Source: Desulfobacca acetoxidans DSM 11109 (GTDB lineage Bacteria; Desulfobacterota; Desulfobaccia; Desulfobaccales; Desulfobaccaceae). Taken from it: a DNA stretch of 64,000 nt. Shown here piece by piece: positions 1 to 64,000 of this stretch. The stretch is from assembly GCF_000195295.1 (NCBI RefSeq), contig NC_015388.1, positions 2,294,001 to 2,358,000 of the forward strand. The letters run 5' to 3'. Each line of letters begins with the position of its first letter. The first letter of the stretch is position 1. The position numbers and the translations under genes are program-made. The notes below the pieces were generated by a model. That model was given only the letters and a program-made list of their open reading frames with translations, searched no databases and was not told the origin of the DNA.

Positions 1-968
1 CCCCGGCCTTCTTGTCGGCGGCTGAGGTAAAAATCGGCCAGGGCAAATCGGGCTGCATTATTATCAGGATGTTTGGCGGCAAAATCCTTTAAAACCTGTT
101 CACCTTCTTTAACTTTGCCTCTACCTACCAGGAATTTGGTCAGGGCTACGGCGTGTTTCTCGTTATCCGGTTCCAACCCTAACTGCTGATGCAACGCCTG
201 CTCGGCCTTATCCAATTGTCCTGCCAAAATGTAGTGTCGGGCCAATTCCGACTGCAGGCTGGCTTTTTGGGGCTCTAATTTTACTGCTTCGAGAAAATAC
301 TTCTCGGCCTCGGGAAATTGTTTTTGCGCATCGGCCACCCGTCCCCGCGCCAGGAGGAGTTCCTCACTGTCGGGATTGGCCTTAATCCCTTCCTCCAATA
401 TGGCAACGGCGCGCTCCAGGTTCTTTCGGTTGGATTCCATCTGCGCCTGGATGAGATAGACCTCATATTTTTTCGGGTCTAATTGCTTGGCTTCCTGCAA
501 TTTTTCTATGGCAGCCTCCAGTTTTCCTTGTGCCGCCGCTAAAGAGGCCGCCAACAGCAAAACGTCTGAGTTCTTGGGCGCCAACTCCAGAGCTGTTTTC
601 AACCGGGCTTCGGCCTCGTCTAACCTCTTACCTGACAGATAAATCCGGCCCAACAATATTTGGGCCTCCAGTAATTTTGGGTCCAGCTCCGCTGCTTGTG
701 ACAAGGCGCCAAAAGCTCCTCGATAATTTTGCAGTTTTATTTCGGTCTTGGCCACCCACAGGAAGGATTCAGCATATTTAGGGTCTATCTGCACAGCATT
801 TTTAAACTGTAACCGGGCGCGTACATAATCGCCCTTGTCATACAATTCCTTGCCCTCTTTTAAAAACTTATCCCTCTTTTCCTCCATAGAGGCGCAGCCC
901 AAAAAACTTCCGAAAATCATTACCGCGGCCAAAGCCAGCCAGAACACCCGCCATTGGTTTTCTCTCAT
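1..968 (-). CDS. TPR-repeat lipoprotein, C-terminus cut by window edge
   Basis: The frame is open from an ATG at 966-968 to base 1, about 322 codons, with no stop inside the window. The N-terminus is a lipoprotein signal: MRENQWRVFWLALAAVMIFG followed by a lipobox ending GCAS, with the lipidated Cys near residue 26. The rest is a run of roughly 34-residue TPR units with typical A/G/Y/P positions (for example DKGDYVRARLQF and NAVQIDPKYAESFLWVAKTE). Such proteins are protein-interaction scaffolds. Outer-membrane or periplasmic location follows from the lipobox. It resembles the long TPR lipoproteins of exopolysaccharide/PEP-CTERM clusters (PrsT-like), but no such neighbours are visible, so the role is open. 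Confidence 0.8.
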   Translation of the reverse strand, partial: MRENQWRVFWLALAAVMIFGSFLGCASMEEKRDKFLKEGKELYDKGDYVRARLQFKNAVQIDPKYAESFLWVAKTEIKLQNYRGAFGALSQAAELDPKLLEAQILLGRIYLSGKRLDEAEARLKTALELAPKNSDVLLLAASLAAAQGKLEAAIEKLQEAKQLDPKKYEVYLIQAQMESNRKNLERAVAILEEGIKANPDSEELLLARGRVADAQKQFPEAEKYFLEAVKLEPQKASLQSELARHYILAGQLDKAEQALHQQLGLEPDNEKHAVALTKFLVGRGKVKEGEQVLKDFAAKHPDNNAARFALADFYLSRRQEGR

Positions 969-1285
969 CGCCCTATCCTCATAACCGTAAAGTTAAATCC
1001 GCTATTAGACAGACTGCATAATTTGCTGGTTACGTTTACTTCTTATATCAGGAAATTTTTCAAAACTCAATTCACAAACACACAGCAATCACTTTCGGCG
1101 AACAGGTTTTACAGGACATAATTATTATGGTAAGGTATGCGGGTCATGTTCTCGGCACTCGACCAGAGGTTCGAATAAGCCGGCTGCCAGAAGCCTATAT
1201 GTCATTCTTGTGATTCGCGGATAATATATCGATTATGGCAATAGTAGTTATATCGGCAATCAATGCTTGAAAGGTAAAAATTAAG
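969..1285. other. intergenic stretch, no gene seen
   Basis: This 317-base divergent gap lies between the TPR lipoprotein (minus) and the glutamine amidotransferase (plus). It is AT-richer than its flanks and should hold both promoters. I found no convincing -35/-10 pair, hairpin, tRNA or small coding frame. Confidence 0.6.
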
Positions 1286-1981
1286 ATGCGACTGCATTCC
1301 TTCGAACACGTCCCGTTTGAAGATCTGACCAATATTGGTGTATGGGCCAGGAATCGGGGGTATGTTGTATCCCATACCCGGTGGTACGAAAATGACAGTC
1401 CGCCACCGCTGTCGTCCGTTGATTGGCTGGTAGTGATGGGCGGCCCGATGAATATTTACGAGGAAGACCGCTATCCTTGGCTTGCCCGGGAAAAAACGTT
1501 TATCGCTGACGCCATTGCCGGCGGCAAACTCGTATTAGGGGTATGCCTGGGGGCGCAGCTCATTGCCGACGTTCTGGGCGGTCCTGTCTCACGCAACCAA
1601 TTTAAGGAAATCGGTTGGTTTCCGGTCTCCCTGACCGCATCCGCAATCGATTCGCCGCTGCTTGTAGGCTTACCGCCGGAATTCATTGCTTTTCATTGGC
1701 ATGGTGACACTTTTCAAACGCCTCCCGGCGCCGTGCCTATCGCTTCTAGCCGTGGTTGTGCCAACCAGGCTTTCATCTACCGGAATCGTGTTGCAGGCCT
1801 GCAATTCCACCTGGAATCCACCCCGGATAGTGTAAGCAGATTAATTCGGCACTGCGGCGGTGAATTGGTTGAGGCTCCTTTTATCCAGTCACCGGCGGAA
1901 ATGTTGGCGCCGGTTGATTTTTTCCTGGAAATCGAAAGAATCATGACTAGATTATTGGACAATATGGCCCAAGAGGCCTAA
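1286..1981 (+). CDS. type 1 (class I) glutamine amidotransferase domain protein
   Basis: The protein has 231 residues and is a stand-alone class I GATase of the GMP-synthase glutaminase type. Visible features are the oxyanion/strand motif VVMGGPMN (about 49-56), the nucleophile elbow GVCLGAQLIA with Cys87, and the His/Glu pair in LQFHLE (His175, Glu177), which complete the catalytic triad. FHWHGDTF (about 136-143) is also typical of the family. The family releases ammonia from glutamine or hydrolyses gamma-glutamyl compounds. No synthetase domain is fused or adjacent, so the acceptor is unknown. It is followed after 62 bases by the YeeE/YedE pair on the same strand. That might indicate a sulfur link, but this is only inference. 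Confidence 0.88.
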   Translation: MRLHSFEHVPFEDLTNIGVWARNRGYVVSHTRWYENDSPPPLSSVDWLVVMGGPMNIYEEDRYPWLAREKTFIADAIAGGKLVLGVCLGAQLIADVLGGPVSRNQFKEIGWFPVSLTASAIDSPLLVGLPPEFIAFHWHGDTFQTPPGAVPIASSRGCANQAFIYRNRVAGLQFHLESTPDSVSRLIRHCGGELVEAPFIQSPAEMLAPVDFFLEIERIMTRLLDNMAQEA

Positions 1982-2043
1982 CAATAGTATGCAATAGCAC
2001 TAGTTCAGCTAATTGAGTAACGAGTTTGCGAGGTTGAGCTGAT

Positions 2044-2574
2044 ATGGCTGTTAACCTGTTAAAACACGACGGCTGGAACCCTTATATGGCAGGCGCCCTT
2101 AGCGGACTGGCAGCAATTTTTTCAGTCTGGATCACCGGTAAATACTTCGGGGCCTCCACCACGTTCTCCAAGTCCGCTGGCATGCTGGAAAAAATCTTCT
2201 CCCCGGAGCGCGTCGCCAGTCTGGCTTATTTCCAGAAGGAAATTCCCCAGATTGATTGGCAATGGATGTTTGTATTTGGCATCTTTCTGGGATCTCTCAT
2301 CGCCGCGACCACCGACGGCAGTTTTCATGGCCAGGCAGTACCGGATATGTGGTACCAGCGCTTCGGACCGCACCCGGTTAAGCGCGGGCTGGCAGCTTTC
2401 GGTGGCGGCATCGTGGCCATATTGGGGGCCCGCCTGGCCGGCGGCTGTCCCAGCGGCCATGGGCTGAGCGGTTCCATGCAGCTTGCCGTCAGTAGTTTTA
2501 TTGTCCTCATCTGCTTCTTTCTAGGAGGTGTGCTCATGGCCCGCCTGTTATACGGCAGAGGAGAGACCTCATGA
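2044..2574 (+). CDS. YeeE/YedE family sulfur-transport membrane protein, first half
   Basis: The protein has 176 residues with several hydrophobic helices, and belongs to the YeeE/YedE (DUF395, TsuA-like) family. The key motif is LAGGCPSGHGLSG near residues 131-143, with Cys135. This is the family signature in which a Cys inside the membrane is thought to relay thiosulfate or another sulfur species. The family is found both as one long protein and as two half-length partners. Here it is split, and its ATGA junction overlaps the next gene by 4 bases, so the two are translationally coupled and probably pair in the inner membrane. A GAGG ribosome-binding site lies 10 bases upstream. Confidence 0.88.
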   Translation: MAVNLLKHDGWNPYMAGALSGLAAIFSVWITGKYFGASTTFSKSAGMLEKIFSPERVASLAYFQKEIPQIDWQWMFVFGIFLGSLIAATTDGSFHGQAVPDMWYQRFGPHPVKRGLAAFGGGIVAILGARLAGGCPSGHGLSGSMQLAVSSFIVLICFFLGGVLMARLLYGRGETS

Positions 2575-3098
2575 TCAAACTCCTCTATGGCCTCATCACC
2601 GGCATAGTTTTCGGCTTTCTGCTCCAGAAAGCCAGGGTCTTGCGTTATGATAAGCAGATCGGCGCTCTCCGCCTTCAGGACATGACGATCATCAAGTTTA
2701 TGCTTTCCAGCGTCCTGGTAGGCCTGGTGGGCATCTACGCCCTGCAGGACGCCGGACTGGCAAAGATTTCGGTCAAATCCACTCAATTGGGCGCCAACAT
2801 CCTGGGCGGTCTTATTTTTGGCCTGGGCTGGGGTCTGATCGGCTACTGCCCGGGCACTGCCGTAGGCGCCGTTGCTGAAGGCCGTTGGGACGCCCTCTGG
2901 GGTATTGCCGGCATGCTTGTTGGGGCTGCCTTATTCGCCGAAATCTATCCTTTTTTGAAAACCACTGTTTACACCTGGGGAAATTATGGGAAACTTACTC
3001 TACCCCAGCTGCTCGGCCTCAACCATTGGCTGATTATTATTCTCTTTATCGCTGGCGGCCTAGCCCTTTTCCGCTTCTTTGCCAAAAAAGGCATCTAA
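2571..3098 (+). CDS. YeeE/YedE family sulfur-transport membrane protein, second half
   Basis: The 175-residue polytopic protein starts inside the stop of the preceding YeeE-like gene (ATGA at 2571). It carries the second family motif, GLGWGLIGYCPGTAVGA at about 84-100, with Cys93. The two conserved-Cys halves together match a complete YeeE/YedE transporter, and import of thiosulfate or a related sulfur compound is the likely role. Substrate and direction cannot be read from the sequence. No rhodanese or TusA gene is adjacent, unlike many YeeE loci. Confidence 0.87.
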   Translation: MIKLLYGLITGIVFGFLLQKARVLRYDKQIGALRLQDMTIIKFMLSSVLVGLVGIYALQDAGLAKISVKSTQLGANILGGLIFGLGWGLIGYCPGTAVGAVAEGRWDALWGIAGMLVGAALFAEIYPFLKTTVYTWGNYGKLTLPQLLGLNHWLIIILFIAGGLALFRFFAKKGI

Positions 3099-3171
3099 AC
3101 TCCGATGGATACTTATTAGGATTATAATATCAGTATGTTATTAAAATTATCCTTTCTCTCTAGTTTTTTTG

Positions 3172-3199
3172 TTGACGGCTTCGATAAAAAAGCTATCAT
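3172..3199 (+). promoter_or_regulatory. probable sigma-70 promoter for the small Lys-rich protein
   Basis: TTGACG at 3172-3177 and TATCAT at 3194-3199 are separated by 16 bases. They lie about 65 bases ahead of the GTG start at 3264. The match is good by eye but has not been tested. Confidence 0.5.
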
Positions 3200-3263
3200 C
3201 TGCTAGCAGTGAGATTTTGGATAATCACTAAACTTTATTCAGCCTCAGAGGAGGTAAGCAGCA

Positions 3264-3467
3264 GTGAAGAAGTTGGCATCATTTATTTTAGCGTTATTAT
3301 TTACTTTTGGCGTTGTGGGCACTACTTTGGCCCAAGCAACTCCGCCCAGTGAGCAGCCTTCTGTTGCTGCCGAGGAAGCAGCCCCCAAAAAGGTGAAGAA
3401 AGCCAAGAAAGGCAAGAAAGCCAAGAAGGGTAAAAAAGCCAAGAAGGCTGCCGAAACTCCGCAATAA
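3264..3467 (+). CDS. small secreted lysine-rich protein
   Basis: This 67-residue protein has a GTG start and a strong GAGGAGGT ribosome-binding site at about 3249-3256. Residues 1-25 form a clear Sec signal peptide (MKKLASFILALLFTFGVVGT, cleavage expected after LAQA). A short acidic linker (SEQPSVAAEEAAP) follows. The tail is a polycation made of repeated KKAKKG units, ending AAETPQ. The DNA under the tail is a simple AAGAAAGGC-type repeat, so length may vary between strains. It has its own promoter and terminator. The role is unknown: the composition suggests binding to LPS, polyphosphate or nucleic acid in the periplasm. It is superficially like acid-shock Asr proteins or histone-H1-like tails. 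Confidence 0.75.
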   Translation: MKKLASFILALLFTFGVVGTTLAQATPPSEQPSVAAEEAAPKKVKKAKKGKKAKKGKKAKKAAETPQ

Positions 3468-3497
3468 ATTCAGTGTAAAGACATCCGAAGACAAAAA

Positions 3498-3522
3498 AAG
3501 GCCGGTCCCCGTTACCGGCCTT
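3498..3522. terminator. bidirectional intrinsic terminator
   Basis: A 9-base-pair stem AAGGCCGGT / ACCGGCCTT closes a 7-base loop. An A-run lies on the left (3493-3499) and a T-rich run on the right (3521-3530). It sits between the convergent Lys-rich protein gene and gpmA and can serve both strands. Confidence 0.9.
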
Positions 3523-3559
3523 CTTAATTTGTCCGCCTTGCGCCTGTATCCTGCCGCCT

Positions 3560-4312
3560 TTACTTTTTCCCGCCTTTGAGTTGGTTGGCCACGGCCTGAA
3601 TGGCTGCCTGCACCTTTTCTGGGTCGCCCAGGTAAAAAGTCCGGATGGGCTTAAGACCTTCATCTAATTCATAGACCAGAGGAATTCCCGTAGGGATATT
3701 CAGGGAGACAATCGCCTCATCTGAAATCTGGTCCAGATATTTCACTAGCGCCCTGAGGCTGTTTCCATGAGCTGCAATGAGCACCCGTTTGCCGGTCTTG
3801 ATGGTAGGGGCAATGGTCTCATGCCAGTAAGGCAGGAATCGGGCCACGGTATCTTTCAAACACTCGGTCAAGGGGATCTCTTCCGATTTGAGAGACGCAT
3901 ACCGTGGGTCATTTCCCGGCCACCGGGGGTCATCCTGAGTCAGCGGCGGAGGCGGGGTGTCATAACTGCGGCGCCAGATCTGAGTCTGCTCCATGCCGAA
4001 GGTATTGACCGTCTCCACTTTATTGAGTCCCTGGAGAGCACCGTAATGCCGTTCGTTCAAACGCCAATTGTGGTAGACCGGGATCCACATCAGGTCCATC
4101 TCTTCCAAAACCAGCCACAGGGTCTTGATGGCCCGAGAAAGAACGGAAGTAAACGCCAGATCAAAGACGTAGCCTTCCTTTTTGAGATAACGGCCTGCCT
4201 CTATGGCTTCCTGAACGCCCTTTGGCGACAACCCGACATCCGTCCAGCCGGCGAACTTATTCTCCTTATTCCACACGCTCTCGCCATGGCGCAACAAAAC
4301 GACTGTATACAT
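3560..4312 (-). CDS. gpmA: 2,3-bisphosphoglycerate-dependent phosphoglycerate mutase
   Basis: It interconverts 3- and 2-phosphoglycerate in glycolysis and gluconeogenesis in the cytoplasm. I chose the ATG at 4310-4312 ([18 protein letters not shown]) because it is preceded by an AAGGAAG ribosome-binding site. The longer frame to 4375 would add 21 residues with no family match. The product has 250 residues, the usual dPGM length. The phosphohistidine lies in LLRHGES (His9), the substrate loop in [12 protein letters not shown], the ERHYGALQG segment is intact, and the second catalytic His is in [11 protein letters not shown]. It is a monocistronic unit convergent with the Lys-rich protein gene. 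Confidence 0.96.
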
Positions 4313-4835
4313 GTCCCGTCTTCCTTTCGCATCAGATGGAAAATCCTGTCCTGTCTTAAAAAGTTTAGAGTTCACGGTTGAAAGTCAGATAAGAGGGCGA
4401 CACTGCCCACCGCCAGATTCTGGCCCGACGATCCTTGAGTAATTGGATTGAGGTTAATTGTATCTTATCATGAAGCCAAATTAAAAGCCCTCTAGACAAA
4501 AGAAGTGGGCAAGAAAAGGAGGTTCGATCTCTCCCTTAATCACTGCTGGGCTTTCATTGAGGCGAAGGCTTCCGACCTGAGTCATACCGTAACCCGCAGA
4601 AAATGATAAGAGAGAGAAGAACTTTTGTTCGGTATCTTAGGAAAAAAGGTCTTTACAGACCGGGATGTCCGGGATAAGTTGGCATGCTAGGTCAATATGA
4701 GTCCTCAGGTTCTGAGGAATACAACGAAGCATAAAAACAGAACCATGGTGGCTGCTCACAATAATGCTTTTTCTGCTCACCGCACACTGCCCACCGCCCA
4801 CTGTTTTTATAAAAGCATGAAGGGACATGGTTATA
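4313..4835. other. intergenic stretch, no gene seen
   Basis: This is about 520 bases between divergent gpmA and the HDAC-like gene. The 14-mer CACTGCCCACCGCC occurs near both ends (about 4398 and 4784), but no hairpin or gene was recognised. Short open frames here have neither ribosome-binding sites nor protein-like composition. Confidence 0.5.
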
Positions 4836-5798
4836 ATGAAAGCAAACACCGGTTATGTCTATGATGAGCGGTATCTCAAACACGAACCCGGAGGTTATCA
4901 TCCGGAGCGGCCGGACCGCTTGCGAGCCATTCAGCAGCGGGTAATCTCCTCAGGACTTATAGATGAATTGGTTTTAATACAGCCCTATGAGGCGCCCCTG
5001 GACCGGATTACCAGACTCCATGATCCGGATTATCTTGAAAGGTTCCGTCTTGCCTGTGAGAAAAAAATGAGGATATTTCAATCCCCTGATAATGGTATCT
5101 GCGCCGACAGCTATGCTATCGCCCTATTGGCCGTTGGCGGTGTTCTAGCCGCCTGTGACGCCGTGATGACCGGCAAGGCGCACAACGCTTTCTGCGCCGT
5201 CCGCCCCCCTGGACATCATGCGGAACACGCCCAGGCCATGGGCTTCTGTTTTTTTAACAATATCGCTATCGGCGCCCGGTATTTGCAGGATAAATACGGC
5301 CTGGAGCGCATTGCCATCCTCGACTGGGACGTCCATCACGGTAATGGCACCCAACATCTCTTTGAGACCGATCCTACGGTTTTCTATATCTCTTTACACC
5401 AAGACCCGTTTACCTGCTATCCTGGCACCGGACGTCAGAACGAGCAAGGCAAAGGGGCCGGCCTGGGTTTTACTCTCAATTTTCCCCTCCCCCGCGGGAG
5501 CGGCGATAAAACCTATCTAAAAACGATTCAAGAAGGGGTGATCCCCGCCTTAGTTGCTTTTCACCCGGATTTCTTAATGATATCATCGGGATTTGACGCC
5601 CACGCCGATGACCCGCTGGCACATATGGAGCTAAGCCGGGATGGATATGCCCACATGGGACGCCTCATGGCGGCATTTGCCCAGGAACACTGCAACTCCC
5701 GTATTATTACAGTACTCGAGGGCGGGTATAATCTGGAAGTGCTGCAGGAGTGCGTCGAAGATCATCTCCGCATCCTGCAGGGTATCTCTGACTCCTGA
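4836..5798 (+). CDS. histone deacetylase-fold hydrolase (AcuC-like)
   Basis: The protein has about 320 residues of the arginase/deacetylase fold, a zinc hydrolase acting on acetyl-lysine proteins, acetyl-polyamines or related amides. Visible catalytic pieces are RPPGHHAEHAQAMGFCFFNN (charge-relay His-His), DWDVHHGNGTQ (zinc ligands Asp and His), SSGFDAHADDPL (third zinc ligand) and the C-terminal LEGGYNLEVL. In bacteria such proteins deacetylate acetyl-CoA synthetase (AcuC) or polyamines. The substrate here is not determined, and no acs or acuA lies nearby. Two ATGs compete, at 4827 and 4836. The GAAGGG site fits 4836 better, and the earlier one would add only three residues. Confidence 0.92.
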   Translation: MKANTGYVYDERYLKHEPGGYHPERPDRLRAIQQRVISSGLIDELVLIQPYEAPLDRITRLHDPDYLERFRLACEKKMRIFQSPDNGICADSYAIALLAVGGVLAACDAVMTGKAHNAFCAVRPPGHHAEHAQAMGFCFFNNIAIGARYLQDKYGLERIAILDWDVHHGNGTQHLFETDPTVFYISLHQDPFTCYPGTGRQNEQGKGAGLGFTLNFPLPRGSGDKTYLKTIQEGVIPALVAFHPDFLMISSGFDAHADDPLAHMELSRDGYAHMGRLMAAFAQEHCNSRIITVLEGGYNLEVLQECVEDHLRILQGISDS

Positions 5799-5812
5799 AC
5801 CTTTGGAATGGC

Positions 5813-5849
5813 GCGCCGGTGAAGTACTTTCAGAAGTATAACCCGGCGC
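5813..5849. terminator. long hairpin between convergent genes
   Basis: The outer stem is GCGCCGG (5813-5819) with CCGGCGC (5843-5849). The inner stem is TACTT (5825-5829) with AAGTA (5834-5838). It lies between the converging HDAC-like and cyclase genes. There is no T-tract, so it may act as a weak or factor-assisted terminator. Confidence 0.5.
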
Positions 5850-5884
5850 ACCCCTCCCAGACCCTGCACTCGGTCCCCGGATTA

Positions 5885-7921
5885 TTATTTACTCTCCAGA
5901 ATATAGACCCCTTGCCAATCAGGAGGAGGAGGGTCTTGCCGATAACGCTGCAAACGCCGCAAGAAGCAGAGAGTTGGCTGATCTTGTGGTCGTTGGGCCA
6001 ACACTCCCTGAAATAATCGTTCAGCCCGATCCCACTGCCGCTGCCGGTAGTCCTGTAAAGCGGCTGCAAAGGTATGCAACCAGGGAAACCGGATGTTGTC
6101 CTCCCGCTGGGCCAGCAACTCATAAATAGTCACCGGTTGACTCCGTCCCTTGACCTGCACCTGATCCAGTTCCCGAAAGACAAATTCCGCAGCGGCCAAC
6201 TGATACGTGAATTCACTCACCAATATAGAGGTTCCGTAGATTTTATTAACTCCCTCCAGGCGGGAAGCCAGATTAACGGCATCTCCCATGACAGTATAAT
6301 TAAAACGATCCCGGGAGCCGACATTGCCAACGATGGCCTTGCCCGTATGGAAGCCGAGTCGGGCGGTGAGACATGGGAGACCTCGAGCCCGCCAGCCGTC
6401 TTGCAATGGCTGGAGGGCTTCCTGCATGGCCAGTGCGGCCAGACAGGCGTTCAGGGCATGGCGGGAGGAAGGAATGGGGGCCCCCCAGAAAGCCATGATA
6501 GCGTCGCCGATGTACTTATCCACCGTCCCCCGGCAATTAAGAATAACCTCAGTCATCGTTGTGAAATATTCGTTCAGGAGGTGAATCAGGTTTTCTGGAG
6601 ACAGGTGCTCCGAGATGGAAGTAAATCCGGCAAGATCGGAAAACAGGACGGTGACTTCAACCTCCTCACCCCCCAGACGAAGGCGCTCCGGATAGGAGGT
6701 AATGATCTCTACCAGCGAATCCGAGACATAGCGCGAAAAGGCCTGCCGCAGCCAGCGTTTGTCCCTGGCGGCCAGCAGATAATGGCCGAAAGAATTACCG
6801 CCGTAAATCAAGATCAGGCCACTACTCAGCAAAACCGGCGGAACCCACAGGCGATGGGCGAGAAAGAGATACACCGAACCACTCAAGATAACGCCGAGGA
6901 GCACGAGCAAGCCGATCAGGCCGGATAGCGGGCTCAGACGAGCAAAAAGGTAGGCGGCGGCAATCAACACTACTGCAAACAGCAAAACCCGAGGCCCGTC
7001 GGGAATTGTGCGGCCGGCAGTGCCACAGAGCAATGTGTGGATGATATTCCCCTGGATTTCAACGCCGGTCATCATCTGTCCGGTGAGGGAGTAATGAGGC
7101 GTATAAAAGGCATCGGCTTGACCTTGCGGGACTAGAGCAGCCTCCAGCATACGTCCCACCAGGACGATTTTGCCGCGGATACGATCGGTTGGCAGAGGAT
7201 AATTCGGATCGACAACTTGATAGTAAGATACGATATCCAGGGTGTGGGCCGGACCGCTGTATTCTATCAGGCCGGAGCAAGACGAAGGAATATGACACTG
7301 AGGATTAAAGAGACGTGCGACAAGCAAGGCCATGGTTTGCTGACCGGCTAATTCTACCTGAAAGCGCCGGACTACCCCATCCGGATCGGGTGTCACCATT
7401 GTCAGACCTACGCCTTTGGCCGCAGTGGCCAATAGGGGAAGAGGCGTCACCAAAATCTGGCGGTTAAACCCCGGCCCTTGCACTACCTCAAAAGTTTGGG
7501 CCAAGACAACGTTGCCGGCCTCCTGCATGATTGTCGCCAGAACCTGATCTTCTTGCGGAGAGGTGGGGTCGGCAAAAAGGACATCGAAGGCTATCACCTG
7601 CGCACCGGCCTCTCTCAGGCGTTTGATCAAGAGGGCGTGCCAGCTTCGGGGCCATGGCCAGGCATGGCGAAGTTCCTGGAACGAGGCCTCATCAATGCCC
7701 ACGATAAGGATATCGGTAGGACAGGAACTCGCAGAACGCCACTGGTAACAGAAGTCCAGGGCGCGATTTTCCAAAAATCGGCCTAAGGTCAGAAAGCTGG
7801 CAGGGGTGACCACCCAGAAGGCCAGCACTCCCAAAATCAGACCGCGCAGCCAGGGTTGGCTGAATGTCTTAGAAAAAGAGGGCAAGCTTGGATAATATCC
7901 TTCGTTTAGGGCAAAAGACAT
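5885..7921 (-). CDS. CHASE2-domain class III adenylate/guanylate cyclase
   Basis: The protein has 678 residues. The order is a short cytoplasmic N-terminus, a membrane helix (about 25-45), an extracytoplasmic CHASE2 sensor (about 50-305, with DILIVGIDEASF and VIAFDVLFADP), three membrane helices (about 310-380), a linker and a class III cyclase domain (about 420-610). Metal Asp residues are D429 (LFSDLAGFTS) and D473 (DKYIGDAIMAFWG). Lys469 and the YTVMGDAVNLASR segment are typical of adenine-using enzymes, so cAMP is the likely product. About 65 C-terminal residues are TPR-like. It is monocistronic, with a dispersed repeat just upstream of the start. No cAMP receptor gene is in the window. 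Confidence 0.93.
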   Translation of the reverse strand: MSFALNEGYYPSLPSFSKTFSQPWLRGLILGVLAFWVVTPASFLTLGRFLENRALDFCYQWRSASSCPTDILIVGIDEASFQELRHAWPWPRSWHALLIKRLREAGAQVIAFDVLFADPTSPQEDQVLATIMQEAGNVVLAQTFEVVQGPGFNRQILVTPLPLLATAAKGVGLTMVTPDPDGVVRRFQVELAGQQTMALLVARLFNPQCHIPSSCSGLIEYSGPAHTLDIVSYYQVVDPNYPLPTDRIRGKIVLVGRMLEAALVPQGQADAFYTPHYSLTGQMMTGVEIQGNIIHTLLCGTAGRTIPDGPRVLLFAVVLIAAAYLFARLSPLSGLIGLLVLLGVILSGSVYLFLAHRLWVPPVLLSSGLILIYGGNSFGHYLLAARDKRWLRQAFSRYVSDSLVEIITSYPERLRLGGEEVEVTVLFSDLAGFTSISEHLSPENLIHLLNEYFTTMTEVILNCRGTVDKYIGDAIMAFWGAPIPSSRHALNACLAALAMQEALQPLQDGWRARGLPCLTARLGFHTGKAIVGNVGSRDRFNYTVMGDAVNLASRLEGVNKIYGTSILVSEFTYQLAAAEFVFRELDQVQVKGRSQPVTIYELLAQREDNIRFPWLHTFAAALQDYRQRQWDRAERLFQGVLAQRPQDQPTLCFLRRLQRYRQDPPPPDWQGVYILESK

Positions 7922-7975
7922 CCAAAGACACCGGCTCCTTTAAATAATAGAAGCGGCGGTCGAAAATATTAGAAA

Positions 7976-8063
7976 ATTCGCAACACTTCAGTTAACAGAA
8001 GCATGACTTCATTTTATCAGAAAATAAGTTACTTGGGGCGAGTACCGGATTCACCCCTTTCAG
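7976..8063. repeat. diverged MITE-like intergenic repeat, left-end half
   Basis: ATTCGCAACACTTCAGTTAA begins at 7976 and matches the terminal repeat of the element at 30446-30594. A degenerate GGGGCG...CACCCC palindrome follows at 8034-8056. Bases 7976-8030 also match 10312-10372. The repeat lies 55 bases upstream of the cyclase start and fills most of this gene-free stretch. Confidence 0.6.
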
Positions 8064-8239
8064 TCGCAGACCGGGTGGGGAAACTCAGCCAAGGTTTAAC
8101 AATGGCAATAAAAATCAGGAAAGATATGGGATAGGCTAGCTGGCTCATTATCATCCTATCTTTGAAAGCTGCCACTTCACGATCATATGTGGATCTGGCA
8201 CCGAATATGCATATTTATGGCTTCCAAAGGAGGTTGATA

Positions 8240-8353
8240 ATGCTGACGCAAGGCTTTTTCTGGTTCCTCCTGATATGCGAAATAGCTGCCATCGGCCTGC
8301 TTCTGGTGGCGATAGTATCAAAAGTGAGGGGTATTTGGAAGAATTATGAATGA
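8240..8353 (+). CDS. 37-residue single-pass membrane protein
   Basis: The ATG at 8240 has an excellent AAAGGAGGT site (8226-8234, 5-base spacing). The longer frame from 8162 has no such site, so the short start is chosen. The peptide begins MLTQGFFWFLLICEIAAIGL, continues through one hydrophobic helix and ends with a basic tail (SKVRGIWKNYE). This is the topology of small inner-membrane regulators or subunits. No homologue was recognised. It is isolated: the cyclase is divergent on the left and typA converges from the right. Confidence 0.6.
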   Translation: MLTQGFFWFLLICEIAAIGLLLVAIVSKVRGIWKNYE

Positions 8354-8486
8354 ACCCTAGATGTCAAGATAAGTGAACAAAATAAGATATTCATGTTTGA
8401 TGAACTTATCATGGTCTGTTGAGGTTGTTAATGCCATCTCCAAATTTACAGAGGCTCCAAAAGGGGCATGGTCTGGAGGCCTCGTC

Positions 8487-10271
8487 TCATTCTACCGAGT
8501 ATTTGCGCAGCCGAATGGACCGAGGCGTCACCTCCACCAGTTCGTCGTCGTTGATGTAGTCCATGGCCTGCTCCAGGGTAAAGAGTCGGGGTGGAATGAG
8601 GCGCAGGGCTTCATCGCTGCCGGCGGCCCGGATATTGGTAAGCTTTTTTTCCTTAGTGATGTTGACCCACATATCGTCGGTGCGGGAATTCTCACCGACA
8701 ATCATCCCCCGATAGACCGGATCGCCGGGATTAACAAAGATGGTCCCGCGCGGTTGCAGGTGATGAATGGCGTATGCCACCGCCTTGCCGGACCGGTCGG
8801 AAACCAACACCCCGTTGGGACGGCCGGCAACATCTCCACTGACGGCTGTGGTGCCGATAAGTAAAGTATTCAGCAGGCCGGTTCCCCGAGTATCATTGAG
8901 AAATTGTCCCCGAAAACCGATCAAACCTCGGGAAGGAATCTCGAATTCGAGACGCACCCGGCCGAAACCGTGGTTAATCATATCGGTCAGCCGGCCCCGG
9001 CGCACCCCCAGTTTTTCGGTTATGACACCCACATATTCTTCCGGAAGATCCACCACGGCCAGCTCCAGGGGCTCCACCTCGGCCCCGTTCAGGTTCTGGG
9101 TTATGACCTTGGGTTTGGACAGGGACAGTTCAAACCCCTCCCGCCGCATCATCTCAACCAGGACGGCGAGCTGCAATTCCCCCCGGGCGCTTACCCGGAA
9201 GGAATCACGATTTTCCGCCTGCTCCACCCGGATGCTGACGTTATAGAGAACTTCTTTCTCCAACCGTTCTTTGATGTGGCGAGAAGTCAGGAGCCGGCCC
9301 TCCCGGCCGGCCAAGGACGAGGTATTGACCGAAAAAACCATGGCGATAGTGGGCTCTTCGACGGTAATGACGGGCAGGGGCCGTGGGTCTTCCGGATCGC
9401 CTATGGTATCGCCGATAAAAACATCTGGAACCCCCGCCACCGAAGCAATATCCCCTGCCTGCACCACGTCGGCGCTGAGGCGCTGCAGCCCCTCATAGGT
9501 GTAAACCTGGCTTAGACGGGCCTTGCCGACCGTTTCACCCCGTTTAATCAGGACCGCATCCTGGCCGGGTCGCAGAGCGCCGCTTACTACCTTGCCTACA
9601 GCGATGATCCCCACGTAATCGCTATACTCCAGATTCGTAACCAAAAACTGCAGCGGCGCCGCCGGATCATAGACCGGAGCGGGAATGGCCGAGAGAATAG
9701 TCTCAAAGAGCGGGGCTAAATCCTGGCCCTGTCCGTTGGGATCAGTCAGAGCAATGCCAGCCTTGGCGTTGGTGTAGAGCACCGGAAAATCAAGCTGTTC
9801 TTCGGTGGCATCGAGATCAATGAACAGATCGTAAATTTCCTCCAGCACCTGATCAAGGCGCCGGTCCGGACGGTCAATTTTATTGATCACTACAATCGGC
9901 GGCAGTCCCTTGGCCAGGGCCTTGCCCAATACGAAGCGGGTCTGGGGCAGCGGGCCTTCGGTGGCGTCCACCAGCAACATGACCCCGTCCACCATGTTCA
10001 GGGTGCGTTCGACCTCGCCGCCAAAATCGGCGTGACCGGGAGTATCCACAATATTTATTTTGACCCCGCGGTAGGTTATTGCCGTATTCTTGGCCATGAT
10101 GGTAATGCCCTTTTCCCGCTCCAGGTCCAGGCTGTCGAGTACCCGTTCCGCCACCTGCTCGTTGGCCCTAAAGATGCCGCTCTGCCATAACATGGCATCG
10201 GCCAGAGTGGTCTTGCCGTGATCCACATGGGCAATGATAGCTAAATTGCGTAAGTCTTCTCTTTTGTGCAT
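8487..10271 (-). CDS. typA: ribosome-associated GTPase TypA/BipA
   Basis: This translational GTPase has 594 residues and acts in 50S assembly, stress and cold adaptation. Visible features are G1 AHVDHGKTT (14-22), G3 [17 protein letters not shown] and G4 NKIDRPDRR. The EF-G-like domains II, III and V follow ([19 protein letters not shown] is the TypA-specific stretch), then the C-terminal TypA domain with [15 protein letters not shown]. Length and order match the family fully. It is monocistronic, with a dispersed repeat just ahead of the gene at 10312-10372. Confidence 0.97.
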
Positions 10272-10311
10272 AAAAAATCTAAGTCCTCAATCCGAAGTCC
10301 GGAGTGAAAAA

Positions 10312-10372
10312 ATTGGTAACAACTCAGTTAACTGAAACTAAGCTTTAATTTTCCCAGAAAACGAAATTCTTA
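10312..10372. repeat. dispersed repeat copy upstream of typA
   Basis: ATTGGTAACAACTCAGTTAA at 10312 continues into a CAGTTAACTG palindrome and an AATTTTCCCAGAAAACG tail. It aligns with 7976-8030 ahead of the cyclase gene, and its first part aligns with the terminal repeat at 30446. It lies 41 bases upstream of the typA start. Confidence 0.55.
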
Positions 10373-10441
10373 AAAGTAGGGTGGACAGTACTAACGCTAA
10401 ATTTTTTGCCCTAAATACTTTTGGAGCAGTTTTTTCTGGTA

Positions 10442-10463
10442 GCATAGGCTTTCCAGCCTGTGC
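10442..10463. repeat. AGGCT-TTCC-AGCCT palindrome
   Basis: This imperfect inverted repeat, GCATAGGCT TTCC AGCCTGTGC, is one member of a dispersed family also seen at 21954, 30606, 30641 and 36623. It is in the 319-base gap between typA and the ABC ATPase gene, which otherwise holds only the typA-proximal repeat. Confidence 0.6.
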
Positions 10464-10590
10464 AGGAGTTATTTCCCATCTTGTGGCTCCTCATGACGCA
10501 GACCCGGAGGTTTGTACTACTTTTTAATGGACGAGTTGCCACGGTAAAGTGGTATTATATAACAAAACGAGGGACGATTTGTAAACCGAG

Positions 10591-11421
10591 ATGATCATTG
10601 CCGCCGGATTAACCAAAATCTATCTATCCGTGACTGCCTTGCAAGATTTAAACTTGCAGGTAGCGCCGGGTGAGCTTTTTGCTCTGCTGGGACCCAACGG
10701 GGCTGGTAAGACAACCACTATCAAGATTCTGACCACCCTTACGAAACCAACCCGGGGACAGGCCTGGATTCAAGGTTTTGACGTGGTTAAGCAACCGCTG
10801 CTGGTCAAGCAACGCTTCGGCGTCTGTCCCCAGGAGATTAACCTCGACAAAGAATTGACCGCTTATGAAAATCTCCTCATTTACGGGAAACTTTACCAGA
10901 CCCAGGATCTGAAAAACCGCATCCGGGAGCTGCTCGAATTAGGTGAGTTGACCACCCGGGCACACCATCTGGTGCGGACTTTTTCTGGCGGACAGCAGCG
11001 CCGTCTGTTGATCCTGCGGGCCCTGCTGTCGCGTCCCCGGGTATTGTTTCTGGATGAGCCTACCGTCGGTTTAGATCCCCAGATTCGCCGCCAGATCTGG
11101 GACCTGATCCAACAACTCCACAATGATGGCATTACCATTATGTTGACCACTCACTATATCGAGGAGGCTGAAAAACTCTGCGATCGGGTGGGTATCTTGA
11201 ATCAGGGCCGCCTTATCGCAGTAGACTCTCCTCAGGCCCTGATGCGTCTGGTGGGCGGTTATGTGGTTGAATCAACAGACAACGGCAGACGTCACTATCA
11301 GTTGGTTCGCGATAGGGACCAGGCTTACGCACTCGCCCAGGAAGATCATCAGGGAATAATCATCCGTCAGGCCAACCTGGAGGACGTCTTCATCCAGCTC
11401 ACCGGCCAGCGACTTCAATAA
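10591..11421 (+). CDS. orphan ABC transporter ATP-binding protein
   Basis: The protein has 276 residues. Walker A is GPNGAGKTT (34-42), the Q-loop is around CPQE (79-82), the signature is FSGGQQRR (131-138), Walker B is VLFLDEP (151-157) and the switch His is in TTHYIEEAEKL. The sequence belongs to the ABC-2 export type (DrrA/CcmA-like, with the usual C-terminal extension after the nucleotide domain). These ATPases normally pair with an ABC-2 permease encoded next to them. None is visible here, since the next gene converges from the other strand, so partner and substrate are unknown. Confidence 0.9.
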   Translation: MIIAAGLTKIYLSVTALQDLNLQVAPGELFALLGPNGAGKTTTIKILTTLTKPTRGQAWIQGFDVVKQPLLVKQRFGVCPQEINLDKELTAYENLLIYGKLYQTQDLKNRIRELLELGELTTRAHHLVRTFSGGQQRRLLILRALLSRPRVLFLDEPTVGLDPQIRRQIWDLIQQLHNDGITIMLTTHYIEEAEKLCDRVGILNQGRLIAVDSPQALMRLVGGYVVESTDNGRRHYQLVRDRDQAYALAQEDHQGIIIRQANLEDVFIQLTGQRLQ

Positions 11422-11463
11422 GTCGGGCGTCTTGGCGGCTCCTAGACTCTGGCGTTTTAGTTT

Positions 11464-11484
11464 GTTGGGCCGGGGTTACCCAAC
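11464..11484. repeat. GTTGGG...CCCAAC hairpin between convergent genes
   Basis: GTTGGG (11464-11469) pairs with CCCAAC (11479-11484) across a short GC-rich loop, and CCTACA follows. It may help terminate the ABC ATPase and UPF0280 transcripts, which converge here. It resembles other dispersed GTTGGG/CCTACA repeats of environmental bacteria. Confidence 0.4.
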
Positions 11485-11563
11485 CCTACAAGGGATGACC
11501 CCGAAGATAAAGGACTTCCCGGGTGGAGACTAATTAGTTGTTATCAAGAACTAAATGTCCTGC

Positions 11564-12283
11564 CTACAGGGGCGTCAGCTCAACCTCACCCCATGCCCCC
11601 AACTTTTCCCCCACTATGACTATGCCTCCCCAGACGTCAGGGATGTCGCCTAGCCACTCCAGGGCCGCAGGGATATCTTTTGATTCCTTCACCCGGTTCC
11701 CTAAGGCCGTCGCGGCCGCGTCGGCCAGGATGGCAGTGGAAGCCAGGACACAGGCGGCGTCGGCTCGTCCGAGGCTCAAAGAATGTCCCACTGTACCGGA
11801 GGAAGTACAGACCCCCAAGGGAGTCTGCTCGGGTTGGAGGCGGATTCCCACCTTCAGACTCAGAGGCGACCGGCCGGCAAACAACGCCATGGTTGCTGGC
11901 CCCGTGATTTTCAGAAAAATATCGCCGCCGTTTTCAACTATGACCTCTTGACTGCGGGTCAATAACTCCTGTCCGACGGCGTCGGCGATGGCCCCCGCTA
12001 CTGCAGCCATCGGACCGACGTTAACCTGCGCTGTAGCCCGGATCATGGCCTGTACCAGAGATGGCGCCAGGACATCTGGGGGCCAGGGAATCAGTGTTTC
12101 CAAAAACCCCGGGTGTTGGGCGATATAGTGCTCCAATTGGCGGCGCTGCTGCATGACTACCATCATGGCAGCGTCGCTGAGATTCCGCTCGGCCAGGATC
12201 ATCAAATCCGTCTCTCTCATCCTTACCTGAAAGCTCACCAGACCGCTCCTGGCCATGCGAGTGCGATAGGTCCTGTGAGTCAT
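11564..12283 (-). CDS. UPF0280 family protein (ApbE-like fold)
   Basis: The 239-residue protein matches the UPF0280 family, distant relatives of the ApbE flavin transferase. Supporting segments are RMRETDLMILAERNLS near the N-terminus, VGPMAAVAGAIADAVG (about 90-105), IVENGGDIFLK and TSSGTVGHSLSLGRADAACVLA. These correspond to the FAD-binding parts of ApbE. The family's biochemical role is not established. It is the last gene of a three-gene operon (cysteine desulfurase, EamA permease, this gene) with gaps of 25 and 10 bases. This suggests a link to sulfur or cofactor handling, by inference only. Confidence 0.85.
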   Translation of the reverse strand: MTHRTYRTRMARSGLVSFQVRMRETDLMILAERNLSDAAMMVVMQQRRQLEHYIAQHPGFLETLIPWPPDVLAPSLVQAMIRATAQVNVGPMAAVAGAIADAVGQELLTRSQEVIVENGGDIFLKITGPATMALFAGRSPLSLKVGIRLQPEQTPLGVCTSSGTVGHSLSLGRADAACVLASTAILADAAATALGNRVKESKDIPAALEWLGDIPDVWGGIVIVGEKLGAWGEVELTPL

Positions 12284-12293
12284 GGTCCCTCTG

Positions 12294-13184
12294 TCAACTG
12301 CCCCATCCGGTAATTAAAACCACTCCGGCGGTCATACAACTAGCACCGGCAAACCGAGCTCCAAAATGCTCTTCCCGGAAAAAGAAGCCGCCATACAGTA
12401 CGCTAAACAACAGGCTGAGACGTTTTACCGCGATCAGATAGGCCACAGGCGCCAGTTTGATCCCATGAAAATGGCACAGGATGCTGACGGCCAGACAGAA
12501 TCCCACAAGAAGACCCCATATCGGCCGTTTTAGAAGCATCCTGCCGGGCTTGGAAGAGCTCCAGGGGTAGCCGGCCAACATCGCTCCGCCGAAAACTGTG
12601 GGGTAGAATAGACCGAAGAATGTGGGCGATGAATAGAGTACCGCAATCTTTCCCAAGGCCGAGGTAATCGAGTAGAGGACGGCTGCCATGAGCATCCAGC
12701 GTGGTCCCGGCAGTCGCCATAGAGCCGACCAGGGTGCCAGCCAACCCCGCCGCTGTTCCTGAATATTGATCAGGTAGCTCCCCCAAACGATGCCGACGAT
12801 TCCCAGTATACCCCAGAAATTTAATTTCTCCCCAAGCAGCAGCCAGCCGGCACCGATCAAAAACAACGGTGTGAAGGCCATCATCGGGGCACAGACCGAT
12901 AGGGGCGTGGATCTTAAGGCCCGCATATACAGGAGATTGGCACCGGCCTCCAGTGGCAGCGCCGCCGCCACTGCCAGGAAAAATTGCCACGATAAGTCAG
13001 GCACCGGCGTCCACCACCAACCGACGGAGAGGATGGCAACCGTGTAGAGCAGGCGCAGCAATGTCATGCCGTAGGGAGACAGGTCGGAAAACCATCGTTT
13101 CATCAGGGCATCAGAAGAGGCCAGTCCCAAGGCCGCGCCCAGGCCATATAAAACCCACCAGTGGCTTAGCATAACCGCCGACAA
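12294..13184 (-). CDS. EamA/DMT-family permease
   Basis: The 296-residue protein has about ten hydrophobic helices arranged as two EamA repeats (GLASSDALMKRWFSDLSPYG in the first; GKIAVLYSSPTFFGLFYPTV in the second). The halves contain the usual GE(K/H)-type ends (LLLGEKLNFWGILGI, FFREEHFGARFAG). DMT permeases move amino acids, nucleotide sugars or other metabolites across the inner membrane, and the substrate cannot be told from sequence. It lies 25 bases after the cysteine desulfurase gene and 10 bases before UPF0280, so all three are probably one transcript. Confidence 0.88.
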   Translation of the reverse strand: MSAVMLSHWWVLYGLGAALGLASSDALMKRWFSDLSPYGMTLLRLLYTVAILSVGWWWTPVPDLSWQFFLAVAAALPLEAGANLLYMRALRSTPLSVCAPMMAFTPLFLIGAGWLLLGEKLNFWGILGIVGIVWGSYLINIQEQRRGWLAPWSALWRLPGPRWMLMAAVLYSITSALGKIAVLYSSPTFFGLFYPTVFGGAMLAGYPWSSSKPGRMLLKRPIWGLLVGFCLAVSILCHFHGIKLAPVAYLIAVKRLSLLFSVLYGGFFFREEHFGARFAGASCMTAGVVLITGWGS

Positions 13185-13209
13185 AGAAACCTCTCGCCCC
13201 TATTTGACG

Positions 13210-14343
13210 TCACGACACCGCCGACAGCGCCTGCACTCTCTGGAGAAGCAAAGCTGCAGCCTGGTCAACCTCTGCCGCAGTCGTCGAGCGTCCGACGCTC
13301 AGACGCACAGCCCCCTTACCTACCTCCCGGGACACCCCCATGGACGCTAATACATGGGAAAGCCTCACCCCTGGGCCATGGCAGGCGGCGCCGGTAGAAG
13401 CCGCCAACTCTGGAATGCCGGCCAGGATATCGGCCCCGCTCAAACCCGGAAAGGAGACGTTAAGGGTGTTGGGCAGGCGAGCAGTTTCCGGACCGTTGAG
13501 AACTAAATCAGGATAGCCTTCCTGTAACCGCCGGTGTAAGCGATCTCTCAGGAATAGAAAATGCTCCCGGTCCTGCGGCTGTCGGTTTCGCGCCAGTTCA
13601 CAGGCGAGGCCCAGGGCGTTGGCAAAGATCACGTTCTCGGTACCGGCCCGCCGCCCGCCCTCCTGCGAAGCCCCGTGCAGCAAAGGCGTTAAAACTACCC
13701 CTCGCCGGATATAGAGCGCCCCAATACCTTTAGGAGCGTAAAATTTATGCCCCGCCACCGTAAGGAAATCAACCCCCAGTTCATCGACGATCGTGGGTAT
13801 TTTTCCAACGCTTTGAGCCGCATCCGTGTGAAATAAGATACCATATTCCCGGGCAAACCGGCCAACTTCCGCCAAGGGTTGGATTGCTCCGGTTTCGTTG
13901 TTGGCATGCATGATCGAAATCAAAACCGTCTGGGGCTTACAGGCCCGCCGGACGTCATCCGGATCAACCCGACCCTGGGAATCCACCTTGATAAAATCAA
14001 CTTCCCAGCCTTCCTCCATCAGAAAGAGGCAAGGATTGAGCACTGCCGGGTGTTCGATAACGGTGGTAATCAGGTGCCTTCCTTTCTGCTGCAGGTGGTG
14101 GGCAACACCTTTCAGCACCCAGTTATTTGCCTCGCTGGCGCCGCTCAGAAAAACAATCTCTTCGGGTTGAGCACCCAACAATGCCGCCACCTGACTGCGG
14201 GACTGCTGAACTGCAGCCTTGGCCCGCTGACCTAAGGGATAGTCGCTGCTGGGATTACCGAACTCCTCCTGAAGAAAAATCTGTATACCGGCGGCCACCT
14301 CCGGTGCGATAGGCGTGGTAGCATTGTGGTCTAAATAAATCAT
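13210..14343 (-). CDS. cysteine desulfurase (NifS/IscS family, class V aminotransferase)
   Basis: This PLP enzyme of 377 residues takes sulfur from cysteine for Fe-S clusters or thio-cofactors. The start MIYLDHNATTP is family-typical. The PLP lysine is in GHKFYAPKGIG (Lys200), the cofactor Asp/His segment is in FHTDAAQS (171-178), and the RAGTEN motif is at 232-237. The catalytic Cys321 lies in STGAACHGPGVRLSHVL, a loop of the AACH type that recalls selenocysteine-lyase-like members rather than classical IscS (SACTS). No iscU or nifU gene follows, and the downstream genes are an EamA permease and UPF0280. The precise sulfur (or selenium) role is open. Confidence 0.92.
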   Translation of the reverse strand: MIYLDHNATTPIAPEVAAGIQIFLQEEFGNPSSDYPLGQRAKAAVQQSRSQVAALLGAQPEEIVFLSGASEANNWVLKGVAHHLQQKGRHLITTVIEHPAVLNPCLFLMEEGWEVDFIKVDSQGRVDPDDVRRACKPQTVLISIMHANNETGAIQPLAEVGRFAREYGILFHTDAAQSVGKIPTIVDELGVDFLTVAGHKFYAPKGIGALYIRRGVVLTPLLHGASQEGGRRAGTENVIFANALGLACELARNRQPQDREHFLFLRDRLHRRLQEGYPDLVLNGPETARLPNTLNVSFPGLSGADILAGIPELAASTGAACHGPGVRLSHVLASMGVSREVGKGAVRLSVGRSTTAAEVDQAAALLLQRVQALSAVS

Positions 14344-14414
14344 GATCTAACCTCATGGTATCCGGCGGAAACCAGACCGGGCAGAGTTGCTTGGGGCGAA
14401 TACAAGATCCTCTT

Positions 14415-14774
14415 CTACAGACAGGCCGGCCAACGTACTGCAGCAATGGCCAGAAAGTCTGTTTTCTTTTGGTCGTTTTGCGGTGGTTCGATGCTGGGAG
14501 GACTCTTCTCCTCAACCTGAGCTTCTTCCACCCGCGGAATCGAAGCCGATACCGGTAACAAGATGAGGCGAAACCAGGACTGGCGGATGAAATGCTTTTC
14601 CAGCAGATCCATAAGATGTTCCGTCTCTTCCGAAGAGGCTAAGATCTTGAGCAGAGTTAGCTCTTCCGAAATCTGATCATACCAGACTTCTACCACCGGT
14701 TCGTCTTGGAGCAATTCTTTCACTTCCCGCACATGCGGCTTCGGCAGGGTCATTTCTAGTAAACGCAGGGCCAT
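14415..14774 (-). pseudogene. truncated DUF389 (TIGR00341-type) protein, N-terminal domain only
   Basis: The frame codes for about 119 residues from the ATG at 14774 (a TTG at 14810 is possible). The sequence LRLLEMTLPKPHVREVKELL, the LLEKHFIRQSWFRLILLPVSA stretch and an acidic linker resemble the soluble N-terminal domain of DUF389 membrane proteins. Full members continue into a long hydrophobic domain. Here the frame breaks after the linker (PPQNDQKKTDF) and no membrane helices follow in any frame before the cysteine desulfurase gene. A degenerate GGGGCGAATACAAGAT repeat lies next to the break (14394-14409), a plausible deletion scar. It could instead be a free-standing regulatory domain. 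Confidence 0.55.
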
Positions 14775-14888
14775 GTCTTTCTCTGAATCAAGGGTAAATT
14801 CACCTTTCAAGAACTATTGCGGAGCAACCCGCAGTTGGTATTCCCGCACAGCGGTCTTAAGAGACCAACTTACGAAGCTGGGCAAATA

Positions 14889-17783
14889 TCAATGATATAC
14901 CGAGGTGACTATTCTCCGCACCAATTTATCGATCTCAACGGCGATGATGACTGTAATCGAGATTAACCCGATCCGTAACCAATCCACCGGCGTGAGCGGC
15001 TCCATGCGGAAAAGCCATTGTAGAGATGGCAGATAAATAGCTGCTAAATGTGCCAGAAAAGCAGCTATGGTCCCGAAAAAGAGGAATGGGTTGCCCAGAG
15101 GGTTCATCCTCAGGAGGGACTGCATCTCGGAACGGCTATTAAGTGCCTGGAAGAATTGAAAGAAAACCATAGTCGTTACGGCAATGGTCCTGGCCTTTTC
15201 CAGAGACATCCCTTGGTGCAGGGCATGCAAAAAGGCGTAGATTACCCCGGTAGAAATCAATAAGCCCACCAAGATGGTTCTCTCCACCAAGAGACGGTTA
15301 AAGATCCCGGCTTTGGGATTTCTGGGGGGCCGCTGGAGTATATCTTTCTCTCCCGGCTCAAAGGCCAGCGCCACATCCTGCAGACCGTTCGTAACAATGT
15401 TAATCCATAAGAGTTGGGCCGGCAGATAGGGAAGCGGCAATCCCAGCATCACGGTCGCCATGATGGATATAATCGCTGCGATACCGGTAGGGATGAGAAA
15501 AAAAATGACCTTGCGTATGTTGTCAAAAACAATCCGTCCCAACTCCACGGCCCGGTAGATACTGGCAAAATTATCGTCGGCGATAACCATATCCGAAGAT
15601 TCTTTGGCCACATCAGTGCCGGTTTTGCCCATGGCCACCCCGATATGGGCCGTCTTCAAAGCGGGAGCATCATTGACCCCATCCCCGGTCATAGCGACAA
15701 TCTCCCCGTGCTTCATCAATTGTTGGGTGATGCGGAGCTTGTGCTGCGGAGCCACCCGGGCATAGACCGATACCTTCTGGACCAGGTGAAAGAGAGTAGA
15801 ATCACTCATGGTTTCTATCTCCCTGCCTGCGAGGACATGTCGAACCGCACCCTCTGGCCCGGCCCTTTTTACCAGAGCGGCAAGCAGGTCCTTGAGGAGT
15901 CCCAGAAACTCCATATCGCTCATGGCCCGAACATGTTTGCCGGTAATACTTTCAGGCTGGCGGTTGCTCAGACCGGAGCGCAGAGCTAAAAATCCCGCGA
16001 CCGTTTGGGTAAGGGATAGAAGTTCTTCGTCAGTAAGGGAATCCATCGGCTTTGCCGCCAGGTCCTCCACCACCTCTTCCTCAGGGGCAATACCTAGCTG
16101 TCTGGCAATAGCTAACGCAGTGACTGCATGATCCCCGGTAATCATTACCACCCGGATACCGGCCTGTTTACAGCCGGCGACTGCTTCGATAGCCTCAGGG
16201 CGCGGAGGATCGATCATACCCTGCAATCCGGCAAAGGTTAATCCGGTCTGCAAATCTTTGGCCGTGATCTCCACCTGCTCAGCCGGAATTTCCCTATAGG
16301 CCATACCCAGCACCCTGAGCCCTGCCTGGGCAAAGTGGTTGGCAACTTTGAGGACATCTTCACAGATTCCATACCGACAGCCGGAACAGAGTTCCAGGAT
16401 TTTCTCCGGCGCCCCCTTGGCATAAATTACATTTCGATCGCCCTGTCGGTGGACCGTTGCCATATAGCCGCGATCCGATTCAAAAGGTATGATAAACAAT
16501 TGTGGCAGGTTGTTCCTTTCCTCAGCAGGGTTGAGGCCGGCTTTCATGGCCGCAACAATGAGGGCCCCTTCGGTGGGGTCACCATCCACTTTGTAGTCAC
16601 CTTCTTCTTCATAGATCTCAGATTCGTTGCACAAGAGTCCGATACGCAACAGGAGCGCCATCTGATGGTCAGCAATTGCCCTGATAGGACGGCCTTCCTC
16701 TAAAATCTCCCCCTCGGGTTTGTATCCACTACCACCGAATTCATAGACCTTTTCACCGTCATAAGCGAGTCTCACCGTCATTTCGTTCTTGGTGAGAGTA
16801 CCGGTCTTATCCGAACAGATAACCGTGGTGCTCCCCAGAGTTTCCACAGCCGGTAATTTGCGGATGATGGCCAGGTGTTGGGCCATGCGCGCCACCCCAA
16901 TAGCCAGGGCAATCGTAACCACAATGGGCAGACCCTCGGGGATGGTGGCTACCGTGGCAGCTACCGCAGTCAGGAACATGTCTTCCGCCTTTTCTCCCAC
17001 CAGAATGCCGATTACGAACAGGAGCGAAGCGGCCACCAGAACAATAATACCGATGGCCTGAGCAAATCGGTCGATCTTTTCCTGCAGCGGCGACTTGGCA
17101 ACTTCAATCTCCTGCACGTCACGAGCGATGTGGCCTAAAACCGTCTGAGCGGCGGTAGCCACTACTACGCCGCTGCCCCGGCCATTGACCACCGCTGTAC
17201 CCATGAAGGCAATGTTTAGCTGGTCTCCTGGGGGAAGATTATCTTCCGGGATTATGACGGTCTTCTTCTCAGCCGGGAGGGATTCTCCGGTGAGCATCGA
17301 CTCATCTGTTCTCAACTCGATGGTTTTCAGGAGTCTGACATCGGCCGGTATGCGGCCGCCAGAGGCCAGCAGGACGATGTCCCCAGGAACAACCGCCTCG
17401 CCATCGATCTCCACCTCTTTGCCATCCCGAAGCACACGGGCTTTGGCAACCACCATTCTTTTTAGAGCGCGCACCTGTTTTTCGGCTTTGACTTCCTGGA
17501 TATAGCCGATGAGGGCGTTCAGCAGCACGACTGCGGTGATGACCCCGGTATCCTTATACTCTTCCAAGAAAAAAGTCACGACTGCGGCGATGAGCAGGAT
17601 GTAAATCAAGGGACTCTTGAACTGGTGCAGCAGGATTTGCAGCCGGCTGATCTTTCCTTCTGCCGCCAGTCTATTGGGCCCGAACTTTAGCAGACGCTCT
17701 CTGGCCTCATCTGTCGTCAGGCCGCGTTCGGTGGTTTTCAGTTTTTCGAATATCTGTTGAATCTCGAGTTGATACCAATTCAT
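14889..17783 (-). CDS. P2-type cation-transporting ATPase with triplicated P-domain segment
   Basis: This 964-residue pump is of the Ca2+/Na+ (P2) kind. Visible features are an N-terminal cation-ATPase domain, TGES (165-168, actuator), PEGL (282-285, membrane helix 4), the phosphorylation site CSDKTGTLT (Asp325), KGAPE (456-460, nucleotide domain), the hinge TGDGVNDAP (699-707) and a C-terminal membrane domain with NIVTNGLQDVALAFEP. Length is above the usual 880-910. The excess lies at about 571-655, where a 38-residue unit around M-S-D occurs three times (start residues 577, 615, 653). Ion specificity is not certain. The start has a strong GGGAGGT site. The trehalose synthase and antiporter genes precede it on the same strand. 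Confidence 0.93.
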   Translation of the reverse strand: MNWYQLEIQQIFEKLKTTERGLTTDEARERLLKFGPNRLAAEGKISRLQILLHQFKSPLIYILLIAAVVTFFLEEYKDTGVITAVVLLNALIGYIQEVKAEKQVRALKRMVVAKARVLRDGKEVEIDGEAVVPGDIVLLASGGRIPADVRLLKTIELRTDESMLTGESLPAEKKTVIIPEDNLPPGDQLNIAFMGTAVVNGRGSGVVVATAAQTVLGHIARDVQEIEVAKSPLQEKIDRFAQAIGIIVLVAASLLFVIGILVGEKAEDMFLTAVAATVATIPEGLPIVVTIALAIGVARMAQHLAIIRKLPAVETLGSTTVICSDKTGTLTKNEMTVRLAYDGEKVYEFGGSGYKPEGEILEEGRPIRAIADHQMALLLRIGLLCNESEIYEEEGDYKVDGDPTEGALIVAAMKAGLNPAEERNNLPQLFIIPFESDRGYMATVHRQGDRNVIYAKGAPEKILELCSGCRYGICEDVLKVANHFAQAGLRVLGMAYREIPAEQVEITAKDLQTGLTFAGLQGMIDPPRPEAIEAVAGCKQAGIRVVMITGDHAVTALAIARQLGIAPEEEVVEDLAAKPMDSLTDEELLSLTQTVAGFLALRSGLSNRQPESITGKHVRAMSDMEFLGLLKDLLAALVKRAGPEGAVRHVLAGREIETMSDSTLFHLVQKVSVYARVAPQHKLRITQQLMKHGEIVAMTGDGVNDAPALKTAHIGVAMGKTGTDVAKESSDMVIADDNFASIYRAVELGRIVFDNIRKVIFFLIPTGIAAIISIMATVMLGLPLPYLPAQLLWINIVTNGLQDVALAFEPGEKDILQRPPRNPKAGIFNRLLVERTILVGLLISTGVIYAFLHALHQGMSLEKARTIAVTTMVFFQFFQALNSRSEMQSLLRMNPLGNPFLFFGTIAAFLAHLAAIYLPSLQWLFRMEPLTPVDWLRIGLISITVIIAVEIDKLVRRIVTSVYH

Positions 17784-17860
17784 TGCACCTCCCTATGATA
17801 ATCCCGAGGAATTCCGTGTGCAGGAAATAGTCAAGATAAAGCGGATTTTATCTGACAGCA

Positions 17861-17935
17861 CGAACCATGAAGAAAAACTGGTGGCAAATTGATGGTTTCA
17901 ATCTGTTTATCTCAAAAATCGAAACTCTATGGTTT
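17861..17935. repeat. dispersed ACCATGAA...CTCGAAACT repeat, copy 1
   Basis: GAACCATGAAGAAAAACTGG followed by GATGGTTTCAATCTGTTTAT and CGAAACTCTATGG. It aligns along about 65 bases with 19264-19332 and 30737-30805. It overlaps the last codons of the trehalose synthase gene. Confidence 0.6.
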
Positions 17936-19168
17936 TCCAGAGACAGGGATATGCTTCAGGGTGAAATTGGTTTCAAAAGAACTGAACAGGTCCAGGTATT
18001 GCTCCAGGTTGCGGCTCAGCAGGAAGTTTTGTCGCACCGTCTCCCGGGCGGCCTCCCCTAAGCGCTGGCGCAGAGCTTTTCCTTTAACCACCTGAACAAT
18101 TCTGGCTGCGGCCTCCTCCACGGTATTCACCAGGAAACCATTGACGCCATCTCTGATCTGGTAGCGGATGCCGCCGACATTACCTCCAATTACCGGCGTT
18201 CCTTTCCACATGGCCTCGGTTACGGTGAGGCCAAACCCTTCTCGGAGAGACTTCTGCAAAACTACCGCCGCCCGACTTTGCAAGGCATTTACCAGAGCGG
18301 TGTCCTGCACCGACAATATGATCAGACGTTCTTCCTGGCTGTCGAGCAGAGAGGCATATACTTCAGGCCCCTCGGGATCGTCGGTGGCTACATTGCCAAG
18401 CAACACTAAGGTGCAATCAACCTCTTGCCGGGCAATTTTGAAGGCTTCTACCACTCCCTGAGGATCTTTCCAAACGTCGAAGCGAGAGACCTGCACCACC
18501 AGGGGAAGATCGGTGGGAATGTTATAATGACTTAGCCGCTCGTCGATCTCCTCCTCACTGAGCCGATGGTTTTTAATAGAAAAAGGATCGATGGCCGGCA
18601 TAAAAAAGAGCTGCGGGGTCTTCAATTCCTGAGCATATTCCTTGATGCTAAAGATAACGGCATCATACTTTTCCACCATCGGCCGGAAATATTGCCACAA
18701 TTCCGGGTTGGGACGGCTCAGATCGACATGGCCGCGCCAGATCCAGGGACCGCGTTTGCGGTAATGGTTGATCATTGGGAGGGGCTGGGGATCGTGGATG
18801 ATCACCAAGTCATGGTCCAAATGGGTTCGGATGACATTTTCATACACCACCTCTTCATAAATCTCTTTTTTCCGTTCGGTGAGGTTGATCTCGCCACCCT
18901 GCAGGGCATTGTGCATCTTCTTCGTGATACTGAAGAAGTCCGGGGAGCCCTGGATCACCCGCCAGCCGGTTTTAATGCCAACGCTATTCATCAGAATGCT
19001 CATAGACCCGAGCAGTTCAGCCACCCCGCCTCCATAATAGGTGGAGTTGACGTTAACCACATGCAGATCTCTGAGAGAACTGGCTTTCCTGATGATGCGC
19101 TCGACCGTTTCAGCGCCGACTAATTCTTCGTAATCCTCGATTCGAACGATGCGGGTATGATTTATCAT
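17927..19168 (-). CDS. treT: trehalose glycosyltransferring synthase-like GT4 glycosyltransferase
   Basis: The 413-residue protein has two Rossmann-like halves (GT-B fold). The N-terminal VNVNSTYYGGGVAELLGSM is the hallmark of TreT, the trehalose synthase that joins NDP-glucose and glucose. The C-terminal half has the GT4 signature LREGFGLTVTEAMWKGTPVI with the conserved E-x7-E pattern. TreT can also run in reverse. The start has a GAGAGGT site. It sits in a same-strand set with an antiporter and a cation ATPase, consistent with trehalose as an osmolyte. Other trehalose enzymes (OtsA, TreS) are not in the window. The exact donor is not visible from sequence. Confidence 0.85.
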   Translation of the reverse strand: MINHTRIVRIEDYEELVGAETVERIIRKASSLRDLHVVNVNSTYYGGGVAELLGSMSILMNSVGIKTGWRVIQGSPDFFSITKKMHNALQGGEINLTERKKEIYEEVVYENVIRTHLDHDLVIIHDPQPLPMINHYRKRGPWIWRGHVDLSRPNPELWQYFRPMVEKYDAVIFSIKEYAQELKTPQLFFMPAIDPFSIKNHRLSEEEIDERLSHYNIPTDLPLVVQVSRFDVWKDPQGVVEAFKIARQEVDCTLVLLGNVATDDPEGPEVYASLLDSQEERLIILSVQDTALVNALQSRAAVVLQKSLREGFGLTVTEAMWKGTPVIGGNVGGIRYQIRDGVNGFLVNTVEEAAARIVQVVKGKALRQRLGEAARETVRQNFLLSRNLEQYLDLFSSFETNFTLKHIPVSGKP

Positions 19169-19263
19169 GGTGTAAATACCTCTCTGCTCCCATTGTTATA
19201 GCCTTATCCCCTGAGCAGTTGTTTGACGATAGGTTCTCATTGCCATTCTTTCAAAAACACCCG

Positions 19264-19332
19264 CAACCCATAGAAATAAGCTCGCAGTGATTTGATGGCT
19301 CCAATCTGTTTAACTCGAAACTTTATTTTCTA
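19264..19332. repeat. dispersed ACCATGAA...CTCGAAACT repeat, copy 2
   Basis: CAACCCATAGAAATAAGCTC leads into GATGGCTCCAATCTGTTTAA and CTCGAAACTTTATTTTC. It is the best-preserved copy of the family, and like copy 1 it runs into the 3' end of a minus-strand gene (the antiporter stop is at 19323). Confidence 0.6.
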
Positions 19333-21332
19333 ACTATATTCAGCGAGCATTCCCGGTCGGTAAAGAGCGGCACGGATTTGCAGATATCATCCGGTGTTCC
19401 CATAACGATAAGCAGATCGTTGGATAACAGTTGCATGTCAGGATCCGGGTTGGGCAGCATCCAAACCCCGCGTCGGATGGCCAGAACGGTCACTCCATAC
19501 TTTTTCCGGAGTTCTATTGCAGCCAAAGACTTTCCGACCAGAGGAGCGCCATCGTGGAGACGAAAAGTGCTGATCTCAAAGTCTCGCAGGCCAAACCCTA
19601 CCTCCCGAAAAGAATCGACTTCCTTCGAAATGCCCCGCAATACTAGATAACCGTTTGCCCGTACCTCGGTGACAAATCGCTCGATTTCATTTCTGTCCAC
19701 CAGGTATTTCTTCAGAACCAGGGTGAAAATCTCCACTGAGGTTTCAAACTCCTCGGGCACGACATCACTGGCCCCTAACTCGAAGAGAGGCTGTAGTTCC
19801 TGCAGATAGCGAGTGCGCACGATGATATAGACTTGCGGGTTTAGCCGATGGGCCAGGGTGACGATCCGCCGAGTGGCTGCCGGATCATTGATGACCACAA
19901 CAATAATCCTGGCCTCTTTAATACGAGCATGTATCAGTATCTCCTCCTGAGTGGCGTCTCCATAGAAAATAGGTTGGCCGCCTTCTTGTTCCCGGCGAAC
20001 GGTCTCCGGATTCATCTCCACAATAACGTAGGGGATCCCGCCGGTTTTGGCGGCGCGAGCCAGGTTCCGCCCGTTCACTCCGTAGCCTACGATAATCAAA
20101 TGGTCGGTGGGAATCGATCTACCGATTTCCTCCGTGAGATGCGAGCCTATTTTTAATCTTTGCGGCAATGGCCACCGAAGGATAAAATCCGCCGTCCGCG
20201 GCGCCAGGGCCATAACGAGCGGGGTCAACACCATGGTAAGGATGGTCACATCCAAGAAGAGCTGATAGTCATCACCCGAAAACAATCCTTTAATTACGCC
20301 GACTTTCGAAAGTATGAACGAAAACTCTCCCACCTGGCAGAGAGCCAACCCGACCAGAATGCTCGTGCGTAGAGGGAATTTCAGGGCCAAGGCGGCCGCT
20401 CCGGCAAGGACCGCCTTGCTTAGCAGTACCCCTAAAGTCAGGAGGACGATAACCACCTGATGGTTCAGAAGGAAATTCACATCCAGCAACATACCGATCG
20501 AAATAAAAAAGAAGCTGGCGAAAACATCCCGAAACGGCAGGATATTACCCAGGGCCTGATGGCTGTACTCGGTTTCCGATACGATCAGCCCGGCCAAAAA
20601 AGCTCCCAAGGCCAGTGATAGGCCGGCCTGTGCGGTTACCCAGGCCACTGCGGCGCAAATCAGCACAATTGAGATTAAAAAGAGTTCCCTGTTGCCGGTG
20701 CGGGCGATCTGGTAAAGCGCCTGAGGGACTACATATTTGGCGCTAACGATGACCAATGAAACTATTACCAGGCCTTTCAGCAACAAGACAAGAAAAGAAA
20801 CGCCGATATTTTCCGAGGCCCCGGCCAATAAAGGAACAAATAACATCATCGGCACGATGACGATGTCCTGAAAAATCAATACACCCAGACTGGTACGGCC
20901 ATGCGGAGTGTCAACCTCGGCCCGCTCCTGCAAGAGCTTGAGCACGATAGCAGTACTGCTCAACGACAGCAGAAATCCGATGAATATGGCCTCCCCCCAG
21001 GAGCGGCCGAATTGCCAGGCCAAGACTATCCCGGCCAGACAGGTGGCCACAACCTGAATCGGTCCCGCCACCAACACCGATTGGCGGATCTGCAGGAGAT
21101 TGGCAAAGGAGAACTCCACCCCAATCGTGAAGAGCAGCAGGATGACACCGATCTCCGCCAGTATTTCAACTTCGTGGATGGCCCGAACCAGCGCCAGGAC
21201 ATGAGGTCCCGCCAGGATGCCGGTGAAAATAAATCCTACGGTTACTGGTACCTGAAACTTGTGGCAGACAAACAGAACCACCAAAGAAAGGCCAAAAATG
21301 ACTACTAAATCTGTTAGAATTGGAATATGCAT
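19323..21332 (-). CDS. CPA2 cation:proton antiporter with TrkA-N and TrkA-C domains (KefB/KefC-like)
   Basis: About 669 residues. Some twelve membrane helices (residues 1-385) of the Na+/H+ exchanger fold contain GVEFSFANLLQIR and LSLSSTAIVLKLL. A TrkA-N/Rossmann domain (about 410-530) has GYGVNGRNLARAAKTGG, and a TrkA-C domain lies at the end (FRLHDGAPLVGKSLAAIE). These proteins move K+ or Na+ against protons, gated by nucleotides. I chose the ATG at 21330-21332 because MHIPILTDLVVIFG is a typical CPA2 start; a TTG four codons upstream gives a slightly longer form. It lies 27 bases after the CBS-domain gene, so the two are probably cotranscribed. Confidence 0.92.
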   Translation of the reverse strand: MHIPILTDLVVIFGLSLVVLFVCHKFQVPVTVGFIFTGILAGPHVLALVRAIHEVEILAEIGVILLLFTIGVEFSFANLLQIRQSVLVAGPIQVVATCLAGIVLAWQFGRSWGEAIFIGFLLSLSSTAIVLKLLQERAEVDTPHGRTSLGVLIFQDIVIVPMMLFVPLLAGASENIGVSFLVLLLKGLVIVSLVIVSAKYVVPQALYQIARTGNRELFLISIVLICAAVAWVTAQAGLSLALGAFLAGLIVSETEYSHQALGNILPFRDVFASFFFISIGMLLDVNFLLNHQVVIVLLTLGVLLSKAVLAGAAALALKFPLRTSILVGLALCQVGEFSFILSKVGVIKGLFSGDDYQLFLDVTILTMVLTPLVMALAPRTADFILRWPLPQRLKIGSHLTEEIGRSIPTDHLIIVGYGVNGRNLARAAKTGGIPYVIVEMNPETVRREQEGGQPIFYGDATQEEILIHARIKEARIIVVVINDPAATRRIVTLAHRLNPQVYIIVRTRYLQELQPLFELGASDVVPEEFETSVEIFTLVLKKYLVDRNEIERFVTEVRANGYLVLRGISKEVDSFREVGFGLRDFEISTFRLHDGAPLVGKSLAAIELRKKYGVTVLAIRRGVWMLPNPDPDMQLLSNDLLIVMGTPDDICKSVPLFTDRECSLNIVRK

Positions 21333-21359
21333 GGCTTCTGACAAAACAGAATCGGCTTA

Positions 21360-21863
21360 TTAAAGTTTTGTTGCAGCCAATAGAGCGTCCGAAATTTCCC
21401 TGAATAAATCGGTGATCCGCAGTATGCCGATCACCCGGTTATTTTCTAAAACCGGAATTCTTTCCAGATTATCCTTGATCATTAAGGAGAGTGCCGTTAC
21501 CAAGGGGGTATCGGCATCTACCGTCACGCTGATCGGACTCATAACCTCGCTCACAGCTTTCTGAGCCCTTCCCTGCAAATCTGGCCCGGTAAGATCTCTC
21601 CAGGAGAATCCTGCCAACGCCATTCCTGATTTATCAAACAGTTCTGCCTGGAGTCCCCGGATAATATCTTTGAGGGTCAGGATGCCTACGAGATGATATT
21701 TTTCGTCAAAGACCAGTATAGCCCGCGGTTCAAAAACACCCTCAAACTTGATGGCCGCTTCCCGGGCGATTACTGCGGCTTGCTCCAAACTGAACCAGAA
21801 CGGCACATGCGGATAATCCTCCAAGGAGACCATAAGGTCCTTAATTTTCTGCTCGTAACTCAT
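21360..21863 (-). CDS. CBS-domain pair protein
   Basis: The protein has 167 residues and is made of two CBS motifs, roughly residues 30-80 (AILVFDEKYHLVGILTLKDI) and 105-160 (VTALSLMIKDNLERIPVLEN, then VIGILRITDLFREI). CBS pairs bind adenine nucleotides or S-adenosylmethionine and act as energy or ionic-strength sensors. There is no catalytic domain. The ribosome-binding site is strong (AAAGGAGC). It lies directly ahead of the CPA2 antiporter, making it a likely regulatory partner; this is inferred from position only. Confidence 0.88.
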   Translation of the reverse strand: MSYEQKIKDLMVSLEDYPHVPFWFSLEQAAVIAREAAIKFEGVFEPRAILVFDEKYHLVGILTLKDIIRGLQAELFDKSGMALAGFSWRDLTGPDLQGRAQKAVSEVMSPISVTVDADTPLVTALSLMIKDNLERIPVLENNRVIGILRITDLFREISDALLAATKL

Positions 21864-21953
21864 TGAAAGCTCCTTTCGCCAACAGTTTCTCTCCCCTTCC
21901 CAAGAAAATTCAATTATTATTCCCCGTAACGAAGTAAAATCATTTCTTGATGG

Positions 21954-21976
21954 GACAGGCTTTCTAGCCTTTACAG
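21954..21976. repeat. AGGCT-TTCT-AGCCT palindrome
   Basis: GGGACAGGCT TTCT AGCCTTTAC is an imperfect member of the dispersed palindrome family best seen at 30606-30661. Confidence 0.5.
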
Positions 21977-22434
21977 AATTTAATTTTCGATCAACAATCG
22001 GAAACTACATTTCCCTGATAATTTGACAATAGTAACGCCTAGCTTCAAAATCAGGTGCCTCAATGACATGGTGCTTTCAAATTACCATGAACACCCGAAA
22101 ATATCCAAGGAAAACGGAAAATCTACTCTCTGATCACCGTATTTCCCGCCCAACCTGGGGCTCTGCCGGAGAGCTTGGCATGAGCCTTACAAGAGCCTCT
22201 CTAGATAACCGCAGCAGTCTTATATCATCATCTCAGGCATTGACGGCGTTCCGCATTTGAACTAATATTGTTACCTGAGAGAAAGATGCTCCGTCAGCCT
22301 TCGCTGGTCATGGTTAATGAATAAAGGTAAAGAGATTAGGGTACGGAACCTCTGACAATTAACTGCGTTTGTGAGGTGGCACCTGACACATTGCTTGAAA
22401 ACTGTTAGTCGGGTACCGGCGATTATTTTTTCTG

Positions 22435-22471
22435 ATCCTCCTGCAAAATGGCCTCTTTGGGGCGGGAGGAT
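22435..22471 (+). promoter_or_regulatory. terminator-like hairpin in the leader of the MBL hydrolase gene
   Basis: ATCCTCCTGC (22435-22444) pairs with GCGGGAGGAT (22462-22471) with one mismatch across a 17-base loop, and TTTAAT follows. It ends 32 bases before the start codon, so it could be an attenuator or a terminator of an upstream unit. Confidence 0.45.
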
Positions 22472-22503
22472 TTTAATGATATCTTCCTACTTAAGGTACT
22501 GCT

Positions 22504-23220
22504 ATGACTGAATATACGATTCACCCCCTCGTCGTCGGGGCCAATGCCACCGACCAGGGGGTTATGACCTATTTGAAGGGTTACGGCAAGAGAATCTGGA
22601 TACCGATTTATGTCTTCTATCTAGAAGGCGGCAGAGAAAACATTTTAGTGGATACCGGTCTGGAACAATTTGTCGTCCCGCCGGAAGTAGAAGCGGAATA
22701 TAACATCAAAATCCAGGAATTTGAGGAGGCCCTGGCAACCTACAACCTCAAACCCGAGGATATTGACCTCATCATTCACACTCACCTGCACAACGATCAT
22801 TGCGAGAATGACTATAAATGCCAGAACGCCAAGATCTTGGTTCAGCGGCGGGAATATGAATTTTTTCAGAATCCGCATCCGATTGACCACCGCTACTTCC
22901 CCGACCTCTTGGATGAAAATGAGGTGGTGCTCTTAGACGGCGATCAGGAGATAGTAGACGGCATTCAGGTGATTCTGACGCCTGGGCATACCGTCGGCGG
23001 CCAGTCGGTGGTGGTAAACACCAAAAAAGGCAAGGCTATCATCACCGGTTTCTGTTGCAATGAACAGAACTTTCCCATATCTGGCCCGGTGGTGCCTTCC
23101 GGCGTGCATATCAATGTCATCGAGGCCTATGAAAGCGCCAAAAAGGTCAAAGAATTAGCCGACATTCTGATACCCTTGCACGATCTGAGCATCGGCCGCC
23201 GGAAGAACATCCCGGAATAA
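22504..23220 (+). CDS. MBL-fold metallo-hydrolase (N-acyl homoserine lactonase-like)
   Basis: The 238-residue protein has the metallo-beta-lactamase fold. The zinc motif HTHLHNDHCEND (about 97-108) fits HxHxDH, and LTPGHTVGGQSVVV supplies the next His. ITGFCCNEQNFP replaces the common TGD metal-ligand segment; the usual Asp is not obvious here. A final His is in IPLHDLSIG. The family includes AHL lactonases and many unassigned hydrolases. No quorum-sensing gene is nearby, so lactonase activity is only a guess. It has its own leader with a hairpin. Confidence 0.87.
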   Translation: MTEYTIHPLVVGANATDQGVMTYLKGYGKRIWIPIYVFYLEGGRENILVDTGLEQFVVPPEVEAEYNIKIQEFEEALATYNLKPEDIDLIIHTHLHNDHCENDYKCQNAKILVQRREYEFFQNPHPIDHRYFPDLLDENEVVLLDGDQEIVDGIQVILTPGHTVGGQSVVVNTKKGKAIITGFCCNEQNFPISGPVVPSGVHINVIEAYESAKKVKELADILIPLHDLSIGRRKNIPE

Positions 23221-23478
23221 TTTGATCTGACCCCCGGTCGCGCCGTTTTAATCGCCACCTCACAATGAAAATATCGGATCGCTCTAAAAATCTAGCCTTA
23301 TGATACGGCAGCAAAAAAGGAACTGATGGACGATCCTCACATCTAATCTCATAATTCCCGAGCTATTGGCCACCGTTGGAATCTGGAACATTTAGACCCT
23401 CGGGCGGCGTCTGCCATTGAAATTATTCGCCATGAGGTGCAGAAAACCTTTAACGGCAAATTCAGTCCGTAGAAAACG

Positions 23479-25323
23479 ATGCGCCAAGACCACCATTTTG
23501 GGCAAAGGCTGTCTGCAGCGGCTTTAGTGTTTCTTATATGCCTCATAACCAGTATCCAGACGGCGGTTGCCGAGGTGGATTCGCCCCCCCTCTTTATCCA
23601 TACCCTTAAACTGGTCGGTAATAAATCGGTCAGTTCCGACACGATCTACGCTGAGCTGCTGACCCCGCGTCCCCCCTTTTTTTTCTGGAGGTCATTGCCG
23701 CATTATAACCCCGAAGATCTCAGGAACGATATCAACCGCCTTAAAGCCTTATACCGTCGGGAAGGGTTTTATCACGCCTCTATCTCGCCGGAGGTGCAGG
23801 AGTCTGACGGGCGGGTTGACATCCGTTTGGCTATCCAGGAAGGCCCTGGCATTCAGGTGATCAAAATTGAGATCAGTGTAGTGGAAACCGATTCGCAGAT
23901 TCAAGCGAAGACCTTATTGAAATTCAGTCCGCTGGTATTAGGCCAGAGATTTACGGAATCAGATTTTGAAAAACTTAAAAAAGAGATTTTGAACCATCTG
24001 CTGGACAACGGCTATCCTAAGGGGAGAGTCGAAGGCCAAGTCCTGCTCGACCCAAAAGCCAACACTGCCGCCGTCTATATCCAGGTATGGCCGGGACCGG
24101 TATGTTCCTTCGGCAGAATCACCATCAAGGGCCAGCAGGATACGCCGGAACCTTTAATCCAACGTTATTTAGAGATTAAACCGGGAGAGCGGTTTTCTCT
24201 GGCCAAAATCATTGCCAGTCAGGAACGGCTCTATGAATTAGATCTGTTTCAGAGTGTCCTGATCGAACCGGAGGAAGTCCCTGCCCACCAGAGAGAAATT
24301 CCCATTACGGTGGTGGTAAGTGAGAAGAAAAAACGTTCCCTCAAAATCGGAGCAGGCTATGGCAGTTGGGATGAGTTCCGAGCTCGCGCTATCCTGCGGT
24401 ATCGCAACTTAGCCGGCGGCGGCCGGGTCTTGGAAATGAATAGCAAATATTCCCGTTTGGAAACCCGGTTTGAAGGCTCTTTTTTGAATCCCCGGATTTT
24501 TGGCACCGATCTGGATCTGGTTGTAACTTCCGGGCTGCTCTGGCGCTATTATCCAACCTTTTCCGATCGAGCTCTATTTACCCGGTCTATTGTTGAGAAG
24601 CAACTGCCCTGGAAGACCAAGGCCTACATCGGCCATGGGCTTGAGTTTGCCCGTCCCTACGGAATTTCCGACCTGGCTTTGCAATTGCTGACTGCTACTC
24701 AACCTGGCCAGCTCTATCGGGCCAACATGCTGGTGTGGGGTCTCAGCCGCTCCTCTATCGACAACCCCGCCGATCCCCAAAAGGGCGGTCAGGTTTATCT
24801 GGTGGGTGAATGGGCTCCCAGGTTCATGTCCGGCCAATTGCAGTTCGTTCAGTCCAGTCTGGATGTGCGGCAATTTCAAAATCTCGGTCTGAAAAACGTC
24901 GTCCTGGCTGCCCGAGCCAAATTCGGTCTTATCCCACCTATTCAAAACACCGACCAGATTCCCATCTATCGACGTTTCTTCAGTGGCGGTCCGACGAATA
25001 TGCGAGCCTACCGCATGTATTACTTAGGACCCCGCGATTCGTCCGGCAATCCTTTGGGCGGTGAGTCAATCTTCCTAAGCACTCTCGAGCTGAGATTCCC
25101 GATGTATCAGGAATTTCGCGGGGTGGCCTTTTTCGATGCGGGCAACGTCTTCAGCAGGCTGGAAGACACCGATCTGGGGCAACTGAAATATGGCGCCGGT
25201 TTCGGCCTCCGCTACCAGACCCCCATCGGCCCCGTTGGCGTTGAATTTGCCTGGCCTCTCAACCCGATAGACCGGGATAAAGACACGTACCAGGTTATCC
25301 TCAATATCGGTCATGCATTTTAA
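23479..25323 (+). CDS. tamA: Omp85-family outer-membrane assembly protein TamA
   Basis: The protein has 614 residues. A signal peptide (about 1-31, cleavage near TAVA-EV) precedes three POTRA domains (about 36-290, starting IHTLKLVGNKSVSSDTIYAE and including GRITIKGQQDTPEPLIQRYL). An Omp85 beta-barrel follows (about 300-614) with the substrate-binding FFSGGPTNMRAYR motif (about 505-517), and the chain ends in Phe as expected for BAM recognition (ILNIGHAF). Together with TamB it inserts autotransporters or moves lipids to the outer membrane. The start has only a weak ribosome-binding site. The tamB gene follows after 173 bases. Confidence 0.92.
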   Translation: MRQDHHFGQRLSAAALVFLICLITSIQTAVAEVDSPPLFIHTLKLVGNKSVSSDTIYAELLTPRPPFFFWRSLPHYNPEDLRNDINRLKALYRREGFYHASISPEVQESDGRVDIRLAIQEGPGIQVIKIEISVVETDSQIQAKTLLKFSPLVLGQRFTESDFEKLKKEILNHLLDNGYPKGRVEGQVLLDPKANTAAVYIQVWPGPVCSFGRITIKGQQDTPEPLIQRYLEIKPGERFSLAKIIASQERLYELDLFQSVLIEPEEVPAHQREIPITVVVSEKKKRSLKIGAGYGSWDEFRARAILRYRNLAGGGRVLEMNSKYSRLETRFEGSFLNPRIFGTDLDLVVTSGLLWRYYPTFSDRALFTRSIVEKQLPWKTKAYIGHGLEFARPYGISDLALQLLTATQPGQLYRANMLVWGLSRSSIDNPADPQKGGQVYLVGEWAPRFMSGQLQFVQSSLDVRQFQNLGLKNVVLAARAKFGLIPPIQNTDQIPIYRRFFSGGPTNMRAYRMYYLGPRDSSGNPLGGESIFLSTLELRFPMYQEFRGVAFFDAGNVFSRLEDTDLGQLKYGAGFGLRYQTPIGPVGVEFAWPLNPIDRDKDTYQVILNIGHAF

Positions 25324-25496
25324 CTGCAACCCAAAGCCGATTCTTTTTAAGTAGCGGCGCACGCCACGCCTGGCCTTGCCAAAGATGGCTTCTTGTGGTT
25401 ATCATTACGGTATCAGCCCTTTTGACCCTCCTTCCTGTTTGACGCGGCGCCTTGCGGCACCGTTGCTCTCAAACGGTTTACTCATATGAGGTTGCC

Positions 25497-28400
25497 ATGA
25501 CCGAGGCCTCTCCCCGCAGGATAAGATGGCGGCGGCTAACCGGCCTGTGCCTGAGTGGCTTGCTCTGTACCCTCCTCCTGGTCAGTTGGTTTCTGACCAC
25601 GACATCTTTTTGGGAATGGGTGGGTTGGCGTCTGGTACAGGCGGTGCAGGATCGCCTGAATGCCCAGGTCAGCGTCGGCCGGGTTTCCGGCAATCTGCTC
25701 ACCGGTATGGTCTTCAGCGATATCTCCATCAGTCGGCCTCAAGGCGATATCCTCAAGGCTCAGCAGTTGGAAGTCAGGTTATCGTTGCTCTCTCTCCTGA
25801 GGCTCGAACCGGTAATTGGCATCCTTTCGTGGCGGCAGCCGGTAATTACGCTAACCCAGGATGACGCCGGCCACTGGAATGTAGCTAATCTGCTCAAGAA
25901 ACGGCCGCCCCCGCCTTTTGCCCAGATCCACCTGCGGGCGATTCAGGTTCATAATGGCGACGTCCAAATACGCCAGCCCCAACGACACCTGAGGTTTCAA
26001 GATCTGGCAGTTGATATCGATCTGACGGTGCATACGCCAGGACGGCCGCAACAGGCCCTTGAGGTACACTGGGCATCTCTAGGCTTTACCACCCCTCCCT
26101 ATCCCCGTTTGCACCTCAATGCCTCCCTGATCTATGCCGCGTCAAAAGTGCAGATCAAAGAGACGACTCTCTCGCTGAATGATATTGAAGTATTGAACCT
26201 GCAGGGAGAGGTAAAAAACCTGACGGATACCCCTGAACTTGCCTTGAACTTATCGACTCCCAAGCTTGCTGGCAGCCGGCTCAACCACCTCTGGCCAGGA
26301 TGGCCGACTGGGGCAGATGTCAGCGCCGGTTTGCAGGTCAAGGGAACCATGTCAGATCTACAGGTCGATGGTCAAGGAGCTGTCCAGAAATGCCGGTGGC
26401 GTTTGCATGGACATTGGCAGCGACCATCCAACGGTGCGCCGGAATATGAAATGGCGCTGAATTTCCAAGAACTCAGTCCGACGCTGATACAACTGTGGAG
26501 CGCTAAACAACTGCCCTTGGAAAGTCTGACCCCTTTGAACGGGGCCATTCGCCTCACCGGGGCCGGAATTCCGGGAACGGACGCCAAACTGGCCGGCCGT
26601 CTTGACCTGGAACCCTTCAGCTACCGTCAGGTCAAATTTGACGCCAGCTCTCTGGCCCTTCGGCAGGATGATCCTCAACGCCACTTCCTGGTCCTGAAGC
26701 TGCAAGGCAATTGGGGAAGACTGGAGAGCGAATTAACCGGACAGTTATTCCCCTTGCACGCAGTAAAAAAACCCCTGACGGGTGAACTGAAACTAACTGC
26801 CAGCAGTTTTAATCCCGCCCTGGCCTCGGGCGGCCTGGCGCCTCCGGGCATGGTCGACGCCAAATTCACCGGGGACTTTCAATTGCCGGCCTCCTTTGAT
26901 TTTTCCCAGGCACGGCTGGCGGGCCGGCTTCAGGCCACCGGCAGATTCAAGGAATATGCCTTTCAGGAACTCTCAGCCGGAGGTAGTTGGGAACAGGGCG
27001 GATTGCGTCTGGACCTGGCTCGCCTGGTTTCGGGTGGTCTGCGGGCGGAGGCGCAAGGCCGGTTGACTGCTGCGAGCGCCGATCTCAGAATGGTCCTGAA
27101 TCTGGAGGCGCCAGGACCGGGTTACCTGCTTCCTGCCGATCTGAAGGGGCGTCTGCGTCTGAATGGTGACGTCAAAGGTCCCTGGAATTCTTTATCCTAT
27201 CAGCTTGCGGTTGAGGGTGATAGTGTCTCCTGGGGACGCCTCAGATTAGGATCGTTGCAGGGAAGATCCGCCGGGTTCTGGTCCCCAAGCGGCCTCACTA
27301 TTTCTCAGTTCGCTATCCTGGCCCTCCGGTTGGAGTCACCCCTCGGCTCCCTGGCTCGAATTGAGGCCACCGGCCAGACTCGGGAGCAGAATCTGCTTTT
27401 CGACCTGAAAGCCCGGCAAAACCAGGGAACTGTCGGTTCTCTGTCCGGCGCGGCCTCATGGAGAACAGAGACAAAGCACCTCACCATCAACACCTTGCGG
27501 CTTGGCCCTGCCGCCGCTCAGCTCACGATGGCCCGGCCGGCGACTCTGACCCTGACCCCGGACCGACTTGAGCTCTCCCCTCTGCGGCTGCAGTATCAAG
27601 ACAGCGTCCTGACGTTGGGCGGCCGTGCTGCCCGCGAGGACGTCTCCCTGCAGCTTCAGGTAGATAAGCTCCGCCTCCGGCACCTGGCCCGGTTATGGCC
27701 CAGCGCTTCGCTCCTGCACGGTATCGTTAGCGCCCAGGCCACCATCAACGGCCCCGCCAGTTCGCCGATCATGAAAGGCAGCGTATCCTTGACCTCCGGC
27801 CAACTGGCCAAGTTCCGCTTCGACTCCTTGCAGACAGACTGGCTCTATCAAGACCGGACCCTCTCCCTGCGCGGCCGGTGGGAGGAAAAACCCGGCAAAA
27901 ACCGACTAACCTGGCAGGGTTCCGTCCCCTTAGGTTTATCGCTTTATCCCTGGTCGCTGCAGCCCGCCGAGAGTGGCCTGAATATGCGGGCCGAAAGTGA
28001 AAATCTCACCCTTTCCCTCCTGTCTCTCCTTATCCCGGGTGTGTCTGCCGCCGACGGTCCCCTTAACCTCCAGGTTCAGGCCAGCGGCAGTGTGCTACGC
28101 CCCTCACTCAGAGGCGCCTTACACTGGGGCCCGAGCTCTCTCACTATCAGTCACTCGGGGGCGCCGCTGGCCCTCGAGCCCGGCGAACTCCTCCTGGAAG
28201 GAGACCGACTTCTGTTGCCCAAGCTGCTGTTCCACAGCGGCGATGGCCAGGGGGTGGTTAAGGGCAACGCCCGTCTGGATGGTCTGCTGCTCCAAGGAGT
28301 TCAGACTAACCTCCAGATGAAAGACGTATTAATTATCAAGAAGGAAGGGTCCACGGCCGTGGCCGACGGTCAGGTCTCCTTGAGCGGTTCCTGGCCGGCG

Positions 28401-29276
28401 TTCCAGTCCGAAGGCCGTTTACTGGTCAAAAGCGGGACGTTTCGCCTGTCCTTTTTCCGGTCCGAAAGAAATAAAGATATTGTTCTCCTACCACGAACCT
28501 GCCCACTGCCGGTCAAAGGCGATGCGGCCGCTTCGCCAACCGCCCCTAGCCAGGTCGAAAAAAGCTTTGGAACTCATATCGTTATTGACATTCCCGGGAA
28601 CCTCTGGCTGCGTGATAAGGACTTGCAGACCGAGATTCAGGGGCAGATTCGGGTTATCCGGCACCCCTCGCAGCCCAAGTATCTGGCCGGGAGTCTCAAA
28701 GCCCGGCGCGGCGGCCTCACCATTAGCGATAAAGTCTTTACTCTCGATAAGGCAACGCTGAATTTTCCTGGAGAACCGAACAAACCCGCTATTCTGGATG
28801 CTCGGGCCACCCGGCAGATCGATGAAGTGATGCTGTCGGTGGCCGCTTCCGGGCCGGTGGACAACCTCCGCACCCGGCTGGAAAGCTCCCCTCCCCTTCC
28901 ACCCCGGGACCTGCTTTCCCTGCTGATTTTCGATCATCTGGCCGATAAGATGACTCGGGAGGAATACGTCACCGTCACCCAGAAGGCTATGGGTCTGATC
29001 GGCGGACTCACAGCCCAGAGATTAAAAGCCCTCCTGGGCGGCAGACTGCCGTTCTTTGGGGAAGTTACACCCTCAACCAGTCAGGAAGCACTGGGATTGG
29101 GAAAAAAGGTCAGTAAAAACATCACCATCAGCTATGAGCGAAAACTCAACCCCCTACAGGGGGAAGATGTCAACCAGATCCGCCTGGACTATAAAATCCG
29201 AAAGTACTTCAGCGCCGAGACGCAACTGGGACGGAAAAACTCCGGCGGCGATCTATTCTTTAACCTGGATTTCTAA
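25497..29276 (+). CDS. tamB: translocation and assembly module protein TamB
   Basis: About 1,259 residues. One N-terminal signal anchor (LTGLCLSGLLCTLLLVSWFL) is followed by a very long periplasmic AsmA-like beta-rich repeat region. The C-terminal TamB/DUF490 domain (about residues 900-1259) includes IVIDIPGNLWLRDKDLQTEI and SPPLPPRDLLSLLIFD. The chain ends in FFNLDF, with a terminal aromatic. TamB-family proteins span the periplasm as a hydrophobic groove for lipids or barrel clients. I chose the ATG at 25497 (after ATGAGG) over the in-frame upstream start at 25452, which lacks a site. Its 3' end overlaps the convergent kinase gene by 24 bases. Confidence 0.92.
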   Translation: MTEASPRRIRWRRLTGLCLSGLLCTLLLVSWFLTTTSFWEWVGWRLVQAVQDRLNAQVSVGRVSGNLLTGMVFSDISISRPQGDILKAQQLEVRLSLLSLLRLEPVIGILSWRQPVITLTQDDAGHWNVANLLKKRPPPPFAQIHLRAIQVHNGDVQIRQPQRHLRFQDLAVDIDLTVHTPGRPQQALEVHWASLGFTTPPYPRLHLNASLIYAASKVQIKETTLSLNDIEVLNLQGEVKNLTDTPELALNLSTPKLAGSRLNHLWPGWPTGADVSAGLQVKGTMSDLQVDGQGAVQKCRWRLHGHWQRPSNGAPEYEMALNFQELSPTLIQLWSAKQLPLESLTPLNGAIRLTGAGIPGTDAKLAGRLDLEPFSYRQVKFDASSLALRQDDPQRHFLVLKLQGNWGRLESELTGQLFPLHAVKKPLTGELKLTASSFNPALASGGLAPPGMVDAKFTGDFQLPASFDFSQARLAGRLQATGRFKEYAFQELSAGGSWEQGGLRLDLARLVSGGLRAEAQGRLTAASADLRMVLNLEAPGPGYLLPADLKGRLRLNGDVKGPWNSLSYQLAVEGDSVSWGRLRLGSLQGRSAGFWSPSGLTISQFAILALRLESPLGSLARIEATGQTREQNLLFDLKARQNQGTVGSLSGAASWRTETKHLTINTLRLGPAAAQLTMARPATLTLTPDRLELSPLRLQYQDSVLTLGGRAAREDVSLQLQVDKLRLRHLARLWPSASLLHGIVSAQATINGPASSPIMKGSVSLTSGQLAKFRFDSLQTDWLYQDRTLSLRGRWEEKPGKNRLTWQGSVPLGLSLYPWSLQPAESGLNMRAESENLTLSLLSLLIPGVSAADGPLNLQVQASGSVLRPSLRGALHWGPSSLTISHSGAPLALEPGELLLEGDRLLLPKLLFHSGDGQGVVKGNARLDGLLLQGVQTNLQMKDVLIIKKEGSTAVADGQVSLSGSWPAFQSEGRLLVKSGTFRLSFFRSERNKDIVLLPRTCPLPVKGDAAASPTAPSQVEKSFGTHIVIDIPGNLWLRDKDLQTEIQGQIRVIRHPSQPKYLAGSLKARRGGLTISDKVFTLDKATLNFPGEPNKPAILDARATRQIDEVMLSVAASGPVDNLRTRLESSPPLPPRDLLSLLIFDHLADKMTREEYVTVTQKAMGLIGGLTAQRLKALLGGRLPFFGEVTPSTSQEALGLGKKVSKNITISYERKLNPLQGEDVNQIRLDYKIRKYFSAETQLGRKNSGGDLFFNLDF

Positions 29277-30275
29277 AAGTTGCCCCAGAACCGGAAACTG
29301 TTCCCTCCCCACAATTTCTAGCCGCCGGCGCAGGCTCGCCCGGGCAGGGGGAATAAAACGCTCGAACTGTACTTTGCCTTTATCCCGGCTTAAAAACCCG
29401 TAAGCCCCCAGCATCTGTAAGTTGCGACAGATGGCCAGGTAATCATAGCGCTGCCGCCAGGCATCGGGGTCGAAATCTAATCGGTCCCGCAGAAGCAGCA
29501 GGTACTCCGCCAGGAGTATCTCCTGGAGGGGCAGAGACAGACCCACGTAGGGATCGAGCAGCAGAGCCGCCAGATCATACTGCAACGGCCCCAGACGCCC
29601 CCCCTGGAAGTCTATCACCCTCAATCGGCCCTGATGCACCATCAGATTCCGGGACTGAAAATCCCGGTGCAGGAAAAATCTCACCTCAGGAACAAGCGCC
29701 TGCTGCAGCAGGTGGTCAAAATCCGCCGCCAGCGCCTCTAAATCCACCGGCAGATTACAATAACCCTGCAAAAAAGCCCGGACAAAATAGTGGCACTCCC
29801 GCTGCCGCACGAGGGCGGCATCATAGAACGCGGTATCGAAACACCATTCGGTTTTAAAGCCAAGCGCCCCGGCGACCTGCATCTGCACCAGGATGTGCAG
29901 CGCCCGGCGATAAAGCTCCAGCCCGGCGGGACCTGTCCCTAAACGCTGAATTTCTTGCTGCAGATTGCCATCTCCCAGGTCTTCCAGTAAAAACCAGCCT
30001 TCCTCCGGACAGTAAATGTAAATCTCCGGGACCGGCGCTCCTTGCCGCCGCAGGTGTTGGCCGATGGTATAAAAAGAGTCATTCTCCGTAACCTGGGACC
30101 CGGGAGGGTGGGGATGATACAGGCAGACGATATCGCCCTGAGGCCGCCGCAGCCGAAAATACCGGCGGTCCGAGCCATCCCCGGCAATGGGGAGGAGATC
30201 ATTCACCCGCCCTCCCCACCTCGCGAGTTCCTTTGCCAACAGCGGCAGCGAGTCGGACAATTCATCCGGTCTCAT
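29253..30275 (-). CDS. aminoglycoside phosphotransferase-fold kinase (AmgK-like)
   Basis: This 340-residue APH-fold kinase has a glycine-rich start PIAGDGSDRRYFRL (about 28-41), the catalytic loop FFLHRDFQSRNLM with the HxDxxxxN pattern, and the metal-binding VIDFQGGRLGPLQYDLAALL. The sequence resembles AmgK, which phosphorylates N-acetylmuramate/N-acetylglucosamine at C1 in cell-wall recycling. It also resembles the broader cell-wall-associated APH group. The AmgK partner MurU (a nucleotidyltransferase) is not next to it. The 3' end overlaps tamB by 24 bases. Sugar kinase is a better guess than drug resistance. Confidence 0.82.
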   Translation of the reverse strand: MRPDELSDSLPLLAKELARWGGRVNDLLPIAGDGSDRRYFRLRRPQGDIVCLYHPHPPGSQVTENDSFYTIGQHLRRQGAPVPEIYIYCPEEGWFLLEDLGDGNLQQEIQRLGTGPAGLELYRRALHILVQMQVAGALGFKTEWCFDTAFYDAALVRQRECHYFVRAFLQGYCNLPVDLEALAADFDHLLQQALVPEVRFFLHRDFQSRNLMVHQGRLRVIDFQGGRLGPLQYDLAALLLDPYVGLSLPLQEILLAEYLLLLRDRLDFDPDAWRQRYDYLAICRNLQMLGAYGFLSRDKGKVQFERFIPPARASLRRRLEIVGREQFPVLGQLLEIQVKE

Positions 30276-30445
30276 AATATCAACCTGTTGTCATTCCTTT
30301 AAGATAACCCGCCAACCATGAAAATCAGCTACTGCTGGCCCAGACTTTCTATCCTGTGCAGAACTAATTTTCGGAGAATTGCAGTAGGCGGGATGCGCTC
30401 CGCTTTCCCGCCCTGCAACACTACAACACTACAACACATCTAATA

Positions 30446-30594
30446 GAATAATTGTAACACTTCAGTTGTTTGGGGCGAATACCAGATTCGCCCCTACAGA
30501 CGGGTCTGTCGATGCTGTGGTGCTGTAGGGTGGGCGCCGCCAACCATGTTCCTGATCTATTATCTCAGATAGCTGAAGTATTACGAATAATTGA
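30446..30594. mobile_element. MITE-like element with terminal inverted repeats
   Basis: The left end is AATTGTAACACTTCAGTT (about 30452-30469). The right end, read on the other strand, is AATTATTCGTAATACTTCAG (about 30575-30594). The two align over about 20 bases with a few changes, forming terminal inverted repeats of a roughly 149-base element. Inside are a near-perfect palindrome GGGGCGAATACCAGATTCGC (30472-30491, closing CCC) and a CTGTAGGGTGGGC segment. It has no coding capacity. Partial copies occur at 7976 and 10312. Confidence 0.6.
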
Positions 30595-30605
30595 AAAAAC
30601 TATCG

Positions 30606-30661
30606 GTGGCACAGGCGTCCCGCCTGTGCCACATTGAATTGAACAGGCTGAAAGCCTGTTC
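30606..30661. repeat. two strong palindromes of the CAGGC/GCCTG family
   Basis: GTGGCACAGGCG TCC CGCCTGTGCCAC (30606-30632) is a perfect 12-base-pair hairpin. GAACAGGCT GAA AGCCTGTTC (30641-30661) is a perfect 9-base-pair hairpin. Similar hairpins occur at 10442, 21954 and 36623. They are REP-like in form. Confidence 0.8.
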
Positions 30662-30736
30662 CACCTTATTTAATCGACCTTCAAGTCAGTTGTTCCAAAC
30701 TCTAACTTTGATGTTAAATTAGCGTAAGTCACCTAG

Positions 30737-30805
30737 GAACCATGAAAATAAGTCCGCAACGATCTGCTATCCCCGATCTGTTCAACTCGAAATGTATTCT
30801 CTTGG
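30737..30805. repeat. dispersed ACCATGAA...CTCGAAA repeat, copy 3
   Basis: GAACCATGAAAATAAGTCCG leads to CCCGATCTGTTCAACTCGAA and TGTATTCTCTT. It aligns with copies at 17861 and 19264. Confidence 0.55.
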
Positions 30806-30883
30806 TAAACTTACCAGGAATTTACCTGAGGTCCAAGAACAAAGGCGGAGGTTTGAGGCCGGGTAAGAATTAAGTAGATTGCC

Positions 30884-31738
30884 TTATTGAGGTATGACTG
30901 TAATAATCTTGGCCTTCCGGGCCTGGATAATGGAGAGGCGTCCCTGGCCGCCGACATATAGGGGCTGCAATCCGGCGGGCCTGATTTTTAATTCTGCCGC
31001 CGGAGGCGGGGACGGTGCTGAGGGAGGCGGGGGTGCCCCGAAAGTAGCCGGCACCGGGACATCCTTCCCGGTGTATTCGCGCATGATGCTGGCAACGTAA
31101 TTCTGCGTTTCCGCAAACGGCGGCAACCCCTGATACCGGGCGACGTTTTCCGGCCCGGCATTGTAGGCCGCCAGGGCCAGGCAGAGGTTATTATTGAAAC
31201 GTTGGAGACAGAGTTTCAGATAGCGCACCCCCCCGGCAATATTCTGTTCTGGGTCGAAGGGATCCTGCACCCCCAATAAGGAAGCGGTGCCCGGCATGAG
31301 CTGCATCAGACCCATAGCCCCTTTCGGTGAAACCGCCTGGGTGTTGAAACCTGATTCTTTCTGGACCACCAGACGCACCAGACCGGGATCGACCCCGTGT
31401 TCCTGGGCGTATTTCCGGATCATAGCCGCAACCTGGAAATCACCCGGAGAGGATGAGGACCAGCTTCGAACCCTGCCCCTCCCGCCTCTGGTAATGATCG
31501 GCTCTCCCGCCCAACTTGGGGACGAACCGCGGATTATCCTGACCGGCAGGCTGCGGCTCAACAGTTCGAGATCATTATCCGGCTGAAGGATGCGCGGGCC
31601 GTTTACCCCGGCCTTCTCAGCGATGAGCAGAGAACCATCCGGACTCAGGCGGATCAGGGCACTCTGCGGATGGACGTCTACCCAGCTAGATAATAATAGA
31701 AATAGGCCAACGAGACTGACGATTGAAATTCTCTTCAT
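30884..31738 (-). CDS. lytic transglycosylase (SLT domain) at the end of the Tad cluster
   Basis: The 284-residue protein has an N-terminal signal peptide (KRISIVSLVGLFLLLSSWVD). The SLT/goose-lysozyme-like domain (about 115-235) has catalytic Glu in VQKESGFNTQAVSPKGAMGL, then LMPGTASLLG and ALAAYNAGPENVARY. The C-terminal tail is proline-rich. It cleaves peptidoglycan glycan strands. It lies 66 bases after tadC on the same strand, so it probably opens the wall for the pilus. Transglycosylases are common in secretion and pilus clusters. Confidence 0.92.
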   Translation of the reverse strand: MKRISIVSLVGLFLLLSSWVDVHPQSALIRLSPDGSLLIAEKAGVNGPRILQPDNDLELLSRSLPVRIIRGSSPSWAGEPIITRGGRGRVRSWSSSSPGDFQVAAMIRKYAQEHGVDPGLVRLVVQKESGFNTQAVSPKGAMGLMQLMPGTASLLGVQDPFDPEQNIAGGVRYLKLCLQRFNNNLCLALAAYNAGPENVARYQGLPPFAETQNYVASIMREYTGKDVPVPATFGAPPPPSAPSPPPAAELKIRPAGLQPLYVGGQGRLSIIQARKAKIITVIPQ

Positions 31739-31804
31739 GCTGACCGCCGCTTCTGGCTATTCTAAAAATTTCTGCGAACAGGGCCGTGCTAAAATCGAGG
31801 CAAT

Positions 31805-32713
31805 CTATTTTTTAGCCATCGACTCGGCTACCTGAATAACTGCCGGACCTAAGATAACGACAACGAGAGCTGGGAATATAAAAAGTATCAAAGGAAAAAC
31901 CAATTTCACCGGTGTCCTTGCTGCCAGTTCTTCCAAGCGTTGTCGGCGATTCGTACGCATAGTGTCGGATTGTACCCGCAACGCCTGGGCAATGCTGGTA
32001 CCGAATCGATCGGCTTGAATGAGAATGGCGCACAGGGTTGATAACTCCTCAACACCGGTGCGCTCTGCCAGATTGCGCAAGGCCTGCTCACGATCTAATC
32101 CCGCCAGGATTTCTAAATTAAGCATATTGAATTCAAGACTTAAGACAGGATTGTTCATCTTAAGATCATCCGCAACCCTTTTCATAGCTGCATTTAGCCC
32201 TAATCCGGCCTCTACACAAACTACCAATAAATCCAAGGCGTCGGGTAATCCTTCCGAGATTTTCTTCTGCCTGGCCGAAATCTTGTGATTCAAAACGAGA
32301 TTGGGCAGATAGAAACCAAATGCAAGGAGCAGATAAAGAAAAACCGGCTTCATTATCAAACCAACATTGAGGTTCAATGATAGAGGAATTCCAATTATTA
32401 TCGCCGCTAGAGGCGATGTAAGTTTAAAAAATAAAAAGCGGGAGAAGGCACGACTGCCATAGCAACCGGCTAACATAAGCTTTTTCTTGAGTTCCTTGGC
32501 CTTGACGGGATCCTTGGCAAACCCCATTATGGAATTTAATCTTTTTGAAAATTGCTCCGAGATAATATTATGACGTCGTTTATTGACTTCAATTGCCGCA
32601 CTGTTACTAGAAAATAAACGGCGCCCCTGGGAAGGCGTAGTCTTCTGGATAAGGTAGGCAATGAGAAAGAAAAATAAACCTGCAACCATGATACCAAAAA
32701 GTATTAAATCCAT
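31805..32713 (-). CDS. tadC: Tad/Flp pilus inner-membrane platform protein TadC
   Basis: The 302-residue type II secretion F-domain protein has an N-terminal helix (LILFGIMVAGLFFFLIAYLI), a central cytoplasmic T2SSF domain (about 145-265, including DALDLLVVCVEAGLGLNAAM) and a C-terminal helix pair (KLVFPLILFIFPALVVVILG). It should pair with TadB to form the platform on which the CpaF ATPase builds the Flp pilus. It lies 29 bases after tadB. Confidence 0.92.
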   Translation of the reverse strand: MDLILFGIMVAGLFFFLIAYLIQKTTPSQGRRLFSSNSAAIEVNKRRHNIISEQFSKRLNSIMGFAKDPVKAKELKKKLMLAGCYGSRAFSRFLFFKLTSPLAAIIIGIPLSLNLNVGLIMKPVFLYLLLAFGFYLPNLVLNHKISARQKKISEGLPDALDLLVVCVEAGLGLNAAMKRVADDLKMNNPVLSLEFNMLNLEILAGLDREQALRNLAERTGVEELSTLCAILIQADRFGTSIAQALRVQSDTMRTNRRQRLEELAARTPVKLVFPLILFIFPALVVVILGPAVIQVAESMAKK

Positions 32714-32742
32714 AAGGACCTAACCCCTATTAAATGTATGCC

Positions 32743-33762
32743 TTAAACTTTGATATTTACGATTTTATGAATCATCAGGTATCCCAAAAGTTGCATCGTT
32801 AATGCCACTCCCACCATCATCTTTCCCCAGGGATGGGTTATTAAAAGCAACATATACTTTTTATTGAGGAAGTAGAGAATTATGGCCATACCTGGTGGCA
32901 GACAGGTGAGAATTAAACCCGAAAAGCGACCCTCAGAGGTTATTGCTTTAATATGATTAACTAGTTTAAAGCGATCGCGAATCAAAGAAGCAATTTTCTC
33001 CAAAATCTCTACCAAATTTCCCCCGGTCTCCCGCTGAATATTGATTGCTGTGACAAAAAATTTCAGGTCTTGCAGATCAATGCGTTTCTGGAGGTTGGCG
33101 AGGGCGCTGCTCATGTCCAGTCCATAATTAAATTCCTTAAACGTCTTGAAAAATTCTATGCCGATGGGATTGGGCATCTCATCCGCCACCAGTTGCATAG
33201 TGCTGGGAAAGGAATGGCCGGCTTTCAGACTGCGAGCCATAAGGCCCAAGGCCTCGGGCAGTTGTTTTTCAAATTTCTTCAGCCGGTATTTTTTCTTCAT
33301 GTGCAAGAAAACATTAGGCAGCAGATAGCCGACGAGGAAAAGACCTCCCAGACCCCCTAAAGGTCCGGATTGCAAAAACCCATATGCACCCGCCCCGAGT
33401 CCGGCCAAAATACTGGACCCTAAAACCGTGCTCGCCTTCCAGGAGATATCCGCCTGCAATAACAATTCATCCAGGTTGAAAAACCGGCCCACTTTGGCGA
33501 CCAGACGTTTCCAACGAGATTCCGGCGCCAACATTCCCTCTTTGATCAGCGATTCGGCGGAGGAATTTCTTTCCAACCCTTCAATAAATTTCAGCCGTTG
33601 CTGAATATGCTTCTCACTCTGACTGCGCCTGCCGGCAAAGGAGTGATACAATCCTTCCATGAGAAAAAGGATGCACAAGAAGATGGCAACCGGAAAGAGG
33701 TTGGGAAAACCCGATTCCGCCGGTTGCAGCCAGTTAACAATGGTTTCCAGGAAGCCGGCCAT
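32743..33762 (-). CDS. tadB: Tad/Flp pilus inner-membrane platform protein TadB
   Basis: The 339-residue T2SSF protein has N-terminal helices (FPVAIFLCILFLMEGLYHSF), a middle pair (TVLGSSILAGLGAGAYGFLQ), the F domain (about 180-290, with QLPEALGLMARSLKAGHSFP and RETGGNLVEILEKIASLIRD) and C-terminal helices. It is the partner of TadC. A 272-base gap filled with a tandem repeat separates it from cpaF upstream, which is unusual for a tightly packed Tad operon. Confidence 0.92.
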   Translation of the reverse strand: MAGFLETIVNWLQPAESGFPNLFPVAIFLCILFLMEGLYHSFAGRRSQSEKHIQQRLKFIEGLERNSSAESLIKEGMLAPESRWKRLVAKVGRFFNLDELLLQADISWKASTVLGSSILAGLGAGAYGFLQSGPLGGLGGLFLVGYLLPNVFLHMKKKYRLKKFEKQLPEALGLMARSLKAGHSFPSTMQLVADEMPNPIGIEFFKTFKEFNYGLDMSSALANLQKRIDLQDLKFFVTAINIQRETGGNLVEILEKIASLIRDRFKLVNHIKAITSEGRFSGLILTCLPPGMAIILYFLNKKYMLLLITHPWGKMMVGVALTMQLLGYLMIHKIVNIKV

Positions 33763-33873
33763 AATTCTGTTCTTATAATATTGCTGAATTCATCTATCTC
33801 GTTCCCGAGCTCTAAACTGGGAACCGGAAAATATATTTCCTGCGTTTAGATTGCCATCAACGAGATTTTGTTT

Positions 33874-34030
33874 GTAGGGGCGAATCTTGTATTCGTCCCT
33901 TCCCGGGAGGGCGAACACAAGGTTCATACCGGCGCTGTGAGGGCGAACACAAGGTTCATACCGGCGCTGTGAGGGCGAACACAAGGTTCATACCGGCGCT
34001 GTGAGGGCGAACACAAGGTTCGCCCCTACA
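33874..34030. repeat. 32-bp tandem array bounded by inverted GTAGGGGCGAA ends
   Basis: GTAGGGGCGAATCTTGTATT starts at 33874. Three full copies of a 32-base unit beginning GAGGGCGAACACAAGGTTCA start at 33907, 33939 and 33971. A fourth copy at 34003 runs into TTCGCCCCTAC (34019-34029). The outer ends are inverted copies of each other. The units are nearly identical with no unique spacers. Confidence 0.9.
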
Positions 34031-34034
34031 GGGC

Positions 34035-35380
<1,346 letters not shown>

Positions 35381-35384
<4 letters not shown>

Positions 35385-36574
35385 GCGCTACCTCTCAACC
35401 ACAACAGGCGTTTAAAACCTTGCCATATGCCAGCCTTTCGGCTGTCAGCTTTCTCCTCCCCGTTGAGCATTCGGGCCAATCTGCTAATCTTCAGGCTTAA
35501 TCGATCGGAAGGCTGGGTCTCGACCAATGGCCGCCCCTCATTAATACTCTGAATCACCACCTTCGGGTCGGACCGGAGCACGGCCAGAAAATCCTGCCCC
35601 AAAAATTTTGTCGCCTCCGATGGGGCTATATCAATTCCATTGATGAAGCAGTTTGCCACCGGCTTAAGCTTCTGCTCCCCGAATTCCAGCCGATGCAACA
35701 TCTGCAAGATTTTTCGGGTATGGCGGAGGGCCGGAATAGTGAGCACCGTAATCAACAATACCAGATCCGAGGCCTCCAGGCCCTTCAGGGTGATTTCATC
35801 CAGATGATCTCCGAGGTCCAGCAGTATCCAGCGATAGAGGTTTTGGCTCCGGAGATATTGCAGGATTTTGTCCACCTGCGGGGCCTGTACTATCTCGCTG
35901 TCTTCCAACCGCTGCGGCCCCGGCAGGACATCCAGACCGGAGTCGCGGCTGTGAATGATGTCCTTCAAATACTGCGGGTCGAGGCGGTCGAAATTCTCAA
36001 TGACATCCAGGATGGTATAGCGGGGCTGGATATCCAACAAGGCGCTGACATCAGCCGCCTGCATATCCAGATCAAAGAGCAGGACAGGTTCCTTGCGGTC
36101 CTGCAAGAAACTCTGGGCCAGATTGACGGCCAGAAAGGTGACGCCCACGCCCCCCTTACACCCCAACAGCGAGATAATCTGGGTTTTTTCGCCGTCGTGC
36201 AAGGTTTTTCGAACCTTATTGAAACGATGCAGCGCCTTGTGAAAATCCGGTTCGCTGATCTGGCCGACAAAACACTCCTGAACCCCCAGGCGCAGGGCCT
36301 TAAGCAAAACCTCAGTGCTGGCCTCCTGCAGATAGAGAAAGATTGCCGGATGGTTAACCCGCTGCTGCATTTTTTCAATCCACAGATCAAAGCCTTCCAC
36401 CCGGTCGTCATATTCGATAAACCAGACATCGGCCTCGCCATCCTCCGGAACGGTCAGGGAAGGGGCAAGGATCGCCACCGAAACCACTACCCCCTGGGGC
36501 GAGGCATTGATCACCTTCTGTAGATATCCTCCGATTTTTTCGTTGAAATAATAGATGCTAAAACGTATTGCCAT
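35381..36574 (-). CDS. cpaE: Tad/Flp pilus localisation protein CpaE (TadZ), ParA-like
   Basis: About 397 residues. The N-terminal receiver-like domain (about 1-125) lacks a clear phospho-acceptor. It is followed by a MinD/ParA-type ATPase with the deviant Walker [18 protein letters not shown] and the switch [15 protein letters not shown] chose the ATG at 36572-36574 ([14 protein letters not shown]) after an AAAAGGTACT site; the longer frame to 36625 adds an unsupported stretch. CpaE/TadZ places the pilus at the cell pole. It is coupled to cpaF by overlap. Confidence 0.9.
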
Positions 36575-36622
36575 GATAGTACCTTTTTCTTGATAATTGC
36601 CATGAAAATCATCTGCCGGTGG

Positions 36623-36641
36623 CACAGGCTTCCAGCCTGTG
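36623..36641. repeat. CACAGGCT-TCC-AGCCTGTG palindrome
   Basis: A perfect 8-base-pair stem with a 3-base loop, of the same family as 30606-30632. It appears inserted in a copy of the ACCATGAA/CTCGAAACT repeat: CCATGAAAATCATCTGCC lies before it and AGCTCGAAACTCGG after it. Confidence 0.65.
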
Positions 36642-36863
36642 TTGAATTTTTTTCTATTAGCTCGAAACTCGGAACTAGAAACTCGAAACTTATTTTCTTA
36701 GTAAATGCTTCTGCTCGGCTAAGAATGTTTCTAAGAACATAATTCGGCAGGAATCAGTCAAAGCTTTAAAGCGAAGAAGATATTTTTAGAAGTGATCAAC
36801 TTGTTGGTGATTTCTCTCAGAGTTGCAGAGATTTTCAGGAATATTTACCCAGCATTGACAGCA

Positions 36864-37333
36864 ACTTGACGCCAAACGTAGGGGCGAATCTGGTATTCGC
36901 CCTGATGACATCAATTTGACGCCAAACGTAGGGGCGAATCTGGTATTCGCCCTGATACGAGGGCAGATGCGGGGGGCGAACACAAGGTTCGCCCCTACAT
37001 TCCAATCCTTACATTCCAATTTTTATATATCCGCGCCCCGGAACATCAGGGGCTGGTGCGTACCCGGACCTGGGGTTCGCCCCTACATTCCAATCCTTAT
37101 ATATCCGCGCGGCACTCAGAATAATAGTGACAGGATTGACATCAATTTGACGCCAAACGTAGGGGCGAATCTGGTATTCGCCCTGATGACATCAATTTGA
37201 CGCCAAACGTAGGGGCGAATCTGGTATTCGCCCTGATACGAGGGCAGATGCGGGGGGCGAACACAAGGTTCGCCCCTACATTCCAATCCCTACATTCCAA
37301 TCCTTATATATCCGCGCGGCACTCAGAATAATA
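36864..37333. repeat. duplicated repeat block between cpaE and cpaB
   Basis: A 50-base unit TTGACGCCAAACGTAGGGGC with a GGGCGAATCTGGTATTCGCC palindrome occurs four times, anchored at 36868, 36918, 37149 and 37199. The block, followed by GGGGGGCGAACACAAGGTTC and TACATTCCAATCC, is present twice, about 281 bases apart. TATATATCCGCGCGGCACTC also occurs twice (about 37100 and 37307). No coding frame was recognised in the 769-base gap. Confidence 0.88.
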
Positions 37334-37343
37334 TTGAAAGGAC

Positions 37344-38162
37344 TCAAAAATTAACCATCTCCCTGCCGACTCCCCGAATCACCTCCACCCCTACCTTGGC
37401 AGGTGGTGGAATTGGACCCTCAAAATTCGCTGCCGCCTTTTTCTCAGGGGTGAGCAGGGCCGAAACCCTGGCCCCGGCGGTAGGTATGGCGGCTTTTTCC
37501 GTCCACCCGCGCAGGGCCAGGGTTATAGTTCCCTCCTTGGCGGCCAGTGCCAACCGTTCCCCTTCCTCCGGCGTCACCTCAAGGGTCACGGTAGGCACAA
37601 CTTTCGGTCTTTCGCCGGCCTTCTGTTGCTCGATATCCTGGCCGGTACCCAACACCGGCAGGTTCTGCAGGACTATCTGCGTCACGGGATCATTCTTGAA
37701 CTCATTGCGATCCAAGGATAGCAGGACGTCCACCCGGTTGCCCGGAACGATAAAACCGGCCACACCGGAGGCTTCATCCACCTTGATGGTGACCGCCCGT
37801 TTATCGTTGCCGATGATGCCGGCCATCCCGCCCGGGGCTCCTTTGGGGGCCAGCTCATGCTCCTGGATGACCTCGCCAGCCACGATGAGCTGGCGGGTCA
37901 CCCGGCCTTCCAGGGCCTTGAGGTCGGTGGCGGCATCAGCGGCAACATGTTCTTTCGGCAACTGCACCACCTTTAACAGCTCAGGAATTAAAACGCTTCC
38001 CGGTGCAATGTTCCTGGCCGCCGCCACCGCCGGCATCATTGCCACGCTGTCCCTCGCCGCCGGACGGGCCCGGGCCTTAAGCCAGCCGCTGGCTATGTAG
38101 GCAGCAAACCCGCCAAAGACAACAGCCAGCACCAATAGAAGCAACGGCGGAATATTCTTCAC
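37344..38162 (-). CDS. cpaB: Flp pilus assembly protein CpaB (RcpC)
   Basis: The 272-residue protein has an N-terminal membrane anchor (IPPLLLLVLAVVFGGFAAYI), then an SAF domain (about 40-110, VAAARNIAPGSVLIPELLKV) and an RcpC-type domain (about 120-215, GFIVPGNRVDVLLSLD; VTLEVTPEEGERLALAAKEG). CpaB/RcpC normally stabilises the outer-membrane secretin. Here the gene that usually follows, cpaC/rcpA, is missing and replaced by a repeat-filled gap. The start is GTG with a poor ribosome-binding site. It lies 92 bases after the second pilin gene. Confidence 0.92.
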   Translation of the reverse strand: MKNIPPLLLLVLAVVFGGFAAYIASGWLKARARPAARDSVAMMPAVAAARNIAPGSVLIPELLKVVQLPKEHVAADAATDLKALEGRVTRQLIVAGEVIQEHELAPKGAPGGMAGIIGNDKRAVTIKVDEASGVAGFIVPGNRVDVLLSLDRNEFKNDPVTQIVLQNLPVLGTGQDIEQQKAGERPKVVPTVTLEVTPEEGERLALAAKEGTITLALRGWTEKAAIPTAGARVSALLTPEKKAAANFEGPIPPPAKVGVEVIRGVGREMVNF

Positions 38163-38254
38163 AATCCCACACTTGACTCGTTATGAAAAAACTCTACATC
38201 ATACAATCAGCGCGATGCCGACTTTAGCGTTACTCGTTAGCCGCACCATCGATT

Positions 38255-38431
38255 TTATTTGCCGCTAGTGCCAATTTTAGTTGCCGCAGAATTTACTGAA
38301 GTATTTAATTTTCCGTAGAATACATAAATTCCCGCAATCAGCACTGCCCCAATGGCTCCAACTAGAACGGCATATTCCACCGCGCTGGCACCGTCTTCTT
38401 CCCTGATAAATTTTTTGATCATTGTCTCCAT
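38255..38431 (-). CDS. flp: Flp-type IVb pilin, second copy
   Basis: The product has 58 residues, and a GGAAAC site precedes the ATG at 38429-38431. The sequence METMIKKFIREEDGASAVEY shows the Flp prepilin processing site G/ASAVEY (cleavage after Gly14, Glu at +5). A hydrophobic core (AVLVGAIGAVLIAGIYVFYG) and a short polar tail ending GTSGK follow. This is the major pilin fold of Tad pili. It is paralogous to the gene at 38478-38660. Confidence 0.93.
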   Translation of the reverse strand: METMIKKFIREEDGASAVEYAVLVGAIGAVLIAGIYVFYGKLNTSVNSAATKIGTSGK

Positions 38432-38477
38432 TATTGTTTCCTATAGATCATATGATGTGTGCCGACCTTAGCCTCAA

Positions 38478-38660
38478 TCAGCTAGCCCCACCATTAGTCC
38501 CGATTTTAGTTGCCGCACTATCAATTGCAGTATTCAATCTTCCATAGAATGCATAGATTCCTGCAATCAGCACTGCTCCAATGGCGCCTACCAGAACAGC
38601 ATACTCCACCGCACTGGCGCCGTCTTCTTCCCGAATAAATTTTTTGATTAACGTCTTCAT
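38478..38660 (-). CDS. flp: Flp-type IVb pilin, first copy
   Basis: The 60-residue prepilin begins MKTLIKKFIREEDGASAVEY, with the G/ASAVEY cleavage motif, a hydrophobic segment and a tail ending TNGGAS. A GGAGAAC site precedes it. It is about 80% identical by eye to the next gene, with most changes in the exposed tail. It is the promoter-proximal gene of the Tad cluster. The prepilin peptidase (CpaA/TadV) needed to process it is not in the window. Confidence 0.94.
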   Translation of the reverse strand: MKTLIKKFIREEDGASAVEYAVLVGAIGAVLIAGIYAFYGRLNTAIDSAATKIGTNGGAS

Positions 38661-39671
38661 GATTGTTCTCCTTAGAATATACGATTTTAGTCATTAAATT
38701 TTAAAATTTTTAACGCCTTACATGGCCACAAACATTATTCCTTCCTTTCAGCCGCTCCCGCTACGCATCACCTCCATATAGGTATATTTACTCTCTAAGA
38801 AACCCTCTTCTAAGATTAACATTATCGTTATGATATAATCGGCAGCATCAGATTAAACTTTAAAATCTCCCTTAAATCGCGGAGCACTTTTTTTATTTCT
38901 CGTACTTTTTGAGGCTATCCCCGTCTAAGATATTTTATCAACCGCATTTTCATAAAGTTTCAGTACCTCTACACCCAGGATGCCCCTCGCGGCAGCTATC
39001 GCCGCGGCCACAGAAATAAACAGAAATAAGAAAAGTGTATTCCAGCGCCACCGCCCCGGAATCGCCGCCCCATCAGCTCGGCCAGAATAGAGGATTCCTT
39101 TCCATAGCTCTGCTCCCCATTTTCTGCCTTTGATTAATATTTCGGCATCGAAAAAAATAACTTTAATCTCGACGGCAATACCAACTCACCATCAAACCAA
39201 TATTTTCACTGTAGGGGCGAATCTTGTATTCGACCCTGTGATTCCGGGCGAATACCAGATTCGCCCCTACAGGCTACAGGCCAGGGATTCCGGGCGAATA
39301 CCAGATTCGCCCCTACAGGCTACAGGCCAGGGATTTTGGGCGAATACCAGATTCGCCCCTACAGCCCTATGATTTTGGGCGAATCCGGCTAATATCTTTT
39401 CCAGTGGGAATGGGCATAACTTCAGTAAATCTTCGGGTGCCCCAGACAACTCGTTAAATTCTGGCAGATGCTTGCCGGATGCTCTGCCGCTGAAGCGGGC
39501 CTGATAAATATCAGGCAACGCCCATCCTACGAATTCTCTTGAAGTTGAAGCGGCTTATTCTCTTAAGTTTTTCCCGGTTCTTGCCGATTTTTATGATGTG
39601 AAGCAATGCAGGACAGACACAAAGGGCCGCCCCTAAAGATGTGAATTTTTAAAGATGGAAGAGAAAATCCT
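38661..39671. other. 1-kb divergent intergenic region upstream of flp and the AAA+ gene
   Basis: The pilin-side part (38661-38930) is AT-rich and should hold the flp promoter. I saw no clear -24/-12 or -35/-10 pair. On the minus strand, 38925-39186 is an open frame without ATG, GTG or TTG. Its C-terminal 50 codons look protein-like (one membrane helix, RWNTLFLFLFISVAAAIAAA), so a decayed small gene is possible. Bases 39211-39385 are a repeat array. Confidence 0.5.
39211..39385. repeat. 46-bp tandem array of the GGGCGAAT...ATTCGCCC palindrome
   Basis: GTAGGGGCGAATCTTGTATT at 39211 is followed by units starting GATTCCGGGCGAATACCAGA at 39240 and 39286 and a variant at 39332 (period 46), then a shorter one at 39371. 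Each unit contains GGGCGAATACCAGATTCGCC plus CCTACAGGCTACAGGCCAGG. It is the same family as the arrays at 33874 and 36864. Confidence 0.88.
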
Positions 39672-41054
39672 ATGGCCTTGAAGAATCCGCCGCAATCATT
39701 ATTGAAGGAATCGCTGCTGCGCCCGCCGGTCAGCAGGCAGAAATCCCCCGACCCGGCGAGGTCTGATGAAGTTGCCGGCCCACCCCCTCTGCCGGTAAAG
39801 TGGCCCCCCAAATCCATCGCCGACCTCCATATCCCGGAAAATTTCATGGCCAACCTCCTGCTCAAGCACGCCTTCTACCAGGAGGTCTTTACCCTGCCGG
39901 ATATGACCTCCCGGCTGAAGTTGAGTTCTACCATCATCCTCCAACTTCTGGACAATCTGCGGCGGGATAAGTATGTCGATATCAGGGGGTCAGGAAGCCT
40001 GGACGGCGCCGCCACCGCCATCAGCCAGAACTACCGCTTCGCCCTGACCGAAGCGGGCAAACGCTGGACGGCGCAACTCCTGGAGTTTGACAGCTACGTG
40101 GGACCGACGCCGGTGATTCTGGACGAGTACTGGCGGCAGGTAGAGGGGCAGAGCATCCGCAATTTCCGGGTTAACCTGGCCCGCCTGAAGCAGGGTTTTT
40201 CCGGTTTGGTAATTCCGGAAACCCTTTTTGACCAGTTAGGTCCGGCCATGGTCAGCGGCAAACCGATGTTCATTTATGGACCGGCGGGCAACGGCAAGAC
40301 GGCGGTCTCCCTGCGCTTGGGCACGCTGATGGATGATCCCATCATGGTACCCTACGCCCTCTATGTCGAAGGTAACGTCATCCGGGTCTTTGACGCCGTC
40401 ACCCACCGCCCCCTGGTGGAGGACTCGGAGGTCCACTTCCAGACCGACCCGCGCTGGGTACAATGCCAGCGGCCGACCGTCCTGGTGGGCGGGGAAATGA
40501 CCCTGGAGATGCTGGACCTGGCCTTTAATCCCGTCCTCAAGTATTATGAGGCACCGCTGCAATTAAAGGCCAACAACGGGCTGTTCATCGTAGATGATTT
40601 CGGCCGCCAGCGTATTGCCCCCCAGGAGTTGCTCAATCGCTGGATCATCCCGATGGAAAACCGGCGCGACTTTCTCTGCCTGCATACCGGGCACAAATTC
40701 GCCATCCCCTTCGACCAGTTGCTCATCTTTTCGACCAACCTGGCCCCCGAGAGCCTGGTGGACCCCGCCTTCCTGCGCCGCCTGCGCCATAAGATCAGGC
40801 TGGATCACATCGACCGCGAGCAGTTCCGGGCCATCTTCCGGTTAGTCTGTGAACATTATCAGGTTGAGTACGATGATCAGATCGTCGATTATCTCCTGGA
40901 GAGATACTATGACCCGGAAGCAAGACCCATAGACGCCTGCCATCCCCGGGACCTGATAGAGCAGATTATCGACATCTCCCGTTTCCGGGAGGTGGCGCCG
41001 CAATTGACCGAAGAAAATATCGACCGGGCCGGCAAGACCTATTTCGTCGATTAA
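39672..41054 (+). CDS. AAA+ ATPase divergent from the Tad pilus cluster
   Basis: The 460-residue protein has a proline-rich N-terminus and a winged-helix-like region (about 55-135, FTLPDMTSRLKLSSTIILQL). The AAA+ core has Walker A YGPAGNGKT (202-210), Walker B NGLFIVDDFGRQ (about 304-315), sensor ISTN-like LLIFSTNLAP and an arginine-finger-like FLRRLRHKIRLD; a lid follows. It resembles ATPases described as having predicted chaperone activity and found with Flp pilus loci. Here it is head-to-head with the pilins. A pilus-assembly or regulatory role is inferred from context. A GGAAGAG site precedes the ATG. Confidence 0.8.
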   Translation: MALKNPPQSLLKESLLRPPVSRQKSPDPARSDEVAGPPPLPVKWPPKSIADLHIPENFMANLLLKHAFYQEVFTLPDMTSRLKLSSTIILQLLDNLRRDKYVDIRGSGSLDGAATAISQNYRFALTEAGKRWTAQLLEFDSYVGPTPVILDEYWRQVEGQSIRNFRVNLARLKQGFSGLVIPETLFDQLGPAMVSGKPMFIYGPAGNGKTAVSLRLGTLMDDPIMVPYALYVEGNVIRVFDAVTHRPLVEDSEVHFQTDPRWVQCQRPTVLVGGEMTLEMLDLAFNPVLKYYEAPLQLKANNGLFIVDDFGRQRIAPQELLNRWIIPMENRRDFLCLHTGHKFAIPFDQLLIFSTNLAPESLVDPAFLRRLRHKIRLDHIDREQFRAIFRLVCEHYQVEYDDQIVDYLLERYYDPEARPIDACHPRDLIEQIIDISRFREVAPQLTEENIDRAGKTYFVD

Positions 41055-42689
41055 GTGATAGTTCTTATACAGAACCTTGCCAAGGGGGGTGTCTTGCCAA
41101 ACCAGGGTTTCGAAGCCGATCAAACAGTTGCTGCAGCCAAGTCATCGTGCCTGAACAAGAGCCCAGAGGAAGTCTTTTCAAGAGGTTGGCCGTTTTCATT
41201 CCGTCAGGATTTCGTGCAGGACAGAGCCTTGCTTACCAAGACGGCGTTGATGATACTGATGCTCGTATTCTTTCTGGATATCCTCTCGCGGAATGCCAAT
41301 GCCGACGTTGACCTCTGGGGTTATTTGGCCTTCGGCCGGCTCTTCTGGGAAGGGGGCAGCTTCCCTTATCAGGATATCTTTACTTATGTGCCGACCCATA
41401 CCGTCTGGGTCTACCACGAATGGCTCACCGGCGTCCTCTTCTATCCGATCTATGCCCACCTGGGTGCCGCCGGCCTGCAATCGCTAAAAATGATTTTCGC
41501 CTTTGCCTCTTTATCCTTGATTTTCGCCACGGCGCGCCGCCGCGGGGCCAGCTTTTACGGCGCAGCGCTGATATTAATTGTCATGAGTGGATTTCTGATG
41601 GGCGGTTACAGTCCGGTGAGGGCCCAGGTATTCACCTATTTCTTTTTTACCCTGACGCTGTATCTCTTGGAGACCGCCAGGCTGACCTGCCGCTGGAGAG
41701 GACTTTGGCTGTTCATACCCATCCAGGTGGCCTGGTGTAACCTGCACGGCGGCTTTCTGGCCGGACTGGGATTAATCTTCATCTATGCCGCGGGCGAAGC
41801 CCTGGCGCGCCGCCCCTTCTGGCCCTATCTGACGATCCTGGGGCTGTCGGCCCTGGCAACCTTAATAAACCCGTATGGTTTGCAGTATTGGCTTTTTATG
41901 ATGCAGGCGGCAACTATGCCCCGGCCGGAAATCACCGAATGGGCTTCGATACTTTCAGCCTACAAATTAGGATTGCAGGCAAAATATCTCTATTATTTTG
42001 CTGCCGTTTGCATCTTTGTGGGTTCCCTGATCTGGGTCTGCCGCTGGCGCGAGCTGACGGCCGGATTAGCCCTGGCTATAACCTTCTGCCTGGGTCTGAA
42101 ACACATCCGCCATCAGGAATTTTTCCTCATACTGAGCGCCGCCTACCTGGCGGCACCGCTGTCTTCATATCTAACCGTCCTGAATAACCGTCCTCGGATA
42201 CAAGCATTACGCCATCGCTTGGTTTGGCACCTCTTCTTAATCTTCTTTATGACAATTTTTTTCTTGATCTCTCAACGGATGATATCCCAGAACCCCTTTA
42301 GTCTTAAGGTGCCAAGCTGCACGGCAAAAGACCAGGGAAGTATAAGTTATCCTGTAAACGCAGTTGATTTTATCCGTTCCAAAAAACTAGATGGCAGACT
42401 CTTAACTGAATTCAATTGGGGCGAGTATCTCCTCTGGACCCTGTACCCCCAATGTCTGGTGGCCGTGGACGGGCGTTACGAGACGGTCTATCCCGACAAG
42501 GTGATGCAATCATATTGGGATTTTAAATATGCCCGTCCCGGTTGGGAAAAATTCCTGCAAGAGTACCCGCCTGATATGGTTCTATTGCAGACGAATAGCA
42601 AGGTGTATCCGCTCTTGCAGAAAGAGCCGGACTGGCGGGAGGTTTACACCGACGCCGGCTCCGGCTTATTCGTCCGCAGCAGCAACTAG
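41055..42689 (+). CDS. polytopic membrane protein, GT-C glycosyltransferase-like
   Basis: Up to 544 residues. The N-terminal 60 residues are polar, then about eleven membrane helices run from residue 62 to 410 (LMILMLVFFLDILSR onward). A periplasmic C-terminal domain (about 425-544) contains LTEFNWGEYLLWTLYPQCLV and DGRYETVYPDK. The Asp-rich first loop (NANADVDLWGYLAFGRLFWE) and the C-terminal domain recall GT-C/ArnT-like membrane glycosyltransferases, but no catalytic residue is certain. The GTG at 41055 directly abuts the AAA+ gene stop; the true start may be later. Co-transcription with the AAA+ gene is likely. Pilin glycosylation is a guess. Confidence 0.65.
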   Translation: MIVLIQNLAKGGVLPNQGFEADQTVAAAKSSCLNKSPEEVFSRGWPFSFRQDFVQDRALLTKTALMILMLVFFLDILSRNANADVDLWGYLAFGRLFWEGGSFPYQDIFTYVPTHTVWVYHEWLTGVLFYPIYAHLGAAGLQSLKMIFAFASLSLIFATARRRGASFYGAALILIVMSGFLMGGYSPVRAQVFTYFFFTLTLYLLETARLTCRWRGLWLFIPIQVAWCNLHGGFLAGLGLIFIYAAGEALARRPFWPYLTILGLSALATLINPYGLQYWLFMMQAATMPRPEITEWASILSAYKLGLQAKYLYYFAAVCIFVGSLIWVCRWRELTAGLALAITFCLGLKHIRHQEFFLILSAAYLAAPLSSYLTVLNNRPRIQALRHRLVWHLFLIFFMTIFFLISQRMISQNPFSLKVPSCTAKDQGSISYPVNAVDFIRSKKLDGRLLTEFNWGEYLLWTLYPQCLVAVDGRYETVYPDKVMQSYWDFKYARPGWEKFLQEYPPDMVLLQTNSKVYPLLQKEPDWREVYTDAGSGLFVRSSN

Positions 42690-42789
42690 GACAATAGTCC
42701 AGAGACAGCCAAGTTTCTGTTAGCAGGCAAATTCCTGCTTCCATTTTTCCCGCCTCCAGATAAGCTGCTAAAGTTCGTACAATTTTTTC

Positions 42790-42818
42790 TTTACCTGGGC
42801 TGCTTTTTTGTTTATGAT
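42790..42818 (+). promoter_or_regulatory. probable sigma-70 promoter of the HU/IHF gene
   Basis: TTTACC at 42790-42795 and TATGAT at 42813-42818 are 17 bases apart, about 100 bases ahead of the ATG at 42918. Confidence 0.4.
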
Positions 42819-42917
42819 AACCTTGTGTTAACCGATTCTCAGCTAACATCCTTTAAGTGCAAGGCTTTTTCAGGTTGAGAGACATACCCTGCTACAGGTA
42901 GGAATCGCGGAGGACAG

Positions 42918-43205
42918 ATGAACAAATCGCAGCTTATTGAAGCCCTGGCAAAAGCTGAAAACCTGACCATAAAGAGGGCAGAAATGGTAGTCAATACCCT
43001 GTTCGAGAATATGACAAACGCCTTGGTGCAAGATGAGCGTATCGAGATACGCGGTTTTGGCAGTTTCAAGGTCAAATGTTATGAGGGCTATCAGGGACGC
43101 AATCCGAAAACCGGGGAAGTAATTGAGGTTTGTGATAAAAAGCTGCCTTTTTTCAAGGTCGGCAAAGAATTGAAAGAACGGGTTGACAGCTCTGCAGAAG
43201 AATAG
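42918..43205 (+). CDS. HU/IHF-family DNA-binding protein (IHF-beta-like)
   Basis: The 95-residue histone-like DNA-bending protein has an N-terminal dimerisation helix pair (MNKSQLIEALAKAENLTIKR). IEIRGFGSFKVKCYEGYQGR is the typical flank of the DNA-binding arm, and RNPKTGEVIEV contains the conserved Pro that kinks DNA. The form with YEGYQGRNPKTGE is closer to IHF-beta than to HU. A single-gene unit with a GCGGAGG site. As an RpoN cofactor it would suit the rpoN gene nearby, by inference. Confidence 0.93.
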   Translation: MNKSQLIEALAKAENLTIKRAEMVVNTLFENMTNALVQDERIEIRGFGSFKVKCYEGYQGRNPKTGEVIEVCDKKLPFFKVGKELKERVDSSAEE

Positions 43206-43330
43206 ATCTGTCAGCATGAAAATATTCATCCTGGTCGTGCTAGACGGGGAGCTAGCGGTGCCCTGTTGCCCGAGATCCGCTTAGCGGGGTTGAATTCCCA
43301 CTCAAAGGATTGCAGCGTTGTTCGGGTCCT

Positions 43331-43458
43331 GAACGCCAAGCGGGGGAATTGGACCCCACGCAACGGACGCTTGTGAACCCCGTCAGGTCCGGAAGGAAGC
43401 AGCGGTAAGCAAGGCGGTGCGTGTCGTGGCGGCTTCTAATTCAAAACCCTTGGCGTCC
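43331..43458 (+). ncRNA. ffs: signal recognition particle 4.5S RNA
   Basis: The conserved domain IV apical loop is GGTCCGGAAGGAAGCAGC at 43386-43403, which binds Ffh. Flanking arms pair as one long rod. The outer stem is GAACGCCAAG (43331-43340) with CTTGGCGTC (43449-43457). Inner arms include GAATT with AATTC and CCCACGC with GCGTG. Length is about 125-135 bases, so this is the short 4.5S form without an Alu domain. Ends are uncertain by about 15 bases. Confidence 0.93.
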
Positions 43459-43550
43459 AGTTCGAGCGATGGCGGATTCGATGAGGGGTGCACGGCCAGG
43501 TTATTCCTTTCTCAACTGATCCCCTGCCGATAATCCCGCGATTCACCTAA

Positions 43551-45308
<1,758 letters not shown>

Positions 45309-45321
45309 CCGGCCGGCCGCG

Positions 45322-46149
45322 ATGCACACCGTCACTATTGCTGATTTCACCCTGGGCGAAGGAAGGCTGGCATTTATCGCCGGTCCCTGCGTCATCGAAT
45401 CCAAGACCCTGACCTTGGAAGTAGCTCACGCCCTCAAGGCCTACGCCGTCGAATTGCAGGTCCCGCTCATTTTCAAGGCCTCCTTTGACAAGGCCAATCG
45501 CACCTCTGTTACCTCTTTTCGCGGTCCCGGCCTCAACCAGGGTCTGGAGATTCTGGCGCTGGTCAAAGAAGAGGTCGGACTGCCGGTGCTTTCCGACATC
45601 CATGAGACAGCCCAGGCGATACCCGCTGCCCAGGTTCTGGATGTCTTGCAGATACCAGCTTTTTTGTGTCGCCAGACCGACCTGATCGAAGCTGCAGCCC
45701 ACACCGGCAAACCCCTCAATATCAAAAAAGGGCAGTTCCTGGCCCCCTGGGATATGGCCCAGGCGGCGGCCAAGGCGGCCAAGGCGGGCAATACCTCCCT
45801 CCTGCTCACCGAACGGGGCGTGCTGTTCGGATATAATAACCTGGTCGTGGATTTTCGGAGCCTGCCCCTCATGCGCCGTCTGGGCTTTCCGGTGGTGATG
45901 GATGTCACACACAGTGTTCAACTCCCCGGCGGTCAGGGAAGTTGTTCCGGGGGAGATCGGCAGTTCATCCCGCACCTAGCCCGCGCCGCGGTAGCGGTAG
46001 GGGTCGACGCCGTCTTTATGGAAGTCCATCCGAATCCCGATAAGGCATTATGCGACGGCCCCAACAGCCTGCCTCTGCATGAAGTGCCCCGACTCTGGCG
46101 CCAATTGTTGGACATCCAGGCCCTTCGGAAGCATTGGGAAGAAGGATGA
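45322..46149 (+). CDS. kdsA: 3-deoxy-D-manno-octulosonate 8-phosphate synthase
   Basis: The 275-residue enzyme condenses PEP and arabinose 5-phosphate to Kdo-8-phosphate for lipid A cores. The motifs are [10 protein letters not shown] (about 17-26), [48 protein letters not shown] and [20 protein letters not shown] prefer the ATG at 45322; an in-frame TTG at 45289 would overlap pyrG. The family Cys in AGPC suggests possible metal dependence. Confidence 0.95.
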
Positions 46150-46697
46150 ACGTAGCCCCAGGAGATATGAGCCAGGAAATCTGGCGGCGAGCGGCGCTTA
46201 TAAAACTGTTGGCGCTGGACGTCGATGGCGTCCTGACCGATGGCAGTATTATTTATACCGACGCCGGCGAAGAGATCAAATGTTTCCACGTCCGGGATGG
46301 CCACGGCATCCGCCTGGTGCAGCAGGCGGGCATCGAAGTCGCCCTCATCACCGGTCGGACCTCGGCAGCAGTGGCGCATCGCGCCCGCAATCTGCACATC
46401 GCCCAGGTTTATCAAGGCATCCGGGATAAGGTAGGGGTGTTAACCTCCTTACAGGCTACCCTCGGCATAACCCCTGAGGAAACTGCGGTGGTCGGCGATG
46501 ATCTGGTCGACCTGGCCTTGATGCGGCAGGCCGGGCTGGCCGTCGCCGTGGCAGATGCCGCAAACGAAGTGAAAGAAAGGGCCCACTGGGTGACCTCCCT
46601 GCCGGGCGGACGGGGAGCAGTGCGGGAAGTCTGCGAAACCCTGCTCAAGGCTCGCGGAATCTGGGAAGACCTGTTCCAAAGATATTGGGTTGAATGA
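46146..46697 (+). CDS. kdsC: 3-deoxy-D-manno-octulosonate 8-phosphate phosphatase
   Basis: About 183 residues of the HAD family. Motif I is [13 protein letters not shown] (nucleophile and acid Asp), motif II is [11 protein letters not shown], and motif IV is [11 protein letters not shown]. These are KdsC features; there is no cap domain, as expected. It removes phosphate from Kdo-8-phosphate. The ATG at 46146 overlaps the kdsA stop (ATGA). Other starts (TTG 46134, ATG 46167) are possible. Confidence 0.94.
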
Positions 46698-47275
46698 GAG
46701 TAAAACAGACCTGGATATTTCTCGGTTTGCTGGCCTCGTGCCTGGGAGGGCTAATGGGTTTAATTCAACCCCTCTGGAGCGGGGAAGACCCCGGCGTAAG
46801 TTTACCACCTCCCACTATTGCCCCCGAGAAGCAGGCGGAGATGAAAGCGGTCCGCCTGACCGAGATTCAAGAGGGGGAGAAGAGATGGATCTTAACTGCG
46901 GTGGGGGCTGATTATTTGAAGGATCAGGATACGATCCAGCTCAGGAAAGTCTCGGTCGAAATCATCGGCAAAGATGACGATACTATTACCATCACCGGCA
47001 ATATTGGTTTTATCAACCCCAAATCCCGTGAATTGACGCTGCAGGGAGACGTTCGAGCCGAAAGCAGGTCCTATGAATTTTCTAGCGATCTGGTGCGCTA
47101 CGATCCGAAAGCCCGGGTTCTCAGTGCACCGGGAGAAGTCAAGGTCCAGGGGCCGCGCATTTATGTTGAGGGCAGAGGATTATCTATTGATCTTCAGCAT
47201 AAGAAGCTTGACGTCGCCGAACACATCGTCACCCGCATGCAATTCTCGGGAAATATATGGAAGTTTAAACCATGA
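46694..47275 (+). CDS. lptC: LPS export periplasmic protein LptC
   Basis: The 193-residue protein has one N-terminal membrane helix (about 6-26, TWIFLGLLASCLGGLMGLIQ) and a periplasmic LptC beta-jellyroll (about 50-190) containing KAVRLTEIQEGEKRWILTAV and SRSYEFSSDLVRYDPKARVL. It hands LPS from the LptBFG transporter to LptA. The ATGA overlap with kdsC and with lptA shows coupling. Its C-terminal LPS repeat is similar to LptA, as in the family. Confidence 0.9.
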   Translation: MRVKQTWIFLGLLASCLGGLMGLIQPLWSGEDPGVSLPPPTIAPEKQAEMKAVRLTEIQEGEKRWILTAVGADYLKDQDTIQLRKVSVEIIGKDDDTITITGNIGFINPKSRELTLQGDVRAESRSYEFSSDLVRYDPKARVLSAPGEVKVQGPRIYVEGRGLSIDLQHKKLDVAEHIVTRMQFSGNIWKFKP

Positions 47276-47895
47276 GGGCTATACCGCAAACATTCCTGCT
47301 GCTCATGCTCGGGTTGGGTCTTATGAGTTTTGCCGCCCCGCCATTATGCTATTCGCAGACCGACAATGTTCCTGGCCAGGAACAGCTACCACTCAATATC
47401 ACCGCAGCCCGCCTGGAGGTGGACCATTCCCAACAGGTGATTTCCTTTCTCACCAAAGTTGAAGCCCGATATAAAGACCTTATTCTCTATACCGATCTTC
47501 TCAAAATCTTTTATCAGGCCAAAACCGAGACGCCCGGAGGCAAAACCTCAGCGGGACAAAAGGATGACAGTAAAGGAGCGGCTTCACCGTTGGGAGCGGT
47601 CGGAATCGAAAAAATTCTTCGCATCGAGGCCCTCGGGAATGTTCGGATTGTCCAACAGGATCGGGTGGCAACCGGCGAAAAGGCGATTTACTACACTCAG
47701 GAAGAGAAAATTGTGCTTTTGGGAAATCCTCAGCTTTGGCGGGGGGAGAGCAGTCTCAAAGGCCGAGAGATCGTCTTTTTCCTGAAGGATAATCGGGCGG
47801 TGGTGGAAGGCGACCCAGAGAAACGGGTAGAGGCCGTAATCTATCCGTCATCGAAATTTCAGGTTCCCGGTAAACCGGCTGCCAAAGCACCATGA
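47272..47895 (+). CDS. lptA: LPS transport periplasmic protein LptA
   Basis: The 207-residue protein has a signal peptide (PQTFLLLMLGLGLMSFAAPP, then PLCYS) and an OstA/LptA domain (about 40-190; LNITAARLEVDHSQQVISFL and ATGEKAIYYTQEEKIVLLGN). It forms the periplasmic bridge carrying LPS to LptD/E. It has a Gly/Ser/Lys-rich insert (about 85-105), typical of delta-type members. lptB follows after 24 bases. lptF/lptG and lptD are not in the window. Confidence 0.9.
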   Translation: MRAIPQTFLLLMLGLGLMSFAAPPLCYSQTDNVPGQEQLPLNITAARLEVDHSQQVISFLTKVEARYKDLILYTDLLKIFYQAKTETPGGKTSAGQKDDSKGAASPLGAVGIEKILRIEALGNVRIVQQDRVATGEKAIYYTQEEKIVLLGNPQLWRGESSLKGREIVFFLKDNRAVVEGDPEKRVEAVIYPSSKFQVPGKPAAKAP

Positions 47896-47919
47896 GATAA
47901 TCCTTTAGATAACAGAAAT

Positions 47920-48642
47920 ATGCACACCTTAAAAACCATCGAACTCACGAAGAGTTATCGGAACAAAAAGGTAGTTGACCATGTCTCCCTGGTGGTCCAC
48001 AGCGGCGAGATCGTCGGTCTGTTAGGGCCGAACGGGGCTGGCAAAACCACCACTTTTTATATGATTGTGGGTATTATCAAACCGGACGCCGGGGATATTG
48101 TGATCGACGATCAGAGTATCTCACCACTGCCCATATTTCGGCGATCGCGTCTCGGGATCCAGTATCTCCCGCAAGAACCCTCGGTATTCCGAAAACTTAC
48201 TGTAGCCGAAAACATCCTGGCTATCCTGCAGACACTGCCGCTTGCTTCACTGACCCGACAGACCAGATTGGATGGACTTCTCCAGGAGTTAAAGATTTCT
48301 CATCTGGCAAACAACAAGGCCTATTCCCTTTCGGGCGGTGAGCGTCGCCGGGTGGAAATAACCCGGGCCCTGGCAACCTCTCCCCGATTCGTTCTGTTAG
48401 ACGAGCCTTTTGCCGGCATCGATCCTTTGGCGGTAAATGACATCCAAAATATCATTCACAAACTCAAAGAAAAAGGCCTGGGCATCTTGATCTCCGACCA
48501 TAATGTCCGGGAAACCTTGGGGGTCTGCGACCGGGCCTATATCATGAATGAAGGTTCGATCCTGGAGGAAGGAACCCCGGAAAAAATTGTAGACAGCGAT
48601 TTGGCCAAAAAAATTTACTTAGGAGAATCTTTTCGGTTATAA
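47920..48642 (+). CDS. lptB: LPS export ABC transporter ATP-binding protein LptB
   Basis: The 240-residue ATPase has Walker [14 protein letters not shown] (about 37-49), Q-loop [12 protein letters not shown], signature [11 protein letters not shown], Walker [14 protein letters not shown], and the switch His in [11 protein letters not shown]. The sequence through [15 protein letters not shown] is characteristic of LptB. It powers LPS extraction with LptFG (not here). Confidence 0.96.
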
Positions 48643-48730
48643 TTTGAAAGTAGGCGCTTAGGCATCAGCATCCGGCTTCCAGCTAAAACAACATGTTAGG
48701 TAAACTCGCAATCCTGAGCGGTTATTGATT

Positions 48731-48747
48731 ACCCTCAAGTTGAGGGT
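48731..48747 (+). promoter_or_regulatory. small palindrome upstream of rpoN
   Basis: ACCCTCAA G TTGAGGGT is a near-perfect palindrome 80 bases before the rpoN ATG. Operator or transcript hairpin are both possible. The lptB-rpoN gap has nothing else recognised. Confidence 0.35.
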
Positions 48748-48826
48748 TGCCTTTGGAGCCGAAGACCGAACGCCATCGTATATGAGATAAATTACCATAG
48801 CTTTCTATCGGGTAAGCATTGATCCC

Positions 48827-50317
48827 ATGGCCCTGGAAATTAAACAGACTCTTAAACTAACTCAGCAACTGATTATGACTCCTCAGTTGCAGCAGGCTAT
48901 TAAGCTGTTGCAGCTCTCCCGTCTGGAATTATTGACTGCGATTAATCAGGAGCTGGAAACAAACCCGGTCTTGGAAGAGTCCCTCGCTGATGAGGAGCAG
49001 GAACCGGAATCCTGGGAAACCACCGCCAACCAGGAACCGATGCCTGAAAAAGATACGGGCGATAGCGCACCTTCGGAATTGACCGTGGAACCCCGGGTGA
49101 GCGATGATTTCGATTGGGAGGCTTACCTAGAAGACAAAAATCCGCCGGCTATTCGCCAGGAATGGGAAAATCGCGACGGCCCCACATTGGAAAACTTTTC
49201 CGCCGTCAGCACTTCCTTAAAGACGCATCTGCTCTGGCAGCTTCAAATGGCGCCTTTGACCAATGAGGAAAAATTTGTCGGCGCCCTGATCATCGGCAAT
49301 ATCGATGAAGACGGTTACCTCCAAACTACAACGGAGGAATTGGCGGCGGAGCTCCAGACCGATGCATCCCAGATAGAGGCGGTACTCAAAAAAATTCACG
49401 AATTTGAACCGGTGGGCGTCGGAGCGCGAGACTTGAAGGAATGTCTCCTGATCCAAGTTGAGGTCAAGGGCATCAGCCACCCGCTGGTTCGGCCCATCAT
49501 AAAACATCACCTGAAAAACTTAGAAAATAGAAATTATACTGCAATCGCCAAAGATCTAAAAACCACCCACGAAGATATTGCGCAAGCATTGGAGATCATC
49601 TCGCAGTTGGAGCCCAAACCTGGACGTAGTTTTGATTCCATGGAGACGCGCTATATAAATCCGGATATCTTCGTGTATAAGATGGGAAATGATTATGAAA
49701 TTTCCTTAAATGAGGACGGACTCCCCAAGTTGCGCATCAATAACTATTACCGGGAAGCCCTGAGCGGCAATACGAGTATCTCTGAAGAAACCAAAACATA
49801 TATTCAAAACCGGTTGAAATCAGCCATCTGGTTTATTAAGAGCATCCATCAGCGGCAGAAAACCATCTACCGCGTTGCTCAAAGCATTGTCCGTTTTCAG
49901 GCGGATTTTTTCGATCGCGGCATCGCTCATCTTAAACCCCTGACCCTGCGGCAAGTGGCTGAAGATGTTCAGATGCACGAATCCACCATTAGCCGGGTTA
50001 CCACGAATAAATACATGTATACTCCTCAGGGGGTTTTCGAACTGAAGTTCTTTTTCAATAGTGGCATCGCTCGCGTTCATGGTGAGCAGGTGGCTTCAGA
50101 GAGTGTAAAAGAGAAAATAAAGCAGATTGTAATGTCCGAAAATATTGAAAATCCTTATAGCGATCAGGATATTGTGAATCTGCTGAAACAATCGAATATT
50201 GTCATTGCCCGCCGCACCGTGGCAAAATACCGCGAAATGCTCGGGTTGTTATCATCCAGTAAACGTAAACGGATCATTACTCCTAAAAAGAAATTAATTG
50301 TTGATTCACATATTTGA
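48827..50317 (+). CDS. rpoN: RNA polymerase sigma-54 factor
   Basis: The protein has 496 residues. Region I is Gln-rich (LKLTQQLIMTPQLQQAIKLL), an acidic region II lies at about 50-110, the core-binding region III at about 120-320, and a helix-turn-helix at about 365-395 (LRQVAEDVQMHESTISRVTT). The RpoN box is ARRTVAKYRE near residue 463, which reads -24 promoter elements. Classical order rpoN-hpf-ptsN-rapZ follows. It needs enhancer-binding proteins, none of which lie in the window. Confidence 0.97.
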   Translation: MALEIKQTLKLTQQLIMTPQLQQAIKLLQLSRLELLTAINQELETNPVLEESLADEEQEPESWETTANQEPMPEKDTGDSAPSELTVEPRVSDDFDWEAYLEDKNPPAIRQEWENRDGPTLENFSAVSTSLKTHLLWQLQMAPLTNEEKFVGALIIGNIDEDGYLQTTTEELAAELQTDASQIEAVLKKIHEFEPVGVGARDLKECLLIQVEVKGISHPLVRPIIKHHLKNLENRNYTAIAKDLKTTHEDIAQALEIISQLEPKPGRSFDSMETRYINPDIFVYKMGNDYEISLNEDGLPKLRINNYYREALSGNTSISEETKTYIQNRLKSAIWFIKSIHQRQKTIYRVAQSIVRFQADFFDRGIAHLKPLTLRQVAEDVQMHESTISRVTTNKYMYTPQGVFELKFFFNSGIARVHGEQVASESVKEKIKQIVMSENIENPYSDQDIVNLLKQSNIVIARRTVAKYREMLGLLSSSKRKRIITPKKKLIVDSHI

Positions 50318-50382
50318 TAGGAGTCAATGAAACAGGCATAATCCCAGATCATGCCTTATTATGAAACATCGGAGAAAGATGA

Positions 50383-50925
50383 ATGCAGATTTCCGTTACC
50401 TTCCGTCATGTTGAATCCTCTGAAGCATTGAAAGAATATGCCATCAAAAAATTGACGAAGATGGAAAAATATATTGACAGCCCCATGGAGGCCACCGTAG
50501 TCTTGGCTATCGAAAAGTTTCGTCATCAGGCCGATATTACGGTTACCGGAGATGGATTCAAAATAAAAGGACGGGAAGAGACCGGCGACATGTATTCGGC
50601 CATTGACTTGGCTCTGGAAAAAATCGAAAAGCAACTTAAGCGATTCCGTGAAAAACCACGGACTATCAAGGCATCGCGCAACCTCAAGACTCTCGGGGCC
50701 AAACTGAATGTGATCGCCGCTGCTGAAGCCGAAACAGACTCCCCGCAGATTATCCGAAGCCGGTCGCTGGAAGCAAAACCGATGGATTTGGAAGAAGCAG
50801 TCCTGCAGTTACAGCGCGGCAATGATGAAGTTCTCGTCTTTACCAATGCTCAAAGCACCGCCCTGAATATCCTCTATCGACGTAGAGACGGCAACTTTGG
50901 TCTCATAGAGCCGGAGCAGGGTTAG
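50383..50925 (+). CDS. hpf: ribosome hibernation-promoting factor, long form
   Basis: The 180-residue protein has an N-terminal S30AE domain (about 1-100, with HVESSEALKEYAIKKLTKME) and a C-terminal dimerisation domain (about 120-178, VLQLQRGNDEVLVFTNAQST). The long form joins two 70S ribosomes into 100S dimers in stationary phase. The gene lies between rpoN and ptsN, its classical position. Confidence 0.94.
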   Translation: MQISVTFRHVESSEALKEYAIKKLTKMEKYIDSPMEATVVLAIEKFRHQADITVTGDGFKIKGREETGDMYSAIDLALEKIEKQLKRFREKPRTIKASRNLKTLGAKLNVIAAAEAETDSPQIIRSRSLEAKPMDLEEAVLQLQRGNDEVLVFTNAQSTALNILYRRRDGNFGLIEPEQG

Positions 50926-50940
50926 GACGAGTGATTTTTC

Positions 50941-51402
50941 ATGAAAATCATTGATCTCTTGGATACCAGCCGGGTATCGCCCTTTCTTGCGGCAACAGAT
51001 AAAAAAGGCGTCATTGAAGAACTGGCAGACACCCTTGTCAGAGGTAGCGATACCCTTGATCGGAACCTAGTGGTCAAGGTACTCATGGAACGGGAAAATT
51101 TAGGAAGTACCGGCATCGGGGATAATATTGCCATTCCGCACGGTAAACTGCCAGACTTGAAAAAACTGGTCCTCTGTTTCGGCCGCAGTATAGCCGGCGT
51201 CAATTTCGACTCCATGGACGGCAAACCGACGCACCTCTTCTTTCTCCTTATGGCGCCGGAAGAGTCAATCGGATTGCATCTCAAGGCGCTGGCGAAAATT
51301 TCCCGAATGTTGAAAGACTCATCTTTCCGCCGTAATCTTATGGAAGCGGCCGATGCAGATGAGATTCTGCGATTAATAGCCGCTGAAGACGCAAAATGTT
51401 GA
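50941..51402 (+). CDS. ptsN: PTS EIIA(Ntr)-like regulatory protein
   Basis: The 153-residue EIIA of the fructose/nitrogen family carries the phosphorylation motif STGIGDNIAIPHGKL with His67. The active-site stretch and the LLMAPEESIGLHLKALAKIS tail are typical. It regulates rather than transports sugar, and sits 15 bases after hpf. Confidence 0.94.
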   Translation: MKIIDLLDTSRVSPFLAATDKKGVIEELADTLVRGSDTLDRNLVVKVLMERENLGSTGIGDNIAIPHGKLPDLKKLVLCFGRSIAGVNFDSMDGKPTHLFFLLMAPEESIGLHLKALAKISRMLKDSSFRRNLMEAADADEILRLIAAEDAKC

Positions 51403-51543
51403 ATATCGCTGCTGGAAAGACTAACCGGAGCGAAGCACCCTGAATCAGAGAGCTTAACCGTCCCTAACGAAGCGACCGGCGGATGAAACACACCGGTTGA
51501 TTGTTTTGTTTTTGGCTTTTCTTCTGACGATTGAAGACCTTTT

Positions 51544-51565
51544 AGGGCGGTACGGATGCCGCCCT
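51544..51565 (+). terminator. hairpin between ptsN and rapZ
   Basis: AGGGCGGTA CGGA TGCCGCCCT is a 9-pair stem (one G-T wobble) with a 4-base loop, followed by GAATTTTC. A weak or partial terminator inside the 218-base gap; rapZ may be read through. Confidence 0.55.
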
Positions 51566-51620
51566 GAATTTTCTACCGCATAGGCCGTCGGTCAAGACAC
51601 CGGCTCTGGGTTCCGCCGGA

Positions 51621-52508
51621 ATGGCAAATCTTTCTCCCAATCAGGAATTATTTCCGGTTTTGATCATCACCGGTCTTTCAGGCTCAGGCAAAAGCACTGC
51701 CTTGAGGGCTTTGGAGGATATCGGCTATTTTTGCATCGATAATCTTCCCATTCACCTAGCCCCAAAATTTCTCCAGTTGCGAGCCCAGATTACTCAGGAA
51801 GACATGAAAATTGCCTTCGGCATGGATGTGCGTACCAAAGGATTTATCGAACACCACGGCACTCTCTTCCAGGAACTCAGGGGAATGGGCTATCAACTTC
51901 ATATCATTTTTCTGGAAGCCAGTGACCAGGTGCTCATACAACGGTTTAGCCAGACCCGGCGCCACCATCCTCTGGCGGAAAATGAGTCGATCGCCGCAGC
52001 TATTCAAAAGGAGAGAAGAAAACTCCAGAATCTGCGCCAAGATGCCACCCGCACTATCGATACCTCTTCTATGACCGTTCACGATCTGCGCGTACTCATC
52101 ATGGAAGAATACAGTCAATTTCCCCTAACCCGCCGGCTCCACCTCCACATCATCTCTTTCGGCTTCAAATATGGGCTGCCGCCCGAAGCCGATATTGTCA
52201 TGGACGTGCGGTTTCTCCCCAATCCCTTTTTTATTAAGGATTTAAAAGAATTAAATGGATTAGAGTTGCCGGTTCAGGATTACGTGTTAGGCAGAGAAGA
52301 GACCAGGGAATTTATCGGTCGTTTTTTTACGATGTTGGATTATCTGATTCCCAACTACCAGAAAGAGGGGAAAACCCATTTAACGGTTGCCATAGGCTGC
52401 TCCGGTGGACACCACCGTTCGGTTGTCATCGCCAATGCCCTGAAAAACCATCTGCAGAGTATCGGCCATCCGCTTACTATTAATCATCGGGATATCACGC
52501 ACGAATAG
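51621..52508 (+). CDS. rapZ: RNase adapter / nucleotide-binding protein RapZ
   Basis: The 295-residue P-loop protein has Walker A ITGLSGSGKSTALRALEDIG (17-36) followed by YFCIDNLP. The C-terminal domain has GFKYGLPPEADIVMDVRFLP and CSGGHHRSV. In enterobacteria RapZ targets the small RNA GlmZ to RNase E to tune glucosamine-6-phosphate synthesis. In other groups its targets are less clear. Position after ptsN is conserved. Confidence 0.95.
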   Translation: MANLSPNQELFPVLIITGLSGSGKSTALRALEDIGYFCIDNLPIHLAPKFLQLRAQITQEDMKIAFGMDVRTKGFIEHHGTLFQELRGMGYQLHIIFLEASDQVLIQRFSQTRRHHPLAENESIAAAIQKERRKLQNLRQDATRTIDTSSMTVHDLRVLIMEEYSQFPLTRRLHLHIISFGFKYGLPPEADIVMDVRFLPNPFFIKDLKELNGLELPVQDYVLGREETREFIGRFFTMLDYLIPNYQKEGKTHLTVAIGCSGGHHRSVVIANALKNHLQSIGHPLTINHRDITHE

Positions 52509-52520
52509 GAGTTCTTGTTT

Positions 52521-52928
52521 ATGGTCGGAGTCTTAATTGTCACCCACCTACAATTGGCTGAGGCCCTCTTATCCGCCTCCGATCTGATCTTAGGTCGCTT
52601 GGAAAAGGTGGCAGCAGTATCATTAGACCCGAATGCCATGCCGGATGAGGCCCGCCAACAGATCGCTGATGGTCTGGCCAGACTCAATTCCAGCGACGGG
52701 GTCCTGCTCTTGACCGATATGTTTGGCGGTACTCCCTCAAATCTTTGTCTCTCTTTTCTCAAAGAAAATCAGGTAGAGGTGATAAGCGGCGTCAATCTGC
52801 CAATGCTAATTAAAGTAAACCATCTGCGAAATGATAAATCCGCCAGTCTGAGAGAAATGGCCCTGGCTCTGAAACAATCCGGTCAAGAAGGTATAACCGT
52901 TGCGAGTGAACTCCTGCATAAGAAATAA
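52521..52928 (+). CDS. PTS mannose-type EIIA component
   Basis: About 135 residues, with MVGVLIVTHLQLAEALLSAS placing the phosphorylated His9 near the N-terminus. GVLLLTDMFGGTPSNLCLSF is diagnostic of the EIIA(Man) fold. The ATG at 52521 is preceded by an AGGAG site; the upstream TTG at 52515 is not needed. In related genomes this gene follows rapZ, and HPr/EI genes come soon after. Neither is present here, so a regulatory role is likely. Confidence 0.9.
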   Translation: MVGVLIVTHLQLAEALLSASDLILGRLEKVAAVSLDPNAMPDEARQQIADGLARLNSSDGVLLLTDMFGGTPSNLCLSFLKENQVEVISGVNLPMLIKVNHLRNDKSASLREMALALKQSGQEGITVASELLHKK

Positions 52929-53394
52929 CCCTGAAACCTCTAACCTCATTTTTTCCCTTGCTACCGCTGACGATCTCGATGAACTTGTGGCCATCGAAAA
53001 CCAAGCGTTTCCCTTTCCCTGGCCGTGCCAACACTTTATCGCAGAACTGGCAAAGGATTATTCTCGCACTCTCTTGGCAATTCGACAGAACCGGCAGGAA
53101 CGGGAAATTTGCGGCTATATTATTTTCTGGCTTATCTTCGATGAAATGCACATCCTTAACTTGGCAGTCAAAACTGGCTACCGCCGCCAGGGGATCGCCC
53201 GCGCCTTAATTCATCGTGCCATGCAAACCGCTAGCTGCAATCAGGTTAGGATTGTCTGGCTGGAGGTCAGGCCATCAAACCAGGCAGCCTTGTCACTCTA
53301 TCATTCTTTAGGATTCCGCTGTGTGGCGAGAAGAAAGAAATACTACTCTGAGACGGGAGAAGATGCCCTGATTATGTCCCGGGCATTACCCTAA
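52900..53394 (+). CDS. rimI: ribosomal-protein-alanine N-acetyltransferase RimI-like
   Basis: About 164 residues of the GNAT family. Acetyl-CoA binding is in TGYRRQGIARALIHRAMQTA (about 93-112), preceded by DEMHILNLAVKTGYR, and the C-terminal segment is LEVRPSNQAALSLYHSLGFR. This is the RimI signature, an enzyme acetylating ribosomal protein S18 (or a close relative). It overlaps the end of the EIIA gene; TTG 52900 or GTG 52906 are the plausible starts. A terminator follows. Confidence 0.88.
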   Translation: MRVNSCIRNNPETSNLIFSLATADDLDELVAIENQAFPFPWPCQHFIAELAKDYSRTLLAIRQNRQEREICGYIIFWLIFDEMHILNLAVKTGYRRQGIARALIHRAMQTASCNQVRIVWLEVRPSNQAALSLYHSLGFRCVARRKKYYSETGEDALIMSRALP

Positions 53395-53470
53395 TCAGCA
53401 AGGTTACAAGTTCCGTGATAAAACTGCTGTCACGTCTAATTTCTTATGATCTTGAATCCGCATCAAAAAA

Positions 53471-53490
53471 AAGGGGCCCGGAGGCCCCTT
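53471..53490. terminator. bidirectional intrinsic terminator
   Basis: AAGGGGCC CGGA GGCCCCTT forms an 8-base-pair stem with a 4-base loop. A-rich bases (53464-53472) lie on the left. It lies between the convergent rimI and nuoN genes. Confidence 0.9.
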
Positions 53491-53511
53491 AATTGCTAAC
53501 TCTCATCGAAT

Positions 53512-54966
53512 CTAAATGCCCAAGATCTTAACCGAACTCAGGGCCAGATTGTAGATGCTGTTGGGGAAGATGCCGATCGCCAGAACGGCAATAGCGCTAA
53601 AGACCAATGTTGTCGTCATGGTAGCATTCAGAGGAACCGGACCCAGATCGGCTTCGGCAGGATACATATACATAATGACAATGATCCTGAGATAGTAGTA
53701 AACTGAAATCAGGCTGTTGAGCACACCGATAATAACCAGCCAGATATAACCGGCTTCCACCGCGGCGGAAAAAATATAGAATTTGCCGATAAACCCGGCT
53801 GTCGGCGGCATACCCACCAGGCTGAACATAAAGACCGACATGAGTAGGGCCATTCCCGGATATTGGAAACCGACGCCGCTATAGTCATAAATATTCAGGC
53901 AACTGTCTTTCTTCCGGGACACGAGGATAACGACGCCAAAGGCCCCTAGATTCATCAGGGTGTATGCCAAGAGATAGTACAGAATGCCGATCCCGCCTAA
54001 TTGATTCCCGGCTACTAATCCCACCAGGATGTAACCTGCGTGGGCAATAGAGGAATATGCCAACATGCGCTTGATATTGGTCTGCGCCAGAGCCGTGACG
54101 TTGCCTATCGTCATAGTCGCTACCGCTACTACCCACAGCAGCATATCCCAATCCATCCGCACGGATGGGAAGACCTCCATAAAGACCCGCAAGAATGCCG
54201 CAAACGCCGCAGCCTTGGTTCCCACCGACATAAAGGCGGTAATCGAAGTCGGAGCGCCTTCATAGACATCAGGGGTCCACATATGGAAAGGGACCAGGGA
54301 GACCTTGAAGCCGAACCCTACTACCAAGAGACCCAACCCGAGATAGGTCAAGGGATTCATGCCGCCTGACTTTATTACCTTGGCCAGATCGGCGAGATAC
54401 ATCGTGCCCGTCCCGCCGTACAGCATTGCCATACCGAACAGCAGGAAAGCAGAGGAAAACCCGCCCAGGAGCAGGTATTTCAACGCCGCTTCGTTAGATT
54501 TCGCTTCTTCCCGGAACATTCCGGATAAGATATATATCGGAATCGACAATACTTCAACGCCCAGGAAGATGGTCACTAAATTCCCACCAGCGGCCAACAG
54601 CATCATACCGACGGCAGCGAATAGCATCAGGGCATAGTACTCACCGCAACTTTTATGGTATTCCTCCATATATCTGATTGACAACGCGACGCTGATGCCA
54701 GTGCCAATAAGAAACACCACATAAAAATAGAATGAGAAGTTATCCACATAAATCATGCGGGAAAAATCAGCGCCCTGGCGGTCCCATAACCACACCGTTT
54801 GTACCAAGGCTATCAGCACCGCGGTGAGCGCTATCTGATGAAAATGTCCTTTTTTTACCCCCTTGATGGAAAAGGCGTCCACCAAAAGGAGGAGCAGCCC
54901 GGCCACGCTAAGGGTGATTAAAGGCCCGATGTTGGTAAGACTAATACTTGGTATATCAATGCTCAT
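53512..54966 (-). CDS. nuoN: NADH-quinone oxidoreductase subunit N
   Basis: The 484-residue antiporter-like complex I subunit has about fourteen membrane helices. Conserved proton-channel Lys/Glu positions are visible in LGVEVLSIPIYILSGMFREE, KVSLVPFHMWTPDVYEGAPT and QTNIKRMLAYSSIAHAGYIL. Last gene of the nuo operon, overlapping nuoM by 4 bases (ATGA). Confidence 0.95.
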   Translation of the reverse strand: MSIDIPSISLTNIGPLITLSVAGLLLLLVDAFSIKGVKKGHFHQIALTAVLIALVQTVWLWDRQGADFSRMIYVDNFSFYFYVVFLIGTGISVALSIRYMEEYHKSCGEYYALMLFAAVGMMLLAAGGNLVTIFLGVEVLSIPIYILSGMFREEAKSNEAALKYLLLGGFSSAFLLFGMAMLYGGTGTMYLADLAKVIKSGGMNPLTYLGLGLLVVGFGFKVSLVPFHMWTPDVYEGAPTSITAFMSVGTKAAAFAAFLRVFMEVFPSVRMDWDMLLWVVAVATMTIGNVTALAQTNIKRMLAYSSIAHAGYILVGLVAGNQLGGIGILYYLLAYTLMNLGAFGVVILVSRKKDSCLNIYDYSGVGFQYPGMALLMSVFMFSLVGMPPTAGFIGKFYIFSAAVEAGYIWLVIIGVLNSLISVYYYLRIIVIMYMYPAEADLGPVPLNATMTTTLVFSAIAVLAIGIFPNSIYNLALSSVKILGI

Positions 54967-56501
54967 CTCTGGTCCCCCTTAACCATCACATCAGCTACAG
55001 CCACTTTGGTGGCTTTGGCTTTCTCCATCATGGCGACAAAATTGGCAGTTGACGCCTTAGTTTTATCAAGGAAGGTATTCGGATACACCCCGATCCAAAC
55101 AATAAATACTAATATCGGCAGCAGAACTACAACTTCCCGCATGGATAGGTCTTTAAGGTTACGGTTCTTCTCGTTTGTTATGGTGCCAAACATGACTCTC
55201 TGGAACATCCACAGCATATAGGCAGCAGCAAATATGACCCCCGAGGCGGCAAAGATGGCAAAGACTTTATTAGTCTTAAATGCTCCCAGCAGGATCAGAT
55301 ATTCACCGACAAACCCGTTCAGGCCGGGCAACCCGATTGACGACAGGGTAACAACCATAAATATGGTAGCGTATACCGGCATTACCTTTGATAAACCACC
55401 AAAATCGGCAATCATTCGAGTATGCCGGCGCTCATAGACCATTCCGACGATCAAAAACAAGGCCCCGGTGGAAAGCCCATGGTTGATCATCTGGATGATT
55501 CCCCCTTGGACCCCGGCCATGGTGTAAGTAAACAGACCCAGCATGACAAAACCTAAATGGCTGACAGAAGAGAACGCTACCAGCCGCTTTAAATCAACCT
55601 GCACCAGAGATACCAAGGCACCGTATACGATACCAATCACCGCCAGAATACTAAAGAGCGGCACAAAATACCAGGCGGCGTCGGGGAACATCGGCATATT
55701 AAACCGCAGGAAGCCATAGGTTCCCATCTTCAATAGGACCGCGGCCAGGATAACACTGCCAACGGTTGGGGCTTCGGTGTGAGCATCCGGCAACCAGGTG
55801 TGCACCGGAAACATCGGCACTTTAATGGCAAAAGCCAACCCGAAGGCCAGAAACATCCAAAACTGCATCATGAACGGGATCTGCAGACCGTACATCTTCA
55901 GCAGATCGAAGGTATAGACGCCGGTAACCTTGTAGTTGTAAAAATACAACACCAGGATGGCAACTAACATCAACAGACTGCCAACCATGGTGAAGATGAA
56001 AAACTTTACCGCCGCATAGATCCGCCGGGCGGGATTGCCCCATACGCCGATCAAAAGATACATCGGGATGAGCATAATTTCCCAAAAGATGTAGAAGAGG
56101 AAGAGATCCAAAGAGACAAAGACACCGATCATACCTGTCTGTAAAAACAGCAGACAGATCATAAACTCCTTTACTTTGCTCTGAATATCTTCCCAGCAGG
56201 CCAGTACGCAGATAGGAGTGATAAACGTGGTTAGCAACACCAACAGCAGGGAAATACCGTCGATGCCGATATAATAGCTGATCCCGTAGGCAGGAAACCA
56301 GCTATACCTCTCCACAAATTGCATGGCCGCTGATCCGCCGTCGAACCCGAACCATAAAGGCAACGAGATGATAAATTCCAGCAAGGCAAACGCCATGGCA
56401 GTGCCTTTTATCAGCCATTGATTTTCGCGGTTCAACATCATGATCAGGGCCACCCCGACCATGGGGAGCAGAATCAATATAGATAAAATCGGAAAATTCA
56501 T
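54963..56501 (-). CDS. nuoM: NADH-quinone oxidoreductase subunit M
   Basis: The 512-residue proton-pumping membrane subunit has signature segments FYIFWEIMLIPMYLLIGVWG, FAIKVPMFPVHTWLPDAHTE and QVDLKRLVAFSSVSHLGFVM, including the key Glu and Lys positions of the family. It lies 23 bases after nuoL. Confidence 0.96.
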   Translation of the reverse strand: MNFPILSILILLPMVGVALIMMLNRENQWLIKGTAMAFALLEFIISLPLWFGFDGGSAAMQFVERYSWFPAYGISYYIGIDGISLLLVLLTTFITPICVLACWEDIQSKVKEFMICLLFLQTGMIGVFVSLDLFLFYIFWEIMLIPMYLLIGVWGNPARRIYAAVKFFIFTMVGSLLMLVAILVLYFYNYKVTGVYTFDLLKMYGLQIPFMMQFWMFLAFGLAFAIKVPMFPVHTWLPDAHTEAPTVGSVILAAVLLKMGTYGFLRFNMPMFPDAAWYFVPLFSILAVIGIVYGALVSLVQVDLKRLVAFSSVSHLGFVMLGLFTYTMAGVQGGIIQMINHGLSTGALFLIVGMVYERRHTRMIADFGGLSKVMPVYATIFMVVTLSSIGLPGLNGFVGEYLILLGAFKTNKVFAIFAASGVIFAAAYMLWMFQRVMFGTITNEKNRNLKDLSMREVVVLLPILVFIVWIGVYPNTFLDKTKASTANFVAMMEKAKATKVAVADVMVKGDQR

Positions 56502-56524
56502 TGAGTTAACTCCTTATCCCCCTA

Positions 56525-58423
56525 CTACCGGCCAAGATAATAGCCTGTGATGACCGCTACGCCGATCAAGATCCCCAGAGCATAATTTTGGACATAGCCG
56601 GTTTCCAATTTTCTAATAACCGTGCTGAACCAATCAATAAGCCATGCCGTTCCGTTAACGGCGCCATCAATAACTTTGCTATCCGCTTCCTGCCACAAGA
56701 AAACCGATCCGTTCTTTATCGGCTCAACCACCGTGGCATCATAAATTTCATCGACATAGTACTTGTTGTAAATCAGATCATACAACACCGGAACTTTGGC
56801 CGTGACCTCGGCCGGCAATTCAGGCTGCTTGATATACATCTTGTATGCTGCGCATATACCTACAATCGCCACACCCATACTTACCAGCATCATCATGATT
56901 TCAAAAGACATTGCGTGATGAACTTCCGGACGGGCTACGTGGGTGATCGCCGGGCTTAAGAAGTCATGAAAGAGATTCCAGCCCTGAATCAGGGGAATAC
57001 CGACAAAGCCGCCTACAGTGGAAAGCACCGCTAAAACAATCAACGGTATGGTCATCACCGGGGGGGATTCATGCGGATGCACATGCGAATCCCACCGCCG
57101 TTCCCCGTAAAAGGTCATGAATATTAGACGAAACATGTAAAAAGCGGTCATTAAGGCGGCTGTCGTGGCTACCGCCCAATAGGCAACATGCCCGTCTATT
57201 AATGCCTTATAAAGAATTTCGTCCTTGCTGAAGAACCCGGCAAAAGGAAAGATCCCGGCGATGGCCAGGGTTCCGGCCATCATAACCCCGAAGGTGATTG
57301 GCATCTTGCCTCTCAAGTCACCCATCTTTCGCATATCCTGTTCGCCATGCATGCCGTGGATAACGCTGCCGGAACCGAGGAAGAGCAGGGCCTTAAAAAA
57401 AGCGTGGGTCATAAGATGGAAAATTGCTGCAATGAATGCCCCTACACCACAGGCCAGAAACATAAACCCCAACTGGCTGACGGTGGAATACGCCAGAACC
57501 CGCTTGATATCGTTCTGAGCCAGACCGATAGAGGCCGACATAAAAGCCGTAGCCAGACCAACCACCGCCACCACCGTCATTGAGATCGGCGCCAGCGCAT
57601 AGAGGGCGCTACAGCGCGCCACCATATACACGCCCGCCGTAACCATGGTGGCGGCATGGATCAGGGCGCTGACCGGAGTGGGACCTTCCATGGCATCGGG
57701 CAGCCAGGTAAAAAGGGGAATCTGGGCCGATTTACCGGTGGCCCCCAGGAAGAGCAACAGAGTAATGACGGTAACGACCACGTCCCCTACCGGCAGGCCA
57801 TGCGCCTGGGTAAAGACTTCCCGGAAGTTGATGGTCCCGAAGGTATAGAAGATGAGAAAGATGCCGAGTAAAAATCCGAAGTCGCCGACCCGGTTGACCA
57901 CAAAGGCCTTCTTGCCGGCGTCACTGGCGGATTGTTTCTCATACCAATAACCGATCAGCAGGTAAGAGCACAGCCCCACGCCTTCCCAACCGACAAACAT
58001 CAGCAGGAAGTTATTGGCCATGACCAGAATCAGCATATTAACCACAAAGAGGTTCAGGTATGAGAAGAAGCGGGGATAATCAGGATCATCATGCATATAC
58101 CCGACCGAATAGACATGGATGATAAATCCCACGCCCGAAACGACCAGGAGCATCACCAGAGATAAGGGGTCTACCAAAAAACCCGCCTGGGCATTAAAAC
58201 TTCCAGAGGTGATCCAGTTAAAGACAACCACCTCGATAGGCTTGACATTAGCAGGTAGATGGATAAATTCCCAGAAGGCTCCTATAACATAAGCAAATGA
58301 TAAACCTACAGTTACAGGCCCGACAATGCTGATTGTCTGTCTGGAAACCTTCCTGCCCAACAGGCCATTGAATAAAAAGCCGATCAACGGAAAAACAGGC
58401 ACCAACCATATGTATTCTATCAT
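56525..58423 (-). CDS. nuoL: NADH-quinone oxidoreductase subunit L
   Basis: The 632-residue distal proton-pumping subunit of complex I has VGWEGVGLCSYLLIGYWYEK, KSAQIPLFTWLPDAMEGPTP and QNDIKRVLAYSTVSQLGFMF with the conserved Lys/Glu. The C-terminal lateral helix region and a final helix (YALGILIGVAVITGYYLG) are present, as in full-length NuoL. Confidence 0.96.
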   Translation of the reverse strand: MIEYIWLVPVFPLIGFLFNGLLGRKVSRQTISIVGPVTVGLSFAYVIGAFWEFIHLPANVKPIEVVVFNWITSGSFNAQAGFLVDPLSLVMLLVVSGVGFIIHVYSVGYMHDDPDYPRFFSYLNLFVVNMLILVMANNFLLMFVGWEGVGLCSYLLIGYWYEKQSASDAGKKAFVVNRVGDFGFLLGIFLIFYTFGTINFREVFTQAHGLPVGDVVVTVITLLLFLGATGKSAQIPLFTWLPDAMEGPTPVSALIHAATMVTAGVYMVARCSALYALAPISMTVVAVVGLATAFMSASIGLAQNDIKRVLAYSTVSQLGFMFLACGVGAFIAAIFHLMTHAFFKALLFLGSGSVIHGMHGEQDMRKMGDLRGKMPITFGVMMAGTLAIAGIFPFAGFFSKDEILYKALIDGHVAYWAVATTAALMTAFYMFRLIFMTFYGERRWDSHVHPHESPPVMTIPLIVLAVLSTVGGFVGIPLIQGWNLFHDFLSPAITHVARPEVHHAMSFEIMMMLVSMGVAIVGICAAYKMYIKQPELPAEVTAKVPVLYDLIYNKYYVDEIYDATVVEPIKNGSVFLWQEADSKVIDGAVNGTAWLIDWFSTVIRKLETGYVQNYALGILIGVAVITGYYLGR

Positions 58424-58433
58424 GGCCTGCTCC

Positions 58434-58739
58434 TTACCACTTCATGATATTGAGTTCATCAACATACACGGTGCCTTTGTTGCGGAATATGACATAGATC
58501 AGAGCCAATCCCACGGCAACTTCAGCAGCCGCCACCACCATGACAAAAAACACAAACATCTGCCCGTCGATGGCCTTATAATAATCTGAGAAGGCTATGA
58601 GAGCGAGATTAACGGCATTCAACATCATCTCAATACACATGAAGATGATTATTGCATTCCGCCGGATTAACACCCCGACCACACCAATGGCGAACAGGGC
58701 GCAACTTACCGCCAAATAATAGGTTATCGGCATCACCAT
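58434..58739 (-). CDS. nuoK: NADH-quinone oxidoreductase subunit K
   Basis: The 101-residue protein has three membrane helices. Conserved Glu residues are in [20 protein letters not shown] and [20 protein letters not shown]. It is the usual size, lying 10 bases before nuoL and 24 bases after nuoJ. Confidence 0.96.
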
Positions 58740-58763
58740 GTTTATCTCCTGCGAAACCCTTAC

Positions 58764-59261
58764 TTAGTCCACTTTGGTCTTGGCCAAGATCACGGCACCT
58801 ACAACTGCGACCAGCAATAAGATTGAAGTAACTTCAAACGGCAGCAGGTAATCAGTGAAAAGTGATTTAGCCACCATTTCTGTTGTGCCAAAATCGGCCG
58901 CCATGCCTTTGCCGGGAGGCAGCTTCAATCTGGTGATGGTATAGATTACCAAAGCCGCCGTGCCTGTTGCCAAGGAAGCCCCCAGGATTTTTTGGCCGAT
59001 ATGCAGCTGCGCCCCCCCCTCCTCGGGTTGCCGTAGATTCAGCAACATAATGACAAACAGGAACAGAACCATGATGGCGCCGGCATAGACAATAATCTGT
59101 ACCGCGGCAATAAATTGAGCATTCGCCAGGAGGTATATGCCTGCCAGGGCAAAGAAGTTCAACACCAGATAGAGGGCGCTGCGCACCGGATTTACCTGGA
59201 TCACCACCATGATCCCGGAGATCAAAGCAGTTGCGGCTAATAGAAAAAATATTATGTGCAT
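58764..59261 (-). CDS. nuoJ: NADH-quinone oxidoreductase subunit J
   Basis: The 165-residue protein has five membrane helices. SALYLVLNFFALAGIYLLAN and QIIVYAGAIMVLFLFVIMLL are the family signatures, the latter with the conserved pi-bulge region. Confidence 0.95.
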   Translation of the reverse strand: MHIIFFLLAATALISGIMVVIQVNPVRSALYLVLNFFALAGIYLLANAQFIAAVQIIVYAGAIMVLFLFVIMLLNLRQPEEGGAQLHIGQKILGASLATGTAALVIYTITRLKLPPGKGMAADFGTTEMVAKSLFTDYLLPFEVTSILLLVAVVGAVILAKTKVD

Positions 59262-59283
59262 CCTTTAATCTCCTCGGACTGGA

Positions 59284-59688
59284 TTAACTCTTTTTCTTGA
59301 GCATTTCAAGATCATACAGCAAAGCACTCTTATCGTATTGCGCCAGCTCGTATTCTTTATTGAGAGCTATAGCTGCTTTGGGACAGGCTTCCTGGCAGAA
59401 ACCGCAGAATATGCATCGGGTCAAATCTATCTCAAACCTTATGGGATATTTTTCTCCGTAGGTCCCCTCGGCGGCTTCAATGGCGAGAATTGCTTGCGAA
59501 GGGCAGACCGTCTTGCACAAAGTGCAGGCAACACACTTTACCTTCCCGTTTTCATGGAGTTGCAGTTCAGGCCGCCCACGGAAGCGGTCGCTGACTGGCC
59601 GTCTTTCTTCTGGGTATTGGATCGTGATCGGCTTGGAAATAAGAGCCTTGAACGTTGTCCCCAACCCTTTAAGCAGTGGAATTATCAT
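59284..59688 (-). CDS. nuoI: NADH-quinone oxidoreductase subunit I, two [4Fe-4S]
   Basis: The 134-residue ferredoxin-like subunit has two cluster motifs, CVACTLCKTVCPSQAI and CIFCGFCQEACPKAAIAL (N6a/N6b). It carries electrons in the hydrophilic arm toward NuoB. The N-terminus is somewhat short versus longer NuoI forms but complete for function. Confidence 0.95.
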   Translation of the reverse strand: MIIPLLKGLGTTFKALISKPITIQYPEERRPVSDRFRGRPELQLHENGKVKCVACTLCKTVCPSQAILAIEAAEGTYGEKYPIRFEIDLTRCIFCGFCQEACPKAAIALNKEYELAQYDKSALLYDLEMLKKKS

Positions 59689-59697
59689 ATGGCACCT

Positions 59698-60723
59698 TTA
59701 AAAATAGAGCATGGCGACGCCGGTGATAAGTATGTTGACCAGAGCCAGGGGCAACATGACTTTCCAACCTAAATACATCAGTTGATCAAACCGGAAGCGC
59801 GGAAAGGTTCCTCTGACCCAGATGAAAAAGAAGATCACAGCAAACGTCTTTAATAAAAACCAGACCACCGGAGGTAAATACGGCCCATACCAGCCACCCA
59901 GATAGAGCGTCGTCGTGAGCGCACTGGCAATAACCACATGCCCGTATTCCCCCATCATCAACAGACCCCATTTCATCGAGCTGTATTCCGTCTGATAGCC
60001 GGCTACCAACTCATTTTCGCATTCAATGAGGTCAAACGGGGTTCGGGCACACTCCGCAAAGGCAGCGGTAAGAAAGAGGATGAACCCGAGTGGCTGATAC
60101 ACTATAAACCACATGTCCTTCTGGGCTTCCACGATCTTCACCAGGCTTAAACTCCCGGCCAGCATAAGCACCCCGATGATTGACAACCCCAAGGCCAGTT
60201 CGTAGCTAATCATCTGGGCCGACAGCCGCAACCCGCCAAGGAGCGAATACTTGTTGTTCGACGCCCAACCGCCGATAACTGCACCATACACTGCCATTCC
60301 CGCCACTGCAAAGATATAGAGGATGCCGATATTAACATCCGCAATCACCCCGCGGTTCAGACTGGCCACCGTCAGATCAAGGGTTTGACCATAAATGGTA
60401 ATCTGGTCCGGTAGTATCTTATCTGCAAAAGGAATCGCCGCTAAAGGCAGAAACGCCGTCAATCCGACAATCATCGGCGCCAGCACAAACAAGACTTTAT
60501 TTGCACTTGGCGGGGTAAAATCCTCTTTAAAGATCAGTTTGATCGCATCTGCCAGGGGCTGCAATAATCCCCAGGGACCTACCCGATTGGGACCGTAACG
60601 GAATTGGAGAAAACCCAAAACCTTACGCTCCATCAGCACGACGTAGGCGATGGTAGTGAGAAACACCACAAAGACAATGAGCGTCTTCACCACCAGGACC
60701 CCGACTAGTAACGGCAGGTTCAT
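59698..60723 (-). CDS. nuoH: NADH-quinone oxidoreductase subunit H
   Basis: The 341-residue membrane subunit lines the quinone-binding region. MERKVLGFLQFRYGPNRVGP, FAECARTPFDLIECENELVA and GYQTEYSSMKWGLLMMGEYG are the family signatures. It starts 5 bases after nuoG ends. Confidence 0.96.
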   Translation of the reverse strand: MNLPLLVGVLVVKTLIVFVVFLTTIAYVVLMERKVLGFLQFRYGPNRVGPWGLLQPLADAIKLIFKEDFTPPSANKVLFVLAPMIVGLTAFLPLAAIPFADKILPDQITIYGQTLDLTVASLNRGVIADVNIGILYIFAVAGMAVYGAVIGGWASNNKYSLLGGLRLSAQMISYELALGLSIIGVLMLAGSLSLVKIVEAQKDMWFIVYQPLGFILFLTAAFAECARTPFDLIECENELVAGYQTEYSSMKWGLLMMGEYGHVVIASALTTTLYLGGWYGPYLPPVVWFLLKTFAVIFFFIWVRGTFPRFRFDQLMYLGWKVMLPLALVNILITGVAMLYF

Positions 60724-60727
60724 AGCT

Positions 60728-63376
60728 TTAACCCTTCTGAATAGTCACGCGACAAAGGTTTGAATTTAAGGTTAAGGTGTTCGCCATCGGGTCAGCAAAA
60801 TGATCCGCCAGGAAGACCACCCCCGCCGGCATCTCCTCCGTGAGCGCCACCGTGACCGCAATACTACCCTGATTCGAACTGACAGTAACTTTTTCAGCAG
60901 CTGCAATCCCTAGAGCAGCAGCGTCATCCGGATTCATCTTCAACACCTGCCCGGAGAGGATGGTCATCGGACCGGCCGCCCAAGTGGTGAAGCTGCCAGA
61001 ATGCCCCATGGTTTTCCCGACGATGAGGGTAAACGGCCCCTCTCCCGAAATATCCACCTCGGGACTAAAGGGGACAAACGTGCCTTTAACCTCCGCGGTG
61101 ATAGACGGACAGGGCCAGCGGTAACCGGGCTGGATTCCGGCATAGAGCGGCATGCCTGCCGACATCTCTCTAAAGATGTCCTCTTCATTGGCATACTCCA
61201 TGGGAACATCCAGCTTTCGACTGAGGTCAGCAATGATCTGCCAACCGGGCCTGACTCCATTGGTGCCAACCGCGGCTTGCAATCTCCCCAGTTTGCCGTC
61301 GGTGTTGGTGTAGGTGCCGTTCACTTCAGCATGAATGGCGACCGGCAACACGACATCGGCTACCTTGGCCGTCTCCGTCATAAAGGCGCCTTGCATGACA
61401 ATAAATTTAGCCTTCTGCAAAATACCCAGCACCCGTGTACTATTGGGCAACTGCCGCACCATGTCGCCGCCCATGATATAAAAGGCCTGCGGCGCATTAA
61501 CGGCGTTATTTTCCAGTTTGCTCAGAGCTTCATCCAGCGGCATCCCGGCAAGGGTCGAAGGCGCCTTTCCCCATATGTCAGTAAAGGCCGTCCCGCCGCC
61601 TAATTCCTGATAGCCCGGCAGCAGGTTGGGCAGCACCCCGACGTCGCAGACACCGTGAGTGTTATTTTTCTCCGCGATGGGGTAGAGCCCGCTGCCTGGA
61701 TTGCACGGCTGGCCGATAAGCAGGAAAAGATTAGCGATAGCCACGGCGTTTTCTTTGCCTTGGACCTGAGCCAGCACATCATTGCCGAAGATAATCGCCG
61801 GCGCTTGGGCCTGAGCCAAAAGCTTTCCAGCTTCTCGCAGGTCCCCGACCAGAACACCGGTCCTGCTTTTGATATCCTGCAAAGGCGCCTTCAGCAGGTT
61901 CTCTTTGAAAACCTCGAAACCCTCGGCTGCTAAATAGGGCTCATGGCCAGGCTTGCCCTCGAGCACCGCCTCCATCAAGCCGACCAGCAAGGCCCGTTCG
62001 CTTCCCGGTTTATAGCGCATTTTAAGGTGTGCATACCGATCATATTTGGTTTTCCGGGGATTGGCGACGATCAACCGGAAATTTTCATTTTGCAGGGCCT
62101 TCATGAGCTGCCAACCATAAGGCGGCATTTCCGGCGTAACATCAGCACCCAGGACCAGCACGACGTCAGCCTGAGATAATTTCTCGCAATCGCCTAACAC
62201 AAAAGGAAAGCCTTTGCCTTTGGCGCCTTCCTCCAACATGAGCGGGCTGTGAAACGGCTTGCTGATTTTCTGCCGCTCCGGATTGATCCCTTCAATCTCA
62301 GGCTTGCCGAAGACCTCGGCTATCCCCTCCAAGGCCCGGAGATAGTTATATCTGGCCGGGTTGTCGATCTGATTTGATCCCAAACCGACTCGGAAGAGTT
62401 TCTGCAAGAGATAATTGGCTTCATTCGAGGCCCGGGGAGATCCGATGCCATAGACGGCGCCGGAACCGCTCTTGGCCATCACCTGCATCAAACCTTGTGC
62501 GGCGAACTCCAACGCCTCGTCCCAGGTAGCCTCGACGAACTGTCCACCCTTCTTAATGAGAGGAGTCTTGATCCGTTCCGGCGAATTCAAGACGCCAAAA
62601 CCGAAGCGACCCCGCATACAAAGGAGCGGATTCTCCGCCTCCCGGCTGACTCGCAGGACCTTGCCATCCTTGACGTTCACCTGGTAATTACAACCCCCGC
62701 CGCAGAACTGGCAAATGGTCTCCGATTGCGTCATCTCCCAACTGCGGGCGCTGTACTTGAACAGCTTATTGATCAAGGCCCCGACCGGACAGACCTCAAT
62801 ACAGGTGCCACAGAACTCGCAGTTCAATGGCTGCTGACCGCTGCCCAGATCCGTGAAATATCCCCGGTTCTCAAAATTAATGGCGCTGGCCCCTACCCTC
62901 TCCCGACAGACGCGCACACACCGGCCGCAGGTGACGCACCGGGTGTTATAACGTTCGATGAGGGGCGATTCAACATCATTGTTTATGGGCTTACGCGCCG
63001 CTTCATAATCTACTTCGGCTATGCCAAGTTCATGCGTGAGATTCTGCAGCTCGCATTCGCCCCCTTTGTCACACCAGGGGCAATCCAGCGGGTGGTTGAC
63101 CAGCATGAATTTCACCAATTCCCGACGGATACTCTTGATCCGCTCGGAATTGGTAATAACTTCCATCCCCTCGCTCACCCTGGTGGTACAGGCGGGTTGC
63201 GGTCTGGGGGGGCCGGGCTTGACTTCCACCACGCAAATCCGGCACGAGCCGATGGCTTTGATAGCCGGATGGTAGCAGAGAAAGGGTATACGTATTCCGT
63301 TCGCCTGCGCAGCCTGGAGAATAGTTTTTCCCTCTTCCACCTGTATTGCTTTGCCATCGATCGTCAGATTGATCAT
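60728..63376 (-). CDS. nuoG: NADH-quinone oxidoreductase subunit G
   Basis: The 882-residue iron-sulfur subunit has an N-terminal [2Fe-2S] domain (FLCYHPAIKAIGSCRICVVE). Next come the HPLDCPWCDKGGECELQ motif (cluster N3 type), two ferredoxin motifs (TRCVTCGRCVRVCRE, CEFCGTCIEVCPVG), and a molybdopterin-oxidoreductase-like domain starting with the Cys motif ICQFCGGGCNY. The usual electron-input subunits NuoE and NuoF are not encoded next to it. It directly follows nuoD with a 46-base gap. Confidence 0.95.
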   Translation of the reverse strand: MINLTIDGKAIQVEEGKTILQAAQANGIRIPFLCYHPAIKAIGSCRICVVEVKPGPPRPQPACTTRVSEGMEVITNSERIKSIRRELVKFMLVNHPLDCPWCDKGGECELQNLTHELGIAEVDYEAARKPINNDVESPLIERYNTRCVTCGRCVRVCRERVGASAINFENRGYFTDLGSGQQPLNCEFCGTCIEVCPVGALINKLFKYSARSWEMTQSETICQFCGGGCNYQVNVKDGKVLRVSREAENPLLCMRGRFGFGVLNSPERIKTPLIKKGGQFVEATWDEALEFAAQGLMQVMAKSGSGAVYGIGSPRASNEANYLLQKLFRVGLGSNQIDNPARYNYLRALEGIAEVFGKPEIEGINPERQKISKPFHSPLMLEEGAKGKGFPFVLGDCEKLSQADVVLVLGADVTPEMPPYGWQLMKALQNENFRLIVANPRKTKYDRYAHLKMRYKPGSERALLVGLMEAVLEGKPGHEPYLAAEGFEVFKENLLKAPLQDIKSRTGVLVGDLREAGKLLAQAQAPAIIFGNDVLAQVQGKENAVAIANLFLLIGQPCNPGSGLYPIAEKNNTHGVCDVGVLPNLLPGYQELGGGTAFTDIWGKAPSTLAGMPLDEALSKLENNAVNAPQAFYIMGGDMVRQLPNSTRVLGILQKAKFIVMQGAFMTETAKVADVVLPVAIHAEVNGTYTNTDGKLGRLQAAVGTNGVRPGWQIIADLSRKLDVPMEYANEEDIFREMSAGMPLYAGIQPGYRWPCPSITAEVKGTFVPFSPEVDISGEGPFTLIVGKTMGHSGSFTTWAAGPMTILSGQVLKMNPDDAAALGIAAAEKVTVSSNQGSIAVTVALTEEMPAGVVFLADHFADPMANTLTLNSNLCRVTIQKG

Positions 63377-63422
63377 TGTTATTTCCTAATAGTTTGACAG
63401 GTATCGGTCGTCATCGCTGTGC

Positions 63423-64000
63423 TTACCGGTCCACGTCGGCTAACACAATATCCATCGTTCCAATGAGGGCAATAATATCAGACAACAGACGCCCTTTTGC
63501 CAATATCTTGGTGGGTGACAGGTTAATAAACGACGGACCCCTGACCTTCACCCGGAATGGTTTCGGACTGCCGTCACTGATGATATAAAAGCCCAACTCG
63601 CCTTTGGGGGCCTCAATAGCATGATAAACCTCGCCCGCAGGAGGAGTCAGACCTCTTTCAATAAGCAGAAAATGATTAATTAATGCTTCAATATTGTTAT
63701 ACACCTTCTCCTTGGGAGGCAGGCTGACCGTGGGATCATCGACGTTGACCTCTCCCTCCGGCAGCTTTTCCAACACCTGCCGACAGATCCGGTTGCTCTG
63801 CACCATCTCCTCCATGCGAACCAGATAGCGGTCGTAGGTGTCGCCATTCTGTCCCAAAGGCACGACAAAGTCAAAATCCTGGTAGCTGGAATACGGCGTA
63901 TCCCGCCGAATATCCCAATCAACCCCCGAACCGCGGGCCATGGGACCGGACCAACCCCAATCGATGGCCTCTTCTCTAGTCATAATGCCCACGTCCTTGG
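63423..64000 (-). CDS. nuoD: NADH-quinone oxidoreductase subunit D, N-terminus cut by window edge
   Basis: The last 192 or so residues of NuoD are visible. They include GIMTREEAIDWGWSGPMARG, DFVVPLGQNGDTYDRYLVRM, and APKGELGFYIISDGSPKPFR near the quinone-side site, then the usual C-terminal IGTMDIVLADVDR. The frame stays open to the last base. Separate nuoC and nuoB would be expected beyond the edge. Confidence 0.96.
   Translation of the reverse strand, partial: KDVGIMTREEAIDWGWSGPMARGSGVDWDIRRDTPYSSYQDFDFVVPLGQNGDTYDRYLVRMEEMVQSNRICRQVLEKLPEGEVNVDDPTVSLPPKEKVYNNIEALINHFLLIERGLTPPAGEVYHAIEAPKGELGFYIISDGSPKPFRVKVRGPSFINLSPTKILAKGRLLSDIIALIGTMDIVLADVDR

Follow-up and report, generated by a model that had tools for sequence, protein, structure and literature searches.

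An uncurated AAA+ ATPase family that co-occurs with Tad pilus systems, and the membrane protein encoded beside it in Desulfobacca acetoxidans

Do the two genes that face the Flp pilins of a Tad locus in Desulfobacca acetoxidans DSM 11109 belong to the pilus system, and do they belong together? In many bacteria, Tad pili mediate adhesion, the sensing of surfaces, and predation, and the list of their components is regarded as almost complete. In the window, the whole 64,000-nucleotide stretch of DNA that we analyzed (contig NC_015388.1, positions 2,294,001 to 2,358,000), two Flp pilin ORFs lie upstream of cpaB-cpaE-tadA-tadB-tadC. Divergent from them, across an intervening region of about 1 kb, runs the gene for an AAA+ ATPase (P0001), followed by the gene for a polytopic membrane protein (P0002). 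A preliminary description had proposed this pair as an accessory unit of the pilus; both genes proved real, at the places listed in Table 1.

Table 1 Features of the Tad locus and the adjoining genes in the window
Feature	Position	Strand	Basis or remark
tadC	31805-32713	-	T2SSF
tadB	32743-33762	-	T2SSF
tadA/cpaF	34035-35384	-	T2SSE 3.8e-68
cpaE/tadZ-like (AAA_31)	35381-36625	-	domain/family match
cpaB/rcpC	37344-38162	-	TIGR03177, 236 bits over cut-off
Flp pilin 1, ~58 aa	38255-38431	-	translation; name from pilin-like sequence
Flp pilin 2, 60 aa	38478-38660	-	translation; name from pilin-like sequence
Dispersed 21-bp palindrome (GGGCGAA-N7-TTCGCCC), copies and partial copies	39212-39380		between AAA gene and pilins
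AAA+ ATPase gene P0001	39672-41054	+	ORF call, 460 aa, ATG start
Polytopic membrane protein P0002, probable GT-C-type	41055-42689	+	ORF call, 544 aa, GTG start

With cpaB as the Tad marker, we found that the AAA family co-occurs with Tad in several classes. Among Desulfobacterota relatives, all 28 AAA carriers had cpaB, compared with 44 of the 99 genomes overall. In an evenly drawn sample of 274 gammaproteobacterial genomes there were six carriers, all with cpaB (39/274 overall; hypergeometric p = 6e-6), and in alphaproteobacteria cpaB was present in 14 of 15 carriers versus 93 of 240 genomes (p = 9e-6); both p-values are too small because the sampled genomes are related. The marker was also found in 43 of the 44 genomes behind the other AAA loci, and the family occurred without detected cpaB in one alphaproteobacterial genome (G486) and one planctomycete (G127). 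Within the genus, the closest AAA-bearing relative (G003) has both Tad and the AAA gene, and two further genomes (G001 and G002) have neither the AAA gene nor cpaB over the cut-off. The refuting observation named with the earlier reading, a lack of co-occurrence with Tad clusters, was thus not seen for the AAA gene.

The order of the genes differed among lineages. In gammaproteobacteria, the AAA match lay directly upstream of cpaB in six of six cases, on the same strand and ending 51-103 bp before the cpaB match. The order tadV-AAA-cpaB is common to gamma- and betaproteobacteria, including Burkholderia and Paraburkholderia; in Rhizobium the gene follows tadC (tadC-AAA on R. etli p42e), and in Desulfobaccales it is divergent from flp/cpaB. 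Since the order changed and the membership was kept, this argues for a function rather than a chance neighborhood. The position in or beside the Tad operon holds for the window, the gamma- and betaproteobacteria, and part of the alphaproteobacteria, where 3 of the 17 listed copies lie near Tad genes (G437, G569, and G582) and most copies are unlinked. Plasmid records, where annotated at the AAA match, gave generic names only ("AAA family ATPase", "ATPase AAA", "ATP-binding protein", or "hypothetical protein"). No curated family covers these AAA proteins; sequence evidence shows that they co-occur with Tad systems, often with the gene inside the Tad operon.

P0001 comprises a disordered N-terminus (residues 1-40), a winged-helix-like domain (46-139), a linker (140-177), and an AAA+ core with lid (178-460), with Walker A (GPAGNGKT), Walker B (VDDFGRQ), and FLRR after sensor 1. 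The AF2 model had a pLDDT of 87 overall and mostly above 90 for residues 50-140, except in one loop; its N-terminal domain runs helix-helix-helix-strand-helix-strand-helix. Together with matches of single family members to HTH_9 and MarR_2, the model supports the winged-helix-like N-terminal region suggested earlier. The top structural match was Pyrococcus furiosus Q8U0N8 (PDB 8p49; Z 18.3, 286 aligned, rmsd 4.1), with an alignment covering most of the winged-helix-like domain and the AAA domain (model residues 71-460) at 15% identity. We know of no function for this protein, and a literature search on it returned nothing relevant. Further matches were Lon, sigma-54 activators including FleQ, and NorQ. 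We rejected an identity with the anti-phage ATPase IetA/IteA, for which P0001 scored 21.3 bits against a cut-off of 510 (19.9 bits with PADLOC).

The best explanation, to which we give about an even chance of being right, is that P0001 is a Tad-associated accessory AAA+ ATPase and P0002 a lineage-specific add-on rather than an obligate partner. Judging from the fold class, a P0001 ring would hydrolyze ATP and remodel or assemble some component of the Tad machine in the cytoplasm or the inner membrane, with CpaE/TadZ, CpaF, or the platform as candidate targets; its winged-helix-like domain would be a docking module and not a classical DNA reader. An ATP-driven remodeling factor for a Tad subtype would be the best mechanism for this protein.

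Alternatively, P0001 could regulate Tad operon transcription by binding the flp promoter region through its winged helix, with the AAA+ ring oligomerizing on DNA. We regard this as unlikely. The winged-helix-like domain and the divergent arrangement in the window would suit such a role, as would an AAA core fold shared with FleQ and other sigma-54 activators (Z ~14). A separate likeness to the FleQ-FleN pair of flagellar control is that the family sometimes adjoins MinD/ParA-like ATPases (L061, L064, and most of L085-L094). The GAFTGA loop, however, is missing in all 36 members, on which ground we rejected a sigma-54 enhancer-binding activator identity, and the domain order differs from that of these activators, the winged helix being N-terminal. 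The domain has a net charge of about zero (mean -0.4) and its putative recognition helix a mean of -0.3, values that are non-basic, a neutral charge being compatible with DNA binding. In gamma- and betaproteobacteria and in Rhizobium, moreover, the gene lies inside the operon and not at a shared promoter.

A general housekeeping or stress role, with the Tad association merely mirroring lifestyle or lineage, is quite unlikely in our judgment. It would account for the lone copies in alphaproteobacteria, planctomycetes, and acidobacteria, whose neighbors are unrelated and had no common theme by Pfam, and for a second paralogue in Desulfobaccales, but not readily for the direct operon position in several classes or for the even gammaproteobacterial draw in which every carrier had cpaB. 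There is also a slim chance that P0001 is a MoxR-type chaperone working with a von Willebrand A (VWA) partner such as a TadG-like protein. Like MoxR/NorQ-type ATPases, it belongs to the pre-sensor-1-hairpin group by the strand order in the model, NorQ is among its structural matches, and bpMoxR matched P0001 itself and 6 of 36 members weakly. These scores are far below Pfam cut-offs, however, with none for the family over the cut-off; P0001 differs in its N-terminal winged-helix-like domain, and Pfam detected no VWA domain in the two TadG-like proteins tested (Shewanella and Burkholderia).

That the ATPase serves P0002, the two genes forming a functional pair, is highly improbable and already largely refuted: they lie on one strand, 0 to ~40 bp apart, but none of the 87 AAA loci that we retrieved (L031-L117, with three duplicates) had a P0002 homologue, nor did the genome of the congener G003, which has Tad and the AAA gene. 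Of the proposed accessory unit, the link of the AAA family to Tad in several classes stood and the conserved pairing did not; P0002 is placed beside the AAA gene only in this lineage.

In several classes, the AAA gene sits among the genes of Tad/Flp pilus loci (flp, tadV, rcpABC, and tadZABCDEFG). In the available part of Denise 2019 (PMC6668835), the Tad model adds tadD, rcpB, and rcpC to the accessory components and does not name a P0001-type AAA protein. Neither does "AAA" appear in the available part of a study of S. meliloti Tad loci, NGR234 included, and a word search of the open-access literature gave no description of a Tad-linked AAA protein or of Tad/Flp glycosyltransferases, an absence that is weak evidence. 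A link to the Myxococcus Kil system was set aside, no AAA or MoxR protein being mentioned in the accessible portion of PMC8460266. A recurrent, unnamed operon ATPase would alter the Tad parts list and mark a subtype detectable from genomes, and would offer a testable candidate for how Tad pili are localized or switched.

P0002 is probably a GT-C-type membrane protein, a sugar transferase. It had been described as abutting the AAA stop codon, which rests on the first possible start (GTG 41055); because the alternative TTG 41094 is closely preceded by AAGGGGGG and the alignment with many homologues starts only at about residue 60, the true start is uncertain and may be TTG 41094 or later. Hydropathy gave eight peaks, a provisional figure beside the ~11 helices proposed. 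The suggested ArnT-like C-terminal domain was not recovered either: P0002 had no match in Pfam or NCBIfam, in which it differs from PMT_2/GT39 and GT87, and its detectable GT-C similarity is to PMT_2 only, N-terminus to N-terminus over about the first 200 residues. By hhalign, the family reached 47-79% probability against PMT_2 and at most 2% against the O-antigen ligase, Nuo antiporter, and c27 sets; two further "control" sets turned out to be PMT_2 themselves. GT87 was not detected by profile, a test that is insensitive, since GT87 and PMT_2 profiles scored only 0.9% though both are GT-C. A strong full-family match (91%, set c75) carries no weight, as it lies in TPR repeats that belong to distant members. 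In GT-C glycosyltransferases, the first extracytoplasmic loop carries an acidic residue. The matching residue in P0002, a putative enzyme of this kind, is D86, an Asp invariant in 38 sequences and located in the first loop that follows helix 1. The single-sequence AF2 model (pLDDT 42) was too poor to use and was left out of the fold search.

Within the order, 7 of 21 loci of the P0002 family lay near CpaB versus 0.26 expected, and 8 of 17 GT87 loci versus 0.18; the window is itself part of these hand counts (limit 10 kb, tandem copies merged, short P0002 fragments in G010 and G022 left out), as are five GT87 loci from a single genus, and the expectations use rounded genome sizes. Because both adjoin other Tad clusters at a rate above chance, the glycosylation idea gains indirect support. 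The P0002 family was also found in at least nine genomes without any cpaB match. P0002 would be a plausible sugar-modifying add-on to the Tad locus; it would have been added here as its relatives and GT87 enzymes were beside other Tad loci, and its substrate may be a pilin or a glycan of the envelope. More tentatively, we consider it possible that a widespread Tad subtype uses an extra AAA+ remodeling machine with winged-helix docking besides CpaF/CpaE, to which some lineages add Flp-decorating GT-C modules. These modules would be P0002-type here, GT87 in relatives, and GT87-GT87-GT2-GtrA in Burkholderia.

The region between the AAA and pilin genes holds a 46-bp repeat array (39240-39364). An array separating the AAA gene from flp had been noted and is indeed present, but it is not specific to this junction: the palindrome has 70 sites genome-wide, compared with 0 for a control pattern, and the array is part of this dispersed genomic palindrome.

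The AAA+ ATPase encoded in the window (P0001) belongs to a family that is associated with Tad pili. In all genome counts, we used CpaB (TIGR03177) as the Tad marker. Among 99 relatives in the Desulfobacterota, 28 carry the AAA+ gene and 44 have a CpaB match over the cut-off, with CpaB present in 28 of the 28 carriers. Within the genus, one genome (G003) has both genes, and two (G001 and G002) have neither over the cut-off. In even draws, which include the centre genomes G100 and G099 picked for carrying the AAA+ gene, the family was found in 6/274 Gammaproteobacteria (CpaB in 39/274 and in 6/6 carriers) and in 15/240 Alphaproteobacteria (CpaB in 93/240 and in 14/15 carriers). CpaB was also present in 43 of 44 further carrier genomes, which give no base rate because they were reached through AAA+ loci. 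Together with the in-operon position seen in some lineages, these counts bear out the preliminary description, which had likened the protein to ATPases beside Flp loci.

The gene order flp-tadV-AAA-cpaB-secretin is found in Shewanella and other gammaproteobacteria, and likewise in Burkholderia and Paraburkholderia; in all six gammaproteobacterial carriers of the even draw, the AAA+ and CpaB matches share a strand, with 51-103 bp separating the end of the upstream AAA+ match from the CpaB match. The AAA+ gene directly follows tadC in R. etli p42e, is convergent with the Tad genes just past tadC in Salipiger, and is divergent from flp/TadE/cpaB in Desulfobaccales. Of the 17 alphaproteobacterial AAA+ places listed, only those in G437 and G569 and one G582 copy are near Tad genes. 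Loci were scored as lacking Tad genes only if at least 2.5 kb of sequence was available on both sides: 38 distinct Desulfobacterota loci comprised 15 with Tad genes, 12 without and 11 too near a contig end, and 46 other loci comprised 30, 6 and 10, respectively. The unlinked copies include a second paralogue in Desulfobaccales, 45-48% identical, which in several genomes (loci L085-L094) adjoins a ParA/MinD-like ATPase and a PilZ protein. A 458-504 aa protein without a Pfam match (set c34) also lies beside this paralogue in several genomes. In a tree of 61 AAA+ sequences, whose deep branches are weak, Tad-linked copies fall in two main blocks, and the Tad label changes 6 times versus ~20 in shuffles. 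Several AAA-bearing Tad loci (L188, L192, L035-L074) have an L,D-transpeptidase gene inside or just next to them, and one alphaproteobacterium (G643, C192:12826-15684) has four CpaB-like matches within one 1073-aa open frame.

P0001 matched no Pfam or NCBIfam family above its cut-off. Across 36 diverse family members, Walker A and the Walker B region DDxGRQ are kept, FLRR is kept in 35, and GAFTGA occurs in none. An AlphaFold2 model built with this alignment (pLDDT 87) comprises, from the N- to the C-terminus, a disordered segment, a winged-helix-like domain, as had been proposed for this region, a linker containing invariant residues, an AAA+ core in which a beta-hairpin precedes sensor 1, and a helical lid. 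The family's winged-helix domain is not basic. The top structural match was the uncharacterised P. furiosus protein Q8U0N8 (8p49; Z 18.3, 286 aligned, rmsd 4.1), followed by Lon, sigma-54 activators including FleQ, and NorQ. We suggest a putative role as an ATP-driven remodelling factor, in which the winged helix would act as a docking module.

The AAA+ gene and that of the adjoining membrane protein (P0002) are not a conserved pair. No P0002 homologue was found at AAA+ loci L031-L117 or in the G003 genome, though the AAA+ protein of the latter is 70-72% identical; the adjacency of the two genes is therefore a local event, which speaks against the accessory unit initially envisaged. The gene after AAA differs by lineage, being GT87 (a GT-C glycosyltransferase family) in one genus and GH3 in others. 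The P0002 family is present in 40 of the 99 relatives, and at least nine of its carrier genomes are without any CpaB match, so it is not Tad-specific. Within Desulfobaccales, 7/21 P0002-family loci (window counted) lie within 10 kb of CpaB versus 0.26 expected, as do 8/17 GT87 loci (five from one genus) versus 0.18 expected. Burkholderia pyrrocinia has an AAA-bearing Tad operon with a GT87-GT87-GT2-GtrA block oriented divergently from its flp genes. At loci of the sister genus g2 (L032, L033, L138, L139, L141), an MlaE-MlaD-phosphatase operon has the AAA+ gene as its last member, and a P0002 homologue is the first gene of another Mla-type operon.

By profile comparison, P0002 is probably a GT-C-type protein with putative glycosyltransferase activity, because its family aligns in register with the GT-C family PMT_2 at 47-79% probability, versus at most 2% for non-GT-C controls (O-antigen ligase, Nuo antiporter and set c27); two blindly chosen control sets were PMT_2 on inspection. 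This similarity covers approximately the first 200 residues, and the ArnT-like domain suggested for the C-terminus was not upheld.

Features of the Tad locus and its surroundings in the window
Feature	Position	Orientation	Group
Flp pilin	38478-38660	- strand	Tad cluster
Flp pilin	38255-38431	- strand	Tad cluster
cpaB, cpaE, tadA, tadB, tadC, lytic transglycosylase		- strand	rest of Tad cluster
Repeat array	39212-39380		
AAA+ gene (P0001)	39672-41054	opposite to Tad cluster	
Membrane-protein gene (P0002)	41055-42689	opposite to Tad cluster	
SRP RNA	43235-43495		

The repeat array belongs to a palindrome, GGGCGAA-N7-TTCGCCC, with 70 sites in the genome (one contig, C1, of 3,282,536 bp) versus 0 matches to the control pattern. 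Eleven of the 70 copies lie in a ~9-kb stretch of the Tad locus (30473-39338), and other clusters occur at C1:2703759-2711364 and 2969106-2970122; the palindrome is a dispersed repeat and no marker of the AAA/pilin junction. There is no secretin gene between cpaB and cpaE (36625-37344), and the genome's three secretins are all away from this Tad locus, which may therefore borrow one from another locus. One of the three (C1:922680) adjoins a second CpaB-like pair (924259-925059; region C1:922680-925059). Downstream of the P0002 gene follow, in order, an IHF-beta-like gene, an SRP RNA of the bacterial large type, and pyrG.
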